Assembly: GCA_017461475.1 (NCBI GenBank)
Contig: JAFTXX010000014.1
Span: 58,255 to 122,254, forward strand
Direction: 5' to 3'
From: Clostridia bacterium
GTDB taxonomy: Bacteria; Bacillota; Clostridia; Oscillospirales; CAG-272
Length of the DNA stretch: 64,000 nt
Each line of letters starts with the position of its first letter. Position 1 is the first letter of the stretch. Of the stretch, positions 1 through 64,000 are shown in pieces. Position numbers and translations under genes: made by a program. The notes below the pieces were generated by a model. The model saw only the letters and a list, made by a program, of their open reading frames with translations, had not been told where the DNA came from and made no database searches.

Positions 1-3
1 TAA
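1..3 (+). CDS. Stop codon of the large terminase gene (left-truncated by the window)
   Basis: The window opens with TAA. The repeat at 40187-40189 shows that this is the stop codon of the large terminase subunit, whose complete gene is at 38780-40189. Nothing else of that gene lies at this end. Confidence 0.9.
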   Translation, partial: 

Positions 4-9
4 ACGAGA

Positions 10-1935
10 ATGCCCATTCCTTTTTTTGAAAAGCTTGTTAAACACAAGCCGTACCCGCAAAAGCTTCGGGCGCTTTCCGCAAAGGGTGAAGCGGGAGCGG
101 CGCCTGCCACTCTTCCCGTTGATGAAAAGCGGATCGCTGTATGGAACGCTGCGCTGCGGTCCTATAAAAGCAGACGGTCTGTTATTGAAGATAAGATACG
201 CTCCAATGAGGCTTTTTGGCGAATGAGACAATGGAAGGTGAGAGACCCTGACGGAGGAATGCAGACACCGTCAACAGCCTGGCTGTTCACCTGTATTCAA
301 TCCAAGCTTGCGGATGTGATGGATTCCTATCCTACGGCTAACTTCCGTCCACGTCAGAAGGATGATGTGGAGGAGGCAAAGCGGTTATCCTCTATCGTAC
401 CTGTTATTATGGCGCAGAATAACTTTGAGCAGACATACAGAGAGGTGTCCGAGTACACTCTGAAGAATGGTATCGGCATTTATCACGTTTTTTGGGATGG
501 AAGGAAGCTTCACGGGCTCGGAGATATTGCCATAAAAAAGATGGATGTGCTCCGAGTTTTCTTTGAACCCGGTATTACGGACATTCAGGATTCCACATAC
601 CTGTTTGTAGTAGAGCTTGTGGACAAGAACACCTTGTATGGAAGATACCCACATGCGCGGAGCACAGTTAAAGGGAAGGTCATAGAGCCGAGCAGATTCA
701 TTACCGACGAGCAGGTGGACGTACAGGACAAGATCGTTGTTGTGGACGTATATTACAAGGTGGAGACCGGGGGCAAGAGGATACTTCACTACTGCAAATA
801 CGCGGATACGACATGCCTTGAGTCTACGGAGAATGACCCCGAAAAATATCCGAACGGACTTTACGATCACGGACTGTATCCCTTTGTGGTGCAGAGCCTT
901 TATCACATTGAACAAAGTCTTTACGGAACGGGAATGGTCGATCTCGGCGCGGATACACAATTGCAGATCGATCTGATGAACAGGGCTGTGGTGGAGAATA
1001 CCTTGATGGGCGCAAAGCCTCGGTTTCTTACCACGCTTGACGCGGATGCCGCGGAGACTCAGCTTGCGGATCTGACGCGTACCTTTATTCAGGTGCCGTC
1101 GGTTTCAGAGCACAACACAGTTCCGATGACTACAACGCCCCTTGGGGGTAATTATCTGGAGTTCATCCAGAGCAAGATCGACGAGCTGAAGCGTGTTACC
1201 TCAAACCACGACGTAAACAACGGCGCGGCGCCCAGCGGCATTACTGCTGCTTCCGCCATATCCGCCCTACAGGAGACCTCGGGAAAGGACAGCCGCTTTA
1301 TCAACAAGAGCTTTTACAACGCCTACAGGCTTTTGATGACGCAGGTGGTAGAGCTTATAAGGCAGTTTTATGATGTGCCGCGGTGGTTCCGCATTATTCC
1401 CGACCAAGCCGCGGGCGCGTCGGAGGCTTTTGTTAAGTTTGATAACAGCGGTCTGAAGGGATCCCCCCAGGTAACGGCAGGCGGCGAACCAATTGGGTGG
1501 CGTGTTTCTGAATTTGATATTGAGATCACGGCGGAAAAAGCTAATCCCTACCGCAAGATGGAGCAGAACGAGCTTGCGTTGTCCTTCTTCAAATTAGGAT
1601 TTTTCAATCCTCAGCTTACAGATCAGGCGCTTGCCTGTCTCAGTATGATGGACTTCGATCATAAGCAGGATGTTATTGAGAGGATCGAGCGGAACGGGAC
1701 TCTTATCGAAATGCTTGCGATGTATCAGAAGCTTGCTATTGGTATGGCAAAGCGTTACGGAGATGCGGAGGCGCTTCGGGTAATTCAGCAGAATATGATG
1801 GCGTACGGTCAGGAAATCCCCGTGGGAGCGGATGTAGATCCTGCTGATGCCGCTGATCCCGAGGCAGGTACGAAGGAGGCAAAGCACGTGCAAAAGGCAA
1901 GAGAGAGAGCGAGAAGCTCCACAGAGGTGATATGA
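10..1935 (+). CDS. Phage portal protein
   Basis: 641 aa. Portal proteins form the dodecameric ring at the capsid vertex through which terminase packages DNA. The call rests on position (directly after TerL, before protease, scaffold and capsid), on size, which is large as in short-tailed phages (P22 portal is about 725 aa), and on portal-like stretches: an N-terminal half around the YDHGLYPFVVQSLYHIEQSLYG region (about residues 288-309, split here only as a pointer), then QIDLMNRAVVEN at about 320-331 and a long helical C-terminal half. The C-terminus is basic and rich in K, R and E. The ATG follows a GGAGG that lies in the end of terL in the second copy. The last codons overlap the Prp start (ATGA), so the two are translationally coupled. 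Confidence 0.85.
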   Translation: MPIPFFEKLVKHKPYPQKLRALSAKGEAGAAPATLPVDEKRIAVWNAALRSYKSRRSVIEDKIRSNEAFWRMRQWKVRDPDGGMQTPSTAWLFTCIQSKLADVMDSYPTANFRPRQKDDVEEAKRLSSIVPVIMAQNNFEQTYREVSEYTLKNGIGIYHVFWDGRKLHGLGDIAIKKMDVLRVFFEPGITDIQDSTYLFVVELVDKNTLYGRYPHARSTVKGKVIEPSRFITDEQVDVQDKIVVVDVYYKVETGGKRILHYCKYADTTCLESTENDPEKYPNGLYDHGLYPFVVQSLYHIEQSLYGTGMVDLGADTQLQIDLMNRAVVENTLMGAKPRFLTTLDADAAETQLADLTRTFIQVPSVSEHNTVPMTTTPLGGNYLEFIQSKIDELKRVTSNHDVNNGAAPSGITAASAISALQETSGKDSRFINKSFYNAYRLLMTQVVELIRQFYDVPRWFRIIPDQAAGASEAFVKFDNSGLKGSPQVTAGGEPIGWRVSEFDIEITAEKANPYRKMEQNELALSFFKLGFFNPQLTDQALACLSMMDFDHKQDVIERIERNGTLIEMLAMYQKLAIGMAKRYGDAEALRVIQQNMMAYGQEIPVGADVDPADAADPEAGTKEAKHVQKARERARSSTEVI

Positions 1936-2258
1936 TAAATGTCGTATATGACGAAGCCTGCGGCATCACGATGACAGGGCACGCGGGACAAGCCCCGAGG
2001 GGGCAGGATATAGTCTGCGCGGGAGCCTCGGCAATAGTAATATCACTTGCCGAAATGCTTGAACGAAATAGTGAAGAGCTGATAGAGCGCGGTATACTGC
2101 TTGAAAGCGGCAGGGCAAGCATAAAGGTGGTGCCTCGCGGCGCCTTTAAAAATTGTTGTGAGGGCGCGTTTGAGATGGCTATGTGCGGGTTGGAGCTACT
2201 TTCGGAGCAATATCCCGATTACATATGTGTTTCCCGCGTTGCGGGGAATGGCGAATGA
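1932..2258 (+). CDS. prp: Prp-family cysteine protease, likely prohead maturation protease
   Basis: 108 aa. Prp is the cysteine protease that removes the N-terminal extension of ribosomal protein L27 in Firmicutes; in staphylococcal phage 80alpha the host Prp also trims capsid and scaffold proteins. Visible here are GHAG with His17 and DIVCAGAS with Cys29, the catalytic pair at the same 12-residue spacing as His22/Cys34 in S. aureus Prp. The gene sits between portal and scaffold, where tailed phages normally carry the prohead protease, and the next two proteins begin with Prp-type sites (scaffold FDLLQMFA, capsid LDLQLFAF). I therefore infer that it processes them. Host L27 and the phage repressor hinge (LNLQLFAS) are further possible substrates. 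The start overlaps the portal stop. Confidence 0.9.
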   Translation: MINVVYDEACGITMTGHAGQAPRGQDIVCAGASAIVISLAEMLERNSEELIERGILLESGRASIKVVPRGAFKNCCEGAFEMAMCGLELLSEQYPDYICVSRVAGNGE

Positions 2259-2362
2259 TATATCGCCGTTGGCAATATTGATGAGGCTATTTGCTGTTTG
2301 CCTACGGCTAACAGGCAAATAGCAACCATAATTCATCACATCGACGAAGTCGATATATCATT
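2254..2362. repeat. 109-bp palindromic element with 12-bp terminal inverted repeats
   Basis: The ends are AATGATATATCG (2254-2265) and CGATATATCATT (2351-2362), perfect inverted repeats. Inside is a second inverted pair, GCTATTTGC (2286-2294) and GCAAATAGC (2315-2323), plus TCGAC-gaa-GTCGA (2341-2353). The left end contains the prp stop codon. The layout resembles a non-coding palindromic (REP/MITE-like) insertion. In RNA it would fold into a long branched hairpin between prp and the scaffold gene and could tune relative expression or mRNA stability. No open reading frame lies inside. Confidence 0.6.
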
Positions 2363-2389
2363 TATCATTCATCATTTACAACACAGGGC

Positions 2390-2434
2390 TCGCCCACCTG
2401 ACGGGCAGAAGGTTTCGCCCACCTGACGGGCAGA
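2390..2434. repeat. Tandem 25-bp repeat of small hairpins upstream of the scaffold gene
   Basis: TCGCCCACCTGACGGGCAGA occurs at 2390-2409 and 2415-2434 (period 25). Each copy holds GCCC-acctgac-GGGC, a short stem-loop. A third small hairpin, GACGA-cctat-TCGTC, follows at 2440-2454, ending about 14 bases before the scaffold start. Function unknown; it may shape translation of the scaffold mRNA. Confidence 0.6.
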
Positions 2435-2467
2435 CGGTCGACGACCTATTCGTCAGAAAGGAGTCAT

Positions 2468-3442
2468 ATGAAACTGACTCGTAATTTCGATCTTTTGCAG
2501 ATGTTTGCGGAGGGCGGTGGAGACGGTGGCGCATCCGCGGGCAGTGAAGGATCGGTATTGCCCGGAGCAGAGACGGGGGGAGATGATCCTTTTGTCAACG
2601 CACCGAAAAAGGCAAAAGAATTGTACGCTAAGATGCGCGCTGAGCGTGAGGGAGACGTCCCAGCTTCGGCAGAAGCGGCATCGGCGCAGGTGACCACCGC
2701 TAAAGAGGAAGCGCCCGGGGCGACCGCGGCGAAGAAGCCTACCTTCAAGGAGCTCATTGCAAGTGAGGACTACAAGGCTGACTACGAGCGGCATATTCAA
2801 AAAGCGCTCAAGGACCGCACAAAGCGACACGATACCGAAATGGGAGAGGTCAATGAGATACTTTCTCTCGTCGGACAAAAATATGGGCTTGACATTGAGT
2901 CGGAGGGCTTCAGAGCCGAGCTTACCAAGGCTTTACAGAACGATGACAGCGTATACGAAAAATACGCTGAGGAGCACGATATGCCGCTGGAGGAAGCAAG
3001 GACAGTTGTGCAATTGAAGCAACAGCTTGAACGCGCCAACAAGGCGGCAGAGCAGAGGCGGGAGATGGAAGCTGAGAACAGAATCATAGCCGCGCTGAGA
3101 AAGAGCGCGGAGGAGACGGTGGCGAAATACCCTGATTTTGATCTTGAAGCCGCTATGCAGGACGAGCGTTTCCGTCAGCTCACAAGAGCCTGGAACGGAA
3201 ATACGACCCTTGCATATGAATCGCTCAATCACACCGTTCTTGTCGAGGAGGCAGAAAGACGCGCGGCGGCTGAAGCCACACAGGCGGTAGCCAACAGCGT
3301 AAGAGCAAATCTGTCAAGACCCGCTGAGGGCGGAATTTCCTCATCAAACAATACAGCGTCCGCCGCGCCCGATTTTGAGGCTATGGACCTCGGTCAGCTT
3401 CGCGCGTGGGCGGCAAAACAAAATCACAGGATGAGGAGATAA
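2468..3442 (+). CDS. Capsid scaffolding protein with N-terminal Prp-type site
   Basis: 324 aa, highly charged and mostly helical, with a disordered Gly/Ser/Ala-rich stretch (about residues 15-60) followed by predicted coiled coil (about 95-265, many E, K, Q, R), as in tailed-phage scaffold proteins. It lies immediately before the major capsid gene. Residues 7-14, FDLLQMFA, match the pattern of Prp cleavage sites (L27: LNLQFFA), so cleavage after Phe13 would release a 13-residue peptide. Scaffolds direct procapsid assembly and leave before or during packaging. The AGAAAGGAG ribosome site is 6-7 bases from the ATG. The alternative, a minor head protein, is less likely given position and composition. 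Confidence 0.8.
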   Translation: MKLTRNFDLLQMFAEGGGDGGASAGSEGSVLPGAETGGDDPFVNAPKKAKELYAKMRAEREGDVPASAEAASAQVTTAKEEAPGATAAKKPTFKELIASEDYKADYERHIQKALKDRTKRHDTEMGEVNEILSLVGQKYGLDIESEGFRAELTKALQNDDSVYEKYAEEHDMPLEEARTVVQLKQQLERANKAAEQRREMEAENRIIAALRKSAEETVAKYPDFDLEAAMQDERFRQLTRAWNGNTTLAYESLNHTVLVEEAERRAAAEATQAVANSVRANLSRPAEGGISSSNNTASAAPDFEAMDLGQLRAWAAKQNHRMRR

Positions 3443-3466
3443 CGGTCTCCTCGAAAGGAGAAAAAT

Positions 3467-4447
3467 ATGAAAAATAATTTTGCGCTTGACCTTCAGCTTT
3501 TCGCTTTTACCGATGCGCCCGCATCGATGACTAAGACTGCAACCGGCGAGATGTCTTCCACTATGAAGACCTTTTACAACAAGAGTCTTCTTGAGAACGC
3601 CCGTGAGGAGTCGGTGTTTGACCAGTTTGCGATGCCCACTCCCATGACCCACGGCAAGACCGCCGAATGGCGCAGATGGAAGACCTTCGCTCCCGCTACC
3701 ACCCCACTTGAAGAGGGCGTAATTCCCAACGGTCACACCTTCGGAATGGAGGCTGTTACGGCGGGGCTTTCCCAGCACGGTGATTATACTCCTATATCGG
3801 ATGTTCTTGAGATGACCGCTTTTGATCCCGTTATTTATGGGGCGACTGAGGAGATGGGCGCGGCGGGCGCGGAGACCTCGGATATTCTTATCCGAAACGA
3901 TCTGCTGACAGGAACAAATCAGATCTATGCGGGCGCAAAGTCGAGCAAGAGCAGCCTTGCTGCCGCCGATACCATTACACCCGCGCTGATCAACAAGGCT
4001 GTGACCTTCCTCAAGAAGATGCGCGCGCCTAAGATCAATGGATACTATGTAGCGGTCATTCATCCCTCAGTTGCGGAGGATCTTCGTAACAGTGAGGAAT
4101 GGAAGGAATTTCACAAGTACAACGATACCTCTCCCATCTTCAAGGGAGAGATCGGTGAGCTTCACGGTGTGAAGTTTATCGAGTCTAATTTTGCCAAGGT
4201 CGACAGCGGCACGAATATCAAGGTATATTCCACTATGATCTTCGGCAAGGATGCCTTCGGTAAGCTTGGTATTACGGGCGGCGAAATGCAGATGATCATA
4301 CACGGTAAAAATGAGATCGGAGGTCCTCTCGATCAGTTCTCCACCGTTGGCTACAAGTTTATGCACGGCGCGAGAGTGCTGTATGAGGAAAGACTCATCA
4401 ACCTTTGGACTGCATCCTCCTATGGGGATGAGGATGATGTAAACTAA
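3467..4447 (+). CDS. Major capsid protein with N-terminal Prp-type site
   Basis: 326 aa. It follows the scaffold gene by 24 bases with a strong AAAGGAG site. The body, with TTPLEEGVIPNGHTFGMEAV (about residues 84-103) and the central VAVIHPSVAEDLRNSEEW stretch (about 195-212), is typical of N4gp56-like/HK97-fold major capsid proteins of Firmicutes phages. Residues 7-13, LDLQLFA, closely match the L27 Prp site, so the mature subunit would begin near Ala13. That pattern mirrors phage 80alpha, where Prp trims both capsid and scaffold, but here the protease is encoded two genes upstream. Confidence 0.88.
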   Translation: MKNNFALDLQLFAFTDAPASMTKTATGEMSSTMKTFYNKSLLENAREESVFDQFAMPTPMTHGKTAEWRRWKTFAPATTPLEEGVIPNGHTFGMEAVTAGLSQHGDYTPISDVLEMTAFDPVIYGATEEMGAAGAETSDILIRNDLLTGTNQIYAGAKSSKSSLAAADTITPALINKAVTFLKKMRAPKINGYYVAVIHPSVAEDLRNSEEWKEFHKYNDTSPIFKGEIGELHGVKFIESNFAKVDSGTNIKVYSTMIFGKDAFGKLGITGGEMQMIIHGKNEIGGPLDQFSTVGYKFMHGARVLYEERLINLWTASSYGDEDDVN

Positions 4448-4465
4448 TATTAAAGGAGCTTGGTT

Positions 4466-4696
4466 ATGGCAGAAAACAAAATGAAGGAGATATTTCTTCC
4501 CTTGATCGACGGAGAGAACGCGCCCACAGAGCAGTTCGTGGGTTTTAACGGAAAGGCTTATCGTATCAAGCGCGGTGAGACGGTAAAGGTCCCCGAGGGG
4601 GTATATAACATTCTTATGGAATCGCAGGAGGCGAAGAACCGAGCTATCCGTGAAAAGCAGAAGAGAGGTATCAAAAGGGCAAAGGACGGCGATTGA
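4466..4696 (+). CDS. Small head-completion-like protein, function unknown
   Basis: 76 aa from the ATG at 4466, chosen because TAAAGGAG lies 6-7 bases upstream; a TTG 6 bases earlier is less likely. Sequence features: a short beta-rich core with FVGFNGKAYRIKRGETVKVPEGVYNIL (split: FVGFNGKAYRI, then KRGETVKVPEGVYNIL), then a basic helical tail ending RGIKRAKDGD. Small proteins at this position, directly after the capsid gene, often have a GxxYxIxxGxxVxVPxxVxxxL pattern and are annotated only as phage head proteins. Co-transcribed with the capsid gene. I infer a structural role; no catalytic motif is visible. Confidence 0.65.
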   Translation: MAENKMKEIFLPLIDGENAPTEQFVGFNGKAYRIKRGETVKVPEGVYNILMESQEAKNRAIREKQKRGIKRAKDGD

Positions 4697-4712
4697 TGTT
4701 GCCCTGTTGTCG

Positions 4713-4726
4713 AATGATATATCATT
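4713..4726. repeat. Fused terminal-repeat scar, AATGATATATCATT
   Basis: A perfect 14-bp palindrome made of the two outer ends of the 2254-2362 element joined head to head, lying 17 bases after a stop codon, as that element itself abuts a stop codon. It could be a remnant of the same palindromic family or a chance AT-rich palindrome. Confidence 0.35.
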
Positions 4727-4732
4727 TACGAA

Positions 4733-4771
4733 TGGGGGGACTCCCATAAGAGTCCCCCCATATCGTATAAT
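4733..4771 (+). promoter_or_regulatory. Late promoter 2 (activator-type site plus TATAAT) with strong hairpin
   Basis: TGGGGGGACTCCC (4733-4745) is followed, with the first G exactly 32 bp from the T of TATAAT (4766-4771), by the neck/tail operon starting at 4801. The same element and spacing precede the fibre operon (18143) and terS (38240). No TTGACA box is present at -35; the G-rich element covers about -44 to -33, where a phage activator would bind. Here the element also forms GGGGGGACTC-ccataa-GAGTCCCCCC, a perfect 10-bp stem without a T run, so readthrough RNA from the head genes would carry a hairpin at this junction. Confidence 0.7.
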
Positions 4772-4800
4772 ATAGGCAAATATAAAAGGAGGTTGGAAAA

Positions 4801-5178
4801 ATGACGATTATGGAGGCAATATCCGCGGCCGACGGTCTGCGGAACAACCATATAGATGAGCAGATAAAGAAAGCGTGGCTTTCCGAGCTTGACGGAAGAA
4901 TTTTTTATGAGTTGATCAGACCTTACGGAAAACAGGACGAATTTACAGGGTATGGGGCAGATACGGCATCAGACACCGCGCTTATCGTGCCTTATCCTTA
5001 CGATAGCTTATATGTCACCTATCTTGAAATGCAGATAGCGCGTCAGAACAATGAAATGCCCCGCTATAACAACGCGGCTGTCGTATTTAACGAGCAGTAT
5101 AGCGCCTTCAGACGGTGGTACAGCAGGAATAATGTCAAGCCCTCTGTCGGAATAAGCTTTCCTACAAGGGGGAACTGA
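4801..5178 (+). CDS. Probable head-tail adaptor (neck) protein
   Basis: 125 aa. The N-terminal helix pair (MTIMEAISAADGLRNNHIDE, then KAWLSELDGRIFYELI) and the central VPYPYDSLYVTYLEMQIARQNNEMPRYNNA region (given as pointers, about residues 56-85) resemble small connector proteins that dock under the portal in Firmicutes phages. First gene after late promoter 2, with an AAAGGAGGT site 8 bases upstream. One base separates its stop from the next start. The role is inferred from position, size and resemblance; there is no catalytic motif. Confidence 0.65.
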   Translation: MTIMEAISAADGLRNNHIDEQIKKAWLSELDGRIFYELIRPYGKQDEFTGYGADTASDTALIVPYPYDSLYVTYLEMQIARQNNEMPRYNNAAVVFNEQYSAFRRWYSRNNVKPSVGISFPTRGN

Positions 5179-5179
5179 T

Positions 5180-7261
5180 ATGTACGCTCCGAGATTATAT
5201 GAAACAGAGGTTGGCAGAGAGACGGTTCAGGAGTTTCTCGGCTACAACCATAACCTTCGCATAGGCAACGGTGAGTTTTATGATATGAAAAATCTGACGA
5301 GCAGGTATTATCCCGTGCTCTCCCCGAGAGATCGGCGGGGTATCGTGCGGACGGTAGATAACTGCAACGGTCTGCTCGCAAAGGACGAGCTTTGTGTTAT
5401 TGAGGGGAATACGCTCCGCTACGGCTCCTTTTCGATGCAGCTTGCCCCTTCGGTGAGCGGCGAGCGGCAGCTCGTATCAATGGGGGCTTATATCTTAGTT
5501 TTTCCCGATATGATGTACGTAAATACGTCGGATACTTCGGACCTTGGAAATATATCGGCGGGGAAGTCAGTTTATTCGGCTGTTGAGCTTTCTGTCTGTA
5601 ACGCCGTGGGTGAGGATATAGGCGCAATGTATATAACAAAAAACGGGCGCTGCATAGGAGTTGGCGCGAACGCAAGGGAGAAATATCTGGACGAGCTGTA
5701 TATAGCAGATGAGGAACGGGAATTTTACTATTTCGGATTCATCGGCAACGGTGTGTCCGGCACACAGATAACATTACCCTTTGGCGGCTTTATGGAAAAT
5801 ACAAGGGTGGCAGATTACGTTATCGGAGATGAAAGCATCGTGGCTCTCGTACCCGACACAGCAGATTGGAGCGGTAAGCCCTTTCAATGCCTTGCGCCGG
5901 GCAAGACTACCGTTACCGCTACATTTGAAGATGACGGAAGCTCACAGGTATATACGATAGTTGTACTGAGCATAGACACTCCTCGGGGAGGGGACTACTG
6001 GTTAAGATGCGCGGACGATTACGAAACTGAGGCTTATGTATATTCGGGAGAGAAAGGCGAGTGGGAACAAGTTACCACGTATGTGAAGCTTTCGGTATCG
6101 GGAATAGGCGGGCTGTTTTCGGAGGTTGACAGCTGTAGGTTTTGTATTACCTCGAGCCACTCCGCCTGTAAGAGTCTTATGAAGCTGTATAAGGAGTACA
6201 CGTACATATCACCAATAAAGTATGACACGGATTGGGTGGTCATTCCCGGCAGCTTGTTTATGTGTGACAGGGCAAGTATAACAGGAACGATGACGCTGGA
6301 CTTTTCTTTGCCCCTTATGGATATGGTCTTTGAAAGCGGAAACCGACTGTGGGGCTGTAGGTACGGTAAGAATATTGACGGAAAATTTGTCAACGAGATA
6401 TACGCGTCGGAGCTTGGAAATTTCCGCAGCTTTTATTCCTTTCGCGGTATAAGCACTGACAGTTACGCCGTCTCTCTCGGCTCTGACGGAGCCTTTACGG
6501 GGGCTGTAAGCTTTCAGGGGAAGCCTATGTTTTTCAAGAATAACTGCTGTCATACAATTTACGGCGCGTATCCGTCCTCCTATCAGCTTGTAAATAACGG
6601 CGACGTGGGGGTAGCGGCGGGCTCAGGGAAGAGCCTGTGCGTGATAGGAGGTGTTCTTTACTATCACGGCAGAGACGGTGTTTATAGATATAGCGGTGCG
6701 GGAAGTGAGATGATCTCGGGAGCTCTCGGAAAGGGAAACTTTAAAAATGCCGTGGGAGGCTCGTGCGACAGAAAATATTATTTGTCTATGGATGATGCGA
6801 ATAATGAAGCTGTTCTTTTTGTTTTCGATACGGTAAACGGAATATGGCATAAGGAGGAGGCTGCCCATATTGAACATTTCGCCGCTTTTAACGGGGATCT
6901 GTATTTTATCGGTAACGATCAGCTGTGTACCATAGGAGGCTCCGCGGGAGAACCTGAGAAGGATATCGAGTGGTTTGCCGAGACGGGACGGATAGGATTT
7001 ATATATCCCGACAGTCAGTATGTCGGAAAAATACAACTCAGAATGACCTTGCCTGTGGGATCGAGCGTAAATCTCTACATCGAGTACGATTCGGATGGAT
7101 ATTGGGAAGCTCTCGGCAGTATGGAGGGGAGAAACTCTGTAAGCTTTTCTATTCCCGTAATGCCTAGCAGATGCGACCATTTTCGGATAAAGCTTTCGGG
7201 CATAGGTGAGTGTAAGATATACAGCATCACCAAGACCTTAGAGGTGGGAGGTGAACTGTAA
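5180..7261 (+). CDS. Tail hub / stabilization-like protein, beta-propeller rich
   Basis: 693 aa. The opening GYNHNLRIGNGEFYDMKNLT and YYPVLSPRDRRGIV (about residues 18-56), then LVSMGAYILVFPDMMYVNT (about 96-114), are the pattern seen in large beta-rich proteins of short-tailed phages that seal the portal and form the tail stub. The rest alternates short beta strands with Gly-Ser turns, for example repeated FxxxLYFIGNDxL-type blades at about 575-590, consistent with a propeller. An Ig-like stretch with LAPGKTTVTATFEDDGSS is visible at about 238-253, a likely host- or carbohydrate-facing insertion. No tape-measure or tube gene follows, supporting a podovirus-like tail. Overlaps the next small gene (TAATG). 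Confidence 0.65.
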   Translation: MYAPRLYETEVGRETVQEFLGYNHNLRIGNGEFYDMKNLTSRYYPVLSPRDRRGIVRTVDNCNGLLAKDELCVIEGNTLRYGSFSMQLAPSVSGERQLVSMGAYILVFPDMMYVNTSDTSDLGNISAGKSVYSAVELSVCNAVGEDIGAMYITKNGRCIGVGANAREKYLDELYIADEEREFYYFGFIGNGVSGTQITLPFGGFMENTRVADYVIGDESIVALVPDTADWSGKPFQCLAPGKTTVTATFEDDGSSQVYTIVVLSIDTPRGGDYWLRCADDYETEAYVYSGEKGEWEQVTTYVKLSVSGIGGLFSEVDSCRFCITSSHSACKSLMKLYKEYTYISPIKYDTDWVVIPGSLFMCDRASITGTMTLDFSLPLMDMVFESGNRLWGCRYGKNIDGKFVNEIYASELGNFRSFYSFRGISTDSYAVSLGSDGAFTGAVSFQGKPMFFKNNCCHTIYGAYPSSYQLVNNGDVGVAAGSGKSLCVIGGVLYYHGRDGVYRYSGAGSEMISGALGKGNFKNAVGGSCDRKYYLSMDDANNEAVLFVFDTVNGIWHKEEAAHIEHFAAFNGDLYFIGNDQLCTIGGSAGEPEKDIEWFAETGRIGFIYPDSQYVGKIQLRMTLPVGSSVNLYIEYDSDGYWEALGSMEGRNSVSFSIPVMPSRCDHFRIKLSGIGECKIYSITKTLEVGGEL

Positions 7262-7419
7262 TGATACCTCTGACTACTGAAATAAATCCCTTGGGAGCTA
7301 CGACCGAGCAAAGACAGAACGAGCTTATCCGTCAGCTTCGTATTCAGAACGAGGAGCTGAAGGTGATAATAAACGATATATACAATGAGCTGAACAACAT
7401 AAAGGAGGGCAAAGGGTGA
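7261..7419 (+). CDS. Small coiled-coil protein between tail genes
   Basis: 52 aa, too short for most gene callers. It starts at ATG overlapping the previous TAA (TAATG), after GGGAGGTGAAC, and ends in TGA overlapping the next GTG start (GTGA), so it is coupled at both ends. After a short lead it is a continuous heptad-like helix rich in N, E, I and L (RQNELIRQLRIQNEELKV, then IINDIYNELNNI). Such a rod could bridge the tail hub and the internal proteins. Unknown family; reality is supported by perfect packing in the operon rather than by homology. Confidence 0.7.
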   Translation: MIPLTTEINPLGATTEQRQNELIRQLRIQNEELKVIINDIYNELNNIKEGKG

Positions 7420-8477
7420 GCTACAAATATCAAAGAGGCGGGACATACAGCTCCCGAAACCGCGATGAGATAGACAAGCTGACAGAGAAATATACAAATA
7501 GGGGGGAGTTTGAGTATTCCCCCGAAAGCGACGAGGCGTTCAAGTCCTACGCGCAGATGATGCGAAGGGAGGGGAGTCTCGCTATGAAGGATACTGTGGG
7601 GCAGGCTTCTGCCCTGACGGGCGGATACGGCAATTCTTACGCGCAGACGGCGGGACAGCAGGTATTCAATGATTATATAAGCGAGCTTGGAGCGGCTGAG
7701 AGCGATTTTTATGACAGAGCGCTTTCAAGATATAACGCGGAAGGGAATGACATCCTTAGTCGCATCGGCGTTCTTGAAAACAGAGAGACGGCTGACAGGG
7801 CGGCGTGGGAGGAAGATTATGCAAAGGACTATTCCTCGGCTTTAGCTAAGAATGACATTGCGGCGCTTGCTGAGATACTCGGAATAAGTGAGGAAGACTA
7901 CAAAGAGACCTATGTAAATTCGCAGAGAACGCCGCTTAGCGAGGAGCAGATACAGGGATATATCAACGCTTTGCAGAATGGAGACACAGCCAAAGGAGAT
8001 TATTACAGCTACCTTGTGAATGGCGGCTACGATACCGACGGACTTCTTGATGAGGTTGCGGCAAAAATAGCATCGGGAGAAACACAGGGGCTTGGCATTG
8101 AAGGTGAGGTGACATATGATGAGAACGGTAATGCTGAGGACGGCAGAACGGTCAAGTCGTCCTATATTACCAATGACAGCGTAAACAACAGAGTAAAAGG
8201 ACTCAGTAACTATAACGAAGGACAGAATTTCCATATACAAATGCACGAGAATACTCACGGCTCTGGCGATAATCTCGAAGTGGAGCTCGGTGCGGAGGTG
8301 ACGGACAATGCGGCACTGACAAATAAAGCGAAAAGCTACACGGGACTACTTGCCGACGGTAATACGCTTTACTATATGGCGAACGGCAGAGTCTATAAGG
8401 TCGAGCCTCTCGGATGGGGTAAGGCTGATGAATATAACAAGATCATTGAACATATGAAGAGCTACAAAGGAGCGTAA
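7416..8477 (+). CDS. Putative internal virion (ejection) protein
   Basis: 353 aa from a GTG start with AAAGGAGGG upstream. Residues about 45-120 (SYAQMMRREGSLAMKDTVGQ, ALTGGYGNSYAQTAGQQVFN, then SDFYDRALSRYN) are a helical, Ala/Gln/Gly-rich repeat seen in proteins placed before giant internal proteins of gut Firmicutes phages, where they probably form part of the ejected core. A middle region, EILGISEEDYKETYV, and a C-terminal basic beta domain (about 290-353) follow. It sits between the 52-aa protein and the 3,217-aa protein. It could instead be a tail-lumen protein; no enzyme motif is visible. Confidence 0.55.
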   Translation: MSYKYQRGGTYSSRNRDEIDKLTEKYTNRGEFEYSPESDEAFKSYAQMMRREGSLAMKDTVGQASALTGGYGNSYAQTAGQQVFNDYISELGAAESDFYDRALSRYNAEGNDILSRIGVLENRETADRAAWEEDYAKDYSSALAKNDIAALAEILGISEEDYKETYVNSQRTPLSEEQIQGYINALQNGDTAKGDYYSYLVNGGYDTDGLLDEVAAKIASGETQGLGIEGEVTYDENGNAEDGRTVKSSYITNDSVNNRVKGLSNYNEGQNFHIQMHENTHGSGDNLEVELGAEVTDNAALTNKAKSYTGLLADGNTLYYMANGRVYKVEPLGWGKADEYNKIIEHMKSYKGA

Positions 8478-8480
8478 GCT

Positions 8481-11400
8481 ATGGCGCAAAGAATGAGTGT
8501 AGACGAGGCGTGGAAGCGCACGCAAAAAAGATATCTTTCCACACAGGCAATGGCGGCAAGCCACAATATGTCTGATTTCGAAAAAAAATACAGCTCTGAC
8601 TATCTGTCGAGCTGGCGTAGATCGGGAGAGCTTTCGGATTATTATGCCGCTATCGAGAAGCAGTTGAGCTCCGCGAGGACGCTGAGGGACTATTACGAGC
8701 TTTACGGGAACGACGAGCAGAAGGGGTATATTTCTGCCCTTGATGAGGCGATAGGCGGCTACAGCGGCGTTCTGAATGAGCGCAGTAAGGTGGAGGAGCT
8801 TTACGGCGCGTATTCATCGGAGGGGGCGTGGAAGTCTGCCGTTGCTAAAAGTGAGGCGGATATAGCCGAAAATAACCGGTTGCAGGGCTTGAACATCGAG
8901 GAGCTTTCGGCGCAGTCTGCTGATCTTGGAGAGCAGATACGAACGCTTAATCAGAAGAAAATACGGACTATAAGAGAAGAGGGGCTCACTCAGGATGAGC
9001 GCACGGAGTATGATAACCAAATAAAAAAATTACAGAGTCAGAAAAAGAATATTGACTCCGATATAGAAAAGGCGAATAAATTGACAAGGCTTGGGGAGCT
9101 TGAAGCGGTAGAGAATAACGAGGATTTTGAGCTCGCCTCTGCCTTTGATGATAGCGTGCAGAGCAGTACATATCGCATTATAAACGGTCTTTCTCTTTAC
9201 GACGCGAACGTAAGAGAGGGCAAGCGCATCGAGGAGGACGGATGGCACTATGATGTGGGTCAGAGCTCCGAGGATGCCATCTTTGCGGAGCATATGACAT
9301 CCGAGGAAAAGAAGCGGTATAACGCTCTGTATTATGACGACCCCGCAAAAGCCAAGGAATATCTTGACGCTTTAGACCCCATCATAGCGTCGCGTGCGGC
9401 TGCCTCGGCGTATCAATACGGTCGGGAGCATCCCGTTCTCGGTACATTAGCTTCTGTGTACTCAAACGCCACGGGAGCAGTGACGCAGTTCGGCTCGATG
9501 GTGAAGTTTGAGGATGTCGGATATAATCAATCCGCTAATTTGTCCACCTCTCTGCGCTCGGGGGTATCGTCAGAGATGAGTCCGCTTGGCAGCTTCCTGT
9601 ATAACACAGGTGTGTCGGCGGCAGAATCCTTACTTGCGTCAATGGTACCCTATGCGGGCGAGGCTATGCTTGCGCTGTCCTCGGCGGCGTCGACGCAGAA
9701 TGATATCCTCAGCAGAGGCGGAACGGGCGCTCAGGCGATGATAGGCGGTCTTGCCGCGGGCGTGGCGGAGGCTTTCTTTGAGCACGTCTCTCTGAGCTCT
9801 CTCCGCTCAATGCAGCCTACCGAGATAGTGTCAAGCTTTAAGAGCTTTATGGGTAACGTAGGTAAGGAGATGCTGACAAACGCCGGCGAGGAGGCGGCAA
9901 CCGAGTTTGCAAACATAATGACAGATACGTTTATTATGGGCGAGCTTTCAAGCTTCAATACACTTGCGGATAAATATGCGGCAAAGGGTATGAGTGAGAC
10001 CGAGGCCATGTGGAATGCCGCTCTTGCGCTTGCCGGACAGATAGGCGAGGCGGCGGCATCAGGCGCTGTGATGGGTCTTGGCTTTTCGTCGGTTGGAGGA
10101 GGTGTCGGTCTTTCGCAAAACTATGCGGCGGGTCAAAGCATCATAAATGGCAAGAACGATTTTTTCGTGGATGATGTTTTAAACGATTCGCAGATCCTTT
10201 TCAATGATGAAGCCGTGAAAGCCGCAAAGGACGAGGATGCTGCCTTGATAAAGCAGGCAAAAAAGCTTTCTCAGAAGGTTGCTGAGAAAAAGGACAGCAG
10301 ATCTCCCGCCCAGGCGATCCGAGTTGGCGCGTTGGCAAAAGAGGTTATGAAAGAGGAAGTCAAGCTCGTGATGAAGGAGTTGAACGAGACGGCAACGCGG
10401 AATGTAGCAAAGGCGGCACAGACCGCCGAGGCGGAGGGGAACATGGCAACCGCATCGGGGCAGGGCGCGGAGATAAGGCGGAGTAGCGGTCTCCCGATAG
10501 TCAGGGCTGAGGGGCAGGAGCTTTCGGAGATATTTGTGGAGAGGGACGGGGAGGTTGTTTCTCTTGAGGACGTTTCCGTGGAGGACGTCGATCTGGCTGT
10601 TGCGTACTCTCTCGCGGTCACTACAGGCTCTGTGGAGGCGGCGAACGCCTTTATAGACGCTTATGCCTCCGAGGAGGAGAAGGCTTCTCCCGTGGCGTTC
10701 TGGAGCGCGTGGATGGGTATTATGACCGACGGGCAAACTCTTCGCACTACAGAGGAGAATATGCAGAGGGCCTTTGCCGAGTATGGAGACCAGCTCAGCC
10801 AAGAGGCAAAGCTTGCGGCGTGGCTTGCGGGGGTGGAGCTGAAGCAGGCGGAGCGCAAGCGTAAGCTTGAAGCGGCAAACTCTGCGAGAATGGCGAGGGA
10901 AACATCTGAAAGCTCTGCTTCTGAGGTATTTATGTATCGAAAAAACGGCAGCTTCACCGAGGATAAATATTTCAGAACTCAAATGGCAAAGTGGGAGCGG
11001 CTGAAACACGGCGGATATATTAAGGTCGGCGAGCTTTCAGCAGAGAGCCCGTTGTGTCAGGTCGGTATGCCTGTCGGAACGCTTCGGTATGATGTTGATA
11101 AGCTCAAAAAGAATATGACCGATCACGCTGATTATCTTGATGTAGAGCTTCTCAAGCAGATCCCTGATATTATAGCAGATCCCGTAGCTATTAGCGAATA
11201 TCGGGAAGGCAACACAATAAGCGTTTTCGGTGACATTTTTGTGGGAGACTCTCCGATGATGGTCGGAGTTACAGTTTCCAAGGATAGAGCGGGAAATACT
11301 ATCAGCAAGGTCAGAACATACAATACCCGTCGTGACGTAGGCAAGCTGATAACGGATGATACTGTGCTGTATCTTGATAAAAACAAAAAGAGAACCCGAA

Positions 11401-14400
11401 AATGGTTCCAAGCCTGTGGGATACAAGTCCCTTTAGGGGGAAACACTTTCGGATTCATCCGTAGTATATCACAATTTAATGACGGTGTCAATACCTTCGG
11501 TGAAAAAGGTAAAAAAGAAACCTCACAGCTCATTGATGCCAAAAGCACCAATGCAACGGTCAATGCCGATTCTGTGGTGGTTCCTACTGATAGTATCCCC
11601 CACCTTTCCGAAAATGTCAAGGGTTATTTTGACGATTCGGCTTTGAAAAACGTCAGGCTTGACGCGAAGCAAAAGGAATTTGTGGCTTTTGCGCGGTTGT
11701 TTTCCGATGTGTTCGGGGTAAACGTTACCTTTGTTGCCTCGGAGAAGGGAAAGCGTAAGGAGAACGGCTCTTACGACCGTAATACCAATACGATCACACT
11801 TGATATATTTTCGGGTATTGATAATAACGCGAACTACAATGCGGTACAGTCCGCTTTATCAAATACGCTCTCTCACGAGGTCGTACATAATATGAGTGCT
11901 GTTTCCCCCGAATATTATGACGCGCTGAGTGAGTATGTATTTGAAGCTCTCAAGTCTCAGGGAATGGACATAGAAGAGAGAATACAGTACTACATAGAGA
12001 ATGCGAGAGCCGAGAACAAGAAGCTGTCAAGAGAGGATGCCATAGAGGAGATCGTGGCTCACGCTTGCGACGGTATGCTGAGAACCTCTGAGACCGTAAG
12101 AGAGTTTATGGAAGGCTTCTACGACAAGGACAGTAAGGCGGCGAATAAGTTCAGCAAGTTTGTTAAGGACGTACTGAAGCGGCTGAAGAGTGTCTTTGAT
12201 ACGCTTCTCGGAACAAAGGCATACTCACAGGAGGCTCGCGCCATCTATAAGGCGGGAGCGGATGCGGTGGCAGAGATACAGAAGCTTTACGACGAAGGCG
12301 TTCTTGCTATGCGCGAGGGGAATGTGGCGAGAAATTATGAAATTGAGAGCAAGAGTGATAAGAGTGAAGAGACTGTAAAAATGTATCAATCTCGCGAAAC
12401 TTTGGAACAAGCCGCCGATGAAATGGAGAAGATCAGTGCTGAGAAATACTTGCAAGACAAATCAAAATACCCTTTTATTCAGGTTATGGATCACACTCCA
12501 CAGAAGGTTATTGATTCTATGGAGGGAGGAAAAAACCGTCGTATTTTGATTCGTCGTGATGCTTTATATCTTGCAATCAGAGAGAACGGTGTGCAAGAGG
12601 GGCATTACCATGGACTGGGAGCCGAGGTGATAAAAAAACTGCCTGAATACTTGGGATCTCCAGACGTTATTCTTTCAACTATTGATAAGGATACAGGCAA
12701 GGAAAGTAAGAATCGGCGTATCATTTTAACAGGTATTGACGGAGCAAACGGTCAGGGAATCGTATCTGTGGAATTTGAGTCAATGAAGGATTTTGAGGGG
12801 CATAATGATTATTTTAATATCATTATTACCGTCTTTGATCTGCACAAGAATTACCTTGAACGACTTTTCAAAAAACAAGGCGCGATTATTAAGGAACAAA
12901 AAGAGAGCCTTGCGCAAGTGAATCCTCAACTGTATGAGTGGTTGAGAACTATTAACGCAAAACTCTCTGGTAATAGTATACCCGATTCTGCTCAAAAAGT
13001 CAAGACCTACGGTGAAAAAAAGGATACAAAAAAAGAAGAATCGGCGCAAGTTAATTCCCAAGTCCAATACGAGGGCATTATTAACGCTAACTCTTCTAAC
13101 GATAGTATATCACAAAACGATATTTCTGTCAAGGAGAACCGCAAAAATAATTCTGACTCTTCCGTGATGAAGCAAGAGAGAATAACGGTTGATATGAGTG
13201 AAACGGAACGGGCCGAAATATTGAGAAAGGCAAAGATAAGTCCGCCTGCTATTGAAATATCTGAAAATTTCGACGTGGATTTTAAAGAACTTGAAAAGAG
13301 CAATTGGAAAGTAGTAAAAAAACCTATGCTCGAAAAATTGCGTGAGCTTGGTTTCTTAAAATCGTATCGGAGCGACAAGATAGATGTAGAATTTCATTTT
13401 ACAGGCGAGGGCTTGCGTAAGAGTACAAATTCACAAATCTTTGAGTACGGCGGCAGCTTGGCAGATCTTTCCAAGGTCGTTATGAATATGCAGTCAATAC
13501 TTGATAGTGCAGTTTTACTTGAAATACACTCGGATAAAGCAAAGGGGACACCAAAGGAAAATTCCCGACTTTTGCGAACCTACGTATTGTTAAGCGCATT
13601 CAGAGAAGGCGAAACGATTACTCCCGTACAGTTTGAGGTAAAGCAGTACGTAGATAATGACAATCGCCTGTACCTTGCCGTGGCATTAACAAAAATAGAG
13701 ACAGATGTCATCAGCGATACGGCTCCGCAAAAAGCGGAACGGACACGCCTGGTATCTGTCTCTGATATAAGTATACCACAATTGATAGAAAAAATCAACC
13801 CCTATGATAAAAATTTCTTCAAGTACATTCCCGACGAATTCTTAAACAAGGCACAGCTCGAAGCAAAGCGAGAGGCGCTTTCGATTGAGGCAAAAAAATA
13901 TGGAAAAAAATCTGACAAATTAAGCCAGGAGCGCATTTCCACGCCTGAGCCGTATTCGGGGAAAAATTTATATACGGACGGAGACATATACAGTTATGAT
14001 TTTATGACGGCTTTGGCTCCGATGGTGGTAAAGACAATGCCTTCGTTAAGCTCTGTAAAAAAAGACGGTAAGGTTTCACAAGCTAAAGCTATTGAAGTCG
14101 GACTTAAAAACGCTGAAGGATTGGGTAGAAGGGTCTCCGAAAATCAATATGCGGTGAAGAACGTTTATACGGGCAGAGAGATCGTTCTCGGTAAAAGCGG
14201 ATTGGGGCATAGCCTTGACGCTTCAAGCGTTCATAGACTGCGTACAAATGCAAGGCTTGCCGCTATTGGCGGAGACATAGTACAAAATGCGGTGCCGATA
14301 AACGGATTAAAGAAGAAAAATTCTCAGGCAAACGGAACGTATGCTATGGCTTGTCTTGTAAATGACGGAAACGGTTATGTTGTTGCTATAGTTACTGTCG

Positions 14401-17400
14401 ATGAGTTTTCCTCTAAAGCAATTGGTATTGACTTTGTAGATATTGCGCATTCCTTAAACGGAAGATTTTTGGCAAAAAAAGAAGATAGCCGGTCTTCCGC
14501 AAGGGAATTGGAGTCAGGACAAAAATCCGTCTCCACCACAGCTATCTCTGATATAAGTATATCAGATTTTCTCGAAATTGTCAATAGCACACACAAAAGT
14601 ATTTTATCTGATGACGTGTTGAAGCATTTGAAAGAAGTAAGACCGAGCGAAGGATATTATTCTGATCAAGTTTTGTTCCAAGAGCGCATTTCTACGCCTG
14701 AGCCCTCGGAGCTTCTCGGGGAGCTTTTCCGTTCGAAGGAAGCTTACAAGAGCTATGGCAAGTACACCGAGAGTCTGAAGAAGTATCAGGATCTTGCCGT
14801 TCGTGTGAGAAATCAAGAGAAGCGTATCTCCGAGATAGACGCTGAGATAGGCAGTCTGAGGAGCGAAAAGAAGCAGAGCGGCAAGGGCGCGCGAATGGAC
14901 GAGCTCTACCGTATGCGGAGAACAGCCGAGGGGAAGATCGACGAATACAAAAAGCGTATGTTCGCTATGGAAGCTCGGGAGCTTAGCGCGGTCGTTGCGG
15001 CTGAGACTGACAGGGTGAGAAAAGAGGTTCAGCTTGCTGAGCGTGAGAAATACGCGAAAAAGAGTAAGGAGAGGACGGAAGGTCTCATACGTAAGGAGAC
15101 GCGCGCCAAGCTCAGGCGAGTGGTCAAGGAGCTTAACCGTCGTCTGAACCACGGAACAAAGGAAAAGAACGTAAAGGTCGGTATGCAGGACGTTGTAGGA
15201 AGCGCCCTTAAGGCGGCTGAGCTTTTGTTTGCCGATGATATAACCAACGCTGATATTATTGAATACGGCTTTGATCATCTGAGCGACAACGAAAAAAAGC
15301 TTGTAGATGAATACAAGCAGTTGTTGAAGTCCCGTGCGGTGCTTGAGGAGGAGTTGAGTCCTCAAAAGGTGGTTGTAGAAATTGAAGAAAATTCTGAAAA
15401 ATATGGTGATGTGCAGAAGGATTTGTGGATAAATGTGGGAAGCGCTAAAAATGCTGATACAAATCACATTTACGCAATTACAAACAAAAAAGAAGAATTG
15501 CCCACCCATTACGGCGTGGGTAGCCCCACAGAAGCGGGTAACTACCTCCAAAACAATCCTTCTAATGTCATTATACCCCATTCTTCCGAAAAAGTCAATA
15601 CTTCTTCCGAAAAAAATGCGATACAGAAGAAGATAAACGGTATTGACTATCGCCTGAGGAAGCTTGACGAGGCGCTGAGGGACCGTTTGGAGGGTATGCG
15701 AAGCTTCTATAATTCGGCTGTCATTGACGATGCGCTGGACGAGCTTGCGGCGGCGTATTCCGAGCTGAAAAACTCCAAGGACGACTACATAAGGGGAGCC
15801 TACGACGAGCTTGTGGCTGAACGGCTTGAAGGCGCTAAGGCGGCTCTGAGAGGCGTTACGGTACGCCATATGAGTACTGAGCAACTTCGGGAGCTGTACT
15901 CTCTTTACAAGATGGTTCTGACGACTGTACGCACGTCTGACAAGCTGTTTACCGAGGGCAAAAACGCAAGTGTAGCTGACGAGGCTGCCACTATTGAAAA
16001 CGAGCTCTTGTCCGATGGCGAGCCGAAGGAAAAAAAGCTGAAGCTCTTGCAATATCCTGAGAGCTTTGCTTGGAATATGCTCATACCCGCGTATGCGTTT
16101 GACATTATTCGATCACATACGCTGCGTGCGCTTTACAAAAGGCTTGTATCTGCTGAGGGCGTATGGGGCAAGGATGTGGAAGAGGCGCAAAAATTCAAGG
16201 TGGATATGGATAAAAAGTATGGAGCAAATAAGTGGGATACCGACGAGCAGTTCGTTTTTCACACTCCGAGCGGAAAGGAGGGCTCCGTAAGCTTAAATCA
16301 GATAATGTCGATATATGCCTATACGCTTCGGGGAAAGCAGGCGACGGATCACCTTGACAGGAGCGGATTTTGTCATTCCAAGTCGATAATCGTTAAGGAA
16401 TCGAAATGGGTAGGCTTGAGGATAAAGCGCAGCTACACATGGAATCACTCGGCGGTCTGGCGGCTTTCTCCCGAAATAAGGGAGCAGCTGATATCAAAGC
16501 TTTCGGCAGAACAGAAGGCGTATGTCGAGGAGATGCAGAAATATCTTTCCAAGGATTGCGCTAAAAAGGGAAATGAGGTTTCTCGCAAATTGTACGGTAT
16601 CGAGATATTCGGGGAGGAATTTTATTTTCCGATGCATTCGGCGGAGCAATATATATCTGAAAAGGAAAAAAGCAATCCGGGGGCGGTACCTCGCTTGAAA
16701 AATTCGGGATTTACGAAAAAAATAAGTCCAAATTCGACAAGTCCCTTGGTTCTTGATGGATTTACCGACGTATGGGCAAAGCACTGCGCCGACATGGCTG
16801 CTTATCACGCCTTTACTTTGCCTCTTGAGGATATGGCGAGGGTATTTAATCACAGACGGCGAGGGACGGACGGTGCTGTGGAGGGCTCTGTTCAGGCAAC
16901 GCTCAGCGGGATCTACGGAGACGCGGCATCAGCATACGTAAAGCGGCTTATAGATGAGCTGAACGGCGGTGTGAGAGTGGAGACTACTGCGGGATTTATG
17001 AACAAATTTATGTCTCTGCACAAGATGGGCGCTACGGCTATGTCTCTGTCAACACTTGTGCAACAGCCCACGTCGATCTTTCGGGCTATGGCATATATAA
17101 ATCCTAGGTATTTTATGACTTATGCTCAAATGACTCCGAGCAAGCACAGGGCGGAGTGGGAAGAGATAAAAAAATATGCTCCTGTGGCAATACTTAAGGA
17201 AATGGGCGGATACGATACGGGCGCAGGCGCGGCTACTGCCGATTATATCAGATCCAAAAGCTATGAGGGCTTTAAGGAAAAAGCGGCTGCTCTGATAAAG
17301 GACAGCGCCTACCGAAATAATGTGATGTATGCTTTGCCGTCTCTTGCTGATGAGCTGGCGTGGTGTCATATCTGGGCGGCGGTGAAAAAGGAAATAGCCG

Positions 17401-18134
17401 ATACTACAGAACTTACGGAGGGGAGCAATGCGTTTCTTGAAGCCTGTGGAGAGCGCTTTACGGATGTAGTTACCCATACTCAGGTATACGATTCTGTTCT
17501 TGCAAGAAGTCCTCTTATGCGATCTAAAGACCCGACCACTAAGATGCTCACAGCCTTCTCGGCGGAGCCTACTGTAGTTACAAATATGGTAGCCTACGGA
17601 ATTATTGAGGGTAAGCGGGGAAATCACGCCTTTGCCGCACGCATCATAGGCAGTTCTGTTGCCACTATGATAGCTAATGCAGCTGTCGTATCGCTGGCTT
17701 ATGCTGCAAGAGATGACGATGAGGACGAGACATTTACCGAAAAGTATATTGAGGCTCTTACAACCGAGCTTATTGAGGGCTTTAATCCTTTGACCTACAT
17801 TCCGTTTATCAGGGACATATGGTCTGTTATGCTCGGATACGACGTGGAGCGTACCGATCTTTCTGTCATAGCCGATCTGTGGCGTTCCTTTGAGGGGATG
17901 TTCAGCAAGCGGAAGAGTATGTTTGATAAATTCACCGATCTTATCGGAGATATTGCTAAGCTTTTTGGCTTGCCCGTTGGCAATCTTATGCGTGAGGCAA
18001 TGGCTATCTACAATATGGTCAAGCTGTTGATTGGATCTTTCGAAGGAGAGACGACTGACGGAGAGGGTATTGGTAATGCGCTATTGAAGGCGGCGGAAAA
18101 CGCTGTGCCATTGATCGATAAGCTAAACTCTTAA
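8481..18134 (+). CDS. Giant polyvalent ejection protein with metallopeptidase and effector-like modules
   Basis: 3,217 aa, nearly a quarter of the phage. Regions in order: N-terminal coiled coils (1-230); hydrophobic Gly/Ala segments (about 367-435 and 515-553) that could insert in membranes; helical region to 800; a module resembling the phage MuF C-terminal/PBECR type (815-990); a zinc metallopeptidase-like domain with HEVVH at 1132-1136 and EEIVAHA near 1189; a second MuF-C-like module with RRDALYLAIRENG (1300-1497); a third module with FHFTGEGLRKS (1570-1790); an LPD3-like module (1825-2066); long coiled coils; a C-terminal region (2524-3217) like those of large polyvalent proteins, with a hydrophobic stretch near 3054. 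Such proteins are thought to travel in the virion and enter the host with DNA. The modules are joined by recurrent SIS/SIP linkers and duplicated QERISTPEP. Exact activities are not proven. Confidence 0.75.
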   Translation: MAQRMSVDEAWKRTQKRYLSTQAMAASHNMSDFEKKYSSDYLSSWRRSGELSDYYAAIEKQLSSARTLRDYYELYGNDEQKGYISALDEAIGGYSGVLNERSKVEELYGAYSSEGAWKSAVAKSEADIAENNRLQGLNIEELSAQSADLGEQIRTLNQKKIRTIREEGLTQDERTEYDNQIKKLQSQKKNIDSDIEKANKLTRLGELEAVENNEDFELASAFDDSVQSSTYRIINGLSLYDANVREGKRIEEDGWHYDVGQSSEDAIFAEHMTSEEKKRYNALYYDDPAKAKEYLDALDPIIASRAAASAYQYGREHPVLGTLASVYSNATGAVTQFGSMVKFEDVGYNQSANLSTSLRSGVSSEMSPLGSFLYNTGVSAAESLLASMVPYAGEAMLALSSAASTQNDILSRGGTGAQAMIGGLAAGVAEAFFEHVSLSSLRSMQPTEIVSSFKSFMGNVGKEMLTNAGEEAATEFANIMTDTFIMGELSSFNTLADKYAAKGMSETEAMWNAALALAGQIGEAAASGAVMGLGFSSVGGGVGLSQNYAAGQSIINGKNDFFVDDVLNDSQILFNDEAVKAAKDEDAALIKQAKKLSQKVAEKKDSRSPAQAIRVGALAKEVMKEEVKLVMKELNETATRNVAKAAQTAEAEGNMATASGQGAEIRRSSGLPIVRAEGQELSEIFVERDGEVVSLEDVSVEDVDLAVAYSLAVTTGSVEAANAFIDAYASEEEKASPVAFWSAWMGIMTDGQTLRTTEENMQRAFAEYGDQLSQEAKLAAWLAGVELKQAERKRKLEAANSARMARETSESSASEVFMYRKNGSFTEDKYFRTQMAKWERLKHGGYIKVGELSAESPLCQVGMPVGTLRYDVDKLKKNMTDHADYLDVELLKQIPDIIADPVAISEYREGNTISVFGDIFVGDSPMMVGVTVSKDRAGNTISKVRTYNTRRDVGKLITDDTVLYLDKNKKRTRKWFQACGIQVPLGGNTFGFIRSISQFNDGVNTFGEKGKKETSQLIDAKSTNATVNADSVVVPTDSIPHLSENVKGYFDDSALKNVRLDAKQKEFVAFARLFSDVFGVNVTFVASEKGKRKENGSYDRNTNTITLDIFSGIDNNANYNAVQSALSNTLSHEVVHNMSAVSPEYYDALSEYVFEALKSQGMDIEERIQYYIENARAENKKLSREDAIEEIVAHACDGMLRTSETVREFMEGFYDKDSKAANKFSKFVKDVLKRLKSVFDTLLGTKAYSQEARAIYKAGADAVAEIQKLYDEGVLAMREGNVARNYEIESKSDKSEETVKMYQSRETLEQAADEMEKISAEKYLQDKSKYPFIQVMDHTPQKVIDSMEGGKNRRILIRRDALYLAIRENGVQEGHYHGLGAEVIKKLPEYLGSPDVILSTIDKDTGKESKNRRIILTGIDGANGQGIVSVEFESMKDFEGHNDYFNIIITVFDLHKNYLERLFKKQGAIIKEQKESLAQVNPQLYEWLRTINAKLSGNSIPDSAQKVKTYGEKKDTKKEESAQVNSQVQYEGIINANSSNDSISQNDISVKENRKNNSDSSVMKQERITVDMSETERAEILRKAKISPPAIEISENFDVDFKELEKSNWKVVKKPMLEKLRELGFLKSYRSDKIDVEFHFTGEGLRKSTNSQIFEYGGSLADLSKVVMNMQSILDSAVLLEIHSDKAKGTPKENSRLLRTYVLLSAFREGETITPVQFEVKQYVDNDNRLYLAVALTKIETDVISDTAPQKAERTRLVSVSDISIPQLIEKINPYDKNFFKYIPDEFLNKAQLEAKREALSIEAKKYGKKSDKLSQERISTPEPYSGKNLYTDGDIYSYDFMTALAPMVVKTMPSLSSVKKDGKVSQAKAIEVGLKNAEGLGRRVSENQYAVKNVYTGREIVLGKSGLGHSLDASSVHRLRTNARLAAIGGDIVQNAVPINGLKKKNSQANGTYAMACLVNDGNGYVVAIVTVDEFSSKAIGIDFVDIAHSLNGRFLAKKEDSRSSARELESGQKSVSTTAISDISISDFLEIVNSTHKSILSDDVLKHLKEVRPSEGYYSDQVLFQERISTPEPSELLGELFRSKEAYKSYGKYTESLKKYQDLAVRVRNQEKRISEIDAEIGSLRSEKKQSGKGARMDELYRMRRTAEGKIDEYKKRMFAMEARELSAVVAAETDRVRKEVQLAEREKYAKKSKERTEGLIRKETRAKLRRVVKELNRRLNHGTKEKNVKVGMQDVVGSALKAAELLFADDITNADIIEYGFDHLSDNEKKLVDEYKQLLKSRAVLEEELSPQKVVVEIEENSEKYGDVQKDLWINVGSAKNADTNHIYAITNKKEELPTHYGVGSPTEAGNYLQNNPSNVIIPHSSEKVNTSSEKNAIQKKINGIDYRLRKLDEALRDRLEGMRSFYNSAVIDDALDELAAAYSELKNSKDDYIRGAYDELVAERLEGAKAALRGVTVRHMSTEQLRELYSLYKMVLTTVRTSDKLFTEGKNASVADEAATIENELLSDGEPKEKKLKLLQYPESFAWNMLIPAYAFDIIRSHTLRALYKRLVSAEGVWGKDVEEAQKFKVDMDKKYGANKWDTDEQFVFHTPSGKEGSVSLNQIMSIYAYTLRGKQATDHLDRSGFCHSKSIIVKESKWVGLRIKRSYTWNHSAVWRLSPEIREQLISKLSAEQKAYVEEMQKYLSKDCAKKGNEVSRKLYGIEIFGEEFYFPMHSAEQYISEKEKSNPGAVPRLKNSGFTKKISPNSTSPLVLDGFTDVWAKHCADMAAYHAFTLPLEDMARVFNHRRRGTDGAVEGSVQATLSGIYGDAASAYVKRLIDELNGGVRVETTAGFMNKFMSLHKMGATAMSLSTLVQQPTSIFRAMAYINPRYFMTYAQMTPSKHRAEWEEIKKYAPVAILKEMGGYDTGAGAATADYIRSKSYEGFKEKAAALIKDSAYRNNVMYALPSLADELAWCHIWAAVKKEIADTTELTEGSNAFLEACGERFTDVVTHTQVYDSVLARSPLMRSKDPTTKMLTAFSAEPTVVTNMVAYGIIEGKRGNHAFAARIIGSSVATMIANAAVVSLAYAARDDDEDETFTEKYIEALTTELIEGFNPLTYIPFIRDIWSVMLGYDVERTDLSVIADLWRSFEGMFSKRKSMFDKFTDLIGDIAKLFGLPVGNLMREAMAIYNMVKLLIGSFEGETTDGEGIGNALLKAAENAVPLIDKLNS
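13928..13950 (+). repeat. Left direct repeat flanking an effector-like module
   Basis: About 23 bp, GAGCGCATTTCCACGCCTGA and the next three bases, encoding the end of QERISTPEP (residues 1816-1824). It recurs with a single mismatch at about 14681-14703, encoding QERISTPEP at 2067-2075. The two copies bracket the LPD3-like module, as expected if modules are gained, lost or swapped by recombination at shared linkers. Confidence 0.75.
14681..14703 (+). repeat. Right direct repeat flanking an effector-like module
   Basis: Second copy of the 23-bp repeat, one base different from the copy near 13928. Recombination between the two would delete 753 bp (251 codons) in frame and leave one QERISTPEP followed by the coiled-coil region. 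Confidence 0.75.
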
Positions 18135-18142
18135 AAATACGC

Positions 18143-18181
18143 TGGGGGGACTCCCATATGAGTCCTCCCTTTTGTTATAAT
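18143..18181 (+). promoter_or_regulatory. Late promoter 3 (activator-type site plus TATAAT) combined with a terminator
   Basis: TGGGGGGACTCCC (18143-18155) with its first G exactly 32 bp from TATAAT (18176-18181), as at 4733 and 38240. It begins 8 bases after the stop of the 3,217-aa gene. GGGGGGACTC-ccatat-GAGTCCTCCC followed by TTTT also forms a terminator-like hairpin (18144-18173), so the same bases could end the upstream transcript and recruit a late activator for the fibre/lysis operon starting at 18211. Confidence 0.72.
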
Positions 18182-18210
18182 TAAGGCATTAGGATCAGTA
18201 GGAGGAAAAA

Positions 18211-19842
18211 ATGAAGATAATTCACGAAATTACCCTTGATGTGTCGCGACAGGGTGTACAATGTACCGTCCCGATAACTCAGCACGATGCGGGGATCCAC
18301 GAGCTTATCGTCCATCTTCGTAACGGCGCAAAGCCGATAAAGTTCTTTGCGGGGGATGAGGCGACCCTTTATCTCGGCACCGACAGCTTTGAGCCTGTGA
18401 CCGTTTACACCGAGAACAGCGCCTACCCGAATACCTTGGTATACACGCTGTCACCCTTCGCATCCCAAACCGAGGGAGAGGTCAGGGCTGTATTTCAGAT
18501 ATACAAGGGCTCCGAGAGGGGATGTTATACTCCCGAGATAGCTTTTTCTGTAAAAAAGGATACTACCTCGGGCTCTAAAGTGTTTGAGTCATCGCCATTT
18601 TCGGCTGTTATAAAGGCTCAGGCGACAGCCGAGGCGGCGGCATCGAGAGCGGAGGAGGCGGCGGAGGCGGCGGAAAGCGCCGCTAAGGAAGCGACCAACG
18701 TGATAGGATCAGCCAAAGGTGACAGTGCTTTTATCCGTTATTCTGCAAACGCAGACGGAACGGACTTTACCGAGGAGCGTAGCGAAGGGCAGGATTACAT
18801 AGGCTTTGCCACAGGTCAGACAGCGCCTACGGATAAGAGCGACTATACTTGGGGATATATCGGTGAGAGCAGTGCAGGTAGCTCGGGACGGTTTGTGCTA
18901 TTTTCTTTTGACGGGGGAGAGATAGACATGTCCGCGGCTTTGGTCAAATATGGTGATAAAGGTGTTCAGATACTCAACGGTCAAAGTGTTTTGTTTGATG
19001 CCTCGGAATATGAGGATGTTTCAGAAATCTTAATAATTGTTGTTGACGGCTCTTTAAATGCTTTAGGAGGCGAAGCATATTTATACGATAAAAACGGAGA
19101 ACAATTGGATGGTGCATACGAGATTTCAGCCAACGTTGATGGCGAAACTCTTTGTGTAGATAATCTTCAAGACGTTTACAGCGTTTTTATCAAATGTACT
19201 GAAACGGGTGATTCAAGCGGTTCAAGCGACACAAGCCGACGTGTATTGTTTACATTCAACGCAGGAAAGAGTGCAGCGACACAGTGCGAACTTATATTCG
19301 GTGGAGAGTCCTCCCATACTCTCACGATAGAAAACGGTCAAACTTTGGTTTGGGATTTAACGGATATGCTAAACGGTGATTACGAAACCGAAATGAGCGT
19401 GACCATCACGGACGGCGACGGAACGCTATACAAAGGCGAGGTACAATTGTTCGATAGCAACGGCTCAACGCTATCCACGGAGAGCTTCGAGGCAGAGAGC
19501 GGCGCATTGGTTAGCTTGAATAGTATCGCTAACGCTTCTGTTGTTTATATCAAAGTGAAAGAATTACATACCGTTACTGTGACACTGAGAAGCGATTATG
19601 GGTTAGGTTATATTGCGTATGTTGAGACAAATGACGGCAAAACGTACTCAAATAATTGTGACGAGGGGAACACATTTACACTATCGGTAGAAGATGGTGA
19701 TAGTTTGTATTTTTATACGAATGGTGGTAGCGGAGTTTTACTAACAGATTTAACCACTGACGAAATCTTGTGTAATTACGAAACTCAATATACCCTATGC
19801 ATTGACGGTGATATGACGCTTGAAATGTATGCAAGTTCCTAA
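18211..19842 (+). CDS. Receptor-binding tail fibre / BppU-like protein
   Basis: 543 aa. Residues about 1-120 (EITLDVSRQGVQCTVPITQH, then DEATLYLGTDS and FQIYKGSERG) resemble the N-terminal attachment domain of baseplate upper protein BppU. Next comes an Ala/Glu-rich trimeric coiled coil (AEAAASRAEEAAEAAESAAK, about 138-158), then a short domain with TAPTDKSDYTWGYIG, a motif common near the start of phage fibre tips, and repeated beta domains (about 230-330, 335-440, 445-543). The last three are the likely receptor-contacting tip and are AT-richer, a sign of exchange. First gene of the operon under late promoter 3, with GGAGGAAAAA before the ATG. Confidence 0.75.
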   Translation: MKIIHEITLDVSRQGVQCTVPITQHDAGIHELIVHLRNGAKPIKFFAGDEATLYLGTDSFEPVTVYTENSAYPNTLVYTLSPFASQTEGEVRAVFQIYKGSERGCYTPEIAFSVKKDTTSGSKVFESSPFSAVIKAQATAEAAASRAEEAAEAAESAAKEATNVIGSAKGDSAFIRYSANADGTDFTEERSEGQDYIGFATGQTAPTDKSDYTWGYIGESSAGSSGRFVLFSFDGGEIDMSAALVKYGDKGVQILNGQSVLFDASEYEDVSEILIIVVDGSLNALGGEAYLYDKNGEQLDGAYEISANVDGETLCVDNLQDVYSVFIKCTETGDSSGSSDTSRRVLFTFNAGKSAATQCELIFGGESSHTLTIENGQTLVWDLTDMLNGDYETEMSVTITDGDGTLYKGEVQLFDSNGSTLSTESFEAESGALVSLNSIANASVVYIKVKELHTVTVTLRSDYGLGYIAYVETNDGKTYSNNCDEGNTFTLSVEDGDSLYFYTNGGSGVLLTDLTTDEILCNYETQYTLCIDGDMTLEMYASS

Positions 19843-19856
19843 TGGAGGTTTAAGAA

Positions 19857-20147
19857 ATGAAAATATATAATTTTTATAGCGCTAAAAGAAACGGACGGCT
19901 TGACCGTGTAAAGTCTCGTGCTATTGAGGAAAGAATAAGAGAAAAGTATAGCGTATCGGACGAACTTACAATTATCCGACGAATGCTTTCACAGCTTTTA
20001 CCGAAGAACACAAGGAATGAAGAATACCAAGAGTATTTCGACTTTGTGGACTCGGTGACGAACGATGTAAACGAGGAGACAGCTTACTGCATTGAGCATA
20101 AAGGCAAGGTAAAAGCAGAAGTTAGAAAAGCGGGTTTCAAAGAGTAA
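19857..20147 (+). CDS. Small hypothetical protein of the fibre operon
   Basis: 96 aa, mostly charged helices (YSAKRNGRLDRVKSRAIEER, then SDELTIIRRMLSQLLPKNT). The start follows ATGGAGGTTTAAGAA. Small helical proteins in this place, after a fibre gene, are common in Firmicutes phages (for example XkdX-like), but I see no clear family match. Fourteen bases separate it from the fibre gene and it is surely co-transcribed. Confidence 0.65.
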   Translation: MKIYNFYSAKRNGRLDRVKSRAIEERIREKYSVSDELTIIRRMLSQLLPKNTRNEEYQEYFDFVDSVTNDVNEETAYCIEHKGKVKAEVRKAGFKE

Positions 20148-20159
20148 GAGGAGGCAGAT

Positions 20160-20591
20160 ATGAAATATTTGATCATCGGAAATACTGCTGTATTGGCATC
20201 GAGAGATATTGAGCGAATAACGGAGACGGGAGTTGACGTGAGCGTTGTGGGCATCCCCGACGGAGCTACACTGAACATTCAACGCGATACGACTGCGCGC
20301 CATTACGGGATCGTAAGTGAGAACGCAAAGGTTCCTCGGGAGCACATGGCGGACGAGGGCATATACAACGTGAATATCAGGTGGAAAGAATTTATTGACG
20401 GGGCATACGTTGACCGTGAGGCTTACGGAAATCCATTTAAGATCATTGTGAATGACGGAGAGCCCTGCATTATTCCCGCACCGCAGGCGTCGGGGGTGGC
20501 GGTAGACGAGATGTGGAGAGGTATATCAAATCTGCTTGAGATCATTCTCCCATTGATAGACACCTTGAAAAACGGAAACGATGTGATTTAA
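20160..20591 (+). CDS. Small beta-rich tail-associated protein
   Basis: 143 aa, predicted beta-sandwich (IGNTAVLASRDIERITETGV, NIRWKEFIDGAYVDREAYGN) with a C-terminal amphipathic helix (MWRGISNLLEIILPLIDTL). GAGGAGG precedes the ATG. Its place between fibre and membrane genes suggests an accessory tail or tail-tip protein. No catalytic motif and no family I recognise. Confidence 0.6.
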   Translation: MKYLIIGNTAVLASRDIERITETGVDVSVVGIPDGATLNIQRDTTARHYGIVSENAKVPREHMADEGIYNVNIRWKEFIDGAYVDREAYGNPFKIIVNDGEPCIIPAPQASGVAVDEMWRGISNLLEIILPLIDTLKNGNDVI

Positions 20592-20606
20592 GAAAGGATG
20601 ATTATT

Positions 20607-21344
20607 ATGAAAAAAATAAGTGTTTTGATCTTAGCGGTACTTATGTTTATGTCGCTTACGGGCATATTCATCTCTGCCGAGGACGGAGCGGAGGTCTCTT
20701 ATGAGTCCGAGACCGTGACAGAGGCGAACAGCGAATATGAGGACAGCGCGGCGCTCGAAGATTACGCCGAAGAATTTTTTACATATCTGCTCTCGGGAGA
20801 GGATGGCGCAGGCGAGCTTATGGACAGGATCATAGCTATAGGAGAGCAATATCGGGATGCAAAGGAGGCGGGGTACACCTTTAAGGAAAGGATATATCAG
20901 CTTCTTACTCCCGAAAATATCGTAACAACGGTTGCGGCGGCGTTTATATTTATCATAGGTATCGCGTTTTTTATCTTCCGCCACTATCAGAAGCTCGATA
21001 TTCGCGCTATACATTCGGATGTTTCTTACCTGAAAAAGAATCTTGAAGAGGAGCGAGAAGAGAACAAGCAGTTGAGGGAGATAATAGAGCGGCAGGATAA
21101 ACATATAGAGGAGCTTACGGCTTCAAATAAGCTCCTTACGGAAAGCACAGAGAAAAATAAGAGCGACACGGACCGTGTGTCGAATATGTCCGCTGCTGTG
21201 GCAAAGATGGTAAAGGATGTTTTCCTTAATTCAAAGACTATTGACGCAAGTGGCAAGGCTCTTCTCGTCCACAACTATATGGAGGCTGTGGGAAAGGATG
21301 AGACCGTCTCAGATGCGGCACAAAAGGATGGGGAGAATGAGTAA
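20607..21344 (+). CDS. Exported membrane-anchored coiled-coil protein, possible lysis component
   Basis: 245 aa from the ATG at 20607, about 10 bases after AAGAAAGG; an upstream ATG at 20598 sits too close to that site. N-terminal signal-type sequence KKISVLILAVLMFMSLTGIF, acidic outer region to about 100, transmembrane helix VTTVAAAFIFIIGIAFFIF (about 112-130), then a cytosolic coiled coil (YLKKNLEEEREENKQLREII and onward) and a tail. This topology, directly before a holin-like gene, fits a lysis or envelope-remodelling accessory protein. The 3' end overlaps the next gene by 8 bases. Confidence 0.55.
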   Translation: MKKISVLILAVLMFMSLTGIFISAEDGAEVSYESETVTEANSEYEDSAALEDYAEEFFTYLLSGEDGAGELMDRIIAIGEQYRDAKEAGYTFKERIYQLLTPENIVTTVAAAFIFIIGIAFFIFRHYQKLDIRAIHSDVSYLKKNLEEEREENKQLREIIERQDKHIEELTASNKLLTESTEKNKSDTDRVSNMSAAVAKMVKDVFLNSKTIDASGKALLVHNYMEAVGKDETVSDAAQKDGENE

Positions 21345-21729
21345 TAAATTTAAGTACGGTATGTGGGATCTTATCGCGCGGACAGTGGCTGTTATTCCGC
21401 CTATTGCGGCAATTCTCTATTTTTTCCCCGAGTGGATAAAAAGGTCGCCTCGCGCCACGGTATCGGGAACGGTGGTTCTTGCTGTTCTTGTGTGTATGAT
21501 CCCTTTTTGGAAAAAACTTGTTGAGCTCTCAAAAAGCCTCTCATCTACGGGGATTCCCGTGTTCTGGCTTGCGTCGGGGGGAGCTATGTATATACTTAAA
21601 GATATAGCCGACCGCGTGTTTTATATTTGTATTTTTGGATTTGCGGGTTCTCTTTTGAGTATTGCCGTATGTATGTTTATAAGAAACAGATACCTCCCCT
21701 CAGAGGGAAACAAGGAAAATAAAGGCTAA
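21337..21729 (+). CDS. Holin-like small membrane protein
   Basis: 130 aa from ATG 21337 (longer upstream frames are shadow sequence of the previous gene). Hydrophobic segments at about 10-30 (LIARTVAVIPPIAAILYFF), 40-58 (VSGTVVLAVLVCMIPFW), 70-85 and 92-113 (VFYICIFGFAGSLLSIAVCM) and a charged tail make a compact multi-span protein at the typical holin position. A holin would permeabilise the membrane at the end of the lytic cycle. No sequence family is certain, and no endolysin gene is adjacent. Confidence 0.5.
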   Translation: MSNKFKYGMWDLIARTVAVIPPIAAILYFFPEWIKRSPRATVSGTVVLAVLVCMIPFWKKLVELSKSLSSTGIPVFWLASGGAMYILKDIADRVFYICIFGFAGSLLSIAVCMFIRNRYLPSEGNKENKG

Positions 21730-21740
21730 GGAGAAAAGCT

Positions 21741-22664
21741 GTGGACGATCAAAACAAATTCGATTATTCCTCTCTGTCGGAAAAGAGACGAAACGCGGTA
21801 AAGAGCGCAGAGAGAGGGTTTATAAACGTCGGTTCTGACAAATTTCGGATGAATGACGTTATGCTTAGCGCGCTTGTAGTCATAGCGGCGGTCATATCCT
21901 TTACCGATTTCAGCTTTTCTCTCAGAGGTGTCAGCAATCTTACCGCCCTGACGGTATTTCTGTACATCATTACGATGTACGTTTACCGAAACCGATATAT
22001 GAAAGGAATATCCAGAGGCAGACAGGACGAAGAATACATAAGAGCTCTCGAGAATTATCGGGCAAAAAGGAAAGAGCTTGATGAGTCGGAGCTTACGGGC
22101 AGGGTTTCCGAATTCTGTACATATTACAAAAAGAAAGAATTGAGGGAATACCGGGAGAGTCTGTTGTGTGACATAGATATGACCTATGAGGAATACAGGG
22201 AAAAGTATATGAGGATGTCTCTGCGACAGTTAAAAAAGGCGGGAATAACATATGAGGGCATACGCGTTATAAGAAAGTGTAACAGGGCAAAGGCGATCAA
22301 GCTCTATCCCGGAATGATACTCAACGAAAACGGTGAATACGACAGACAGAAGCTCATAGGCAGAAGCGGCAGAGAAAGAGAACGCTCTGATGTAAAAAGG
22401 GAAGCCATAAGCCGAGCGTTGTATGTGATATTCGGCTCTGTGATAGTTATAAATGTGATGTTCAATTTTTCCTTTATAACGGTGGCGCAGTGGATAATCA
22501 GAATGTTGCCCGTTGTCATAGCCATAATAAGCGGAGATGACGGAGGATATTGTTGTATTACCGTTACGGAGACTAACTTTAAGCACGGGCAGGTGGGAAT
22601 TATCAATCTCTTTAATGAATGGATAAAAAGCAGATCGCAAGAGATGGTGGACGAAGAAGAATAA
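21741..22664 (+). CDS. Unknown membrane protein at the end of the late operon
   Basis: 307 aa from a GTG start with AAGGAGAAAAG upstream. Two hydrophobic pairs (about 35-75, VMLSALVVIAAVISFTDFSF and TALTVFLYIITMYV; about 230-275, LYVIFGSVIVINVMFNFSF and MLPVVIAIISG) flank a basic, Tyr/Glu/Arg-rich cytosolic region (80-220). The last segment is followed by DDGGYCCITVTETN and a charged tail. Last rightward gene before a perfect bidirectional terminator. The lysis region lacks a recognisable endolysin, but I see no hydrolase motif here either. Function unknown. Confidence 0.6.
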   Translation: MDDQNKFDYSSLSEKRRNAVKSAERGFINVGSDKFRMNDVMLSALVVIAAVISFTDFSFSLRGVSNLTALTVFLYIITMYVYRNRYMKGISRGRQDEEYIRALENYRAKRKELDESELTGRVSEFCTYYKKKELREYRESLLCDIDMTYEEYREKYMRMSLRQLKKAGITYEGIRVIRKCNRAKAIKLYPGMILNENGEYDRQKLIGRSGRERERSDVKREAISRALYVIFGSVIVINVMFNFSFITVAQWIIRMLPVVIAIISGDDGGYCCITVTETNFKHGQVGIINLFNEWIKSRSQEMVDEEE

Positions 22665-22670
22665 AGATAG

Positions 22671-22706
22671 AAAAATCCGAGAGGCAAATACACCTCTCGG
22701 ATTTTT
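22671..22706. terminator. Bidirectional intrinsic terminator
   Basis: AAAAATCCGAGAGG (22671-22684), 8-base loop, CCTCTCGGATTTTT (22693-22706): a perfect 14-bp stem with A/T tracts on both sides. It separates the rightward late operon from the leftward gene ending at 22718 and can stop transcription from either side. Confidence 0.9.
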
Positions 22707-22717
22707 CGTTTTTATAT

Positions 22718-23038
22718 TTATTGACTATTATATGTATCTATGACCGTTTGCATACGGCGAGCCCTGTCGAGGAGGTGCTGTGCCGCGGGGCTTTGTGGGT
22801 CTCCGAAAACGTCAAGCTCTCCCCGCGCTCTGAACAGAAGATACTCGATGGTCGATACTGTCAGACGAAGCTTGTTGGGGGAATAGGTGGCGGTTATTAC
22901 GAGACTGTCAAGCTCGGAATTGTCAAAATATTCGCTTTGAAGCTCTGTAAGCAATCCGTATGCCATATCCAGGAGCTCGCAAGCATCGGATGTGGCATCG
23001 GCTATCATTACTATTTCTTTCTTAGTGTAATCAGACAT
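22718..23038 (-). CDS. Small helical protein, unknown
   Basis: 106 aa, read leftward. GAGGAGG lies about 10 bases upstream of the ATG. All-helical and acidic (MIADATSDACELLDMAYGLL, then LRLTVSTIEYLLFRARGEL), with the start of a possible four-helix bundle. It resembles short DUF-type proteins of Clostridia chromosomes and plasmids more than phage structural genes. Opposite in direction to the late genes and next to attP, so it may be a lysogeny-expressed (cargo) gene. Confidence 0.65.
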   Translation of the reverse strand: MSDYTKKEIVMIADATSDACELLDMAYGLLTELQSEYFDNSELDSLVITATYSPNKLRLTVSTIEYLLFRARGELDVFGDPQSPAAQHLLDRARRMQTVIDTYNSQ

Positions 23039-23135
23039 AGATCACAGTCCTCCTCTATATAATATTTTTATGTTATGAAAAGTGTATATACTCGGATAAT
23101 ATCGGGCTCTGCCGTCGATGATCGATCATATCAGA

Positions 23136-23501
23136 TCATACTACATCTGCAAGAAGATCCTCGATGACATCGGGAAGATGTATAGGATCGAGTTGACATT
23201 CGGTGCATACTCTTGCGAAGCGCAGGGCGACCTCAGGATCGGTGGAAACATCCGAGATGAAAGAGACCTCCTGGCCGTTCGACAGGGCGCTGATGCCGTA
23301 GGAGATGTAGGCGCCGAGCTCGTCCGATACGAGAGACTCCTTTGTGGAAACGTAGACGTATCGGACAGGGGAGTCGTTAATATTTGGAGCGGACGTGTCG
23401 AACATCTCTGATGTGAGTTTCGTCCTTGCCGCTTCTGAGATAGGCGACCTTGCGCGAGAGACATGACTTGAGCTTGCGATTGAGTTGAGTTTTTTGAACA
23501 T
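23136..23501 (-). CDS. DUF6514-like protein
   Basis: 121 aa, leftward, from the ATG at 23501, chosen because AAGGAG sits 9 bases upstream; an in-frame ATG 54 bases earlier lacks such a site. The C-terminal half, AYISYGISALSNGQEVSFIS, DVSTDPEVALRFARVCTECQ and then LDPIHLPDVIEDLLA, matches what I recall of the DUF6514 pattern (YGI, DIS/DVS, HLxDVIEDxL) of clostridial proteins of unknown function. Beside attP and opposite to the late genes, so probably expressed in the lysogen. Role unknown. Confidence 0.65.
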   Translation of the reverse strand: MFKKLNSIASSSHVSRARSPISEAARTKLTSEMFDTSAPNINDSPVRYVYVSTKESLVSDELGAYISYGISALSNGQEVSFISDVSTDPEVALRFARVCTECQLDPIHLPDVIEDLLADVV

Positions 23502-23696
23502 AATACAGTTCTCCTTAAAAAAAATATTTGAGCCGCATATATAGCTCCAACTCAAAAAGGAACTATACGCGAGAACTCCTGAGATGAACTGAATTTTGGT
23601 CTAAAAACAATTGAGGAGATGAGCGGAATGCATTTCGAGATACCGTTTCAGATACCGTTGAATGTATCTTGTGAATGTATATTGATATAACGAGAC

Positions 23697-23716
23697 GTTG
23701 GTAACAAGTGGGCAAC
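23697..23716 (+). promoter_or_regulatory. Left attP arm-type repeat pair
   Basis: GTTGGTAAC (23697-23705), three bases, then TGGGCAAC (23709-23716): two nine-base-type units in direct orientation. The same pair, GTTGGTAAC and GTTGGCAAC with the same spacing, lies on the other side of the core (23927-23947). Paired arm sites flanking a core are what tyrosine integrases bind through their N-terminal domain. Confidence 0.65.
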
Positions 23717-23769
23717 GAAAAATAAAATTCACCTTGTAAATAAAGGAATTTGATTACAATAAATCGTGC

Positions 23770-23814
23770 TTCGTAATCAGCAGGTCGTGTGTTCGAGTCA
23801 CATCACCAGCTCCA
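23770..23814 (+). other. attP: attP core: 3' half of tRNA-Thr(CGT)
   Basis: The stretch reads as the end of a tRNA: anticodon loop TTCGTAA with anticodon CGT at 23772-23774, stem TCAGC, variable loop AGGTC, T-arm GTGTG-TTCGAGT-CACAT, acceptor CACCAGC, then TCCA. The bases before the loop (CGTGC) do not pair with TCAGC and the 5' tRNA half is missing, so this is not a working tRNA but a phage att core that restores the tRNA upon integration. Integrase gene is next door. Threonine identity follows from the CGT anticodon. Confidence 0.85.
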
Positions 23815-23816
23815 TT

Positions 23817-23870
23817 GAAAAGTCTTGAAAGCCTTGATTTTATTAGGTTTTTGGGACTTTTCTTTTTTTT
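23817..23870 (+). terminator. Terminator-like hairpin following the att core
   Basis: GAAAAGTC (23817-23824) pairs with GACTTTTC (23855-23862), followed by TTTTTTTT. The loop is long, so it is a weak call. After integration it would sit directly downstream of the restored tRNA-Thr gene and could end its transcript. Confidence 0.5.
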
Positions 23871-23926
23871 GTCCGTTATCTCTGTTTTTAGGCAAAATTC
23901 TTCAAAAATCGCGTCAAATCTTGAAT

Positions 23927-23947
23927 GTTGGTAACGCTGTTGGCAAC
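23927..23947 (+). promoter_or_regulatory. Right attP arm-type repeat pair
   Basis: GTTGGTAAC (23927-23935) and GTTGGCAAC (23939-23947), a 12-base period direct repeat matching the pair on the left of the core. Confidence 0.65.
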
Positions 23948-24285
23948 ATTTTTACCTCTCTCGATACGCTTAAAACCTTGTAAAATCAAGAGTTTTGACT
24001 TCTTTTAACGGTTTATTCATCATTTTGACATCAATTTTTGCATTTTTATTATATCACAGGTGTCTTTTTTTGTCAAGTATTGGAAGAAAAATATTTATAT
24101 TTGTCTTTTCATGCCCCTCTTTGGTCTCTATTTGGGGCATCATCCCATATTTTTCTTTCTATGCTATCCGATTTTTTTAAAGCTATTGGAGAAGCATAAA
24201 AATGGAAAAATATCCCATATAGCATGCAACGGGCTTAGTGTATAAATACGGCGGGGCTCTTTGCTTTCCGTTCCAACTGCAAACC

Positions 24286-24318
24286 AAAAAGCGGGGAGCT
24301 CATTGCTCTCCGCTTTTT
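24286..24318. terminator. Bidirectional terminator downstream of the integrase
   Basis: AAAAAGCGGGGAGC (24286-24299), loop tcatt, GCTCTCCGCTTTTT (24305-24318): 14-bp stem with one mismatch and A/T tracts on both ends. It stops leftward integrase transcription before attP. Confidence 0.85.
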
Positions 24319-24390
24319 GCTGTTTTACAGCTTTTTGCTTTTACAGATCATTTATGATCGTTTACAAATTACACTCGTTACTTTTTTCTT

Positions 24391-25527
24391 TTACAGGTCC
24401 TTTATGGCGTTCTTAAGCCATTCGGTATCTGTATGGGTATATGTATTCAGTGTCGTTTCTATCTGTTTATGTCCGATTATATCTTGCAGCGCTTTGGGAT
24501 CGACGCCTTTCTTTGCGCACATTGATGCGAACGTATGGCGGCAGGTATGGGGATTTCGTTTCTTTATCTGCTCCTCCGTATATCCCGCGCTCTCCAGAGC
24601 CTTATAGTACACTCTCTTTCTGAAATTCTCGCTATTGAATTTTGATCCCGTTGCCGAGGAGTAGAGGTATTCTCCCTCCGAATTGAGAAGTCTCTCGAGG
24701 ATCATCGCCACCGAGTCGGGGATGGGGATGACACGGTTTTTTCCTTTTTCGGTCTTATTTCCTCCGTGGAGGCATCCGTCGTAGTAATCGTTTTTTTTCA
24801 GGGACAGGAACTCATCTATTCTCAGCCCCGTATAGCAAAGGAAGAGCACCACGCCTATTCTGAGGTCCTGTGTGGCATCATAATGTTTTCTGAGGGCTTC
24901 TATCTCCTCATCACTGAAACGCTCCTTAGAGGGCGGTTTTTTAGCTGTTACCGAGCAGAATACGGCGTAGTCCTTATCGATCACGTCGTTCTGGACTCCC
25001 CACTGGCATATCTTTGAGGCGAGGAGGGCTATTTTTGAGACGGTCGAGTGGGATTTGCCCTGTTCGACGGCTTTGTTCAATATCTCCTGTATCTGCTGTG
25101 TTTTTATATCGCTGAGTCGGGTATTCTCGAGGGGGCGCAGAAATCTCCACGCCATCTCATACGTTCCTATCCCTTTGGGTGTCAGTGTGGCGAAGTGTGT
25201 CTCGCTCCACATTCTGTACGCCTCTCCGAAAGTGACTTTAAAAAGCGCTGTGACGTTCCCTTTTATATTGATATTATCGAGCGCTATTTCTGCCTCGGTC
25301 TTTGTGGCGTAGGTGCCGTAGGTGATACGCTGTCGTTCTCCGTCTCTATCGACGTATATCCTGACGAGGTAGGGTTTTCTTCTTCGTCCCGGGAGCTTGG
25401 TGATCGTGCCCATACCGTTGGCTCGTTTGAGCTTTTTGGGCTTGGGGGTGGACAGCAGCTTTTTACCGCAGTATCTGCAATATACGCTGTCGTCCTCTAT
25501 TTCGTTTTTACATTTTTTGCAGATCAT
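24391..25527 (-). CDS. int: Tyrosine-family site-specific integrase with N-terminal zinc ribbon
   Basis: 378 aa, leftward. It should integrate and excise the phage at tRNA-Thr, using the attP beside it. Residues 1-25 carry CKKC and CRYC, a zinc ribbon fused before the usual arm-binding domain (about 38-90, YLVRIYVDRDGERQRITYGT). The core-binding domain spans about 95-195. The catalytic domain shows Arg in TGLRIDEFLSL (about 237-247), HTCRHTFASM (His-x-x-Arg, about 328-337), the GH of DIIGHKQ and the nucleophile in TLNTYTH (Tyr near 364). All catalytic residues are present. AAAGGAG lies 9 bases before the ATG. The zinc ribbon is unusual for this family. Confidence 0.95.
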   Translation of the reverse strand: MICKKCKNEIEDDSVYCRYCGKKLLSTPKPKKLKRANGMGTITKLPGRRRKPYLVRIYVDRDGERQRITYGTYATKTEAEIALDNINIKGNVTALFKVTFGEAYRMWSETHFATLTPKGIGTYEMAWRFLRPLENTRLSDIKTQQIQEILNKAVEQGKSHSTVSKIALLASKICQWGVQNDVIDKDYAVFCSVTAKKPPSKERFSDEEIEALRKHYDATQDLRIGVVLFLCYTGLRIDEFLSLKKNDYYDGCLHGGNKTEKGKNRVIPIPDSVAMILERLLNSEGEYLYSSATGSKFNSENFRKRVYYKALESAGYTEEQIKKRNPHTCRHTFASMCAKKGVDPKALQDIIGHKQIETTLNTYTHTDTEWLKNAIKDL

Positions 25528-25553
25528 GGCGGGGAGCTCCTTTCAGAAATTTG

Positions 25554-26030
25554 TTAATAGTCGAAAAACAACGACGCGATTAACAGTAATTGTAATAAAA
25601 ACTGATAAATTGGCAGACATGCAGAGGCTCGAAGCACCGGGGAATATGCGTTCTTCAAACTGCTCGAATCAAGGGATTTATAAAATGAAATTCTTTTTAT
25701 GAATACAAAAATAGTTAGCATTAAAAAGAAAACGTGTATCGAGGTTAGCGCTATTGCAAAACCATAAAGGTCGTTATAGCACAGAAAATACAAAATAATG
25801 GATAAAATAGTAAAGCCTACAAACTTTGTAATTAAGCTGGCGGTGTAGTTAAAAAAATTATTTGATATCTCTAGCAGTCGTCCGTAAAAAACATTATGAG
25901 TTTGTACTATTTGGATATTCAGTGCTGCAATGGGATCTGAGCAGTAAGCCTTTTGGAATATTATAACGTTCCTTATCCAAAATATAGCTAACAACACGAT
26001 GGCGATTGGGATACATACAAGTAGATTCAT
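25554..26030 (-). CDS. Membrane protein of the lysogeny region, unknown
   Basis: 158 aa, leftward, with GGAGG 8 bases before the ATG. Hydrophobic spans at about 3-20 (LLVCIPIAIVLLAIFWI), 70-88 (FVGFTILSIILYFLCY), 90-110 (FAIALTSIHVFFLMLTIFVF) and 140-155. AT-richer than the structural genes. Placed between integrase and the ImmA gene, where temperate phages often carry superinfection-exclusion or cargo genes, but nothing in the sequence proves such a role. Confidence 0.6.
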   Translation of the reverse strand: MNLLVCIPIAIVLLAIFWIRNVIIFQKAYCSDPIAALNIQIVQTHNVFYGRLLEISNNFFNYTASLITKFVGFTILSIILYFLCYNDLYGFAIALTSIHVFFLMLTIFVFIKRISFYKSLDSSSLKNAYSPVLRASACLPIYQFLLQLLLIASLFFDY

Positions 26031-26150
26031 AATTAAACCTCCAAAGTTTCTATTTTTTGACAGTCTAATTATACCACACTTTTGGGAATAAATAAAGTCG
26101 GTTGTGGGAATTTCTCAAAATTTTTTACGATTTTACATATTTTTACGTTA

Positions 26151-26170
26151 ATATTCGACAATATTCGACA
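26151..26170. repeat. Tandem decamer ATATTCGACA x2
   Basis: Two exact adjacent copies in the 270-base gap between the leftward membrane gene and the rightward ImmA gene. Possible regulator site; no direct evidence. Confidence 0.4.
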
Positions 26171-26249
26171 GAACGTACTACTTACTAATAATTGTATCGA
26201 TTATATATCCGTTGAGAAACAGCAGAGTTTGTTTTTTTCTTAAAACAGA

Positions 26250-26278
26250 TTGACTATTTTTGGGTTTTGTTGTATAAT
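26250..26278 (+). promoter_or_regulatory. Sigma-A-type promoter for the ImmA operon
   Basis: TTGACT (26250-26255), 17-base spacer, TATAAT (26273-26278), followed by GGGGAGGAGG and the ATG at 26301. Near-consensus with no obvious operator inside, so likely active in the lysogen. Confidence 0.8.
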
Positions 26279-26300
26279 GTAAGGGGAGGAGGTAATATTT

Positions 26301-26819
26301 ATGGTTAAAAGTGAAATAATCGAAAAGGCAAAAGAATTTTGTGAAGAACATAATATCAACTCTTATCCGGTAAAAATAGTTGATCTCTGCTCCAAATACG
26401 GCATTAGCGTTTTTGAGGAATATTTACCTGATGACGTATCGGGTATTATTGCCGTGCGGGATGAAATCTTTGATGATTTTAATACGAACAGGTTAATTGT
26501 TGTGAATTTATCCGACAGCGCGAGAAGAAGGCGGTTTACGATTGCTCACGAATTGGCGCATTATATGCTTCACCGCAACGGTAGTCAGATCTACGCTCAC
26601 AGAGACGCAGGACAGAATGGCGGTATTGAGAATGAAGCAAATGTTTTTGCGTCTAACATTCTTATGCCGGAGCATTTGGTAAGGTCTGCGCTGTCTCATC
26701 TTGAGGATGAATCCTGGGGCTTTATTCCTTCATCGGTGAAGGCGGAGTATATTGCGGATGAATTTGCGGTATCCGTGTCCGCTGCTCAGGTACGCCTGGA
26801 ACAGCTTGGAATATCTTGA
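26301..26819 (+). CDS. ImmA/IrrE-family metallopeptidase
   Basis: 172 aa. The zinc motif HELAH is at about residues 85-89 within RRRFTIAHELAHYMLHRNGS, followed by ENEANVFASNILMP (about 112-125), which supplies the third ligand; this is the signature of ImmA/IrrE peptidases. In ICEBs1 of Bacillus, ImmA cleaves the repressor ImmR to induce excision. Here no ImmR-like gene is adjacent; the phage repressor lies about 2.2 kb away and is an S24 protein that can cleave itself. Target is therefore open. Own promoter; followed after 12 bases by a membrane-protein gene with which it is co-transcribed. Confidence 0.9.
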   Translation: MVKSEIIEKAKEFCEEHNINSYPVKIVDLCSKYGISVFEEYLPDDVSGIIAVRDEIFDDFNTNRLIVVNLSDSARRRRFTIAHELAHYMLHRNGSQIYAHRDAGQNGGIENEANVFASNILMPEHLVRSALSHLEDESWGFIPSSVKAEYIADEFAVSVSAAQVRLEQLGIS

Positions 26820-26831
26820 TGAGGTGCGCCG

Positions 26832-27338
26832 ATGGAAAATTACAACGAGCTGATGGAGCAAATATTTGACGATGTTCCTGATAACCCCTCAAAAATACCT
26901 GTGGATGACAGCAAGTTGCTGGCGGCTTCCTCTAAGGAGGGCAGTGAATGGGGTGAGCAATATGACAGACGGGACACATTGTATTCTGATCTGTTGGATA
27001 GATACATTAAAGTATATAAGAGCAAGGCTGCTTGGAATAAATGGTATAAATTAGCGTTTTTCGTTATTGCTATGCTTATTTTCATCGGGATAGTAGTTGT
27101 CTCGCTGCTTGCGCTGTTGATCGCGGCTATTATGGCTAATGATCAAAATGTTGTATCTACCGTTATTATCGCGATAGGCAGTATGTCGGGTATTATTTCT
27201 TCTATAATCGTTCTGCCTAAGATCATTGCCGAGCATCTGTTCCCGACCAATGAAGATGAAAATATGATTGGAATGGTTAAAAATATGCAGGTAAATGATT
27301 CGAAGATCCGTTCTTTTTCAAGAAACGGAAAAGGATAA
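26832..27338 (+). CDS. Membrane protein paired with ImmA, unknown
   Basis: 168 aa. Acidic N-terminal cytosolic part (about 1-70), two transmembrane helices (LAFFVIAMLIFIGIVVVSLL, about 75-95, and the IIAIGSMSGIISSIIVLPKI span, about 115-134), short charged tail. GAGGTGCG lies before the ATG. Forms a two-gene unit with the ImmA peptidase and ends at a terminator. It could anchor, sense for or be regulated by that peptidase; pairs of ImmA-like peptidase and small membrane protein are known in mobile elements, but this role is inference. Confidence 0.65.
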   Translation: MENYNELMEQIFDDVPDNPSKIPVDDSKLLAASSKEGSEWGEQYDRRDTLYSDLLDRYIKVYKSKAAWNKWYKLAFFVIAMLIFIGIVVVSLLALLIAAIMANDQNVVSTVIIAIGSMSGIISSIIVLPKIIAEHLFPTNEDENMIGMVKNMQVNDSKIRSFSRNGKG

Positions 27339-27351
27339 TTTTTATTAGAGG

Positions 27352-27377
27352 CACACCCCTACGGGGGTGTGTTTTTT
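27352..27377 (+). terminator. Intrinsic terminator of the ImmA operon
   Basis: CACACCCC-tacg-GGGGTGTG followed by TTTTTT: 8-bp GC-rich stem and T run. Confidence 0.9.
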
Positions 27378-27388
27378 GTTGCCGAAAC

Positions 27389-27422
27389 GAACTGTTCGAA
27401 ATTTTCGAACAGTTCATTTTTT
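27389..27422 (+). terminator. Second hairpin terminator between convergent genes
   Basis: GAACTGTTCGAA-att-TTCGAACAGTTC (27389-27415), perfect 12-bp stem, then a T-rich run. It backs up the preceding terminator and overlaps the stop of the leftward dinD gene. Confidence 0.8.
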
Positions 27423-28253
27423 ATCCGACAGCTTTTTCTTTTCCTGCTCACGTTCAAGTTGCTTTATGCTCTTTTCGGGTGTGGGAAGATCCTCGGGCAT
27501 AGTGCCGCCGAGCTCTTTTATTGTCTGACGGACCTTTACACCGACCTCATAATGTGTTCGGTTAGCTTCTGTCTTTCCTTGTACGTTGTCACGACGCAGT
27601 TTTTCCTCTGTCTGTGTAGCGCGGAAAAGATTGGCGGCAAGCTCTGTGCTTCCCATATGGTCGAGAATGTCCTGGCTTTTTTTGAGTCCTTTGCGCTGCT
27701 TTATATCTTGCGCTTTCAAGCCGCCGTAAAGTCCCATATACCCATAGTTTTGAAATACGGCGTAATCTAACGGCTCTATTACCCCTGCATTGTGCGCGGC
27801 TTCGGCTAAGGCGGCGTTGTGGCGTTTCATTTCTTTGCGGATAGCAATGCGTTTCTGATCCTCAGAAAGCTGTTCGTAATTATCGATCAATTCTTGCTGA
27901 CGGGTTTTTACGGCAAAATACGTTTGACCGACGGCAATGACTTCTTTGCGGGGATCACCATTCATAACAATCAGGTAACACGCATAGCGGGATAGCATAT
28001 AATCGGGAATACTTTTATGCGCGCCTTTAGGCATATCTATCGTTTTGCTGACGTCAGCAAAATGATCCTCGATGCTGAAGCCGCTATTTTTACAAGCTAA
28101 TTTTGCTCGCTCGATTGCCTCCGCAAAATTTCGCCATTGCGCATATTCAAGAACAGGCTGCAATTCTCGAGCCAGCCAATATTCCTGACCATTCTCGTTG
28201 ATATGTTTTATACTTTCAAACGTTTGCTCGTTGTAGACGGTAATGTTACTCAT
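27414..28253 (-). CDS. dinD: DNA-damage-inducible protein D (DinD) homolog
   Basis: 279 aa, leftward. Matches DinD along its whole length: an N-terminal BRO-like region (FESIKHINENGQEYWLAREL, about 12-31; AKLACKNSGF), the conserved SRYACYLIVMNGDPRKEVIA (about 88-107), then FQNYGYMGLYGGL, KKSQDILDHMGSTELAANLF and ELGGTMPEDLPTPEKS. E. coli DinD is SOS-induced and inhibits RecA filament activity. The gene follows the repressor gene on the same strand (36-base gap, AAGGAAG before the ATG), so it is probably transcribed with it. In this place it may modulate RecA-dependent repressor cleavage. No SOS box of its own is evident. Confidence 0.92.
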   Translation of the reverse strand: MSNITVYNEQTFESIKHINENGQEYWLARELQPVLEYAQWRNFAEAIERAKLACKNSGFSIEDHFADVSKTIDMPKGAHKSIPDYMLSRYACYLIVMNGDPRKEVIAVGQTYFAVKTRQQELIDNYEQLSEDQKRIAIRKEMKRHNAALAEAAHNAGVIEPLDYAVFQNYGYMGLYGGLKAQDIKQRKGLKKSQDILDHMGSTELAANLFRATQTEEKLRRDNVQGKTEANRTHYEVGVKVRQTIKELGGTMPEDLPTPEKSIKQLEREQEKKKLSDKK

Positions 28254-28289
28254 ATTCTTAACTTCCTTACATTTTTCTTTGAGATAGTT

Positions 28290-28955
28290 TTATTCTATTG
28301 GATATTGCCCTGAGACGACCTTCCCGAGGATGGCTATATGGTCGAGCTGTTCTCCTTCGTATCTCATAGGCTTGAACGTTGGGTTTTCGGGGACGAGGGT
28401 GATCACGTTGTTTTCCTTATCGTAATATACGCGCTTGACGGTTGTTTCGTCCTCTATTCGGATGACGGCTATTTCTCCGTCATCTACCATTGTCTGGCTT
28501 TTTACAAACAGTATGTCTCCGTCGAAGATCCTCGCGTTTATCATACTGTCCCCCTTGGCTCGTAAGCAGAAGTCCGCTTGGATGTCCTCGTCGGCGGATA
28601 TATATGCCTCATAATGTTCGTCAGCATACTTGGGGTCTCCGCAGGCTACCTCGCCCAGCAGGGGGAGCTTTTTTGTTTTTATGGGGAGCATATCTTTGGG
28701 AATATCGTCTGATGCAAAAAGTTGGAGATTGAGCGTGGTTTTTGGGGCGATTTCTTCTTTGCCTAAAAGATAACCAACAGATACTCCAAAATATGCCGCT
28801 ATTTTTTGAGCGGTAACGGCAGATACTCCTGAACGCCTACCTTTCTTTAAATCTGTCAGGAGACCTTTGCTGATTCCTATATCAGTGCACATTTTACCGC
28901 CTGTTATTCCTTTACTTTCGCAAAGCGCAACAATATTTTTGTATAAATTACTCAT
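28290..28955 (-). CDS. S24-type phage repressor with a Prp-like site in its hinge
   Basis: 221 aa from the ATG at 28955 (GGAGG 6-8 bases upstream; a longer frame starting 24 bases earlier has none). Helix-turn-helix at about 5-67 (TGGKMCTDIGISKGLLTDLK). The C-terminal domain is a LexA/CI-like S24 self-cleaving peptidase: cleavage-site region GEVACGDP (Cys-Gly), Ser in AKGDSMINAR, Lys in ETTVKRVYY. It should maintain lysogeny and be inactivated by RecA-stimulated self-cleavage. The linker between the domains carries LNLQLFAS at residues 75-82, differing at one position from the L27 Prp site LNLQFFAS, and close to the phage capsid and scaffold sites. A cut there would separate DNA-binding and dimerisation domains. 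Binding sites are likely the 14-bp repeats upstream, one of which overlaps the start codon. Confidence 0.92.
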   Translation of the reverse strand: MSNLYKNIVALCESKGITGGKMCTDIGISKGLLTDLKKGRRSGVSAVTAQKIAAYFGVSVGYLLGKEEIAPKTTLNLQLFASDDIPKDMLPIKTKKLPLLGEVACGDPKYADEHYEAYISADEDIQADFCLRAKGDSMINARIFDGDILFVKSQTMVDDGEIAVIRIEDETTVKRVYYDKENNVITLVPENPTFKPMRYEGEQLDHIAILGKVVSGQYPIE

Positions 28956-28962
28956 ACGAGTA
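28949..28962. promoter_or_regulatory. Operator O4 overlapping the repressor start codon
   Basis: TACTCATACGAGTA: TACTCA-TA-CGAGTA, one mismatch between half-sites. It covers the repressor ATG, so binding would limit its own expression. Confidence 0.7.
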
Positions 28963-29014
28963 CCTCCTCGATTGTTCAAAAGTACTAAACTTTTGTATTA
29001 TTGTATTTTGGGGC

Positions 29015-29043
29015 TTGACAAATACTCAAACAAGTACTATAAT
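29015..29043 (+). promoter_or_regulatory. Rightward early promoter with operator O1 in its spacer
   Basis: TTGACA (29015-29020), 17-base spacer, TATAAT (29038-29043): a perfect consensus promoter towards the Cro-like gene. The spacer contains TACTCAAACAAGTA (29023-29036), so repressor binding would block RNA polymerase directly. It faces the leftward promoter 48 bp away. Confidence 0.9.
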
Positions 29044-29055
29044 ATAGCCAAGAAG

Positions 29056-29069
29056 TACTCGAACGAGTA
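29056..29069. promoter_or_regulatory. Operator O2
   Basis: TACTCGAACGAGTA: perfect half-sites TACTCG and CGAGTA around a two-base centre, the best match of the four. It lies between the two promoters and near the rightward start point, so occupation could block both. Confidence 0.8.
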
Positions 29070-29090
29070 TAAATGTTTACTTGTACTATA

Positions 29091-29119
29091 ATTATAGTAC
29101 ATAAAAGAGTACTTGTCAA
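29091..29119 (-). promoter_or_regulatory. Leftward repressor promoter with operator O3 in its spacer
   Basis: Read leftward: TTGACA (29119-29114), 17-base spacer, TATAAT (29096-29091), also perfect consensus. The spacer holds a weaker operator, TACTCTTTTATGTA, at the same offset as O1 in the rightward promoter. The -10 box lies inside the 18-bp palindrome GTACTATAATTATAGTAC (29083-29100). Transcripts from this and the rightward promoter run into each other. Confidence 0.85.
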
Positions 29120-29147
29120 GACTATTTTTGAAAGGAGGCGAATTTCA

Positions 29148-29360
29148 GTGAATTTAAGCAAATATACAGACTTTGGATTGTGCGTAAAAACAAAACTTTT
29201 GCAGATCGGCAAAGACCAAAAGTGGCTTGAAGAGGCTGTCTCGGAAAAGACAGGGTTATTTATAGATAACGGTTATATGTATAAGATACTGACAGGGCAG
29301 CGCCGCGCGCCAAGGATCGTGGCTGCGATTTGCGAGATTTTATCCGTAGAAAGTAATTAG
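29148..29360 (+). CDS. Cro-like helix-turn-helix regulator
   Basis: 70 aa from a GTG start at 29148 with AAAGGAGG upstream; frames starting further up run through the promoter region. Compact helical protein (FGLCVKTKLLQIGKDQKWLE, then YMYKILTGQRRAPRIVAAIC) typical of short phage Cro/XRE-type proteins of Firmicutes. First gene of the rightward early operon and opposed to the repressor, so it should favour lytic growth by binding the same operators. Assignment rests on position and fold resemblance. Confidence 0.82.
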   Translation: MNLSKYTDFGLCVKTKLLQIGKDQKWLEEAVSEKTGLFIDNGYMYKILTGQRRAPRIVAAICEILSVESN

Positions 29361-29370
29361 GGAGGGAAAA

Positions 29371-30000
29371 ATGAAGTTTCCGAGAAAAGTATATTGCATC
29401 CGGCATAATGTAACAAATCGGGTTTATATAGGGAGTAGCTGTCATGTTGATGCGAGATTGAGTGCTCATATGAGTGCTTTACGTAATCACGGGCATCTCG
29501 TAGAAGATATGCAAAAAGATTTTGATCGTTATGGAGAGGACTTTATGTTTGCGGTGCTTGATGAAATAGGCAGCCCGGAGGAGAAAGAAAAAGAGTATCA
29601 ATGGATGGATAAATATCGCTCCTATATCAGAGGTGTTGGGTACAATTACAAGGATACCCACGTACAAGCCAAGATCAAGACATATCATCTGTTTGACGAA
29701 GAGGACGGTCGCTCGGGTTTACTACGCCCAATACGAGTAAGCGACGAACAGATTGGGGAAATTTACGATCATTCGATACAAACTCGATGGTGTCCGGTAT
29801 GTAGAACGGGATTGGCTATGATAGAAATAAGCCCATATGGAAGGCTACGGGTCAAGTGTCAAAACTGTTCTCATTCTACATCTGCGTATCCCTCCCATAT
29901 GATTGCATTTACGGAAAAGAGTATGGGTACGTTTATTGTCGAGGAGTCTCTTGCAAGGGCTATTCATATGGCGGTTGATGAGTGGAATAAAAAAATATAA
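29371..30000 (+). CDS. GIY-YIG nuclease fused to a Lar-like zinc ribbon
   Basis: 209 aa. Residues about 7-95 form a GIY-YIG-type domain: VYCIRHNVTNRVYIGSS (GIY/YIG strands), DARLSAHMSALRNHGH with Arg, FDRYGEDFMFAVLDEI and the catalytic-type Glu region KEKEYQWMDKY. Residues about 137-209 look like a restriction-alleviation (Lar) zinc ribbon, CPVC at about 137-140 and CQNC at about 161-164, with the closing ARAIHMAVDEWNKK that Lar proteins share. Such a fusion in an early operon suggests a DNA-modification or anti-restriction role, or a homing-type nuclease. AGGGAGGG is before the ATG. Activity is not demonstrated. Confidence 0.75.
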   Translation: MKFPRKVYCIRHNVTNRVYIGSSCHVDARLSAHMSALRNHGHLVEDMQKDFDRYGEDFMFAVLDEIGSPEEKEKEYQWMDKYRSYIRGVGYNYKDTHVQAKIKTYHLFDEEDGRSGLLRPIRVSDEQIGEIYDHSIQTRWCPVCRTGLAMIEISPYGRLRVKCQNCSHSTSAYPSHMIAFTEKSMGTFIVEESLARAIHMAVDEWNKKI

Positions 30001-30011
30001 AAGGAGGGGCT

Positions 30012-30392
30012 GTGATATACTGTATTTTTTTATCCGTTACGGGTATTATGGGACTTTTAACGCTGATCTTTTACACATGGTACCTTGCGTGGTGTTTCTA
30101 TGACAGTTTTAGTATCCGATCGACTGCCTTGGCTCTGATCTATCCCGGTGCTTGTCTTTTTACATGCTTGGTCTATGCGTGGGGAATGGGCGCGGAGGAT
30201 GTATCTGACGTGTTAAAATGGATCACTGTAGTGATACTTGCTTTTTGTTGCGCCATTACAATTGCCGTTGCCGCTTATTTTTCAATAAAAAAATACCGCA
30301 AAGAGGGATACGCTCCCAACTATGCGGCATTCTTGGTGGTGTGTGGGTATTCGGCGATTCTTGCGGGGGGCTCTGCGTTACTTGCGTTCTGA
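30012..30392 (+). CDS. Four-span membrane protein, early operon
   Basis: 126 aa from a GTG start with AAGGAGGGG upstream. Hydrophobic spans cover most of it (MGLLTLIFYTWYLAWCF, ALALIYPGACLFTCLVYAW, WITVVILAFCCAITIAVAAY, AAFLVVCGYSAILAGGSALL). Follows the GIY-YIG gene by 11 bases. Its last 15 bases overlap the end of the leftward gene at 30378-30797. Function unknown; superinfection exclusion is possible for such early membrane proteins but unproven. Confidence 0.65.
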   Translation: MIYCIFLSVTGIMGLLTLIFYTWYLAWCFYDSFSIRSTALALIYPGACLFTCLVYAWGMGAEDVSDVLKWITVVILAFCCAITIAVAAYFSIKKYRKEGYAPNYAAFLVVCGYSAILAGGSALLAF

Positions 30393-30797
30393 CGTTCTTC
30401 TAAGAACAGAAAAATTCTCGCAAAGGGAAAGGTATGACTCTTGGAGTTGTGTGCGCAATTGCTTTGATTTATCATAGTCTCCTACACGGGAAATTACAGA
30501 GATTTGAGTATTTAAAGCTTTGATGTCATCCCATAATTCCTTGGGCGCATACATAAAGATTTCTGCGGAAGCTTCACCAAAGTCTCTCATATCGTTGTAA
30601 TCCAAGGAGAAACAATATTTACCTGCGGTTTTCAGATACCGTTCAATCACTTCGTGTTCGTGCTCGATCCTAAAGCGTTTATGATACATTTTTTGTTCGT
30701 GTTTGCATTGAATGTGCGCGGTCAAAAACGGTCCTGCAATAGAGGTTAAAAAAGCTGCGGCAGATATTACTATGGCGATCACAGGGCTGAATTCCAT
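30378..30797 (-). CDS. Leftward membrane-anchored protein, unknown
   Basis: 139 aa, opposite to its neighbours, with GGAGG 9 bases before the ATG. N-terminal transmembrane helix (FSPVIAIVISAAAFLTSIAG), then a charged, His- and Lys-rich helical cytosolic region (HEQKMYHKRFRIEHEHEVIE) with a predicted coiled coil. A lone leftward gene inside a rightward early operon is often a lysogeny-expressed (moron-like) gene. No motif points to a function. Confidence 0.65.
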   Translation of the reverse strand: MEFSPVIAIVISAAAFLTSIAGPFLTAHIQCKHEQKMYHKRFRIEHEHEVIERYLKTAGKYCFSLDYNDMRDFGEASAEIFMYAPKELWDDIKALNTQISVISRVGDYDKSKQLRTQLQESYLSLCENFSVLRRTSERK

Positions 30798-30882
30798 AAG
30801 AGTCGTCCTCCAAATTTGATTTTACTTATTTTACCACATTACAAAAATTTTGTCAATAAATTTAGAAAAGGAGATTAAAACA

Positions 30883-30981
30883 ATGAAAAAACAAGAACAC
30901 GCGCTTACGGGCGGGTGCAATCAAAAAAATTTACCAAGAAAAAACGGAGGAATGAGAAATGAACGAGTTGAAAATTTTTGA
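30883..30981 (+). CDS. Short ORF overlapping the antirepressor start
   Basis: 32 aa, ATG after AAAAGGAG, ending inside the next gene. It overlaps that gene by 23 bases and would carry its ribosome binding site (GGAGG). It may be a leader peptide that couples translation to the antirepressor, or just a chance frame. Composition is Lys/Asn/Gly-rich and not membrane-like. Confidence 0.35.
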   Translation: MKKQEHALTGGCNQKNLPRKNGGMRNERVENF

Positions 30982-31711
30982 GAACAGGGAGTTTGGAAAG
31001 ATGAGGACGATCACGGTTGACAATGAGCTGTGGTTTGTTGGAAAAGATGTGGCGGAAATACTTGGGTACAAAGATACATCTGATGCGATAAAGAAGCACG
31101 TCGAAAATGAGGACAAGCTGACTCGGCGATTTGCCGACTCAGGTCAAAACCGCGAAATGTATATAGTTAATGAAAGCGGTCTTTACAGCTTAATTCTTTC
31201 AAGTAAACTCCCGAAGGCAAAGGAGTTCAAGCATTGGGTGACATCGGAGGTCCTTCCCTCTATACGCAAGACAGGGGGGTACATAGCGGGGCAGGAGGCT
31301 ATGAGTGATGATGAGCTTATGGCGAAGGCTCTGCTTGTGGCTCAGCGTCAGATCGAGGAGCGCAACAAGCTCATTGAGACTATGCGTCCCAAGGCTCTTT
31401 TTGCCGATGCGGTGGCTACCAGCAAGACCTCTATTCTTGTGGGGGAGCTTGCCAAGATCCTCAAGCAGAACGGTGTGGATATGGGGCAGAGGCGGTTATT
31501 TGCCTGGCTCCGTGACAACGGCTTTCTGATGAAGCGCGGCTCGGACTACAATATGCCCACTCAGAGGGCTATGGAGATGAGGCTTTTTGAGATCAAGGAG
31601 ACCACGGTGAACAATCCCGACGGCTCGGTACGTGTCAACAAGACCACGAAGGTGACGGGGCGCGGGCAGAATTATTTTGTTAACAGATTTTTGGGCGTGT
31701 CTCAGGAATGA
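30959..31711 (+). CDS. Phage antirepressor (BRO-N and ANT domains)
   Basis: 250 aa. The N-terminal BRO domain, with WFVGKDVAEILGYKDTSDAI (about 22-41) and SGLYSLILSSKLPKAKEFKH (about 73-92), is followed by a C-terminal ANT domain, ELAKILKQNGVDMGQRRLF and GRGQNYFVNRFLG. Antirepressors inactivate the phage repressor or redirect transcription during induction. GGAGG is 7 bases upstream. Probably acts with the Cro-like protein in the switch to lysis; DinD carries a related BRO-like N-terminal part. Confidence 0.9.
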   Translation: MNELKIFENREFGKMRTITVDNELWFVGKDVAEILGYKDTSDAIKKHVENEDKLTRRFADSGQNREMYIVNESGLYSLILSSKLPKAKEFKHWVTSEVLPSIRKTGGYIAGQEAMSDDELMAKALLVAQRQIEERNKLIETMRPKALFADAVATSKTSILVGELAKILKQNGVDMGQRRLFAWLRDNGFLMKRGSDYNMPTQRAMEMRLFEIKETTVNNPDGSVRVNKTTKVTGRGQNYFVNRFLGVSQE

Positions 31712-31732
31712 CGCATGAAAGGAGCGACATTT

Positions 31733-31969
31733 ATGAAACGAATGGTAATAGTCATTGACGCGGAGGAGGGCTCGGAGGTCAGGCGCGAGGATGTGATAGA
31801 CACCCTCTCCGAAGTCTTTCGTCTTGACGGAGTAGACGGCGTATCGATATACGACGGGGCGGAATGGACTGTAAGCAAAAAAATACCTGTTTTTTCAGTT
31901 GAACAGGTATCGAAGCTATTTAAAAACAGGTCGGCTGAGATTACGCCGACGGGAAAGGAGAACATATGA
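31733..31969 (+). CDS. Small early protein, unknown
   Basis: 78 aa from ATG 31733 with AAAGGAG 8 bases upstream; an earlier in-frame ATG precedes that site. Alternating beta-alpha pattern (RMVIVIDAEEGSEVRREDVI, then VDGVSIYDGAEWTVS) and a basic tail. Stop overlaps the next start (ATGA). Confidence 0.65.
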   Translation: MKRMVIVIDAEEGSEVRREDVIDTLSEVFRLDGVDGVSIYDGAEWTVSKKIPVFSVEQVSKLFKNRSAEITPTGKENI

Positions 31970-32187
31970 AAAACAGCAAGACCACGGTTACGGTACAGGA
32001 GGCAGCGGAGATATTCCGCGAGGCGGGGGTGTCTATATCTCTCGACGCTCTGAAGCAGGGAATTATTCACAAGGAATTTCCATTCGGGTTGGCTATTAAG
32101 CTTACACAGTGGGTATTTATAATCTACAGAAAGCCTCTGATAGACTATCTTCGGTCTGTGGGGGCGGAAATCGTTGAGGAGGTGTAA
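31966..32187 (+). CDS. Small helix-turn-helix-like early protein
   Basis: 73 aa. TVTVQEAAEIFREAGVSISL, DALKQGIIHKEFPFGLAI and IIYRKPLIDYLRSVGAE form a pattern like excisionase/MerR-type DNA-binding helices, so it may be a DNA-binding regulator or an Xis. Overlaps the previous stop. Assignment tentative. Confidence 0.6.
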   Translation: MKNSKTTVTVQEAAEIFREAGVSISLDALKQGIIHKEFPFGLAIKLTQWVFIIYRKPLIDYLRSVGAEIVEEV

Positions 32188-32189
32188 TT

Positions 32190-32450
32190 ATGAAGGAGCT
32201 TGTGAATTTGCTCAGCGATGGTGGTTTATCTCTTGAGGCTGCCGAGAGGGCGGCAGAGATCGTTGTGTCTGACGGTTGGCGAAAGGTTCCCGTAGGTGTA
32301 TGGAAGCGTGACGGGGACTGTAAGAGCAGCACGAAGGATGTGTTCATCTGCTCAGTGTGCGGTCGGTGGCAATCGGCTAAGAAGCGGTCGGACAAAATGT
32401 TTTATATGAAGTTTTGTCCTCACTGCGGAGCGGAGATGACCACCGATTGA
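32190..32450 (+). CDS. Small zinc-ribbon early protein
   Basis: 86 aa; GAGGAGG before the ATG. CSVC (about 54-57) and CPHC (about 78-81) make a treble-clef or ribbon-type zinc site; the N-terminal part is a short helical hairpin with LLSDGGLSLEAAERAAEIVV. Common in early regions of clostridial phages, function unknown. Confidence 0.7.
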   Translation: MKELVNLLSDGGLSLEAAERAAEIVVSDGWRKVPVGVWKRDGDCKSSTKDVFICSVCGRWQSAKKRSDKMFYMKFCPHCGAEMTTD

Positions 32451-32460
32451 AAAAAGAAAA

Positions 32461-32490
32461 GCTCACAGGTCGCAGCAACGATCTGTGAGC
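32461..32490. other. Stable hairpin without T run
   Basis: GCTCACAGGTCG-cagcaa-CGATCTGTGAGC, a 12-bp stem with one G-T pair and a six-base loop, in the 120-base gap after the zinc-ribbon gene. No T run on either strand, so it is more likely a processing or attenuation site than a classical terminator. Confidence 0.55.
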
Positions 32491-32572
32491 AAGGGGGTGT
32501 TGAATTTTCGACAATTCCACGCCCTTATTATATCACAAACGTTTAAAAAAATCAATAGGGGGAATGAAAATT

Positions 32573-32818
32573 ATGGACTTAAATGAACTCAGAAGCGCCT
32601 TGGAGACGAAACGGACGGTTTTGTGGCGGGGACGGATGGACTATGAGAGTGCCATCGGAAGCGTGACGGCGATAATCACTCGCCACGAGAATGAGGCGGA
32701 TGTGGTCTCTGCCGAGCTGACGGGCTACGGCTCGCGGCGAAGCGTGATGATATGCCGCCCCGAGGATCTTGAATTTTGGAATGCCGCAACAAGTTCGGCG
32801 GTGAAGGGAGGAGTATAA
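32573..32818 (+). CDS. Small early protein, unknown
   Basis: 81 aa from ATG 32573, chosen over the ATG 9 bases earlier because AGGGGG is better spaced to it. Beta-rich (VLWRGRMDYESAIGSVTAII, then GYGSRRSVMICRPEDLEF). No family recognised. Confidence 0.6.
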   Translation: MDLNELRSALETKRTVLWRGRMDYESAIGSVTAIITRHENEADVVSAELTGYGSRRSVMICRPEDLEFWNAATSSAVKGGV

Positions 32819-32819
32819 A

Positions 32820-32963
32820 ATGAAACACATATTTAAAAAGCTATTCGACGCGGTGGTGTTTCCGTTCATCGCGCTGGCGGTACATATTGACGAGAGCCGA
32901 CGTGCCAATGAGGACGGCTCGTGGGACAAGTATTTTGAAAAGAAAAACGGAGGCGCAAAATGA
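32820..32963 (+). CDS. Short early ORF, 47 aa
   Basis: Overlooked by size. GGGAGGAG precedes the ATG and the stop overlaps the next start (ATGA). Helical N-terminus (KHIFKKLFDAVVFPFIALAV) then a charged tail. The tight packing argues it is translated; function unknown. Confidence 0.6.
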   Translation: MKHIFKKLFDAVVFPFIALAVHIDESRRANEDGSWDKYFEKKNGGAK

Positions 32964-33109
32964 GTTACAGTATATGCCGCGGCGGCGGAAAGATGTGTGA
33001 CGGCTGCATGAGGTGCTATGACCGTTTTGATGATGACGAGGAATATGTCGACCTCTATGAGGACGAGGAGGACGAAGAGGATGAGGAGGATGAGGGATAT
33101 GATCAATGA
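32960..33109 (+). CDS. Short Cys-rich, acidic early protein, 49 aa
   Basis: Cys6, Cys13, Cys16 and Cys19 (CRGGGKMCDGCMRC) could bind one zinc; the second half is almost all Asp and Glu, DNA-mimic-like. Starts in ATGA overlap and runs 11 bases into the YqaJ gene. Too short for routine calling, but spacing and composition look real. Confidence 0.6.
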   Translation: MSYSICRGGGKMCDGCMRCYDRFDDDEEYVDLYEDEEDEEDEEDEGYDQ

Positions 33110-34034
33110 GATCGCATACCACAGCAAGGAAGAGTGGCTGGCACTGCGCAAGATGATGGGCATAGGCGGCTCGGATGCGGGGGCGGTGGTCGGCTTAAAT
33201 CCCTACAAGAGCGCCTATTCGCTTTGGGCTGAAAAGACGGGGCGTGTGGCTGAATTCGAGGGCAATCTTACCACCGAGGTGGGCTCTTATCTTGAGGAGT
33301 TTGTGGCGAAGCTCTTTGAGAGAGAGACCGGGAAGCGGGTGAGGCGGAAGAACAGGATGCTTGTCAATTCCGACTATCCCTTTGCATTCGCCGACGTGGA
33401 CAGGCTTGTGGTTGGGGAGAGGGCTCTTCTGGAGATTAAGACTACAAACTCCATACCTCTTATGAAGAAGGTGCGACAGGGCGAGTTCCCCGAGCAGTAT
33501 TATGCTCAATGCGTTCACTATCTTGCGGTAAGTGGCTTGGAGAAAGCATATCTTGCCGTTCTTATCGGTTGCAGAGACTTTCGGATCTTCGAGCTCGAAC
33601 GTGATGAGGGGGAGATCTCCGCTCTTATGGAGGCGGAGAGGAGCTTTTGGTTTGACAACGTCAAGGCTGACGCTCCACCGCCTGCTGACGGCTCTATCTC
33701 CACCTCGGAGACGGTGACGGCTCTATATCCTGAGTCGAATGACGAGACGGTAAGCCTTGTGGCTTATGAGGCTGATCTGCGGCAGTATATGACCTATACC
33801 GCCCTTATCAAGAGCGCTGAGAAGCAGAGAGACGAGGCAGCGGGCAGGATCAAGGCGTTTATGAAAATGTCGGGGAAGGGTGAAGCGTCGGGCTTTCGCG
33901 TATCCTTTGCGAGCTCTGAGCGCAGGTCCTTTGACGCGAAGCTCTTTGCTGCCGAGCATCCTCATATGGATCTTACGAAATACTACAAAAATTCAACCTA
34001 TCGCACCTTTAAGGTGATAGAAGTAAATATATAA
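33099..34034 (+). CDS. YqaJ-family viral recombinase exonuclease
   Basis: 311 aa from ATG 33099; a longer frame extends into the upstream acidic ORF. Hallmarks of the YqaJ/lambda-exonuclease family: GIGGSDAGAVVGLNPYKSAY (about 20-39), ETGKRVRRKNRM, FAFADVDRLV with Asp, LLEIKTTNS with the Glu-x-Lys nuclease pair (about 113-121) and QYYAQCVHYLAVSG. It should chew DNA ends 5'-3' to expose single strands for RecT, encoded next. The pair provides phage homologous recombination. Confidence 0.93.
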   Translation: MINEIAYHSKEEWLALRKMMGIGGSDAGAVVGLNPYKSAYSLWAEKTGRVAEFEGNLTTEVGSYLEEFVAKLFERETGKRVRRKNRMLVNSDYPFAFADVDRLVVGERALLEIKTTNSIPLMKKVRQGEFPEQYYAQCVHYLAVSGLEKAYLAVLIGCRDFRIFELERDEGEISALMEAERSFWFDNVKADAPPPADGSISTSETVTALYPESNDETVSLVAYEADLRQYMTYTALIKSAEKQRDEAAGRIKAFMKMSGKGEASGFRVSFASSERRSFDAKLFAAEHPHMDLTKYYKNSTYRTFKVIEVNI

Positions 34035-34049
34035 GGAGATATAAAAATT

Positions 34050-34853
34050 ATGGCAAACACAATTCAGAACAAGGTATCGGCTGTCAATCAGAACGGCGAA
34101 AAGAAAACGATGCAGATGTACATAAAGGCGATGGAGGGTGAGATAAAAAAAGCTCTGCCGTCGGTGATCACGCCTGAGAGGTTTACAAGAATGGTTCTCT
34201 CGGCAATATCCACAAATCCCAAGCTCGCCTCCTGTACGCCTGCCTCGTTTCTTGGGGCGATGATGTCGGCAGCTCAGCTCGGTCTTGAGCCGAACACGCC
34301 TCTCGGGCAGGCGTATCTGATACCCTACAAGAACAAGGGTAGAGACGAGGTTCAGTTCCAACTCGGATATAAAGGTCTTATCGATCTTGCGTATAGAAGT
34401 GGCGAGGTGGAGCTTGTGCAGGCTCATATCGTCTATGAGAACGACACGTTTGAGTGCGAATATGGACTTGAGCCGCGGCTTGTACACAAGCCTGCCGACA
34501 GCGACAGAGGAGAGCCTATGCGGGTGTACGCTATGTTCAAGACCAAGAGCGGTGGCTACGGCTTTGAGGTGATGAGCATGGACGACGTTCGCCGTCACGC
34601 AGAAAAGTATAGCCAAGCCTACAAGTCGGGTTTCTCTCCTTGGAAAACGAATTTTGAGGAGATGGCAAAAAAGACTGTGCTTAAACGGGTACTTAAATAC
34701 GCGCCTCTCAAGTCGGATTTTGTGAGGGCGGTCGTGCAGGACGAGAGCATCAAGAACGAAATTTCCGATGATATGTACGAGGTACAGAGCGAGACCGTAT
34801 TTGAGGCGGAATACACCGAGGCGGACGAGGAGACAGGCGAGGTGATCGAATGA
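34050..34853 (+). CDS. recT: RecT single-strand annealing recombinase
   Basis: 267 aa. RecT family signature: SCTPASFLGAMMSAAQLGLE and PNTPLGQAYLIPYKNKG (about 61-98), QLGYKGLIDLAYRSGEV (about 106-122), ending MAKKTVLKRVLKYAPL (about 215-230). Anneals complementary strands exposed by the YqaJ nuclease. Acidic C-terminal tail. Translationally coupled to ssb by ATGA. Confidence 0.97.
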   Translation: MANTIQNKVSAVNQNGEKKTMQMYIKAMEGEIKKALPSVITPERFTRMVLSAISTNPKLASCTPASFLGAMMSAAQLGLEPNTPLGQAYLIPYKNKGRDEVQFQLGYKGLIDLAYRSGEVELVQAHIVYENDTFECEYGLEPRLVHKPADSDRGEPMRVYAMFKTKSGGYGFEVMSMDDVRRHAEKYSQAYKSGFSPWKTNFEEMAKKTVLKRVLKYAPLKSDFVRAVVQDESIKNEISDDMYEVQSETVFEAEYTEADEETGEVIE

Positions 34854-35302
34854 GCAATCTTAATATAAACAAGGTCGTTCTCGGCGGTCATCTTACAGCC
34901 GATGTGGAGCTGAAGCAGACACCGAGCGGCGTTTCGGTATGTCAATTTTCGATTGCGGTAAATCGCAGATTTTCAAGGGATGGAGAGCGGCAGACCGATT
35001 TTATAACCTGTCAGGCGTGGCGTCAGACGGCTGAATTTATCGCAAGATATTTTCGCAAGGGCTCGGCGCTCTGCGTGTGCGGCAGTATACAGACGAGGTC
35101 GTGGACAGACAGCGGGGGACAGAAGCGCTACGCGACGGAGATAGTTGTGGACGAGGCGTATTTTGTTGACAGCAGGAGTGACGGACAAGGAGCGGCAGAT
35201 ACCAATACTTACATACCCGACGCATACGCTGCCCCCGGATTTGCGGGAGCGGATAAACCGAGCTTTGAGACAATGTCGGCAGACGATGATCTGCCGTTTT
35301 AG
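34850..35302 (+). CDS. ssb: Single-stranded DNA-binding protein
   Basis: 150 aa. OB-fold start (INKVVLGGHLTADVELKQTP, CQFSIAVNRRFS, FITCQAWRQTAEFIARYF) and the terminal DDDLPF tail used by bacterial SSBs to dock partner proteins. Covers and protects ssDNA in replication and in the RecT reaction. Glycine-rich linker about 107-135. Confidence 0.97.
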   Translation: MSNLNINKVVLGGHLTADVELKQTPSGVSVCQFSIAVNRRFSRDGERQTDFITCQAWRQTAEFIARYFRKGSALCVCGSIQTRSWTDSGGQKRYATEIVVDEAYFVDSRSDGQGAADTNTYIPDAYAAPGFAGADKPSFETMSADDDLPF

Positions 35303-35315
35303 AGAGGGAGTATAG

Positions 35316-36113
35316 ATGAACTCTATATTAAATTACCCCGGAGCTAAATGGGGTATGGCTTCAAAGATCGTAGAGCTTATGCCGCCTCACAGATCATACC
35401 TTGAGCCGTTTTTTGGCTCGGGCGCGGTATTGTTTAACAAATCTCCCTCAGCAATAGAAACCGTTAATGATATAGACGGTGATATCGTTAATTTCTTTCG
35501 GGTGGTAAGAGAATCCCCGGAAGAGCTTGCCGAGGCTATCGCTTTAACTCCGTATGCTCGTGATGTTTTTGATGACGCTCACGATGATCGAGGGGCTTCG
35601 CCTTTTGACAGGGCTTATCGTTTTGCCATTAGATCACGTATGGGACACGGCTTCAAAACCTATCAAAAAACAGGATTCAAGATAGACGTATACGCACGTG
35701 AGAGAAGCTATTGTGTAAGTATGTGGAATAAAATGCCACAGGATATTTTGAGAGCTGCCGAGCGCCTTAAGGATGTTCAGATTGAAAATCGTCCTGCGCT
35801 GGATCTTATAAAAAAATTCAATTATGATAATGTTCTGATCTATGCGGATCCTCCGTATCTTCTCGAAACGAGGGGCGGCAAACAATATAAACACGAGATG
35901 GACGAGCAGGATCATCTTGACCTGCTGGCCGCATTAGTTAAATTTAAGGGATATGTAATAATTAGCGGATATCAATCCGAAATGTACGATAGGGAGCTGA
36001 GGGGGTGGAACAAGTTATTGTTTAAGTCTTATAATCAGAACAACGAACCACGCACCGAGGTCTTGTGGTTTAATTTCGATTCGTTGTCTGTGTTTGACTA
36101 TGAAAGATTATGA
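35316..36113 (+). CDS. Dam-type DNA adenine methyltransferase
   Basis: 265 aa. N-terminal LNYPGAKWGMASKIVELMPP, SAM-binding YLEPFFGSGAVLFN (about 29-42), and catalytic motif DPPY at about 173-176 (YADPPYLLE) identify a D12-class N6-adenine methylase. It may protect phage DNA from host restriction or time replication and packaging. No partner endonuclease is adjacent. Recognition site cannot be read from the sequence. Confidence 0.93.
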   Translation: MNSILNYPGAKWGMASKIVELMPPHRSYLEPFFGSGAVLFNKSPSAIETVNDIDGDIVNFFRVVRESPEELAEAIALTPYARDVFDDAHDDRGASPFDRAYRFAIRSRMGHGFKTYQKTGFKIDVYARERSYCVSMWNKMPQDILRAAERLKDVQIENRPALDLIKKFNYDNVLIYADPPYLLETRGGKQYKHEMDEQDHLDLLAALVKFKGYVIISGYQSEMYDRELRGWNKLLFKSYNQNNEPRTEVLWFNFDSLSVFDYERL

Positions 36114-36124
36114 GGTAACACATA

Positions 36125-36904
36125 ATGGCAGAAAAACGAATGTTTTCAAAGACGATCATCAGCTGTGACGACTTCACCGAGCTGCCTTTTTCCACGCAGG
36201 CGCTCTACTTCCATTTGTCTATGGAGGCGGATGACGATGGGTTCGTCAACAACTCGAAGAAGATAATGAGGACCATACGCGTGACCAAAAAGGATATGGA
36301 CAGGCTTGTGGCAAAGGGCTACATCATCCCCTTCGACAGCGGTGTATATGCCATCAGGCATTGGCGGATAAACAACTACATAAGGAAGGACAGATACACT
36401 CCCACTATCTATCTGCGTGAGATGGAACAGCTCGAGGTCGACGGCAGCGGAGCATACAAGGAGCGGTTACCTATTGGTGTACCAAACGGTGCACCGTCTT
36501 GTAACCGCTTGGGAGCACAGAAGAGAATAGAAGAGAGTAGTATAGAGCAGTGTAGAGAGAGAGACGCGCGCGCGCCCGCGAGGGTGGAGGAGCCCATACC
36601 CCAAGAGGAGCCCATACCCGAGGAAAGGTCTATAATCGGGAAGAGTCCTTGCGGGGAGTTCGGCAACGTGTATCTGACCGAGGCTGAGAGAAGCGCTCTT
36701 GACGGGCGATACGGCGCGTCGCTGGCAGAGGCGCTTATTGATAATCTCTCGCGGCGCATCAAGTCAAAGGGCTATCGGTATGAGGACCACTATGCTACCA
36801 TCCTCGATTGGGCGGCGAAGGACGGTGTGAAAACATCATCGGAGAAGTCCTATGACACGGATGAGTTCTTCCAAGCGGCGGTGCAGAGGAGCTTGGAGGA
36901 ATGA
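36125..36904 (+). CDS. Replisome organizer (DnaD-like replication protein)
   Basis: 259 aa. N-terminal winged-helix-like part (RMFSKTIISCDDFTELPFST, QALYFHLSMEADDDGFV, then KYTPTIY-type end of the domain) as in phage replication organisers; a disordered, Pro/Glu-rich linker (about 145-175); and a C-terminal helical region (LIDNLSRRIKSKGYRYEDHY, about 200-219) of the DnaD/DnaB2 kind. It should load helicase at the phage origin. The linker DNA carries an inverted repeat (36463-36508), the customary place for such an origin. No phage helicase or polymerase follows, so host machinery must be used. Confidence 0.8.
   Translation: MAEKRMFSKTIISCDDFTELPFSTQALYFHLSMEADDDGFVNNSKKIMRTIRVTKKDMDRLVAKGYIIPFDSGVYAIRHWRINNYIRKDRYTPTIYLREMEQLEVDGSGAYKERLPIGVPNGAPSCNRLGAQKRIEESSIEQCRERDARAPARVEEPIPQEEPIPEERSIIGKSPCGEFGNVYLTEAERSALDGRYGASLAEALIDNLSRRIKSKGYRYEDHYATILDWAAKDGVKTSSEKSYDTDEFFQAAVQRSLEE
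36463..36508. other. Candidate replication origin inside the replisome-organizer gene
   Basis: Outer arms GCGGTTAC (36463-36470) and GTAACCGC (36501-36508) are a perfect inverted repeat; between them are two copies of GGTGYACC (36476-36483 and 36488-36495) in direct orientation. Many temperate phages keep iterons in the linker coding region of this gene. No experimental support. Confidence 0.5.
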
Positions 36905-36930
36905 GGAGCGAAGATGAAAGGAGAAACGAT

Positions 36931-37176
36931 ATGATCGAGGATCGTGTTTTGACTCAGCCAACGGTTGCGCCGTTTGAATGGATCTCTGTATCTCACGCTC
37001 TTCCAAAGGAAAAGGGGCGATACCTTGTTATTGACAACGGTGGCTATGATCTTGCGTGGTTTGATCCCGAACGAAAGACTTTTTCTACTGACAGCAGCGG
37101 TGCAAGGATCGGTATCAACAGGAGTGTAAGCCATTGGATGCTCCTGCCGAAACGACCTGCGGAGGTGTTGATGTGA
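36931..37176 (+). CDS. DUF551-like small protein
   Basis: 81 aa from ATG 36931 with GAAAGGAG 7 bases upstream; the ATG at 36901 overlaps the preceding stop but lacks a site. FEWISVSHALPKEKGRYLVI (about 15-34) and SVSHWMLLPKRP near the end match the DUF551 pattern (W-x-S-x-x-x-x-LP ... HWMPLP). Common in phage early regions; function unknown. Confidence 0.75.
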   Translation: MIEDRVLTQPTVAPFEWISVSHALPKEKGRYLVIDNGGYDLAWFDPERKTFSTDSSGARIGINRSVSHWMLLPKRPAEVLM

Positions 37177-37349
37177 GCAAAGAAAAACAGCTTGAAAATG
37201 CTCTGAACGAGCTTATAGCCGAAGCGGCGAGTGGCGGCGGGCACGTCTATATCGTTGACAAGCGACAGAACACTTTCGCCTTGAAGCTGACAGAGCCTAT
37301 CAGGATACAATTCTATGGCGGATACAAGGGGGAGTGTAATGCAGAGTAA
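37173..37349 (+). CDS. Small early protein, unknown
   Basis: 58 aa from a GTG start that overlaps the previous stop (ATGTGA), after GGAGG. Helix then beta hairpin (KQLENALNELIAEAASGGGH, VYIVDKRQNTFALKL). Overlaps the next gene by 11 bases. Confidence 0.55.
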   Translation: MSKEKQLENALNELIAEAASGGGHVYIVDKRQNTFALKLTEPIRIQFYGGYKGECNAE

Positions 37350-37704
37350 ATATCACAGTCGGAAGGTCACAACGAACGGTGTTACCTTCGACAGCGCAAA
37401 AGAGGCGAAGAGGTACGGGGAGCTGCTTCTGCTTGAGAAGGCGGGGGCGATCTCCGACCTTCGGCGGCAGGTCGAATTTGTCTTGATCCCCGCGCAACGT
37501 GAGCCTGACATACCGGGAAAACACGGCGGTATCGTCAAAAGAGGAAAGACCATAGAGCGTAAAGTATCGTATATAGCAGACTTTACATACACAGAGAACG
37601 GAAAGCAGATAGTGGAAGATGTCAAGGGATTTCGGACGCCTGAATATAAGATCAAGAAAAAAATGATGTTGTATTTTCACGGCATCAGGATAAGGGAGGT
37701 ATAG
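37339..37704 (+). CDS. DUF1064-family nuclease-like protein
   Basis: 121 aa from ATG 37339 with GGGGGAG upstream. SKYHSRKVTTNGVTFDSAKE (about 3-22), DLRRQVEFVLIPAQRE, then YIADFTYTENGKQIVEDVKG (about 82-101) are characteristic of DUF1064 phage proteins, which resemble restriction-endonuclease-fold nucleases (D/E-x-K core in IADFTY and VEDVKG). It may act as a resolvase or recombination nuclease in the YqaJ-RecT-SSB module; activity is inferred. Confidence 0.85.
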   Translation: MQSKYHSRKVTTNGVTFDSAKEAKRYGELLLLEKAGAISDLRRQVEFVLIPAQREPDIPGKHGGIVKRGKTIERKVSYIADFTYTENGKQIVEDVKGFRTPEYKIKKKMMLYFHGIRIREV

Positions 37705-37707
37705 GCG

Positions 37708-37929
37708 ATGGGGAAGGAGCTTGATTACATTTTCCCCGAACGCAAATGCGCGAGATGCGGAAGGCTTTTTCTTGCGGCTCCGCAACACGCCTTGAAGCTC
37801 AAAGTGGGCGGAGAGCGGACGGTTTGGTTTTGCAAACCGTCCTGCTTATTAGGCTACAGCAAAGATAGGGAAGATCGGAAAACAAAAGGGAAACGCATTT
37901 GCGTTCAAAAAAACGATATAAAAGCGTAA
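37708..37929 (+). CDS. Small zinc-binding protein before the late promoter
   Basis: 73 aa, GGAGGTATAGG before the ATG. CARC (about 14-17) and CKPSC (about 43-47) with basic flanks and a Lys-rich tail suggest a zinc-finger DNA- or RNA-binding protein. One of two cysteine-rich small proteins just before the late promoter, so a candidate late regulator. Confidence 0.6.
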   Translation: MGKELDYIFPERKCARCGRLFLAAPQHALKLKVGGERTVWFCKPSCLLGYSKDREDRKTKGKRICVQKNDIKA

Positions 37930-37953
37930 AAACGTTTAGAAAGGGGGCGAGTT

Positions 37954-38193
37954 ATGGCGAAAAAGAGGATAAAAAAGGACTCTGAAGAGGTCAGGTGTCC
38001 TTTCTTTCGCGGTGAGACTATGGCTGAAATAAGATGCGAGGGCTTTTTTCGGGGGTGCTCAATTCATGTGGCATTTGCCGATAAAAGTGAAAAGCGCTCC
38101 TTTATGAAAAACGCTTGCGAGTATCTTTACACAGCTTGTCCGATATACAAGCTGTGTGACAGGAAGTATGACGACTTCGGAAAAACAAAATAA
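37954..38193 (+). CDS. Cys-rich small protein, possible late regulator
   Basis: 79 aa, AAAGGGGG before the ATG. Six cysteines: VRCPFFRGETMAEIRCEGFF, then CSIHVAF and ACEYLYTACPIYKLC. Last gene of the early operon, directly before the terminator and late promoter 1. Position is where Firmicutes phages often encode their late-transcription activator, but no known activator family (RinA, ArpU, LtrC) is visible in the sequence. Confidence 0.6.
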   Translation: MAKKRIKKDSEEVRCPFFRGETMAEIRCEGFFRGCSIHVAFADKSEKRSFMKNACEYLYTACPIYKLCDRKYDDFGKTK

Positions 38194-38197
38194 ATTC

Positions 38198-38227
38198 AAA
38201 GAGGCGACGGGTGTTGCCTCTTTTTTT
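38198..38227 (+). terminator. Terminator of the early operon
   Basis: GAGGCGAC-gggt-GTTGCCTC (38201-38220; one G-T pair) followed by TTTTTTT. It ends the early transcript just before late promoter 1. Confidence 0.88.
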
Positions 38228-38239
38228 AAAAAAAGCCCT

Positions 38240-38278
38240 TGGGGGGACTCCCGAAAGGATGGTGTTTGAATGTATAAT
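38240..38278 (+). promoter_or_regulatory. Late promoter 1 (activator-type site plus TATAAT)
   Basis: TGGGGGGACTCCC (38240-38252) with its first G exactly 32 bp from the T of TATAAT (38273-38278), before terS. Unlike the copies at 4733 and 18143 there is no GAGTCC arm after it, so the element does not need a hairpin. That makes a DNA-binding role for the G-rich motif likelier. The spacing, conserved in all three, argues for joint use by one regulator. Confidence 0.75.
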
Positions 38279-38306
38279 AATAAAAATAATTCGGGGGGAG
38301 CTTTCG

Positions 38307-38783
38307 GTGTCGCTTGAAAACGTCGATTGGAATGAGATAAAAAAAGAATATATATCAAGCGCTACGAGCTATCGGAAGCTGTGCGCGAAGTACGGCGTAC
38401 CCCGCACCACTCTTGAAAAGAGGGCGAAGGATGAGAAGTGGACAGATCTGCGAAGGCAGGTCAAGGACAAGGCAGAGGCAGATATGGTCAGACGGGTAGC
38501 TGAAGAAAGCTCAAAGGTGGATCATAAGTATTTCCGACTTGTGGACAAGCTTATCGATAAGGCAGATGAGGTAATAGAAAACACGCCCGTTTGGCAGGTG
38601 CAGTCTATCAAGGATATGGCTTCCGCTCTGCGGTCTCTCCGCGAATGCCGCGGATTTAAGACCGATATAGATTTGCGTGAACAAGAGGCTCGTATAAAAA
38701 ATCTTGAGCGGCAGCTTGAGAAGAGCGACGATATCCCCGAGATAAACGTTGTGTTCGGCTCGGATGAGGACTTTGCAAAATGA
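38307..38783 (+). CDS. terS: Small terminase subunit
   Basis: 158 aa from GTG 38307 with GGGGGGAG 6-8 bases upstream; the longer frame to 38211 starts inside the terminator. Helix-turn-helix region SYRKLCAKYGVPRTTLEKRA (about 20-39), a central coiled coil, and a C-terminal acidic tail ending GSDEDFAK. Recognises the phage packaging site and feeds DNA to TerL. The stop overlaps the terL start (ATGA). Confidence 0.88.
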   Translation: MSLENVDWNEIKKEYISSATSYRKLCAKYGVPRTTLEKRAKDEKWTDLRRQVKDKAEADMVRRVAEESSKVDHKYFRLVDKLIDKADEVIENTPVWQVQSIKDMASALRSLRECRGFKTDIDLREQEARIKNLERQLEKSDDIPEINVVFGSDEDFAK

Positions 38784-40189
38784 AGCTCGACTTCAAAATA
38801 GAGCCGCCAAACGAAAAACAAAAGCTTTTCTTTCTTGATCAGCACAAATACGTGGGGTATGGTGGCGCTCGCGGCGGCGGAAAATCCTGGGCTCTTCGGC
38901 GCAAGATGGCAATGATGTGCCTTTATTACCCGGGCATAAAATGCGGTATATACCGACGTACCTATCCGGAGCTACGGAACAATCACGTTGTTCCCCTTCT
39001 CAGAGAGCTTCACGGGATAGCAAGCTTCAACGAATCCAAGAAGATATTCAAATTCCCGAACGGCTCGGTGATCGAGTTGTGCTATGCGGATAATCAAAAG
39101 GATCTCGGTCAAAAGTTTCAGGGGCAGGAGTTTGACATTTTGTCTATTGACGAGGCAACGCAGATATCCGAGGAGTGGTTTGCCATAATGAAGGCTACGG
39201 TGAGAGGCGTTAATTCTTTTCCGAAGCGTATTTATATAACCTGTAACCCCGGCGGGGTGGGTCACTCATGGGTAAAGCGGCTGTTTATCGACAGGAGCTA
39301 CAAGGATAGTGAGGACCCCTCGGAGTATAGCTTCATCCAGGCTCTTCCTCACGATAATAAGGCGCTTATGGAGAGTGACCCCGATTACATCAAGAGCCTT
39401 GCGTCTCTTCCGCCAAAGCTTCGGGCGGCGTGGCTTGAGGGCTCGTGGGATATCTTTATGGGTCAGTTCTTTGAGGAATTTATCGATGATCCGCAACACT
39501 ATCACGACCGAAGGTATACCCACGTTATCGAGCCCTTTGAGATACCGCCGCGCTTTGAGATATACCGTTCCTTTGACTGGGGCTATTCGAAGCCCTTTTC
39601 CTGCGATTGGTGGGCGATAGATACGGAGGGCAGGGCTTATCTTTGCCATCAGCTCTACGGCTGTACGGGAACGCCCGATGAGGGTATTAAGTGGGCTCCT
39701 GACAAGGTGTTTTCAGAGATCGCCCGTATCGAGCGGGAGCATAGGTGGTTTAAGGACAGGGCTATCCGCGGAGTTGCCGACTCGGCTATATGGGCATCCG
39801 ACGGCGGCGAGGCTATCATTGAGAGCGCCGACCGTCACGGTGTATACTTCGACAAGTCCGATAAAACGCGGGTGGCGGGATGGATGCAGATGCATTACAG
39901 GCTGTCCTTCGGTGATGACGGCAGACCGATGATGTATTTCTTTAACACCTGCCGTCACGCTATACGCACCATTCCCCTGATGCAGTATTCGCAGACTCTT
40001 CCCGAGGATCTTGACACATCGCTTGAGGATCACTTTTGCGATTCCTGTCGGTATTTTTGTATGACACGTCCCATTTCCGCGAGAGACGCGGCGCGGAAAG
40101 AAAGACCCATATCCGACCCTCTTGATCAATTTGAGAGAGAGCGGAGGACGATATATAATTCTTACGGCGCAATTCGATCGGAGGTATAA
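38780..40189 (+). CDS. terL: Large terminase subunit (packaging ATPase/nuclease)
   Basis: 469 aa. Walker A, YGGARGGGKSWALRRK (about 29-44), Walker B FDILSIDEATQ (about 115-125), coupling motif TCNPGG (about 153-158) and the C-terminal nuclease starting YRSFDWGYSKPF (Asp near 267) are all present. Pumps DNA into the procapsid and cuts it. The last bases hold the GGAGG of the portal gene, whose ATG is 7 bases after the stop. Only complete copy in the window; its stop codon is also the first three bases of the window. Confidence 0.97.
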   Translation: MKLDFKIEPPNEKQKLFFLDQHKYVGYGGARGGGKSWALRRKMAMMCLYYPGIKCGIYRRTYPELRNNHVVPLLRELHGIASFNESKKIFKFPNGSVIELCYADNQKDLGQKFQGQEFDILSIDEATQISEEWFAIMKATVRGVNSFPKRIYITCNPGGVGHSWVKRLFIDRSYKDSEDPSEYSFIQALPHDNKALMESDPDYIKSLASLPPKLRAAWLEGSWDIFMGQFFEEFIDDPQHYHDRRYTHVIEPFEIPPRFEIYRSFDWGYSKPFSCDWWAIDTEGRAYLCHQLYGCTGTPDEGIKWAPDKVFSEIARIEREHRWFKDRAIRGVADSAIWASDGGEAIIESADRHGVYFDKSDKTRVAGWMQMHYRLSFGDDGRPMMYFFNTCRHAIRTIPLMQYSQTLPEDLDTSLEDHFCDSCRYFCMTRPISARDAARKERPISDPLDQFERERRTIYNSYGAIRSEV

Positions 40190-40195
40190 ACGAGA

Positions 40196-42121
40196 ATGCC
40201 CATTCCTTTTTTTGAAAAGCTTGTTAAACACAAGCCGTACCCGCAAAAGCTTCGGGCGCTTTCCGCAAAGGGTGAAGCGGGAGCGGCGCCTGCCACTCTT
40301 CCCGTTGATGAAAAGCGGATCGCTGTATGGAACGCTGCGCTGCGGTCCTATAAAAGCAGACGGTCTGTTATTGAAGATAAGATACGCTCCAATGAGGCTT
40401 TTTGGCGAATGAGACAATGGAAGGTGAGAGACCCTGACGGAGGAATGCAGACACCGTCAACAGCCTGGCTGTTCACCTGTATTCAATCCAAGCTTGCGGA
40501 TGTGATGGATTCCTATCCTACGGCTAACTTCCGTCCACGTCAGAAGGATGATGTGGAGGAGGCAAAGCGGTTATCCTCTATCGTACCTGTTATTATGGCG
40601 CAGAATAACTTTGAGCAGACATACAGAGAGGTGTCCGAGTACACTCTGAAGAATGGTATCGGCATTTATCACGTTTTTTGGGATGGAAGGAAGCTTCACG
40701 GGCTCGGAGATATTGCCATAAAAAAGATGGATGTGCTCCGAGTTTTCTTTGAACCCGGTATTACGGACATTCAGGATTCCACATACCTGTTTGTAGTAGA
40801 GCTTGTGGACAAGAACACCTTGTATGGAAGATACCCACATGCGCGGAGCACAGTTAAAGGGAAGGTCATAGAGCCGAGCAGATTCATTACCGACGAGCAG
40901 GTGGACGTACAGGACAAGATCGTTGTTGTGGACGTATATTACAAGGTGGAGACCGGGGGCAAGAGGATACTTCACTACTGCAAATACGCGGATACGACAT
41001 GCCTTGAGTCTACGGAGAATGACCCCGAAAAATATCCGAACGGACTTTACGATCACGGACTGTATCCCTTTGTGGTGCAGAGCCTTTATCACATTGAACA
41101 AAGTCTTTACGGAACGGGAATGGTCGATCTCGGCGCGGATACACAATTGCAGATCGATCTGATGAACAGGGCTGTGGTGGAGAATACCTTGATGGGCGCA
41201 AAGCCTCGGTTTCTTACCACGCTTGACGCGGATGCCGCGGAGACTCAGCTTGCGGATCTGACGCGTACCTTTATTCAGGTGCCGTCGGTTTCAGAGCACA
41301 ACACAGTTCCGATGACTACAACGCCCCTTGGGGGTAATTATCTGGAGTTCATCCAGAGCAAGATCGACGAGCTGAAGCGTGTTACCTCAAACCACGACGT
41401 AAACAACGGCGCGGCGCCCAGCGGCATTACTGCTGCTTCCGCCATATCCGCCCTACAGGAGACCTCGGGAAAGGACAGCCGCTTTATCAACAAGAGCTTT
41501 TACAACGCCTACAGGCTTTTGATGACGCAGGTGGTAGAGCTTATAAGGCAGTTTTATGATGTGCCGCGGTGGTTCCGCATTATTCCCGACCAAGCCGCGG
41601 GCGCGTCGGAGGCTTTTGTTAAGTTTGATAACAGCGGTCTGAAGGGATCCCCCCAGGTAACGGCAGGCGGCGAACCAATTGGGTGGCGTGTTTCTGAATT
41701 TGATATTGAGATCACGGCGGAAAAAGCTAATCCCTACCGCAAGATGGAGCAGAACGAGCTTGCGTTGTCCTTCTTCAAATTAGGATTTTTCAATCCTCAG
41801 CTTACAGATCAGGCGCTTGCCTGTCTCAGTATGATGGACTTCGATCATAAGCAGGATGTTATTGAGAGGATCGAGCGGAACGGGACTCTTATCGAAATGC
41901 TTGCGATGTATCAGAAGCTTGCTATTGGTATGGCAAAGCGTTACGGAGATGCGGAGGCGCTTCGGGTAATTCAGCAGAATATGATGGCGTACGGTCAGGA
42001 AATCCCCGTGGGAGCGGATGTAGATCCTGCTGATGCCGCTGATCCCGAGGCAGGTACGAAGGAGGCAAAGCACGTGCAAAAGGCAAGAGAGAGAGCGAGA
42101 AGCTCCACAGAGGTGATATGA
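40196..42121 (+). CDS. Phage portal protein (second copy)
   Basis: Same 641-aa product as the gene at 10-1935. Here the native upstream context is visible: terL ends 7 bases before and supplies GGAGG for the start. Confidence 0.85.
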   Translation: MPIPFFEKLVKHKPYPQKLRALSAKGEAGAAPATLPVDEKRIAVWNAALRSYKSRRSVIEDKIRSNEAFWRMRQWKVRDPDGGMQTPSTAWLFTCIQSKLADVMDSYPTANFRPRQKDDVEEAKRLSSIVPVIMAQNNFEQTYREVSEYTLKNGIGIYHVFWDGRKLHGLGDIAIKKMDVLRVFFEPGITDIQDSTYLFVVELVDKNTLYGRYPHARSTVKGKVIEPSRFITDEQVDVQDKIVVVDVYYKVETGGKRILHYCKYADTTCLESTENDPEKYPNGLYDHGLYPFVVQSLYHIEQSLYGTGMVDLGADTQLQIDLMNRAVVENTLMGAKPRFLTTLDADAAETQLADLTRTFIQVPSVSEHNTVPMTTTPLGGNYLEFIQSKIDELKRVTSNHDVNNGAAPSGITAASAISALQETSGKDSRFINKSFYNAYRLLMTQVVELIRQFYDVPRWFRIIPDQAAGASEAFVKFDNSGLKGSPQVTAGGEPIGWRVSEFDIEITAEKANPYRKMEQNELALSFFKLGFFNPQLTDQALACLSMMDFDHKQDVIERIERNGTLIEMLAMYQKLAIGMAKRYGDAEALRVIQQNMMAYGQEIPVGADVDPADAADPEAGTKEAKHVQKARERARSSTEVI

Positions 42122-42444
42122 TAAATGTCGTATATGACGAAGCCTGCGGCATCACGATGACAGGGCACGCGGGACAAGCCCCGAGGGGGCAGGATATAGT
42201 CTGCGCGGGAGCCTCGGCAATAGTAATATCACTTGCCGAAATGCTTGAACGAAATAGTGAAGAGCTGATAGAGCGCGGTATACTGCTTGAAAGCGGCAGG
42301 GCAAGCATAAAGGTGGTGCCTCGCGGCGCCTTTAAAAATTGTTGTGAGGGCGCGTTTGAGATGGCTATGTGCGGGTTGGAGCTACTTTCGGAGCAATATC
42401 CCGATTACATATGTGTTTCCCGCGTTGCGGGGAATGGCGAATGA
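42118..42444 (+). CDS. prp: Prp-family cysteine protease (second copy)
   Basis: Identical to 1932-2258, including His17 and Cys29. Confidence 0.9.
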   Translation: MINVVYDEACGITMTGHAGQAPRGQDIVCAGASAIVISLAEMLERNSEELIERGILLESGRASIKVVPRGAFKNCCEGAFEMAMCGLELLSEQYPDYICVSRVAGNGE

Positions 42445-42548
42445 TATATCGCCGTTGGCAATATTGATGAGGCTATTTGCTGTTTGCCTACGGCTAACAG
42501 GCAAATAGCAACCATAATTCATCACATCGACGAAGTCGATATATCATT
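42440..42548. repeat. Palindromic element with 12-bp terminal inverted repeats (second copy)
   Basis: Matches 2254-2362. Confidence 0.6.
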
Positions 42549-42575
42549 TATCATTCATCATTTACAACACAGGGC

Positions 42576-42620
42576 TCGCCCACCTGACGGGCAGAAGGTT
42601 TCGCCCACCTGACGGGCAGA
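42576..42620. repeat. Tandem 25-bp hairpin repeat (second copy)
   Basis: Matches 2390-2434. Confidence 0.6.
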
Positions 42621-42653
42621 CGGTCGACGACCTATTCGTCAGAAAGGAGTCAT

Positions 42654-43628
42654 ATGAAACTGACTCGTAATTTCGATCTTTTGCAGATGTTTGCGGAGGG
42701 CGGTGGAGACGGTGGCGCATCCGCGGGCAGTGAAGGATCGGTATTGCCCGGAGCAGAGACGGGGGGAGATGATCCTTTTGTCAACGCACCGAAAAAGGCA
42801 AAAGAATTGTACGCTAAGATGCGCGCTGAGCGTGAGGGAGACGTCCCAGCTTCGGCAGAAGCGGCATCGGCGCAGGTGACCACCGCTAAAGAGGAAGCGC
42901 CCGGGGCGACCGCGGCGAAGAAGCCTACCTTCAAGGAGCTCATTGCAAGTGAGGACTACAAGGCTGACTACGAGCGGCATATTCAAAAAGCGCTCAAGGA
43001 CCGCACAAAGCGACACGATACCGAAATGGGAGAGGTCAATGAGATACTTTCTCTCGTCGGACAAAAATATGGGCTTGACATTGAGTCGGAGGGCTTCAGA
43101 GCCGAGCTTACCAAGGCTTTACAGAACGATGACAGCGTATACGAAAAATACGCTGAGGAGCACGATATGCCGCTGGAGGAAGCAAGGACAGTTGTGCAAT
43201 TGAAGCAACAGCTTGAACGCGCCAACAAGGCGGCAGAGCAGAGGCGGGAGATGGAAGCTGAGAACAGAATCATAGCCGCGCTGAGAAAGAGCGCGGAGGA
43301 GACGGTGGCGAAATACCCTGATTTTGATCTTGAAGCCGCTATGCAGGACGAGCGTTTCCGTCAGCTCACAAGAGCCTGGAACGGAAATACGACCCTTGCA
43401 TATGAATCGCTCAATCACACCGTTCTTGTCGAGGAGGCAGAAAGACGCGCGGCGGCTGAAGCCACACAGGCGGTAGCCAACAGCGTAAGAGCAAATCTGT
43501 CAAGACCCGCTGAGGGCGGAATTTCCTCATCAAACAATACAGCGTCCGCCGCGCCCGATTTTGAGGCTATGGACCTCGGTCAGCTTCGCGCGTGGGCGGC
43601 AAAACAAAATCACAGGATGAGGAGATAA
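42654..43628 (+). CDS. Capsid scaffolding protein (second copy)
   Basis: Same 324-aa product as 2468-3442, with the FDLLQMFA Prp-type site. Confidence 0.8.
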   Translation: MKLTRNFDLLQMFAEGGGDGGASAGSEGSVLPGAETGGDDPFVNAPKKAKELYAKMRAEREGDVPASAEAASAQVTTAKEEAPGATAAKKPTFKELIASEDYKADYERHIQKALKDRTKRHDTEMGEVNEILSLVGQKYGLDIESEGFRAELTKALQNDDSVYEKYAEEHDMPLEEARTVVQLKQQLERANKAAEQRREMEAENRIIAALRKSAEETVAKYPDFDLEAAMQDERFRQLTRAWNGNTTLAYESLNHTVLVEEAERRAAAEATQAVANSVRANLSRPAEGGISSSNNTASAAPDFEAMDLGQLRAWAAKQNHRMRR

Positions 43629-43652
43629 CGGTCTCCTCGAAAGGAGAAAAAT

Positions 43653-44633
43653 ATGAAAAATAATTTTGCGCTTGACCTTCAGCTTTTCGCTTTTACCGAT
43701 GCGCCCGCATCGATGACTAAGACTGCAACCGGCGAGATGTCTTCCACTATGAAGACCTTTTACAACAAGAGTCTTCTTGAGAACGCCCGTGAGGAGTCGG
43801 TGTTTGACCAGTTTGCGATGCCCACTCCCATGACCCACGGCAAGACCGCCGAATGGCGCAGATGGAAGACCTTCGCTCCCGCTACCACCCCACTTGAAGA
43901 GGGCGTAATTCCCAACGGTCACACCTTCGGAATGGAGGCTGTTACGGCGGGGCTTTCCCAGCACGGTGATTATACTCCTATATCGGATGTTCTTGAGATG
44001 ACCGCTTTTGATCCCGTTATTTATGGGGCGACTGAGGAGATGGGCGCGGCGGGCGCGGAGACCTCGGATATTCTTATCCGAAACGATCTGCTGACAGGAA
44101 CAAATCAGATCTATGCGGGCGCAAAGTCGAGCAAGAGCAGCCTTGCTGCCGCCGATACCATTACACCCGCGCTGATCAACAAGGCTGTGACCTTCCTCAA
44201 GAAGATGCGCGCGCCTAAGATCAATGGATACTATGTAGCGGTCATTCATCCCTCAGTTGCGGAGGATCTTCGTAACAGTGAGGAATGGAAGGAATTTCAC
44301 AAGTACAACGATACCTCTCCCATCTTCAAGGGAGAGATCGGTGAGCTTCACGGTGTGAAGTTTATCGAGTCTAATTTTGCCAAGGTCGACAGCGGCACGA
44401 ATATCAAGGTATATTCCACTATGATCTTCGGCAAGGATGCCTTCGGTAAGCTTGGTATTACGGGCGGCGAAATGCAGATGATCATACACGGTAAAAATGA
44501 GATCGGAGGTCCTCTCGATCAGTTCTCCACCGTTGGCTACAAGTTTATGCACGGCGCGAGAGTGCTGTATGAGGAAAGACTCATCAACCTTTGGACTGCA
44601 TCCTCCTATGGGGATGAGGATGATGTAAACTAA
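43653..44633 (+). CDS. Major capsid protein (second copy)
   Basis: Same 326-aa product as 3467-4447, with the LDLQLFA Prp-type site. Confidence 0.88.
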   Translation: MKNNFALDLQLFAFTDAPASMTKTATGEMSSTMKTFYNKSLLENAREESVFDQFAMPTPMTHGKTAEWRRWKTFAPATTPLEEGVIPNGHTFGMEAVTAGLSQHGDYTPISDVLEMTAFDPVIYGATEEMGAAGAETSDILIRNDLLTGTNQIYAGAKSSKSSLAAADTITPALINKAVTFLKKMRAPKINGYYVAVIHPSVAEDLRNSEEWKEFHKYNDTSPIFKGEIGELHGVKFIESNFAKVDSGTNIKVYSTMIFGKDAFGKLGITGGEMQMIIHGKNEIGGPLDQFSTVGYKFMHGARVLYEERLINLWTASSYGDEDDVN

Positions 44634-44651
44634 TATTAAAGGAGCTTGGTT

Positions 44652-44882
44652 ATGGCAGAAAACAAAATGAAGGAGATATTTCTTCCCTTGATCGACGGAG
44701 AGAACGCGCCCACAGAGCAGTTCGTGGGTTTTAACGGAAAGGCTTATCGTATCAAGCGCGGTGAGACGGTAAAGGTCCCCGAGGGGGTATATAACATTCT
44801 TATGGAATCGCAGGAGGCGAAGAACCGAGCTATCCGTGAAAAGCAGAAGAGAGGTATCAAAAGGGCAAAGGACGGCGATTGA
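44652..44882 (+). CDS. Small head-completion-like protein (second copy)
   Basis: Same 76-aa product as 4466-4696. Confidence 0.65.
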   Translation: MAENKMKEIFLPLIDGENAPTEQFVGFNGKAYRIKRGETVKVPEGVYNILMESQEAKNRAIREKQKRGIKRAKDGD

Positions 44883-44918
44883 TGTTGCCCTGTTGTCGAA
44901 TGATATATCATTTACGAA

Positions 44919-44957
44919 TGGGGGGACTCCCATAAGAGTCCCCCCATATCGTATAAT
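44919..44957 (+). promoter_or_regulatory. Late promoter 2 (second copy)
   Basis: TGGGGGGACTCCC and TATAAT as at 4733-4771. Confidence 0.7.
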
Positions 44958-44986
44958 ATAGGCAAATATAAAAGGAGGTTGGAAAA

Positions 44987-45364
44987 ATGACGATTATGGA
45001 GGCAATATCCGCGGCCGACGGTCTGCGGAACAACCATATAGATGAGCAGATAAAGAAAGCGTGGCTTTCCGAGCTTGACGGAAGAATTTTTTATGAGTTG
45101 ATCAGACCTTACGGAAAACAGGACGAATTTACAGGGTATGGGGCAGATACGGCATCAGACACCGCGCTTATCGTGCCTTATCCTTACGATAGCTTATATG
45201 TCACCTATCTTGAAATGCAGATAGCGCGTCAGAACAATGAAATGCCCCGCTATAACAACGCGGCTGTCGTATTTAACGAGCAGTATAGCGCCTTCAGACG
45301 GTGGTACAGCAGGAATAATGTCAAGCCCTCTGTCGGAATAAGCTTTCCTACAAGGGGGAACTGA
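44987..45364 (+). CDS. Probable head-tail adaptor (second copy)
   Basis: Same 125-aa product as 4801-5178. Confidence 0.65.
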   Translation: MTIMEAISAADGLRNNHIDEQIKKAWLSELDGRIFYELIRPYGKQDEFTGYGADTASDTALIVPYPYDSLYVTYLEMQIARQNNEMPRYNNAAVVFNEQYSAFRRWYSRNNVKPSVGISFPTRGN

Positions 45365-45365
45365 T

Positions 45366-47447
45366 ATGTACGCTCCGAGATTATATGAAACAGAGGTTGG
45401 CAGAGAGACGGTTCAGGAGTTTCTCGGCTACAACCATAACCTTCGCATAGGCAACGGTGAGTTTTATGATATGAAAAATCTGACGAGCAGGTATTATCCC
45501 GTGCTCTCCCCGAGAGATCGGCGGGGTATCGTGCGGACGGTAGATAACTGCAACGGTCTGCTCGCAAAGGACGAGCTTTGTGTTATTGAGGGGAATACGC
45601 TCCGCTACGGCTCCTTTTCGATGCAGCTTGCCCCTTCGGTGAGCGGCGAGCGGCAGCTCGTATCAATGGGGGCTTATATCTTAGTTTTTCCCGATATGAT
45701 GTACGTAAATACGTCGGATACTTCGGACCTTGGAAATATATCGGCGGGGAAGTCAGTTTATTCGGCTGTTGAGCTTTCTGTCTGTAACGCCGTGGGTGAG
45801 GATATAGGCGCAATGTATATAACAAAAAACGGGCGCTGCATAGGAGTTGGCGCGAACGCAAGGGAGAAATATCTGGACGAGCTGTATATAGCAGATGAGG
45901 AACGGGAATTTTACTATTTCGGATTCATCGGCAACGGTGTGTCCGGCACACAGATAACATTACCCTTTGGCGGCTTTATGGAAAATACAAGGGTGGCAGA
46001 TTACGTTATCGGAGATGAAAGCATCGTGGCTCTCGTACCCGACACAGCAGATTGGAGCGGTAAGCCCTTTCAATGCCTTGCGCCGGGCAAGACTACCGTT
46101 ACCGCTACATTTGAAGATGACGGAAGCTCACAGGTATATACGATAGTTGTACTGAGCATAGACACTCCTCGGGGAGGGGACTACTGGTTAAGATGCGCGG
46201 ACGATTACGAAACTGAGGCTTATGTATATTCGGGAGAGAAAGGCGAGTGGGAACAAGTTACCACGTATGTGAAGCTTTCGGTATCGGGAATAGGCGGGCT
46301 GTTTTCGGAGGTTGACAGCTGTAGGTTTTGTATTACCTCGAGCCACTCCGCCTGTAAGAGTCTTATGAAGCTGTATAAGGAGTACACGTACATATCACCA
46401 ATAAAGTATGACACGGATTGGGTGGTCATTCCCGGCAGCTTGTTTATGTGTGACAGGGCAAGTATAACAGGAACGATGACGCTGGACTTTTCTTTGCCCC
46501 TTATGGATATGGTCTTTGAAAGCGGAAACCGACTGTGGGGCTGTAGGTACGGTAAGAATATTGACGGAAAATTTGTCAACGAGATATACGCGTCGGAGCT
46601 TGGAAATTTCCGCAGCTTTTATTCCTTTCGCGGTATAAGCACTGACAGTTACGCCGTCTCTCTCGGCTCTGACGGAGCCTTTACGGGGGCTGTAAGCTTT
46701 CAGGGGAAGCCTATGTTTTTCAAGAATAACTGCTGTCATACAATTTACGGCGCGTATCCGTCCTCCTATCAGCTTGTAAATAACGGCGACGTGGGGGTAG
46801 CGGCGGGCTCAGGGAAGAGCCTGTGCGTGATAGGAGGTGTTCTTTACTATCACGGCAGAGACGGTGTTTATAGATATAGCGGTGCGGGAAGTGAGATGAT
46901 CTCGGGAGCTCTCGGAAAGGGAAACTTTAAAAATGCCGTGGGAGGCTCGTGCGACAGAAAATATTATTTGTCTATGGATGATGCGAATAATGAAGCTGTT
47001 CTTTTTGTTTTCGATACGGTAAACGGAATATGGCATAAGGAGGAGGCTGCCCATATTGAACATTTCGCCGCTTTTAACGGGGATCTGTATTTTATCGGTA
47101 ACGATCAGCTGTGTACCATAGGAGGCTCCGCGGGAGAACCTGAGAAGGATATCGAGTGGTTTGCCGAGACGGGACGGATAGGATTTATATATCCCGACAG
47201 TCAGTATGTCGGAAAAATACAACTCAGAATGACCTTGCCTGTGGGATCGAGCGTAAATCTCTACATCGAGTACGATTCGGATGGATATTGGGAAGCTCTC
47301 GGCAGTATGGAGGGGAGAAACTCTGTAAGCTTTTCTATTCCCGTAATGCCTAGCAGATGCGACCATTTTCGGATAAAGCTTTCGGGCATAGGTGAGTGTA
47401 AGATATACAGCATCACCAAGACCTTAGAGGTGGGAGGTGAACTGTAA
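45366..47447 (+). CDS. Tail hub / stabilization-like protein (second copy)
   Basis: Same 693-aa product as 5180-7261. Confidence 0.65.
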   Translation: MYAPRLYETEVGRETVQEFLGYNHNLRIGNGEFYDMKNLTSRYYPVLSPRDRRGIVRTVDNCNGLLAKDELCVIEGNTLRYGSFSMQLAPSVSGERQLVSMGAYILVFPDMMYVNTSDTSDLGNISAGKSVYSAVELSVCNAVGEDIGAMYITKNGRCIGVGANAREKYLDELYIADEEREFYYFGFIGNGVSGTQITLPFGGFMENTRVADYVIGDESIVALVPDTADWSGKPFQCLAPGKTTVTATFEDDGSSQVYTIVVLSIDTPRGGDYWLRCADDYETEAYVYSGEKGEWEQVTTYVKLSVSGIGGLFSEVDSCRFCITSSHSACKSLMKLYKEYTYISPIKYDTDWVVIPGSLFMCDRASITGTMTLDFSLPLMDMVFESGNRLWGCRYGKNIDGKFVNEIYASELGNFRSFYSFRGISTDSYAVSLGSDGAFTGAVSFQGKPMFFKNNCCHTIYGAYPSSYQLVNNGDVGVAAGSGKSLCVIGGVLYYHGRDGVYRYSGAGSEMISGALGKGNFKNAVGGSCDRKYYLSMDDANNEAVLFVFDTVNGIWHKEEAAHIEHFAAFNGDLYFIGNDQLCTIGGSAGEPEKDIEWFAETGRIGFIYPDSQYVGKIQLRMTLPVGSSVNLYIEYDSDGYWEALGSMEGRNSVSFSIPVMPSRCDHFRIKLSGIGECKIYSITKTLEVGGEL

Positions 47448-47605
47448 TGATACCTCTGACTACTGAAATAAATCCCTTGGGAGCTACGACCGAGCAAAGA
47501 CAGAACGAGCTTATCCGTCAGCTTCGTATTCAGAACGAGGAGCTGAAGGTGATAATAAACGATATATACAATGAGCTGAACAACATAAAGGAGGGCAAAG
47601 GGTGA
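47447..47605 (+). CDS. Small coiled-coil protein (second copy)
   Basis: Same 52-aa product as 7261-7419. Confidence 0.7.
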   Translation: MIPLTTEINPLGATTEQRQNELIRQLRIQNEELKVIINDIYNELNNIKEGKG

Positions 47606-48663
47606 GCTACAAATATCAAAGAGGCGGGACATACAGCTCCCGAAACCGCGATGAGATAGACAAGCTGACAGAGAAATATACAAATAGGGGGGAGTTTGAG
47701 TATTCCCCCGAAAGCGACGAGGCGTTCAAGTCCTACGCGCAGATGATGCGAAGGGAGGGGAGTCTCGCTATGAAGGATACTGTGGGGCAGGCTTCTGCCC
47801 TGACGGGCGGATACGGCAATTCTTACGCGCAGACGGCGGGACAGCAGGTATTCAATGATTATATAAGCGAGCTTGGAGCGGCTGAGAGCGATTTTTATGA
47901 CAGAGCGCTTTCAAGATATAACGCGGAAGGGAATGACATCCTTAGTCGCATCGGCGTTCTTGAAAACAGAGAGACGGCTGACAGGGCGGCGTGGGAGGAA
48001 GATTATGCAAAGGACTATTCCTCGGCTTTAGCTAAGAATGACATTGCGGCGCTTGCTGAGATACTCGGAATAAGTGAGGAAGACTACAAAGAGACCTATG
48101 TAAATTCGCAGAGAACGCCGCTTAGCGAGGAGCAGATACAGGGATATATCAACGCTTTGCAGAATGGAGACACAGCCAAAGGAGATTATTACAGCTACCT
48201 TGTGAATGGCGGCTACGATACCGACGGACTTCTTGATGAGGTTGCGGCAAAAATAGCATCGGGAGAAACACAGGGGCTTGGCATTGAAGGTGAGGTGACA
48301 TATGATGAGAACGGTAATGCTGAGGACGGCAGAACGGTCAAGTCGTCCTATATTACCAATGACAGCGTAAACAACAGAGTAAAAGGACTCAGTAACTATA
48401 ACGAAGGACAGAATTTCCATATACAAATGCACGAGAATACTCACGGCTCTGGCGATAATCTCGAAGTGGAGCTCGGTGCGGAGGTGACGGACAATGCGGC
48501 ACTGACAAATAAAGCGAAAAGCTACACGGGACTACTTGCCGACGGTAATACGCTTTACTATATGGCGAACGGCAGAGTCTATAAGGTCGAGCCTCTCGGA
48601 TGGGGTAAGGCTGATGAATATAACAAGATCATTGAACATATGAAGAGCTACAAAGGAGCGTAA
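47602..48663 (+). CDS. Putative internal virion protein (second copy)
   Basis: Same 353-aa product as 7416-8477. Confidence 0.55.
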   Translation: MSYKYQRGGTYSSRNRDEIDKLTEKYTNRGEFEYSPESDEAFKSYAQMMRREGSLAMKDTVGQASALTGGYGNSYAQTAGQQVFNDYISELGAAESDFYDRALSRYNAEGNDILSRIGVLENRETADRAAWEEDYAKDYSSALAKNDIAALAEILGISEEDYKETYVNSQRTPLSEEQIQGYINALQNGDTAKGDYYSYLVNGGYDTDGLLDEVAAKIASGETQGLGIEGEVTYDENGNAEDGRTVKSSYITNDSVNNRVKGLSNYNEGQNFHIQMHENTHGSGDNLEVELGAEVTDNAALTNKAKSYTGLLADGNTLYYMANGRVYKVEPLGWGKADEYNKIIEHMKSYKGA

Positions 48664-48666
48664 GCT

Positions 48667-51600
48667 ATGGCGCAAAGAATGAGTGTAGACGAGGCGTGGA
48701 AGCGCACGCAAAAAAGATATCTTTCCACACAGGCAATGGCGGCAAGCCACAATATGTCTGATTTCGAAAAAAAATACAGCTCTGACTATCTGTCGAGCTG
48801 GCGTAGATCGGGAGAGCTTTCGGATTATTATGCCGCTATCGAGAAGCAGTTGAGCTCCGCGAGGACGCTGAGGGACTATTACGAGCTTTACGGGAACGAC
48901 GAGCAGAAGGGGTATATTTCTGCCCTTGATGAGGCGATAGGCGGCTACAGCGGCGTTCTGAATGAGCGCAGTAAGGTGGAGGAGCTTTACGGCGCGTATT
49001 CATCGGAGGGGGCGTGGAAGTCTGCCGTTGCTAAAAGTGAGGCGGATATAGCCGAAAATAACCGGTTGCAGGGCTTGAACATCGAGGAGCTTTCGGCGCA
49101 GTCTGCTGATCTTGGAGAGCAGATACGAACGCTTAATCAGAAGAAAATACGGACTATAAGAGAAGAGGGGCTCACTCAGGATGAGCGCACGGAGTATGAT
49201 AACCAAATAAAAAAATTACAGAGTCAGAAAAAGAATATTGACTCCGATATAGAAAAGGCGAATAAATTGACAAGGCTTGGGGAGCTTGAAGCGGTAGAGA
49301 ATAACGAGGATTTTGAGCTCGCCTCTGCCTTTGATGATAGCGTGCAGAGCAGTACATATCGCATTATAAACGGTCTTTCTCTTTACGACGCGAACGTAAG
49401 AGAGGGCAAGCGCATCGAGGAGGACGGATGGCACTATGATGTGGGTCAGAGCTCCGAGGATGCCATCTTTGCGGAGCATATGACATCCGAGGAAAAGAAG
49501 CGGTATAACGCTCTGTATTATGACGACCCCGCAAAAGCCAAGGAATATCTTGACGCTTTAGACCCCATCATAGCGTCGCGTGCGGCTGCCTCGGCGTATC
49601 AATACGGTCGGGAGCATCCCGTTCTCGGTACATTAGCTTCTGTGTACTCAAACGCCACGGGAGCAGTGACGCAGTTCGGCTCGATGGTGAAGTTTGAGGA
49701 TGTCGGATATAATCAATCCGCTAATTTGTCCACCTCTCTGCGCTCGGGGGTATCGTCAGAGATGAGTCCGCTTGGCAGCTTCCTGTATAACACAGGTGTG
49801 TCGGCGGCAGAATCCTTACTTGCGTCAATGGTACCCTATGCGGGCGAGGCTATGCTTGCGCTGTCCTCGGCGGCGTCGACGCAGAATGATATCCTCAGCA
49901 GAGGCGGAACGGGCGCTCAGGCGATGATAGGCGGTCTTGCCGCGGGCGTGGCGGAGGCTTTCTTTGAGCACGTCTCTCTGAGCTCTCTCCGCTCAATGCA
50001 GCCTACCGAGATAGTGTCAAGCTTTAAGAGCTTTATGGGTAACGTAGGTAAGGAGATGCTGACAAACGCCGGCGAGGAGGCGGCAACCGAGTTTGCAAAC
50101 ATAATGACAGATACGTTTATTATGGGCGAGCTTTCAAGCTTCAATACACTTGCGGATAAATATGCGGCAAAGGGTATGAGTGAGACCGAGGCCATGTGGA
50201 ATGCCGCTCTTGCGCTTGCCGGACAGATAGGCGAGGCGGCGGCATCAGGCGCTGTGATGGGTCTTGGCTTTTCGTCGGTTGGAGGAGGTGTCGGTCTTTC
50301 GCAAAACTATGCGGCGGGTCAAAGCATCATAAATGGCAAGAACGATTTTTTCGTGGATGATGTTTTAAACGATTCGCAGATCCTTTTCAATGATGAAGCC
50401 GTGAAAGCCGCAAAGGACGAGGATGCTGCCTTGATAAAGCAGGCAAAAAAGCTTTCTCAGAAGGTTGCTGAGAAAAAGGACAGCAGATCTCCCGCCCAGG
50501 CGATCCGAGTTGGCGCGTTGGCAAAAGAGGTTATGAAAGAGGAAGTCAAGCTCGTGATGAAGGAGTTGAACGAGACGGCAACGCGGAATGTAGCAAAGGC
50601 GGCACAGACCGCCGAGGCGGAGGGGAACATGGCAACCGCATCGGGGCAGGGCGCGGAGATAAGGCGGAGTAGCGGTCTCCCGATAGTCAGGGCTGAGGGG
50701 CAGGAGCTTTCGGAGATATTTGTGGAGAGGGACGGGGAGGTTGTTTCTCTTGAGGACGTTTCCGTGGAGGACGTCGATCTGGCTGTTGCGTACTCTCTCG
50801 CGGTCACTACAGGCTCTGTGGAGGCGGCGAACGCCTTTATAGACGCTTATGCCTCCGAGGAGGAGAAGGCTTCTCCCGTGGCGTTCTGGAGCGCGTGGAT
50901 GGGTATTATGACCGACGGGCAAACTCTTCGCACTACAGAGGAGAATATGCAGAGGGCCTTTGCCGAGTATGGAGACCAGCTCAGCCAAGAGGCAAAGCTT
51001 GCGGCGTGGCTTGCGGGGGTGGAGCTGAAGCAGGCGGAGCGCAAGCGTAAGCTTGAAGCGGCAAACTCTGCGAGAATGGCGAGGGAAACATCTGAAAGCT
51101 CTGCTTCTGAGGTATTTATGTATCGAAAAAACGGCAGCTTCACCGAGGATAAATATTTCAGAACTCAAATGGCAAAGTGGGAGCGGCTGAAACACGGCGG
51201 ATATATTAAGGTCGGCGAGCTTTCAGCAGAGAGCCCGTTGTGTCAGGTCGGTATGCCTGTCGGAACGCTTCGGTATGATGTTGATAAGCTCAAAAAGAAT
51301 ATGACCGATCACGCTGATTATCTTGATGTAGAGCTTCTCAAGCAGATCCCTGATATTATAGCAGATCCCGTAGCTATTAGCGAATATCGGGAAGGCAACA
51401 CAATAAGCGTTTTCGGTGACATTTTTGTGGGAGACTCTCCGATGATGGTCGGAGTTACAGTTTCCAAGGATAGAGCGGGAAATACTATCAGCAAGGTCAG
51501 AACATACAATACCCGTCGTGACGTAGGCAAGCTGATAACGGATGATACTGTGCTGTATCTTGATAAAAACAAAAAGAGAACCCGAAAATGGTTCCAAGCC

Positions 51601-54600
51601 TGTGGGATACAAGTCCCTTTAGGGGGAAACACTTTCGGATTCATCCGTAGTATATCACAATTTAATGACGGTGTCAATACCTTCGGTGAAAAAGGTAAAA
51701 AAGAAACCTCACAGCTCATTGATGCCAAAAGCACCAATGCAACGGTCAATGCCGATTCTGTGGTGGTTCCTACTGATAGTATCCCCCACCTTTCCGAAAA
51801 TGTCAAGGGTTATTTTGACGATTCGGCTTTGAAAAACGTCAGGCTTGACGCGAAGCAAAAGGAATTTGTGGCTTTTGCGCGGTTGTTTTCCGATGTGTTC
51901 GGGGTAAACGTTACCTTTGTTGCCTCGGAGAAGGGAAAGCGTAAGGAGAACGGCTCTTACGACCGTAATACCAATACGATCACACTTGATATATTTTCGG
52001 GTATTGATAATAACGCGAACTACAATGCGGTACAGTCCGCTTTATCAAATACGCTCTCTCACGAGGTCGTACATAATATGAGTGCTGTTTCCCCCGAATA
52101 TTATGACGCGCTGAGTGAGTATGTATTTGAAGCTCTCAAGTCTCAGGGAATGGACATAGAAGAGAGAATACAGTACTACATAGAGAATGCGAGAGCCGAG
52201 AACAAGAAGCTGTCAAGAGAGGATGCCATAGAGGAGATCGTGGCTCACGCTTGCGACGGTATGCTGAGAACCTCTGAGACCGTAAGAGAGTTTATGGAAG
52301 GCTTCTACGACAAGGACAGTAAGGCGGCGAATAAGTTCAGCAAGTTTGTTAAGGACGTACTGAAGCGGCTGAAGAGTGTCTTTGATACGCTTCTCGGAAC
52401 AAAGGCATACTCACAGGAGGCTCGCGCCATCTATAAGGCGGGAGCGGATGCGGTGGCAGAGATACAGAAGCTTTACGACGAAGGCGTTCTTGCTATGCGC
52501 GAGGGGAATGTGGCGAGAAATTATGAAATTGAGAGCAAGAGTGATAAGAGTGAAGAGACTGTAAAAATGTATCAATCTCGCGAAACTTTGGAACAAGCCG
52601 CCGATGAAATGGAGAAGATCAGTGCTGAGAAATACTTGCAAGACAAATCAAAATACCCTTTTATTCAGGTTATGGATCACACTCCACAGAAGGTTATTGA
52701 TTCTATGGAGGGAGGAAAAAACCGTCGTATTTTGATTCGTCGTGATGCTTTATATCTTGCAATCAGAGAGAACGGTGTGCAAGAGGGGCATTACCATGGA
52801 CTGGGAGCCGAGGTGATAAAAAAACTGCCTGAATACTTGGGATCTCCAGACGTTATTCTTTCAACTATTGATAAGGATACAGGCAAGGAAAGTAAGAATC
52901 GGCGTATCATTTTAACAGGTATTGACGGAGCAAACGGTCAGGGAATCGTATCTGTGGAATTTGAGTCAATGAAGGATTTTGAGGGGCATAATGATTATTT
53001 TAATATCATTATTACCGTCTTTGATCTGCACAAGAATTACCTTGAACGACTTTTCAAAAAACAAGGCGCGATTATTAAGGAACAAAAAGAGAGCCTTGCG
53101 CAAGTGAATCCTCAACTGTATGAGTGGTTGAGAACTATTAACGCAAAACTCTCTGGTAATAGTATACCCGATTCTGCTCAAAAAGTCAAGACCTACGGTG
53201 AAAAAAAGGATACAAAAAAAGAAGAATCGGCGCAAGTTAATTCCCAAGTCCAATACGAGGGCATTATTAACGCTAACTCTTCTAACGATAGTATATCACA
53301 AAACGATATTTCTGTCAAGGAGAACCGCAAAAATAATTCTGACTCTTCCGTGATGAAGCAAGAGAGAATAACGGTTGATATGAGTGAAACGGAACGGGCC
53401 GAAATATTGAGAAAGGCAAAGATAAGTCCGCCTGCTATTGAAATATCTGAAAATTTCGACGTGGATTTTAAAGAACTTGAAAAGAGCAATTGGAAAGTAG
53501 TAAAAAAACCTATGCTCGAAAAATTGCGTGAGCTTGGTTTCTTAAAATCGTATCGGAGCGACAAGATAGATGTAGAATTTCATTTTACAGGCGAGGGCTT
53601 GCGTAAGAGTACAAATTCACAAATCTTTGAGTACGGCGGCAGCTTGGCAGATCTTTCCAAGGTCGTTATGAATATGCAGTCAATACTTGATAGTGCAGTT
53701 TTACTTGAAATACACTCGGATAAAGCAAAGGGGACACCAAAGGAAAATTCCCGACTTTTGCGAACCTACGTATTGTTAAGCGCATTCAGAGAAGGCGAAA
53801 CGATTACTCCCGTACAGTTTGAGGTAAAGCAGTACGTAGATAATGACAATCGCCTGTACCTTGCCGTGGCATTAACAAAAATAGAGACAGATGTCATCAG
53901 CGATACGGCTCCGCAAAAAGCGGAACGGACACGCCTGGTATCTGTCTCTGATATAAGTATACCACAATTGATAGAAAAAATCAACCCCTATGATAAAAAT
54001 TTCTTCAAGTACATTCCCGACGAATTCTTAAACAAGGCACAGCTCGAAGCAAAGCGAGAGGCGCTTTCGATTGAGGCAAAAAAATATGGAAAAAAATCTG
54101 ACAAATTAAGCCAGGAGCGCATTTCCACGCCTGAGCCGTATTCGGGGAAAAATTTATATACGGACGGAGACATATACAGTTATGATTTTATGACGGCTTT
54201 GGCTCCGATGGTGGTAAAGACAATGCCTTCGTTAAGCTCTGTAAAAAAAGACGGTAAGGTTTCACAAGCTAAAGCTATTGAAGTCGGACTTAAAAACGCT
54301 GAAGGATTGGGTAGAAGGGTCTCCGAAAATCAATATGCGGTGAAGAACGTTTATACGGGCAGAGAGATCGTTCTCGGTAAAAGCGGATTGGGGCATAGCC
54401 TTGACGCTTCAAGCGTTCATAGACTGCGTACAAATGCAAGGCTTGCCGCTATTGGCGGAGACATAGTACAAAATGCGGTGCCGATAAACGGATTAAAGAA
54501 GAAAAATTCTCAGGCAAACGGAACGTATGCTATGGCTTGTCTTGTAAATGACGGAAACGGTTATGTTGTTGCTATAGTTACTGTCGATGAGTTTTCCTCT

Positions 54601-57600
54601 AAAGCAATTGGTATTGACTTTGTAGATATTGCGCATTCCTTAAACGGAAGATTTTTGGCAAAAAAAGAAGATAGCCGGTCTTCCGCAAGGGAATTGGAGT
54701 CAGGACAAAAATCCGTCTCCACCACAGCTATCTCTGATATAAGTATATCAGATTTTCTCGAAATTGTCAATAGCACACACAAAAGTATTTTATCTGATGA
54801 CGTGTTGAAGCATTTGAAAGAAGTAAGACCGAGCGAAGGATATTATTCTGATCAAGTTTTGTTCCAAGAGCGCATTTCTACGCCTGAGCCCTCGGAGCTT
54901 CTCGGGGAGCTTTTCCGTTCGAAGGAAGCTTACAAGAGCTATGGCAAGTACACCGAGAGTCTGAAGAAGTATCAGGATCTTGCCGTTCGTGTGAGAAATC
55001 AAGAGAAGCGTATCTCCGAGATAGACGCTGAGATAGGCAGTCTGAGGAGCGAAAAGAAGCAGAGCGGCAAGGGCGCGCGAATGGACGAGCTCTACCGTAT
55101 GCGGAGAACAGCCGAGGGGAAGATCGACGAATACAAAAAGCGTATGTTCGCTATGGAAGCTCGGGAGCTTAGCGCGGTCGTTGCGGCTGAGACTGACAGG
55201 GTGAGAAAAGAGGTTCAGCTTGCTGAGCGTGAGAAATACGCGAAAAAGAGTAAGGAGAGGACGGAAGGTCTCATACGTAAGGAGACGCGCGCCAAGCTCA
55301 GGCGAGTGGTCAAGGAGCTTAACCGTCGTCTGAACCACGGAACAAAGGAAAAGAACGTAAAGGTCGGTATGCAGGACGTTGTAGGAAGCGCCCTTAAGGC
55401 GGCTGAGCTTTTGTTTGCCGATGATATAACCAACGCTGATATTATTGAATACGGCTTTGATCATCTGAGCGACAACGAAAAAAAGCTTGTAGATGAATAC
55501 AAGCAGTTGTTGAAGTCCCGTGCGGTGCTTGAGGAGGAGTTGAGTCCTCAAAAGGTGGTTGTAGAAATTGAAGAAAATTCTGAAAAATATGGTGATGTGC
55601 AGAAGGATTTGTGGATAAATGTGGGAAGCGCTAAAAATGCTGATACAAATCACATTTACGCAATTACAAACAAAAAAGAAGAATTGCCCACCCATTACGG
55701 CGTGGGTAGCCCCACAGAAGCGGGTAACTACCTCCAAAACAATCCTTCTAATGTCATTATACCCCATTCTTCCGAAAAAGTCAATACTTCTTCCGAAAAA
55801 AATGCGATACAGAAGAAGATAAACGGTATTGACTATCGCCTGAGGAAGCTTGACGAGGCGCTGAGGGACCGTTTGGAGGGTATGCGAAGCTTCTATAATT
55901 CGGCTGTCATTGACGATGCGCTGGACGAGCTTGCGGCGGCGTATTCCGAGCTGAAAAACTCCAAGGACGACTACATAAGGGGAGCCTACGACGAGCTTGT
56001 GGCTGAACGGCTTGAAGGCGCTAAGGCGGCTCTGAGAGGCGTTACGGTACGCCATATGAGTACTGAGCAACTTCGGGAGCTGTACTCTCTTTACAAGATG
56101 GTTCTGACGACTGTACGCACGTCTGACAAGCTGTTTACCGAGGGCAAAAACGCAAGTGTAGCTGACGAGGCTGCCACTATTGAAAACGAGCTCTTGTCCG
56201 ATGGCGAGCCGAAGGAAAAAAAGCTGAAGCTCTTGCAATATCCTGAGAGCTTTGCTTGGAATATGCTCATACCCGCGTATGCGTTTGACATTATTCGATC
56301 ACATACGCTGCGTGCGCTTTACAAAAGGCTTGTATCTGCTGAGGGCGTATGGGGCAAGGATGTGGAAGAGGCGCAAAAATTCAAGGTGGATATGGATAAA
56401 AAGTATGGAGCAAATAAGTGGGATACCGACGAGCAGTTCGTTTTTCACACTCCGAGCGGAAAGGAGGGCTCCGTAAGCTTAAATCAGATAATGTCGATAT
56501 ATGCCTATACGCTTCGGGGAAAGCAGGCGACGGATCACCTTGACAGGAGCGGATTTTGTCATTCCAAGTCGATAATCGTTAAGGAATCGAAATGGGTAGG
56601 CTTGAGGATAAAGCGCAGCTACACATGGAATCACTCGGCGGTCTGGCGGCTTTCTCCCGAAATAAGGGAGCAGCTGATATCAAAGCTTTCGGCAGAACAG
56701 AAGGCGTATGTCGAGGAGATGCAGAAATATCTTTCCAAGGATTGCGCTAAAAAGGGAAATGAGGTTTCTCGCAAATTGTACGGTATCGAGATATTCGGGG
56801 AGGAATTTTATTTTCCGATGCATTCGGCGGAGCAATATATATCTGAAAAGGAAAAAAGCAATCCGGGGGCGGTACCTCGCTTGAAAAATTCGGGATTTAC
56901 GAAAAAAATAAGTCCAAATTCGACAAGTCCCTTGGTTCTTGATGGATTTACCGACGTATGGGCAAAGCACTGCGCCGACATGGCTGCTTATCACGCCTTT
57001 ACTTTGCCTCTTGAGGATATGGCGAGGGTATTTAATCACAGACGGCGAGGGACGGACGGTGCTGTGGAGGGCTCTGTTCAGGCAACGCTCAGCGGGATCT
57101 ACGGAGACGCGGCATCAGCATACGTAAAGCGGCTTATAGATGAGCTGAACGGCGGTGTGAGAGTGGAGACTACTGCGGGATTTATGAACAAATTTATGTC
57201 TCTGCACAAGATGGGCGCTACGGCTATGTCTCTGTCAACACTTGTGCAACAGCCCACGTCGATCTTTCGGGCTATGGCATATATAAATCCTAGGTATTTT
57301 ATGACTTATGCTCAAATGACTCCGAGCAAGCACAGGGCGGAGTGGGAAGAGATAAAAAAATATGCTCCTGTGGCAATACTTAAGGAAATGGGCGGATACG
57401 ATACGGGCGCAGGCGCGGCTACTGCCGATTATATCAGATCCAAAAGCTATGAGGGCTTTAAGGAAAAAGCGGCTGCTCTGATAAAGGACAGCGCCTACCG
57501 AAATAATGTGATGTATGCTTTGCCGTCTCTTGCTGATGAGCTGGCGTGGTGTCATATCTGGGCGGCGGTGAAAAAGGAAATAGCCGATACTACAGAACTT

Positions 57601-58320
57601 ACGGAGGGGAGCAATGCGTTTCTTGAAGCCTGTGGAGAGCGCTTTACGGATGTAGTTACCCATACTCAGGTATACGATTCTGTTCTTGCAAGAAGTCCTC
57701 TTATGCGATCTAAAGACCCGACCACTAAGATGCTCACAGCCTTCTCGGCGGAGCCTACTGTAGTTACAAATATGGTAGCCTACGGAATTATTGAGGGTAA
57801 GCGGGGAAATCACGCCTTTGCCGCACGCATCATAGGCAGTTCTGTTGCCACTATGATAGCTAATGCAGCTGTCGTATCGCTGGCTTATGCTGCAAGAGAT
57901 GACGATGAGGACGAGACATTTACCGAAAAGTATATTGAGGCTCTTACAACCGAGCTTATTGAGGGCTTTAATCCTTTGACCTACATTCCGTTTATCAGGG
58001 ACATATGGTCTGTTATGCTCGGATACGACGTGGAGCGTACCGATCTTTCTGTCATAGCCGATCTGTGGCGTTCCTTTGAGGGGATGTTCAGCAAGCGGAA
58101 GAGTATGTTTGATAAATTCACCGATCTTATCGGAGATATTGCTAAGCTTTTTGGCTTGCCCGTTGGCAATCTTATGCGTGAGGCAATGGCTATCTACAAT
58201 ATGGTCAAGCTGTTGATTGGATCTTTCGAAGGAGAGACGACTGACGGAGAGGGTATTGGTAATGCGCTATTGAAGGCGGCGGAAAACGCTGTGCCATTGA
58301 TCGATAAGCTAAACTCTTAA
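48667..58320 (+). CDS. Giant polyvalent ejection protein (second copy)
   Basis: Same 3,217-aa product as 8481-18134, including HEVVH and both QERISTPEP linkers. That such a long reading frame is intact in both laps argues for one genome read twice rather than an old duplication. Confidence 0.75.
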   Translation: MAQRMSVDEAWKRTQKRYLSTQAMAASHNMSDFEKKYSSDYLSSWRRSGELSDYYAAIEKQLSSARTLRDYYELYGNDEQKGYISALDEAIGGYSGVLNERSKVEELYGAYSSEGAWKSAVAKSEADIAENNRLQGLNIEELSAQSADLGEQIRTLNQKKIRTIREEGLTQDERTEYDNQIKKLQSQKKNIDSDIEKANKLTRLGELEAVENNEDFELASAFDDSVQSSTYRIINGLSLYDANVREGKRIEEDGWHYDVGQSSEDAIFAEHMTSEEKKRYNALYYDDPAKAKEYLDALDPIIASRAAASAYQYGREHPVLGTLASVYSNATGAVTQFGSMVKFEDVGYNQSANLSTSLRSGVSSEMSPLGSFLYNTGVSAAESLLASMVPYAGEAMLALSSAASTQNDILSRGGTGAQAMIGGLAAGVAEAFFEHVSLSSLRSMQPTEIVSSFKSFMGNVGKEMLTNAGEEAATEFANIMTDTFIMGELSSFNTLADKYAAKGMSETEAMWNAALALAGQIGEAAASGAVMGLGFSSVGGGVGLSQNYAAGQSIINGKNDFFVDDVLNDSQILFNDEAVKAAKDEDAALIKQAKKLSQKVAEKKDSRSPAQAIRVGALAKEVMKEEVKLVMKELNETATRNVAKAAQTAEAEGNMATASGQGAEIRRSSGLPIVRAEGQELSEIFVERDGEVVSLEDVSVEDVDLAVAYSLAVTTGSVEAANAFIDAYASEEEKASPVAFWSAWMGIMTDGQTLRTTEENMQRAFAEYGDQLSQEAKLAAWLAGVELKQAERKRKLEAANSARMARETSESSASEVFMYRKNGSFTEDKYFRTQMAKWERLKHGGYIKVGELSAESPLCQVGMPVGTLRYDVDKLKKNMTDHADYLDVELLKQIPDIIADPVAISEYREGNTISVFGDIFVGDSPMMVGVTVSKDRAGNTISKVRTYNTRRDVGKLITDDTVLYLDKNKKRTRKWFQACGIQVPLGGNTFGFIRSISQFNDGVNTFGEKGKKETSQLIDAKSTNATVNADSVVVPTDSIPHLSENVKGYFDDSALKNVRLDAKQKEFVAFARLFSDVFGVNVTFVASEKGKRKENGSYDRNTNTITLDIFSGIDNNANYNAVQSALSNTLSHEVVHNMSAVSPEYYDALSEYVFEALKSQGMDIEERIQYYIENARAENKKLSREDAIEEIVAHACDGMLRTSETVREFMEGFYDKDSKAANKFSKFVKDVLKRLKSVFDTLLGTKAYSQEARAIYKAGADAVAEIQKLYDEGVLAMREGNVARNYEIESKSDKSEETVKMYQSRETLEQAADEMEKISAEKYLQDKSKYPFIQVMDHTPQKVIDSMEGGKNRRILIRRDALYLAIRENGVQEGHYHGLGAEVIKKLPEYLGSPDVILSTIDKDTGKESKNRRIILTGIDGANGQGIVSVEFESMKDFEGHNDYFNIIITVFDLHKNYLERLFKKQGAIIKEQKESLAQVNPQLYEWLRTINAKLSGNSIPDSAQKVKTYGEKKDTKKEESAQVNSQVQYEGIINANSSNDSISQNDISVKENRKNNSDSSVMKQERITVDMSETERAEILRKAKISPPAIEISENFDVDFKELEKSNWKVVKKPMLEKLRELGFLKSYRSDKIDVEFHFTGEGLRKSTNSQIFEYGGSLADLSKVVMNMQSILDSAVLLEIHSDKAKGTPKENSRLLRTYVLLSAFREGETITPVQFEVKQYVDNDNRLYLAVALTKIETDVISDTAPQKAERTRLVSVSDISIPQLIEKINPYDKNFFKYIPDEFLNKAQLEAKREALSIEAKKYGKKSDKLSQERISTPEPYSGKNLYTDGDIYSYDFMTALAPMVVKTMPSLSSVKKDGKVSQAKAIEVGLKNAEGLGRRVSENQYAVKNVYTGREIVLGKSGLGHSLDASSVHRLRTNARLAAIGGDIVQNAVPINGLKKKNSQANGTYAMACLVNDGNGYVVAIVTVDEFSSKAIGIDFVDIAHSLNGRFLAKKEDSRSSARELESGQKSVSTTAISDISISDFLEIVNSTHKSILSDDVLKHLKEVRPSEGYYSDQVLFQERISTPEPSELLGELFRSKEAYKSYGKYTESLKKYQDLAVRVRNQEKRISEIDAEIGSLRSEKKQSGKGARMDELYRMRRTAEGKIDEYKKRMFAMEARELSAVVAAETDRVRKEVQLAEREKYAKKSKERTEGLIRKETRAKLRRVVKELNRRLNHGTKEKNVKVGMQDVVGSALKAAELLFADDITNADIIEYGFDHLSDNEKKLVDEYKQLLKSRAVLEEELSPQKVVVEIEENSEKYGDVQKDLWINVGSAKNADTNHIYAITNKKEELPTHYGVGSPTEAGNYLQNNPSNVIIPHSSEKVNTSSEKNAIQKKINGIDYRLRKLDEALRDRLEGMRSFYNSAVIDDALDELAAAYSELKNSKDDYIRGAYDELVAERLEGAKAALRGVTVRHMSTEQLRELYSLYKMVLTTVRTSDKLFTEGKNASVADEAATIENELLSDGEPKEKKLKLLQYPESFAWNMLIPAYAFDIIRSHTLRALYKRLVSAEGVWGKDVEEAQKFKVDMDKKYGANKWDTDEQFVFHTPSGKEGSVSLNQIMSIYAYTLRGKQATDHLDRSGFCHSKSIIVKESKWVGLRIKRSYTWNHSAVWRLSPEIREQLISKLSAEQKAYVEEMQKYLSKDCAKKGNEVSRKLYGIEIFGEEFYFPMHSAEQYISEKEKSNPGAVPRLKNSGFTKKISPNSTSPLVLDGFTDVWAKHCADMAAYHAFTLPLEDMARVFNHRRRGTDGAVEGSVQATLSGIYGDAASAYVKRLIDELNGGVRVETTAGFMNKFMSLHKMGATAMSLSTLVQQPTSIFRAMAYINPRYFMTYAQMTPSKHRAEWEEIKKYAPVAILKEMGGYDTGAGAATADYIRSKSYEGFKEKAAALIKDSAYRNNVMYALPSLADELAWCHIWAAVKKEIADTTELTEGSNAFLEACGERFTDVVTHTQVYDSVLARSPLMRSKDPTTKMLTAFSAEPTVVTNMVAYGIIEGKRGNHAFAARIIGSSVATMIANAAVVSLAYAARDDDEDETFTEKYIEALTTELIEGFNPLTYIPFIRDIWSVMLGYDVERTDLSVIADLWRSFEGMFSKRKSMFDKFTDLIGDIAKLFGLPVGNLMREAMAIYNMVKLLIGSFEGETTDGEGIGNALLKAAENAVPLIDKLNS

Positions 58321-58328
58321 AAATACGC

Positions 58329-58367
58329 TGGGGGGACTCCCATATGAGTCCTCCCTTTTGTTATAAT
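58329..58367 (+). promoter_or_regulatory. Late promoter 3 / terminator (second copy)
   Basis: Matches 18143-18181. Confidence 0.72.
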
Positions 58368-58396
58368 TAAGGCATTAGGATCAGTAGGAGGAAAAA

Positions 58397-60028
58397 ATGA
58401 AGATAATTCACGAAATTACCCTTGATGTGTCGCGACAGGGTGTACAATGTACCGTCCCGATAACTCAGCACGATGCGGGGATCCACGAGCTTATCGTCCA
58501 TCTTCGTAACGGCGCAAAGCCGATAAAGTTCTTTGCGGGGGATGAGGCGACCCTTTATCTCGGCACCGACAGCTTTGAGCCTGTGACCGTTTACACCGAG
58601 AACAGCGCCTACCCGAATACCTTGGTATACACGCTGTCACCCTTCGCATCCCAAACCGAGGGAGAGGTCAGGGCTGTATTTCAGATATACAAGGGCTCCG
58701 AGAGGGGATGTTATACTCCCGAGATAGCTTTTTCTGTAAAAAAGGATACTACCTCGGGCTCTAAAGTGTTTGAGTCATCGCCATTTTCGGCTGTTATAAA
58801 GGCTCAGGCGACAGCCGAGGCGGCGGCATCGAGAGCGGAGGAGGCGGCGGAGGCGGCGGAAAGCGCCGCTAAGGAAGCGACCAACGTGATAGGATCAGCC
58901 AAAGGTGACAGTGCTTTTATCCGTTATTCTGCAAACGCAGACGGAACGGACTTTACCGAGGAGCGTAGCGAAGGGCAGGATTACATAGGCTTTGCCACAG
59001 GTCAGACAGCGCCTACGGATAAGAGCGACTATACTTGGGGATATATCGGTGAGAGCAGTGCAGGTAGCTCGGGACGGTTTGTGCTATTTTCTTTTGACGG
59101 GGGAGAGATAGACATGTCCGCGGCTTTGGTCAAATATGGTGATAAAGGTGTTCAGATACTCAACGGTCAAAGTGTTTTGTTTGATGCCTCGGAATATGAG
59201 GATGTTTCAGAAATCTTAATAATTGTTGTTGACGGCTCTTTAAATGCTTTAGGAGGCGAAGCATATTTATACGATAAAAACGGAGAACAATTGGATGGTG
59301 CATACGAGATTTCAGCCAACGTTGATGGCGAAACTCTTTGTGTAGATAATCTTCAAGACGTTTACAGCGTTTTTATCAAATGTACTGAAACGGGTGATTC
59401 AAGCGGTTCAAGCGACACAAGCCGACGTGTATTGTTTACATTCAACGCAGGAAAGAGTGCAGCGACACAGTGCGAACTTATATTCGGTGGAGAGTCCTCC
59501 CATACTCTCACGATAGAAAACGGTCAAACTTTGGTTTGGGATTTAACGGATATGCTAAACGGTGATTACGAAACCGAAATGAGCGTGACCATCACGGACG
59601 GCGACGGAACGCTATACAAAGGCGAGGTACAATTGTTCGATAGCAACGGCTCAACGCTATCCACGGAGAGCTTCGAGGCAGAGAGCGGCGCATTGGTTAG
59701 CTTGAATAGTATCGCTAACGCTTCTGTTGTTTATATCAAAGTGAAAGAATTACATACCGTTACTGTGACACTGAGAAGCGATTATGGGTTAGGTTATATT
59801 GCGTATGTTGAGACAAATGACGGCAAAACGTACTCAAATAATTGTGACGAGGGGAACACATTTACACTATCGGTAGAAGATGGTGATAGTTTGTATTTTT
59901 ATACGAATGGTGGTAGCGGAGTTTTACTAACAGATTTAACCACTGACGAAATCTTGTGTAATTACGAAACTCAATATACCCTATGCATTGACGGTGATAT
60001 GACGCTTGAAATGTATGCAAGTTCCTAA
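58397..60028 (+). CDS. BppU-like receptor-binding fibre (second copy)
   Basis: Same 543-aa product as 18211-19842. Confidence 0.75.
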   Translation: MKIIHEITLDVSRQGVQCTVPITQHDAGIHELIVHLRNGAKPIKFFAGDEATLYLGTDSFEPVTVYTENSAYPNTLVYTLSPFASQTEGEVRAVFQIYKGSERGCYTPEIAFSVKKDTTSGSKVFESSPFSAVIKAQATAEAAASRAEEAAEAAESAAKEATNVIGSAKGDSAFIRYSANADGTDFTEERSEGQDYIGFATGQTAPTDKSDYTWGYIGESSAGSSGRFVLFSFDGGEIDMSAALVKYGDKGVQILNGQSVLFDASEYEDVSEILIIVVDGSLNALGGEAYLYDKNGEQLDGAYEISANVDGETLCVDNLQDVYSVFIKCTETGDSSGSSDTSRRVLFTFNAGKSAATQCELIFGGESSHTLTIENGQTLVWDLTDMLNGDYETEMSVTITDGDGTLYKGEVQLFDSNGSTLSTESFEAESGALVSLNSIANASVVYIKVKELHTVTVTLRSDYGLGYIAYVETNDGKTYSNNCDEGNTFTLSVEDGDSLYFYTNGGSGVLLTDLTTDEILCNYETQYTLCIDGDMTLEMYASS

Positions 60029-60042
60029 TGGAGGTTTAAGAA

Positions 60043-60333
60043 ATGAAAATATATAATTTTTATAGCGCTAAAAGAAACGGACGGCTTGACCGTGTAAAGT
60101 CTCGTGCTATTGAGGAAAGAATAAGAGAAAAGTATAGCGTATCGGACGAACTTACAATTATCCGACGAATGCTTTCACAGCTTTTACCGAAGAACACAAG
60201 GAATGAAGAATACCAAGAGTATTTCGACTTTGTGGACTCGGTGACGAACGATGTAAACGAGGAGACAGCTTACTGCATTGAGCATAAAGGCAAGGTAAAA
60301 GCAGAAGTTAGAAAAGCGGGTTTCAAAGAGTAA
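60043..60333 (+). CDS. Small hypothetical protein of the fibre operon (second copy)
   Basis: Same 96-aa product as 19857-20147. Confidence 0.65.
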   Translation: MKIYNFYSAKRNGRLDRVKSRAIEERIREKYSVSDELTIIRRMLSQLLPKNTRNEEYQEYFDFVDSVTNDVNEETAYCIEHKGKVKAEVRKAGFKE

Positions 60334-60345
60334 GAGGAGGCAGAT

Positions 60346-60777
60346 ATGAAATATTTGATCATCGGAAATACTGCTGTATTGGCATCGAGAGATATTGAGC
60401 GAATAACGGAGACGGGAGTTGACGTGAGCGTTGTGGGCATCCCCGACGGAGCTACACTGAACATTCAACGCGATACGACTGCGCGCCATTACGGGATCGT
60501 AAGTGAGAACGCAAAGGTTCCTCGGGAGCACATGGCGGACGAGGGCATATACAACGTGAATATCAGGTGGAAAGAATTTATTGACGGGGCATACGTTGAC
60601 CGTGAGGCTTACGGAAATCCATTTAAGATCATTGTGAATGACGGAGAGCCCTGCATTATTCCCGCACCGCAGGCGTCGGGGGTGGCGGTAGACGAGATGT
60701 GGAGAGGTATATCAAATCTGCTTGAGATCATTCTCCCATTGATAGACACCTTGAAAAACGGAAACGATGTGATTTAA
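60346..60777 (+). CDS. Small beta-rich tail-associated protein (second copy)
   Basis: Same 143-aa product as 20160-20591. Confidence 0.6.
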   Translation: MKYLIIGNTAVLASRDIERITETGVDVSVVGIPDGATLNIQRDTTARHYGIVSENAKVPREHMADEGIYNVNIRWKEFIDGAYVDREAYGNPFKIIVNDGEPCIIPAPQASGVAVDEMWRGISNLLEIILPLIDTLKNGNDVI

Positions 60778-60792
60778 GAAAGGATGATTATT

Positions 60793-61530
60793 ATGAAAAA
60801 AATAAGTGTTTTGATCTTAGCGGTACTTATGTTTATGTCGCTTACGGGCATATTCATCTCTGCCGAGGACGGAGCGGAGGTCTCTTATGAGTCCGAGACC
60901 GTGACAGAGGCGAACAGCGAATATGAGGACAGCGCGGCGCTCGAAGATTACGCCGAAGAATTTTTTACATATCTGCTCTCGGGAGAGGATGGCGCAGGCG
61001 AGCTTATGGACAGGATCATAGCTATAGGAGAGCAATATCGGGATGCAAAGGAGGCGGGGTACACCTTTAAGGAAAGGATATATCAGCTTCTTACTCCCGA
61101 AAATATCGTAACAACGGTTGCGGCGGCGTTTATATTTATCATAGGTATCGCGTTTTTTATCTTCCGCCACTATCAGAAGCTCGATATTCGCGCTATACAT
61201 TCGGATGTTTCTTACCTGAAAAAGAATCTTGAAGAGGAGCGAGAAGAGAACAAGCAGTTGAGGGAGATAATAGAGCGGCAGGATAAACATATAGAGGAGC
61301 TTACGGCTTCAAATAAGCTCCTTACGGAAAGCACAGAGAAAAATAAGAGCGACACGGACCGTGTGTCGAATATGTCCGCTGCTGTGGCAAAGATGGTAAA
61401 GGATGTTTTCCTTAATTCAAAGACTATTGACGCAAGTGGCAAGGCTCTTCTCGTCCACAACTATATGGAGGCTGTGGGAAAGGATGAGACCGTCTCAGAT
61501 GCGGCACAAAAGGATGGGGAGAATGAGTAA
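60793..61530 (+). CDS. Exported membrane-anchored coiled-coil protein (second copy)
   Basis: Same 245-aa product as 20607-21344. Confidence 0.55.
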   Translation: MKKISVLILAVLMFMSLTGIFISAEDGAEVSYESETVTEANSEYEDSAALEDYAEEFFTYLLSGEDGAGELMDRIIAIGEQYRDAKEAGYTFKERIYQLLTPENIVTTVAAAFIFIIGIAFFIFRHYQKLDIRAIHSDVSYLKKNLEEEREENKQLREIIERQDKHIEELTASNKLLTESTEKNKSDTDRVSNMSAAVAKMVKDVFLNSKTIDASGKALLVHNYMEAVGKDETVSDAAQKDGENE

Positions 61531-61915
61531 TAAATTTAAGTACGGTATGTGGGATCTTATCGCGCGGACAGTGGCTGTTATTCCGCCTATTGCGGCAATT
61601 CTCTATTTTTTCCCCGAGTGGATAAAAAGGTCGCCTCGCGCCACGGTATCGGGAACGGTGGTTCTTGCTGTTCTTGTGTGTATGATCCCTTTTTGGAAAA
61701 AACTTGTTGAGCTCTCAAAAAGCCTCTCATCTACGGGGATTCCCGTGTTCTGGCTTGCGTCGGGGGGAGCTATGTATATACTTAAAGATATAGCCGACCG
61801 CGTGTTTTATATTTGTATTTTTGGATTTGCGGGTTCTCTTTTGAGTATTGCCGTATGTATGTTTATAAGAAACAGATACCTCCCCTCAGAGGGAAACAAG
61901 GAAAATAAAGGCTAA
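61523..61915 (+). CDS. Holin-like membrane protein (second copy)
   Basis: Same 130-aa product as 21337-21729. Confidence 0.5.
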   Translation: MSNKFKYGMWDLIARTVAVIPPIAAILYFFPEWIKRSPRATVSGTVVLAVLVCMIPFWKKLVELSKSLSSTGIPVFWLASGGAMYILKDIADRVFYICIFGFAGSLLSIAVCMFIRNRYLPSEGNKENKG

Positions 61916-61926
61916 GGAGAAAAGCT

Positions 61927-62850
61927 GTGGACGATCAAAACAAATTCGATTATTCCTCTCTGTCGGAAAAGAGACGAAACGCGGTAAAGAGCGCAGAGAG
62001 AGGGTTTATAAACGTCGGTTCTGACAAATTTCGGATGAATGACGTTATGCTTAGCGCGCTTGTAGTCATAGCGGCGGTCATATCCTTTACCGATTTCAGC
62101 TTTTCTCTCAGAGGTGTCAGCAATCTTACCGCCCTGACGGTATTTCTGTACATCATTACGATGTACGTTTACCGAAACCGATATATGAAAGGAATATCCA
62201 GAGGCAGACAGGACGAAGAATACATAAGAGCTCTCGAGAATTATCGGGCAAAAAGGAAAGAGCTTGATGAGTCGGAGCTTACGGGCAGGGTTTCCGAATT
62301 CTGTACATATTACAAAAAGAAAGAATTGAGGGAATACCGGGAGAGTCTGTTGTGTGACATAGATATGACCTATGAGGAATACAGGGAAAAGTATATGAGG
62401 ATGTCTCTGCGACAGTTAAAAAAGGCGGGAATAACATATGAGGGCATACGCGTTATAAGAAAGTGTAACAGGGCAAAGGCGATCAAGCTCTATCCCGGAA
62501 TGATACTCAACGAAAACGGTGAATACGACAGACAGAAGCTCATAGGCAGAAGCGGCAGAGAAAGAGAACGCTCTGATGTAAAAAGGGAAGCCATAAGCCG
62601 AGCGTTGTATGTGATATTCGGCTCTGTGATAGTTATAAATGTGATGTTCAATTTTTCCTTTATAACGGTGGCGCAGTGGATAATCAGAATGTTGCCCGTT
62701 GTCATAGCCATAATAAGCGGAGATGACGGAGGATATTGTTGTATTACCGTTACGGAGACTAACTTTAAGCACGGGCAGGTGGGAATTATCAATCTCTTTA
62801 ATGAATGGATAAAAAGCAGATCGCAAGAGATGGTGGACGAAGAAGAATAA
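61927..62850 (+). CDS. Unknown membrane protein ending the late operon (second copy)
   Basis: Same 307-aa product as 21741-22664. Confidence 0.6.
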   Translation: MDDQNKFDYSSLSEKRRNAVKSAERGFINVGSDKFRMNDVMLSALVVIAAVISFTDFSFSLRGVSNLTALTVFLYIITMYVYRNRYMKGISRGRQDEEYIRALENYRAKRKELDESELTGRVSEFCTYYKKKELREYRESLLCDIDMTYEEYREKYMRMSLRQLKKAGITYEGIRVIRKCNRAKAIKLYPGMILNENGEYDRQKLIGRSGRERERSDVKREAISRALYVIFGSVIVINVMFNFSFITVAQWIIRMLPVVIAIISGDDGGYCCITVTETNFKHGQVGIINLFNEWIKSRSQEMVDEEE

Positions 62851-62856
62851 AGATAG

Positions 62857-62892
62857 AAAAATCCGAGAGGCAAATACACCTCTCGGATTTTT
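62857..62892. terminator. Bidirectional terminator (second copy)
   Basis: Matches 22671-22706. Confidence 0.9.
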
Positions 62893-62903
62893 CGTTTTTA
62901 TAT

Positions 62904-63224
62904 TTATTGACTATTATATGTATCTATGACCGTTTGCATACGGCGAGCCCTGTCGAGGAGGTGCTGTGCCGCGGGGCTTTGTGGGTCTCCGAAAACGTCA
63001 AGCTCTCCCCGCGCTCTGAACAGAAGATACTCGATGGTCGATACTGTCAGACGAAGCTTGTTGGGGGAATAGGTGGCGGTTATTACGAGACTGTCAAGCT
63101 CGGAATTGTCAAAATATTCGCTTTGAAGCTCTGTAAGCAATCCGTATGCCATATCCAGGAGCTCGCAAGCATCGGATGTGGCATCGGCTATCATTACTAT
63201 TTCTTTCTTAGTGTAATCAGACAT
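62904..63224 (-). CDS. Small helical protein (second copy)
   Basis: Same 106-aa product as 22718-23038. Confidence 0.65.
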   Translation of the reverse strand: MSDYTKKEIVMIADATSDACELLDMAYGLLTELQSEYFDNSELDSLVITATYSPNKLRLTVSTIEYLLFRARGELDVFGDPQSPAAQHLLDRARRMQTVIDTYNSQ

Positions 63225-63321
63225 AGATCACAGTCCTCCTCTATATAATATTTTTATGTTATGAAAAGTGTATATACTCGGATAATATCGGGCTCTGCCG
63301 TCGATGATCGATCATATCAGA

Positions 63322-63687
63322 TCATACTACATCTGCAAGAAGATCCTCGATGACATCGGGAAGATGTATAGGATCGAGTTGACATTCGGTGCATACTCTT
63401 GCGAAGCGCAGGGCGACCTCAGGATCGGTGGAAACATCCGAGATGAAAGAGACCTCCTGGCCGTTCGACAGGGCGCTGATGCCGTAGGAGATGTAGGCGC
63501 CGAGCTCGTCCGATACGAGAGACTCCTTTGTGGAAACGTAGACGTATCGGACAGGGGAGTCGTTAATATTTGGAGCGGACGTGTCGAACATCTCTGATGT
63601 GAGTTTCGTCCTTGCCGCTTCTGAGATAGGCGACCTTGCGCGAGAGACATGACTTGAGCTTGCGATTGAGTTGAGTTTTTTGAACAT
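63322..63687 (-). CDS. DUF6514-like protein (second copy)
   Basis: Same 121-aa product as 23136-23501. Confidence 0.65.
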   Translation of the reverse strand: MFKKLNSIASSSHVSRARSPISEAARTKLTSEMFDTSAPNINDSPVRYVYVSTKESLVSDELGAYISYGISALSNGQEVSFISDVSTDPEVALRFARVCTECQLDPIHLPDVIEDLLADVV

Positions 63688-63882
63688 AATACAGTTCTCC
63701 TTAAAAAAAATATTTGAGCCGCATATATAGCTCCAACTCAAAAAGGAACTATACGCGAGAACTCCTGAGATGAACTGAATTTTGGTCTAAAAACAATTGA
63801 GGAGATGAGCGGAATGCATTTCGAGATACCGTTTCAGATACCGTTGAATGTATCTTGTGAATGTATATTGATATAACGAGAC

Positions 63883-63902
63883 GTTGGTAACAAGTGGGCA
63901 AC
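63883..63902 (+). promoter_or_regulatory. Left att arm-type repeat pair (second copy)
   Basis: Matches 23697-23716. The right arm pair would lie beyond the window end. Confidence 0.65.
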
Positions 63903-63955
63903 GAAAAATAAAATTCACCTTGTAAATAAAGGAATTTGATTACAATAAATCGTGC

Positions 63956-64000
63956 TTCGTAATCAGCAGGTCGTGTGTTCGAGTCACATCACCAGCTCCA
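63956..64000 (+). other. att core, 3' half of tRNA-Thr(CGT) (second copy, at window end)
   Basis: Matches 23770-23814. Because the window stops on the last base of the core, this copy alone cannot be told apart as attP (circular or tandem phage) or attR (prophage end followed by host DNA). Confidence 0.75.

Follow-up and report, generated by a model that had tools for sequence, protein, structure and literature searches.

The repressor and the prophage that carries it

On its minus strand, the window (the whole stretch of 64,000 nucleotides that was analysed) carries the gene of a CI/LexA-type phage repressor, the two domains of which are joined by a linker that spells a Prp-type cleavage motif. 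The features at the locus, and the attachment core that separates the two prophage copies of the window, are the following.

28293..28955, minus strand (stop codon at 28290-28292): CI/LexA-type phage repressor of 221 amino acids, by its open reading frame, Pfam matches and LexA chains of the PDB
28764..28928, minus strand: helix-turn-helix (HTH) DNA-binding domain, residues 10-64, by its match to PF13443
28710..28733, minus strand: Prp-type motif LNLQLFAS, residues 75-82 of 221, in the interdomain linker, read in frame from the translation
28713..28718, minus strand: predicted Prp scissile bond Phe80-Ala81, placed by the cuts in L27 and in the 80alpha capsid and scaffold
28638..28643, minus strand: predicted self-cleavage bond Cys105-Gly106, from the alignment of the repressor VACG with the LexA VAAG
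28314..28664, minus strand: Peptidase_S24 self-cleavage and dimerisation domain, residues 98-214, with Ser137 and Lys174, by PF00717 and the LexA alignment
28944-28963, 29018-29037, 29051-29070 and 29093-29112, no strand: four similar palindromic operator-like sites around GTACTCNNNNGAGTAC (repeat family D1/D2)
23770..23814, no strand: 45-bp attachment core between the prophage copies, identical to the 3' end of the host tRNA-Thr

Both repressor domains score above their Pfam cut-offs, namely Peptidase_S24 (1.9e-29; PF00717 at 102.2 bits against 23.3; residues 98-214) and HTH_26 (6.6e-6; 26.7 bits against 22; residues 10-64), and PDB LexA chains match the protein with E-values down to 1.9e-19, the nearest solved chains by sequence being LexA and UmuD. 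The S24 part looks complete, with Cys105 in its VACG loop, Ser137 and Lys174, and most of the S24 relatives that were printed carry IACG or VACG as their cleavage loop. An S24 domain fused to an HTH domain, the catalytic Ser137/Lys174 pair and a Cys-Gly loop place the protein among the S24 repressors of the LexA/CI type, and it shares with LexA and lambda CI this domain pair, the Ser/Lys pair, the VACG loop and operator-like sites between divergent genes; what sets it apart from them is the additional Prp consensus site of its linker, which is absent in 57 relatives. The first operator-like site (28944-28963) overlaps the repressor start, and the sites, whose consensus was drawn by eye and whose function as operators is presumed, lie in the region that separates the repressor from the rightward early genes. 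Given the intact S24 residues and the operator-like palindromes at a divergent control region, the protein is taken to be an ordinary lysogeny repressor, the main switch of which, judging from the intact S24 domain, would be RecA-stimulated self-cleavage at Cys105-Gly106. The phage also has other routes to lift repression, since it encodes a BRO-N/KilAC antirepressor to the right of the repressor (30959-31711, plus strand); a second BRO-N protein is encoded directly downstream of the repressor (27414-28253, minus strand).

The source contig (C44) opens with 41,837 bases of host DNA, continues with a 40,186-base phage in two exact copies (period 40,186) and closes with the 45 bases of the attachment core, and window positions 1-23814 and 40187-64000 belong to this same phage in exact tandem. 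A tRNA-Thr gene, which begins in the pre-phage part of the contig, occupies contig positions 41807-41882, and the phage is integrated there, since the 45-base core equals the 3' end of that gene. The two copies may reflect a lysogen with tandem prophages, or integrated and circular forms may have been assembled together; the host genome as a whole comprises 86 contigs and is 76% complete. The late region further holds an open reading frame (ORF) of 3,217 residues (48667-58320, plus strand), in which a metalloprotease-like HEVVH motif was spotted by eye, and which may encode a large multi-domain (polyvalent) phage protein.

The linker motif, the Prp enzymes and the head-protein sites

In the parts of PMC9405229 drawn on here, the L27 consensus is given as MLxx(D/N)LQ(F/L)F'A(S/H)KK, each species' sequence being specific to its own Prp, such that the C. 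difficile enzyme leaves the S. aureus peptide uncut; the same parts name His22 and Cys34 as the active-site pair of S. aureus Prp and propose FlhB as a further substrate. The excerpts of PMC5744158 used here describe a Prp cut between F and A that shortens the capsid and scaffold of phage 80alpha by 13 and 14 N-terminal residues, respectively, and point out that the major tail protein of phi13 carries the motif as well. How does the repressor compare with these substrates? It was originally predicted to carry LNLQLFAS between its DNA-binding and self-cleaving domains, and it does so in frame at residues 75-82, the span first assigned (28707-28732) being off by 1-3 bases. With HTH_26 ending at residue 64 and Peptidase_S24 beginning at residue 98 in the Pfam matches, the motif sits between the two domains and a cut after the Phe would indeed part the two halves of the protein. 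Residues 76-82 (NLQLFAS) agree with every position of the L27 core (D/N)LQ(F/L)F'A(S/H); the flanks of the consensus are absent, there being no ML ahead of the core and DD instead of KK behind it. P2 of the repressor site is Leu, as in the capsid site of this phage, and P2 of the host L27 site is Phe.

The Prp gene of the phage and the two head genes that follow it are these.

42118..42444, plus strand (identical copy at 1932-2258): phage-encoded Prp with His17 and Cys29, by PF04327 (61.4 bits, cut-off 27)
42654..43628, plus strand (copy at 2468): putative scaffold with the N-terminal site LLQMFAEG, assigned by position and N-terminal motif only
43653..44633, plus strand (copy at 3467): major capsid protein with the N-terminal site LDLQLFAF, by PF13252 and PF25209

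The claims of the original prediction on this region hold up: the phage encodes its own Prp in the head region, above the PF04327 cut-off, and the capsid and putative scaffold sites read as it had them. The His and Cys of the phage Prp are 12 residues apart, the spacing found in other Prps, and its similarity to solved structures is weak (best E 6.2e-4, with chains named Prp at 1.1e-3 and 0.026). The scaffold ORF has no Pfam match, and several of its BLAST relatives in related phages have [ND]LQLFA, others lacking it. A host Prp, also part of the original prediction, exists as well, as a PF04327 gene adjoining that of L27 in the host genome; the host L27 is long, starts with MLKLSLQFFAHKK and has the site LSLQFFA. 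The repressor thus shares with the known Prp substrates (L27, the 80alpha capsid and scaffold, and the proposed FlhB) the core of the site, and PF04327 genes are present in both phage and host, the cognate status of either enzyme being presumed. In contrast, the sites described in the two papers lie near the N termini of structural or export proteins, and that of the repressor is a predicted one in the internal linker of a transcription factor (residues 75-82 of 221), followed by DD rather than KK; nor is it conserved (see below). Core and enzyme are present, but N-terminal position and conservation are lacking and cleavage is predicted only, so the repressor is not filed here among Prp substrates, yet it may work like one.

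The sites of related phages were surveyed in ORFs no shorter than 91 residues from a sample of 32 stretches (458 kb), of which 15 are RecT relatives, 16 are capsid relatives and one is an S24 relative. LQ[LF]FA occurs there 21 times, and 20 of these matches fall in capsid or scaffold ORFs (one head ORF, in L179, was labelled by position only), 18 of the 20 lying no more than 40 residues from the upstream stop; the one remaining match lies in a doubtful 101-residue ORF. Exactly LNLQLFA accounts for six of the 21, in head proteins, and it is a head-protein site in relatives with a Prp hit (L179, L196 and L201). Departures such as FNIQLFA, INLTLFG, LNLQLLA and FDIQAFA are found among L197, L200, L201, L203, L205 and L206-L208, and because the head sites of relatives vary in this way, the preference of the phage Prp itself is uncertain. 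The repressor hinge carries a head-type site of this phage clan, even though the sites of the clan are not uniform. As separate observations, many relatives that encode a Prp have LQLFA, and P2 may track which Prp is used; the scaffold site of one relative (L204, in G154:C23), in the stretch of which no Prp hit was seen, reads LSLQFFA and is nearer to the host L27 with its Phe at P2.

Recurrence of the motif and the join between the repressor halves

What is the chance that such a motif arises by composition? In a model built from phage ORFs of at least 200 residues on both strands (12,457 residues), the expected number of L.LQ[LF]FA matches is 1.2e-3 in 12,500 residues and 3e-6 in a 30-residue linker, and that of the stricter [DN]LQ[LF]FA[SH] is 1.3e-4 and 3e-7, respectively, numbers to be read with the caveat that the pattern was chosen after sight and that any of many patterns could have caught attention. 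The hexapeptides of the motif also occur in ORFs that, judged by eye, appear unrelated, in at least 3 of 30 loci of the family genomes (L411, L415 and L426). Hydrophobic heptapeptides are common in the linkers of the S24 repressor family, which vary freely in both length and sequence, and linker hydrophobicity as a sign of function was rejected, the window ranking 8th of 33 hand-cut linkers.

Among related S24 repressors, LQ[LF]FA is present in none of the 57 for which the hinge region was printed. The 57 come from 58 loci, of which L180 failed the loop pattern, yet its sequence has no motif either; they include some near-duplicates (L032-L034; L443 and L446), as well as a row (L016) that showed the wrong stretch, the actual hinge there again being without the motif. 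At the nucleotide level, RAYYTNCARYTNTTYGCN was found near none of 146 other S24 places in 196 family genomes, among the matches listed (29 of the places shared with the 57); of the 148 S24 places listed, only the window's two copies have one of the 148 listed places of RAYYTNCARYTNTTYGCN within 600 bases. The S24 set was counted without two HTH-only rows, and the RAYYTNCARYTNTTYGCN pattern demands Asp or Asn at P5, so that a site of the LSLQFFA type, as in the host, would be missed. One genome (G058, locus L405) has the identical 17-mer AATCTCCAACTTTTTGC; this candidate was rejected, its translation being that of something other than a repressor.

Viral contigs of IMG/VR were scanned from both sides of the hinge. 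The pattern Y(L/F)(L/F)G - gap - (L/F)Q(L/F)FA, run as four codon variants (17, 10, 32 and 33 loci) and addressing only HTH domains with a YLLG-like end and 4-13 residues between, gave 92 loci, none with an S24 signature; patterns on the side of the S24 loop, run as two of four codon variants (those other than CAAT and CAGT), gave at least 177 loci (57 and at least 120), again with no S24 signature. The six scans together cover at least 269 loci, and two of the patterns were confirmed to find the window. Likewise, the search for relatives with the same hinge came up empty in four viral-contig loci, in seven genome-contig loci (all HTH without S24), in six genomes of the genus (the window's own places included), in the loci read from the 196 family genomes or in 23 new loci read from 394 genomes of the order (E 1e-20), the last among the matches listed. 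As to co-occurrence of the motif with a phage prp gene, which the original prediction had proposed as a test, two relatives have an S24 repressor and a Prp hit in one stretch (L196 and L197), and in both the repressor lacks the motif. The same holds for a genome (G112) in which Prp hit and S24 repressor lie on different contigs (L199 and L210), and for the S24 repressors of L180, L191 and L204, in the stretches of which no Prp hit was seen.

The two halves of the repressor have separate affinities. Up to about residue 70 the repressor shares 60-79% identity with small HTH proteins that lack S24, the nearest records to this DNA-binding half coming from Eubacteriales, Oscillospiraceae and Candidatus Faecousia; from about residue 87 onwards it shares up to 73% identity with S24 domains standing behind quite different HTH domains. 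By these sequence comparisons the repressor was put together from shuffled domains that meet at the hinge, a point that the original prediction had missed. None of the relatives found has the join in which the motif sits, so conservation speaks neither for nor against a function, and the refuting condition named in the original prediction (motif lost in close relatives that keep the flanking hinge residues) applies to none of them. Because no other repressor examined has the motif, it would represent either a second off-switch peculiar to this phage or a coincidence.

Possible readings of the linker motif

The reading that we place first, tentatively and with more doubt than conviction, holds that the linker is also a working Prp substrate, cut at Phe80-Ala81, which would give a RecA-independent removal of the repressor late in the cycle. 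A LexA/CI-type repressor would keep the temperate phage silent and would be inactivated mainly by self-cleavage at Cys105-Gly106; once the late genes are on, the phage Prp would cut Phe80-Ala81 and part residues 1-80 from residues 81-221, so that leftover or newly made repressor would be cleared without RecA and lysis would become one-way. The action of the phage Prp is presumed to be late because its gene sits in the head region; the host Prp may contribute a slow basal turnover of the repressor and could act earlier. The reading supposes that Prp reaches and cuts the internal linker with an effect on the switch. The parts of this reading deserve different degrees of trust, however: that purified phage Prp would cut the linker at all we rather expect, and that late phage expression, or the growth state via the host Prp, destroys the repressor in this way independently of RecA we consider somewhat unlikely. 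For cleavage by Prp speak the strict match (3e-7 per linker), the head-type site, the presence of both Prps and the interdomain position; against it speak the lack of recurrence, the internal linker as opposed to N-terminal sites, DD as opposed to KK, the species-specificity of Prps, the uneven head sites of relatives and the free variation of linkers in this family. Moreover, the phage Prp would act at a time when induction has already removed the repressor, and an early action of the host Prp would have to overcome the mismatch between Phe at P2 of the host L27 site and Leu at P2 of the repressor. Of the original prediction as a whole, the motif and its linker position, the Prps of phage and host and the expected separation of domains stand; control of the repressor by Prp has found no support so far, the motif being present in no other repressor examined. 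A literature search, for which subscription papers were mostly out of reach, brought up no account of a Prp-cleaved repressor among the papers listed.

Ranked close behind the Prp-substrate reading, and a serious possibility in its own right, is chance: the unconstrained linker of one among many S24 repressors would happen to spell a Prp site, which may even be cuttable, with no role attached. It agrees with the appearance of the motif in this phage alone across all searches made, with linkers conserved neither in length nor in sequence, with [ND]LQ[LF]FA in unrelated-looking ORFs (by eye, at least 3 of 30 loci) and with the freedom that the original prediction had to notice any pattern; harder to reconcile with it are the expectation for the strict consensus (about 3e-7 in one linker, 1.3e-4 in the proteome of the phage) and the fact that the motif falls in a phage with a Prp and a similar capsid site. 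Could the motif instead be a scar of the shuffle, i.e. could a non-homologous join of HTH and S24 have taken up the start of a head gene, with its Prp propeptide, so that cleavability is a by-product? The different relatives of the two halves, the position of the motif in the unshared join and the occurrence of LNLQLFA near the start of scaffold or capsid ORFs in related phages would all fit, but the likeness to head genes is confined to the motif, with no longer common stretch seen, and a 28-residue hinge query found no match in 50,697 phage records (E 10), a search of little weight in which capsid starts were not returned either. We regard this origin as improbable.

Marginally less probable still is that the linker is the target of another protease of the phage, the likeness to a Prp site being incidental. 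On this point the original prediction was incomplete: the Prp genes that it named as protease options are present, but it overlooked a peptidase that the phage encodes.

26301..26819, plus strand: M78 (IrrE/ImmA-type) peptidase with the motif HELAH, a possible rival protease, by PF06114 (7.1e-20)

The gene lies 1.5 kb from the repressor, on the opposite strand and with two other ORFs between. To our knowledge, S24 repressors do not need an M78-type protease. The match of the gene to PF06114 and its HELAH motif favour this alternative, as does a known precedent, since, in the parts of PMC8960796 consulted, ImmA of ICEBs1 is a metallopeptidase that inactivates ImmR by a cut after Phe in the linker, at F95-M96 (see also PMC10233336, likewise used in part). 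The repressor described here is like ImmR in being putatively cut after a Phe in its linker by a separate protease, with an M78 gene in the phage; it is unlike ImmR in being an S24 protein and in that the M78 gene is not adjacent to it. The arrangement of ImmR and ImmA side by side is not found, and no HTH ORF lies directly upstream of the M78 gene, the latter a point in favour of this reading. On the other side, the residues around the Phe follow the Prp consensus, and a scan of the related stretches, many of which end before that region, turned up no M78 relative. As an observation on the gene itself, it stands alone, with no adjacent ImmR-like partner, and the next gene is membrane-protein-like by eye.

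The least probable explanation, and a very doubtful one, is that the motif serves docking or packing, as a short strand or as a peptide (NLQLF) that binds the sliding clamp, for which the consensus is QLxLF. Hydrophobic residues alternate in the motif and the nearest solved chains are LexA and UmuD; against this, the motif is absent from relatives and its first position under the clamp consensus is N, not Q.

If the Prp-substrate reading is false, the repressor would provide a clean case of a convincing motif that conservation neither backs nor excludes. If it is true, virion maturation, or ribosome assembly via the host Prp, would be tied to the decision between lysis and lysogeny, and a regulatory protein would join the Prp substrates. 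Hinge shuffling in S24 repressors would then be able to install protease inputs, which would amount to a general way of rewiring prophage induction.
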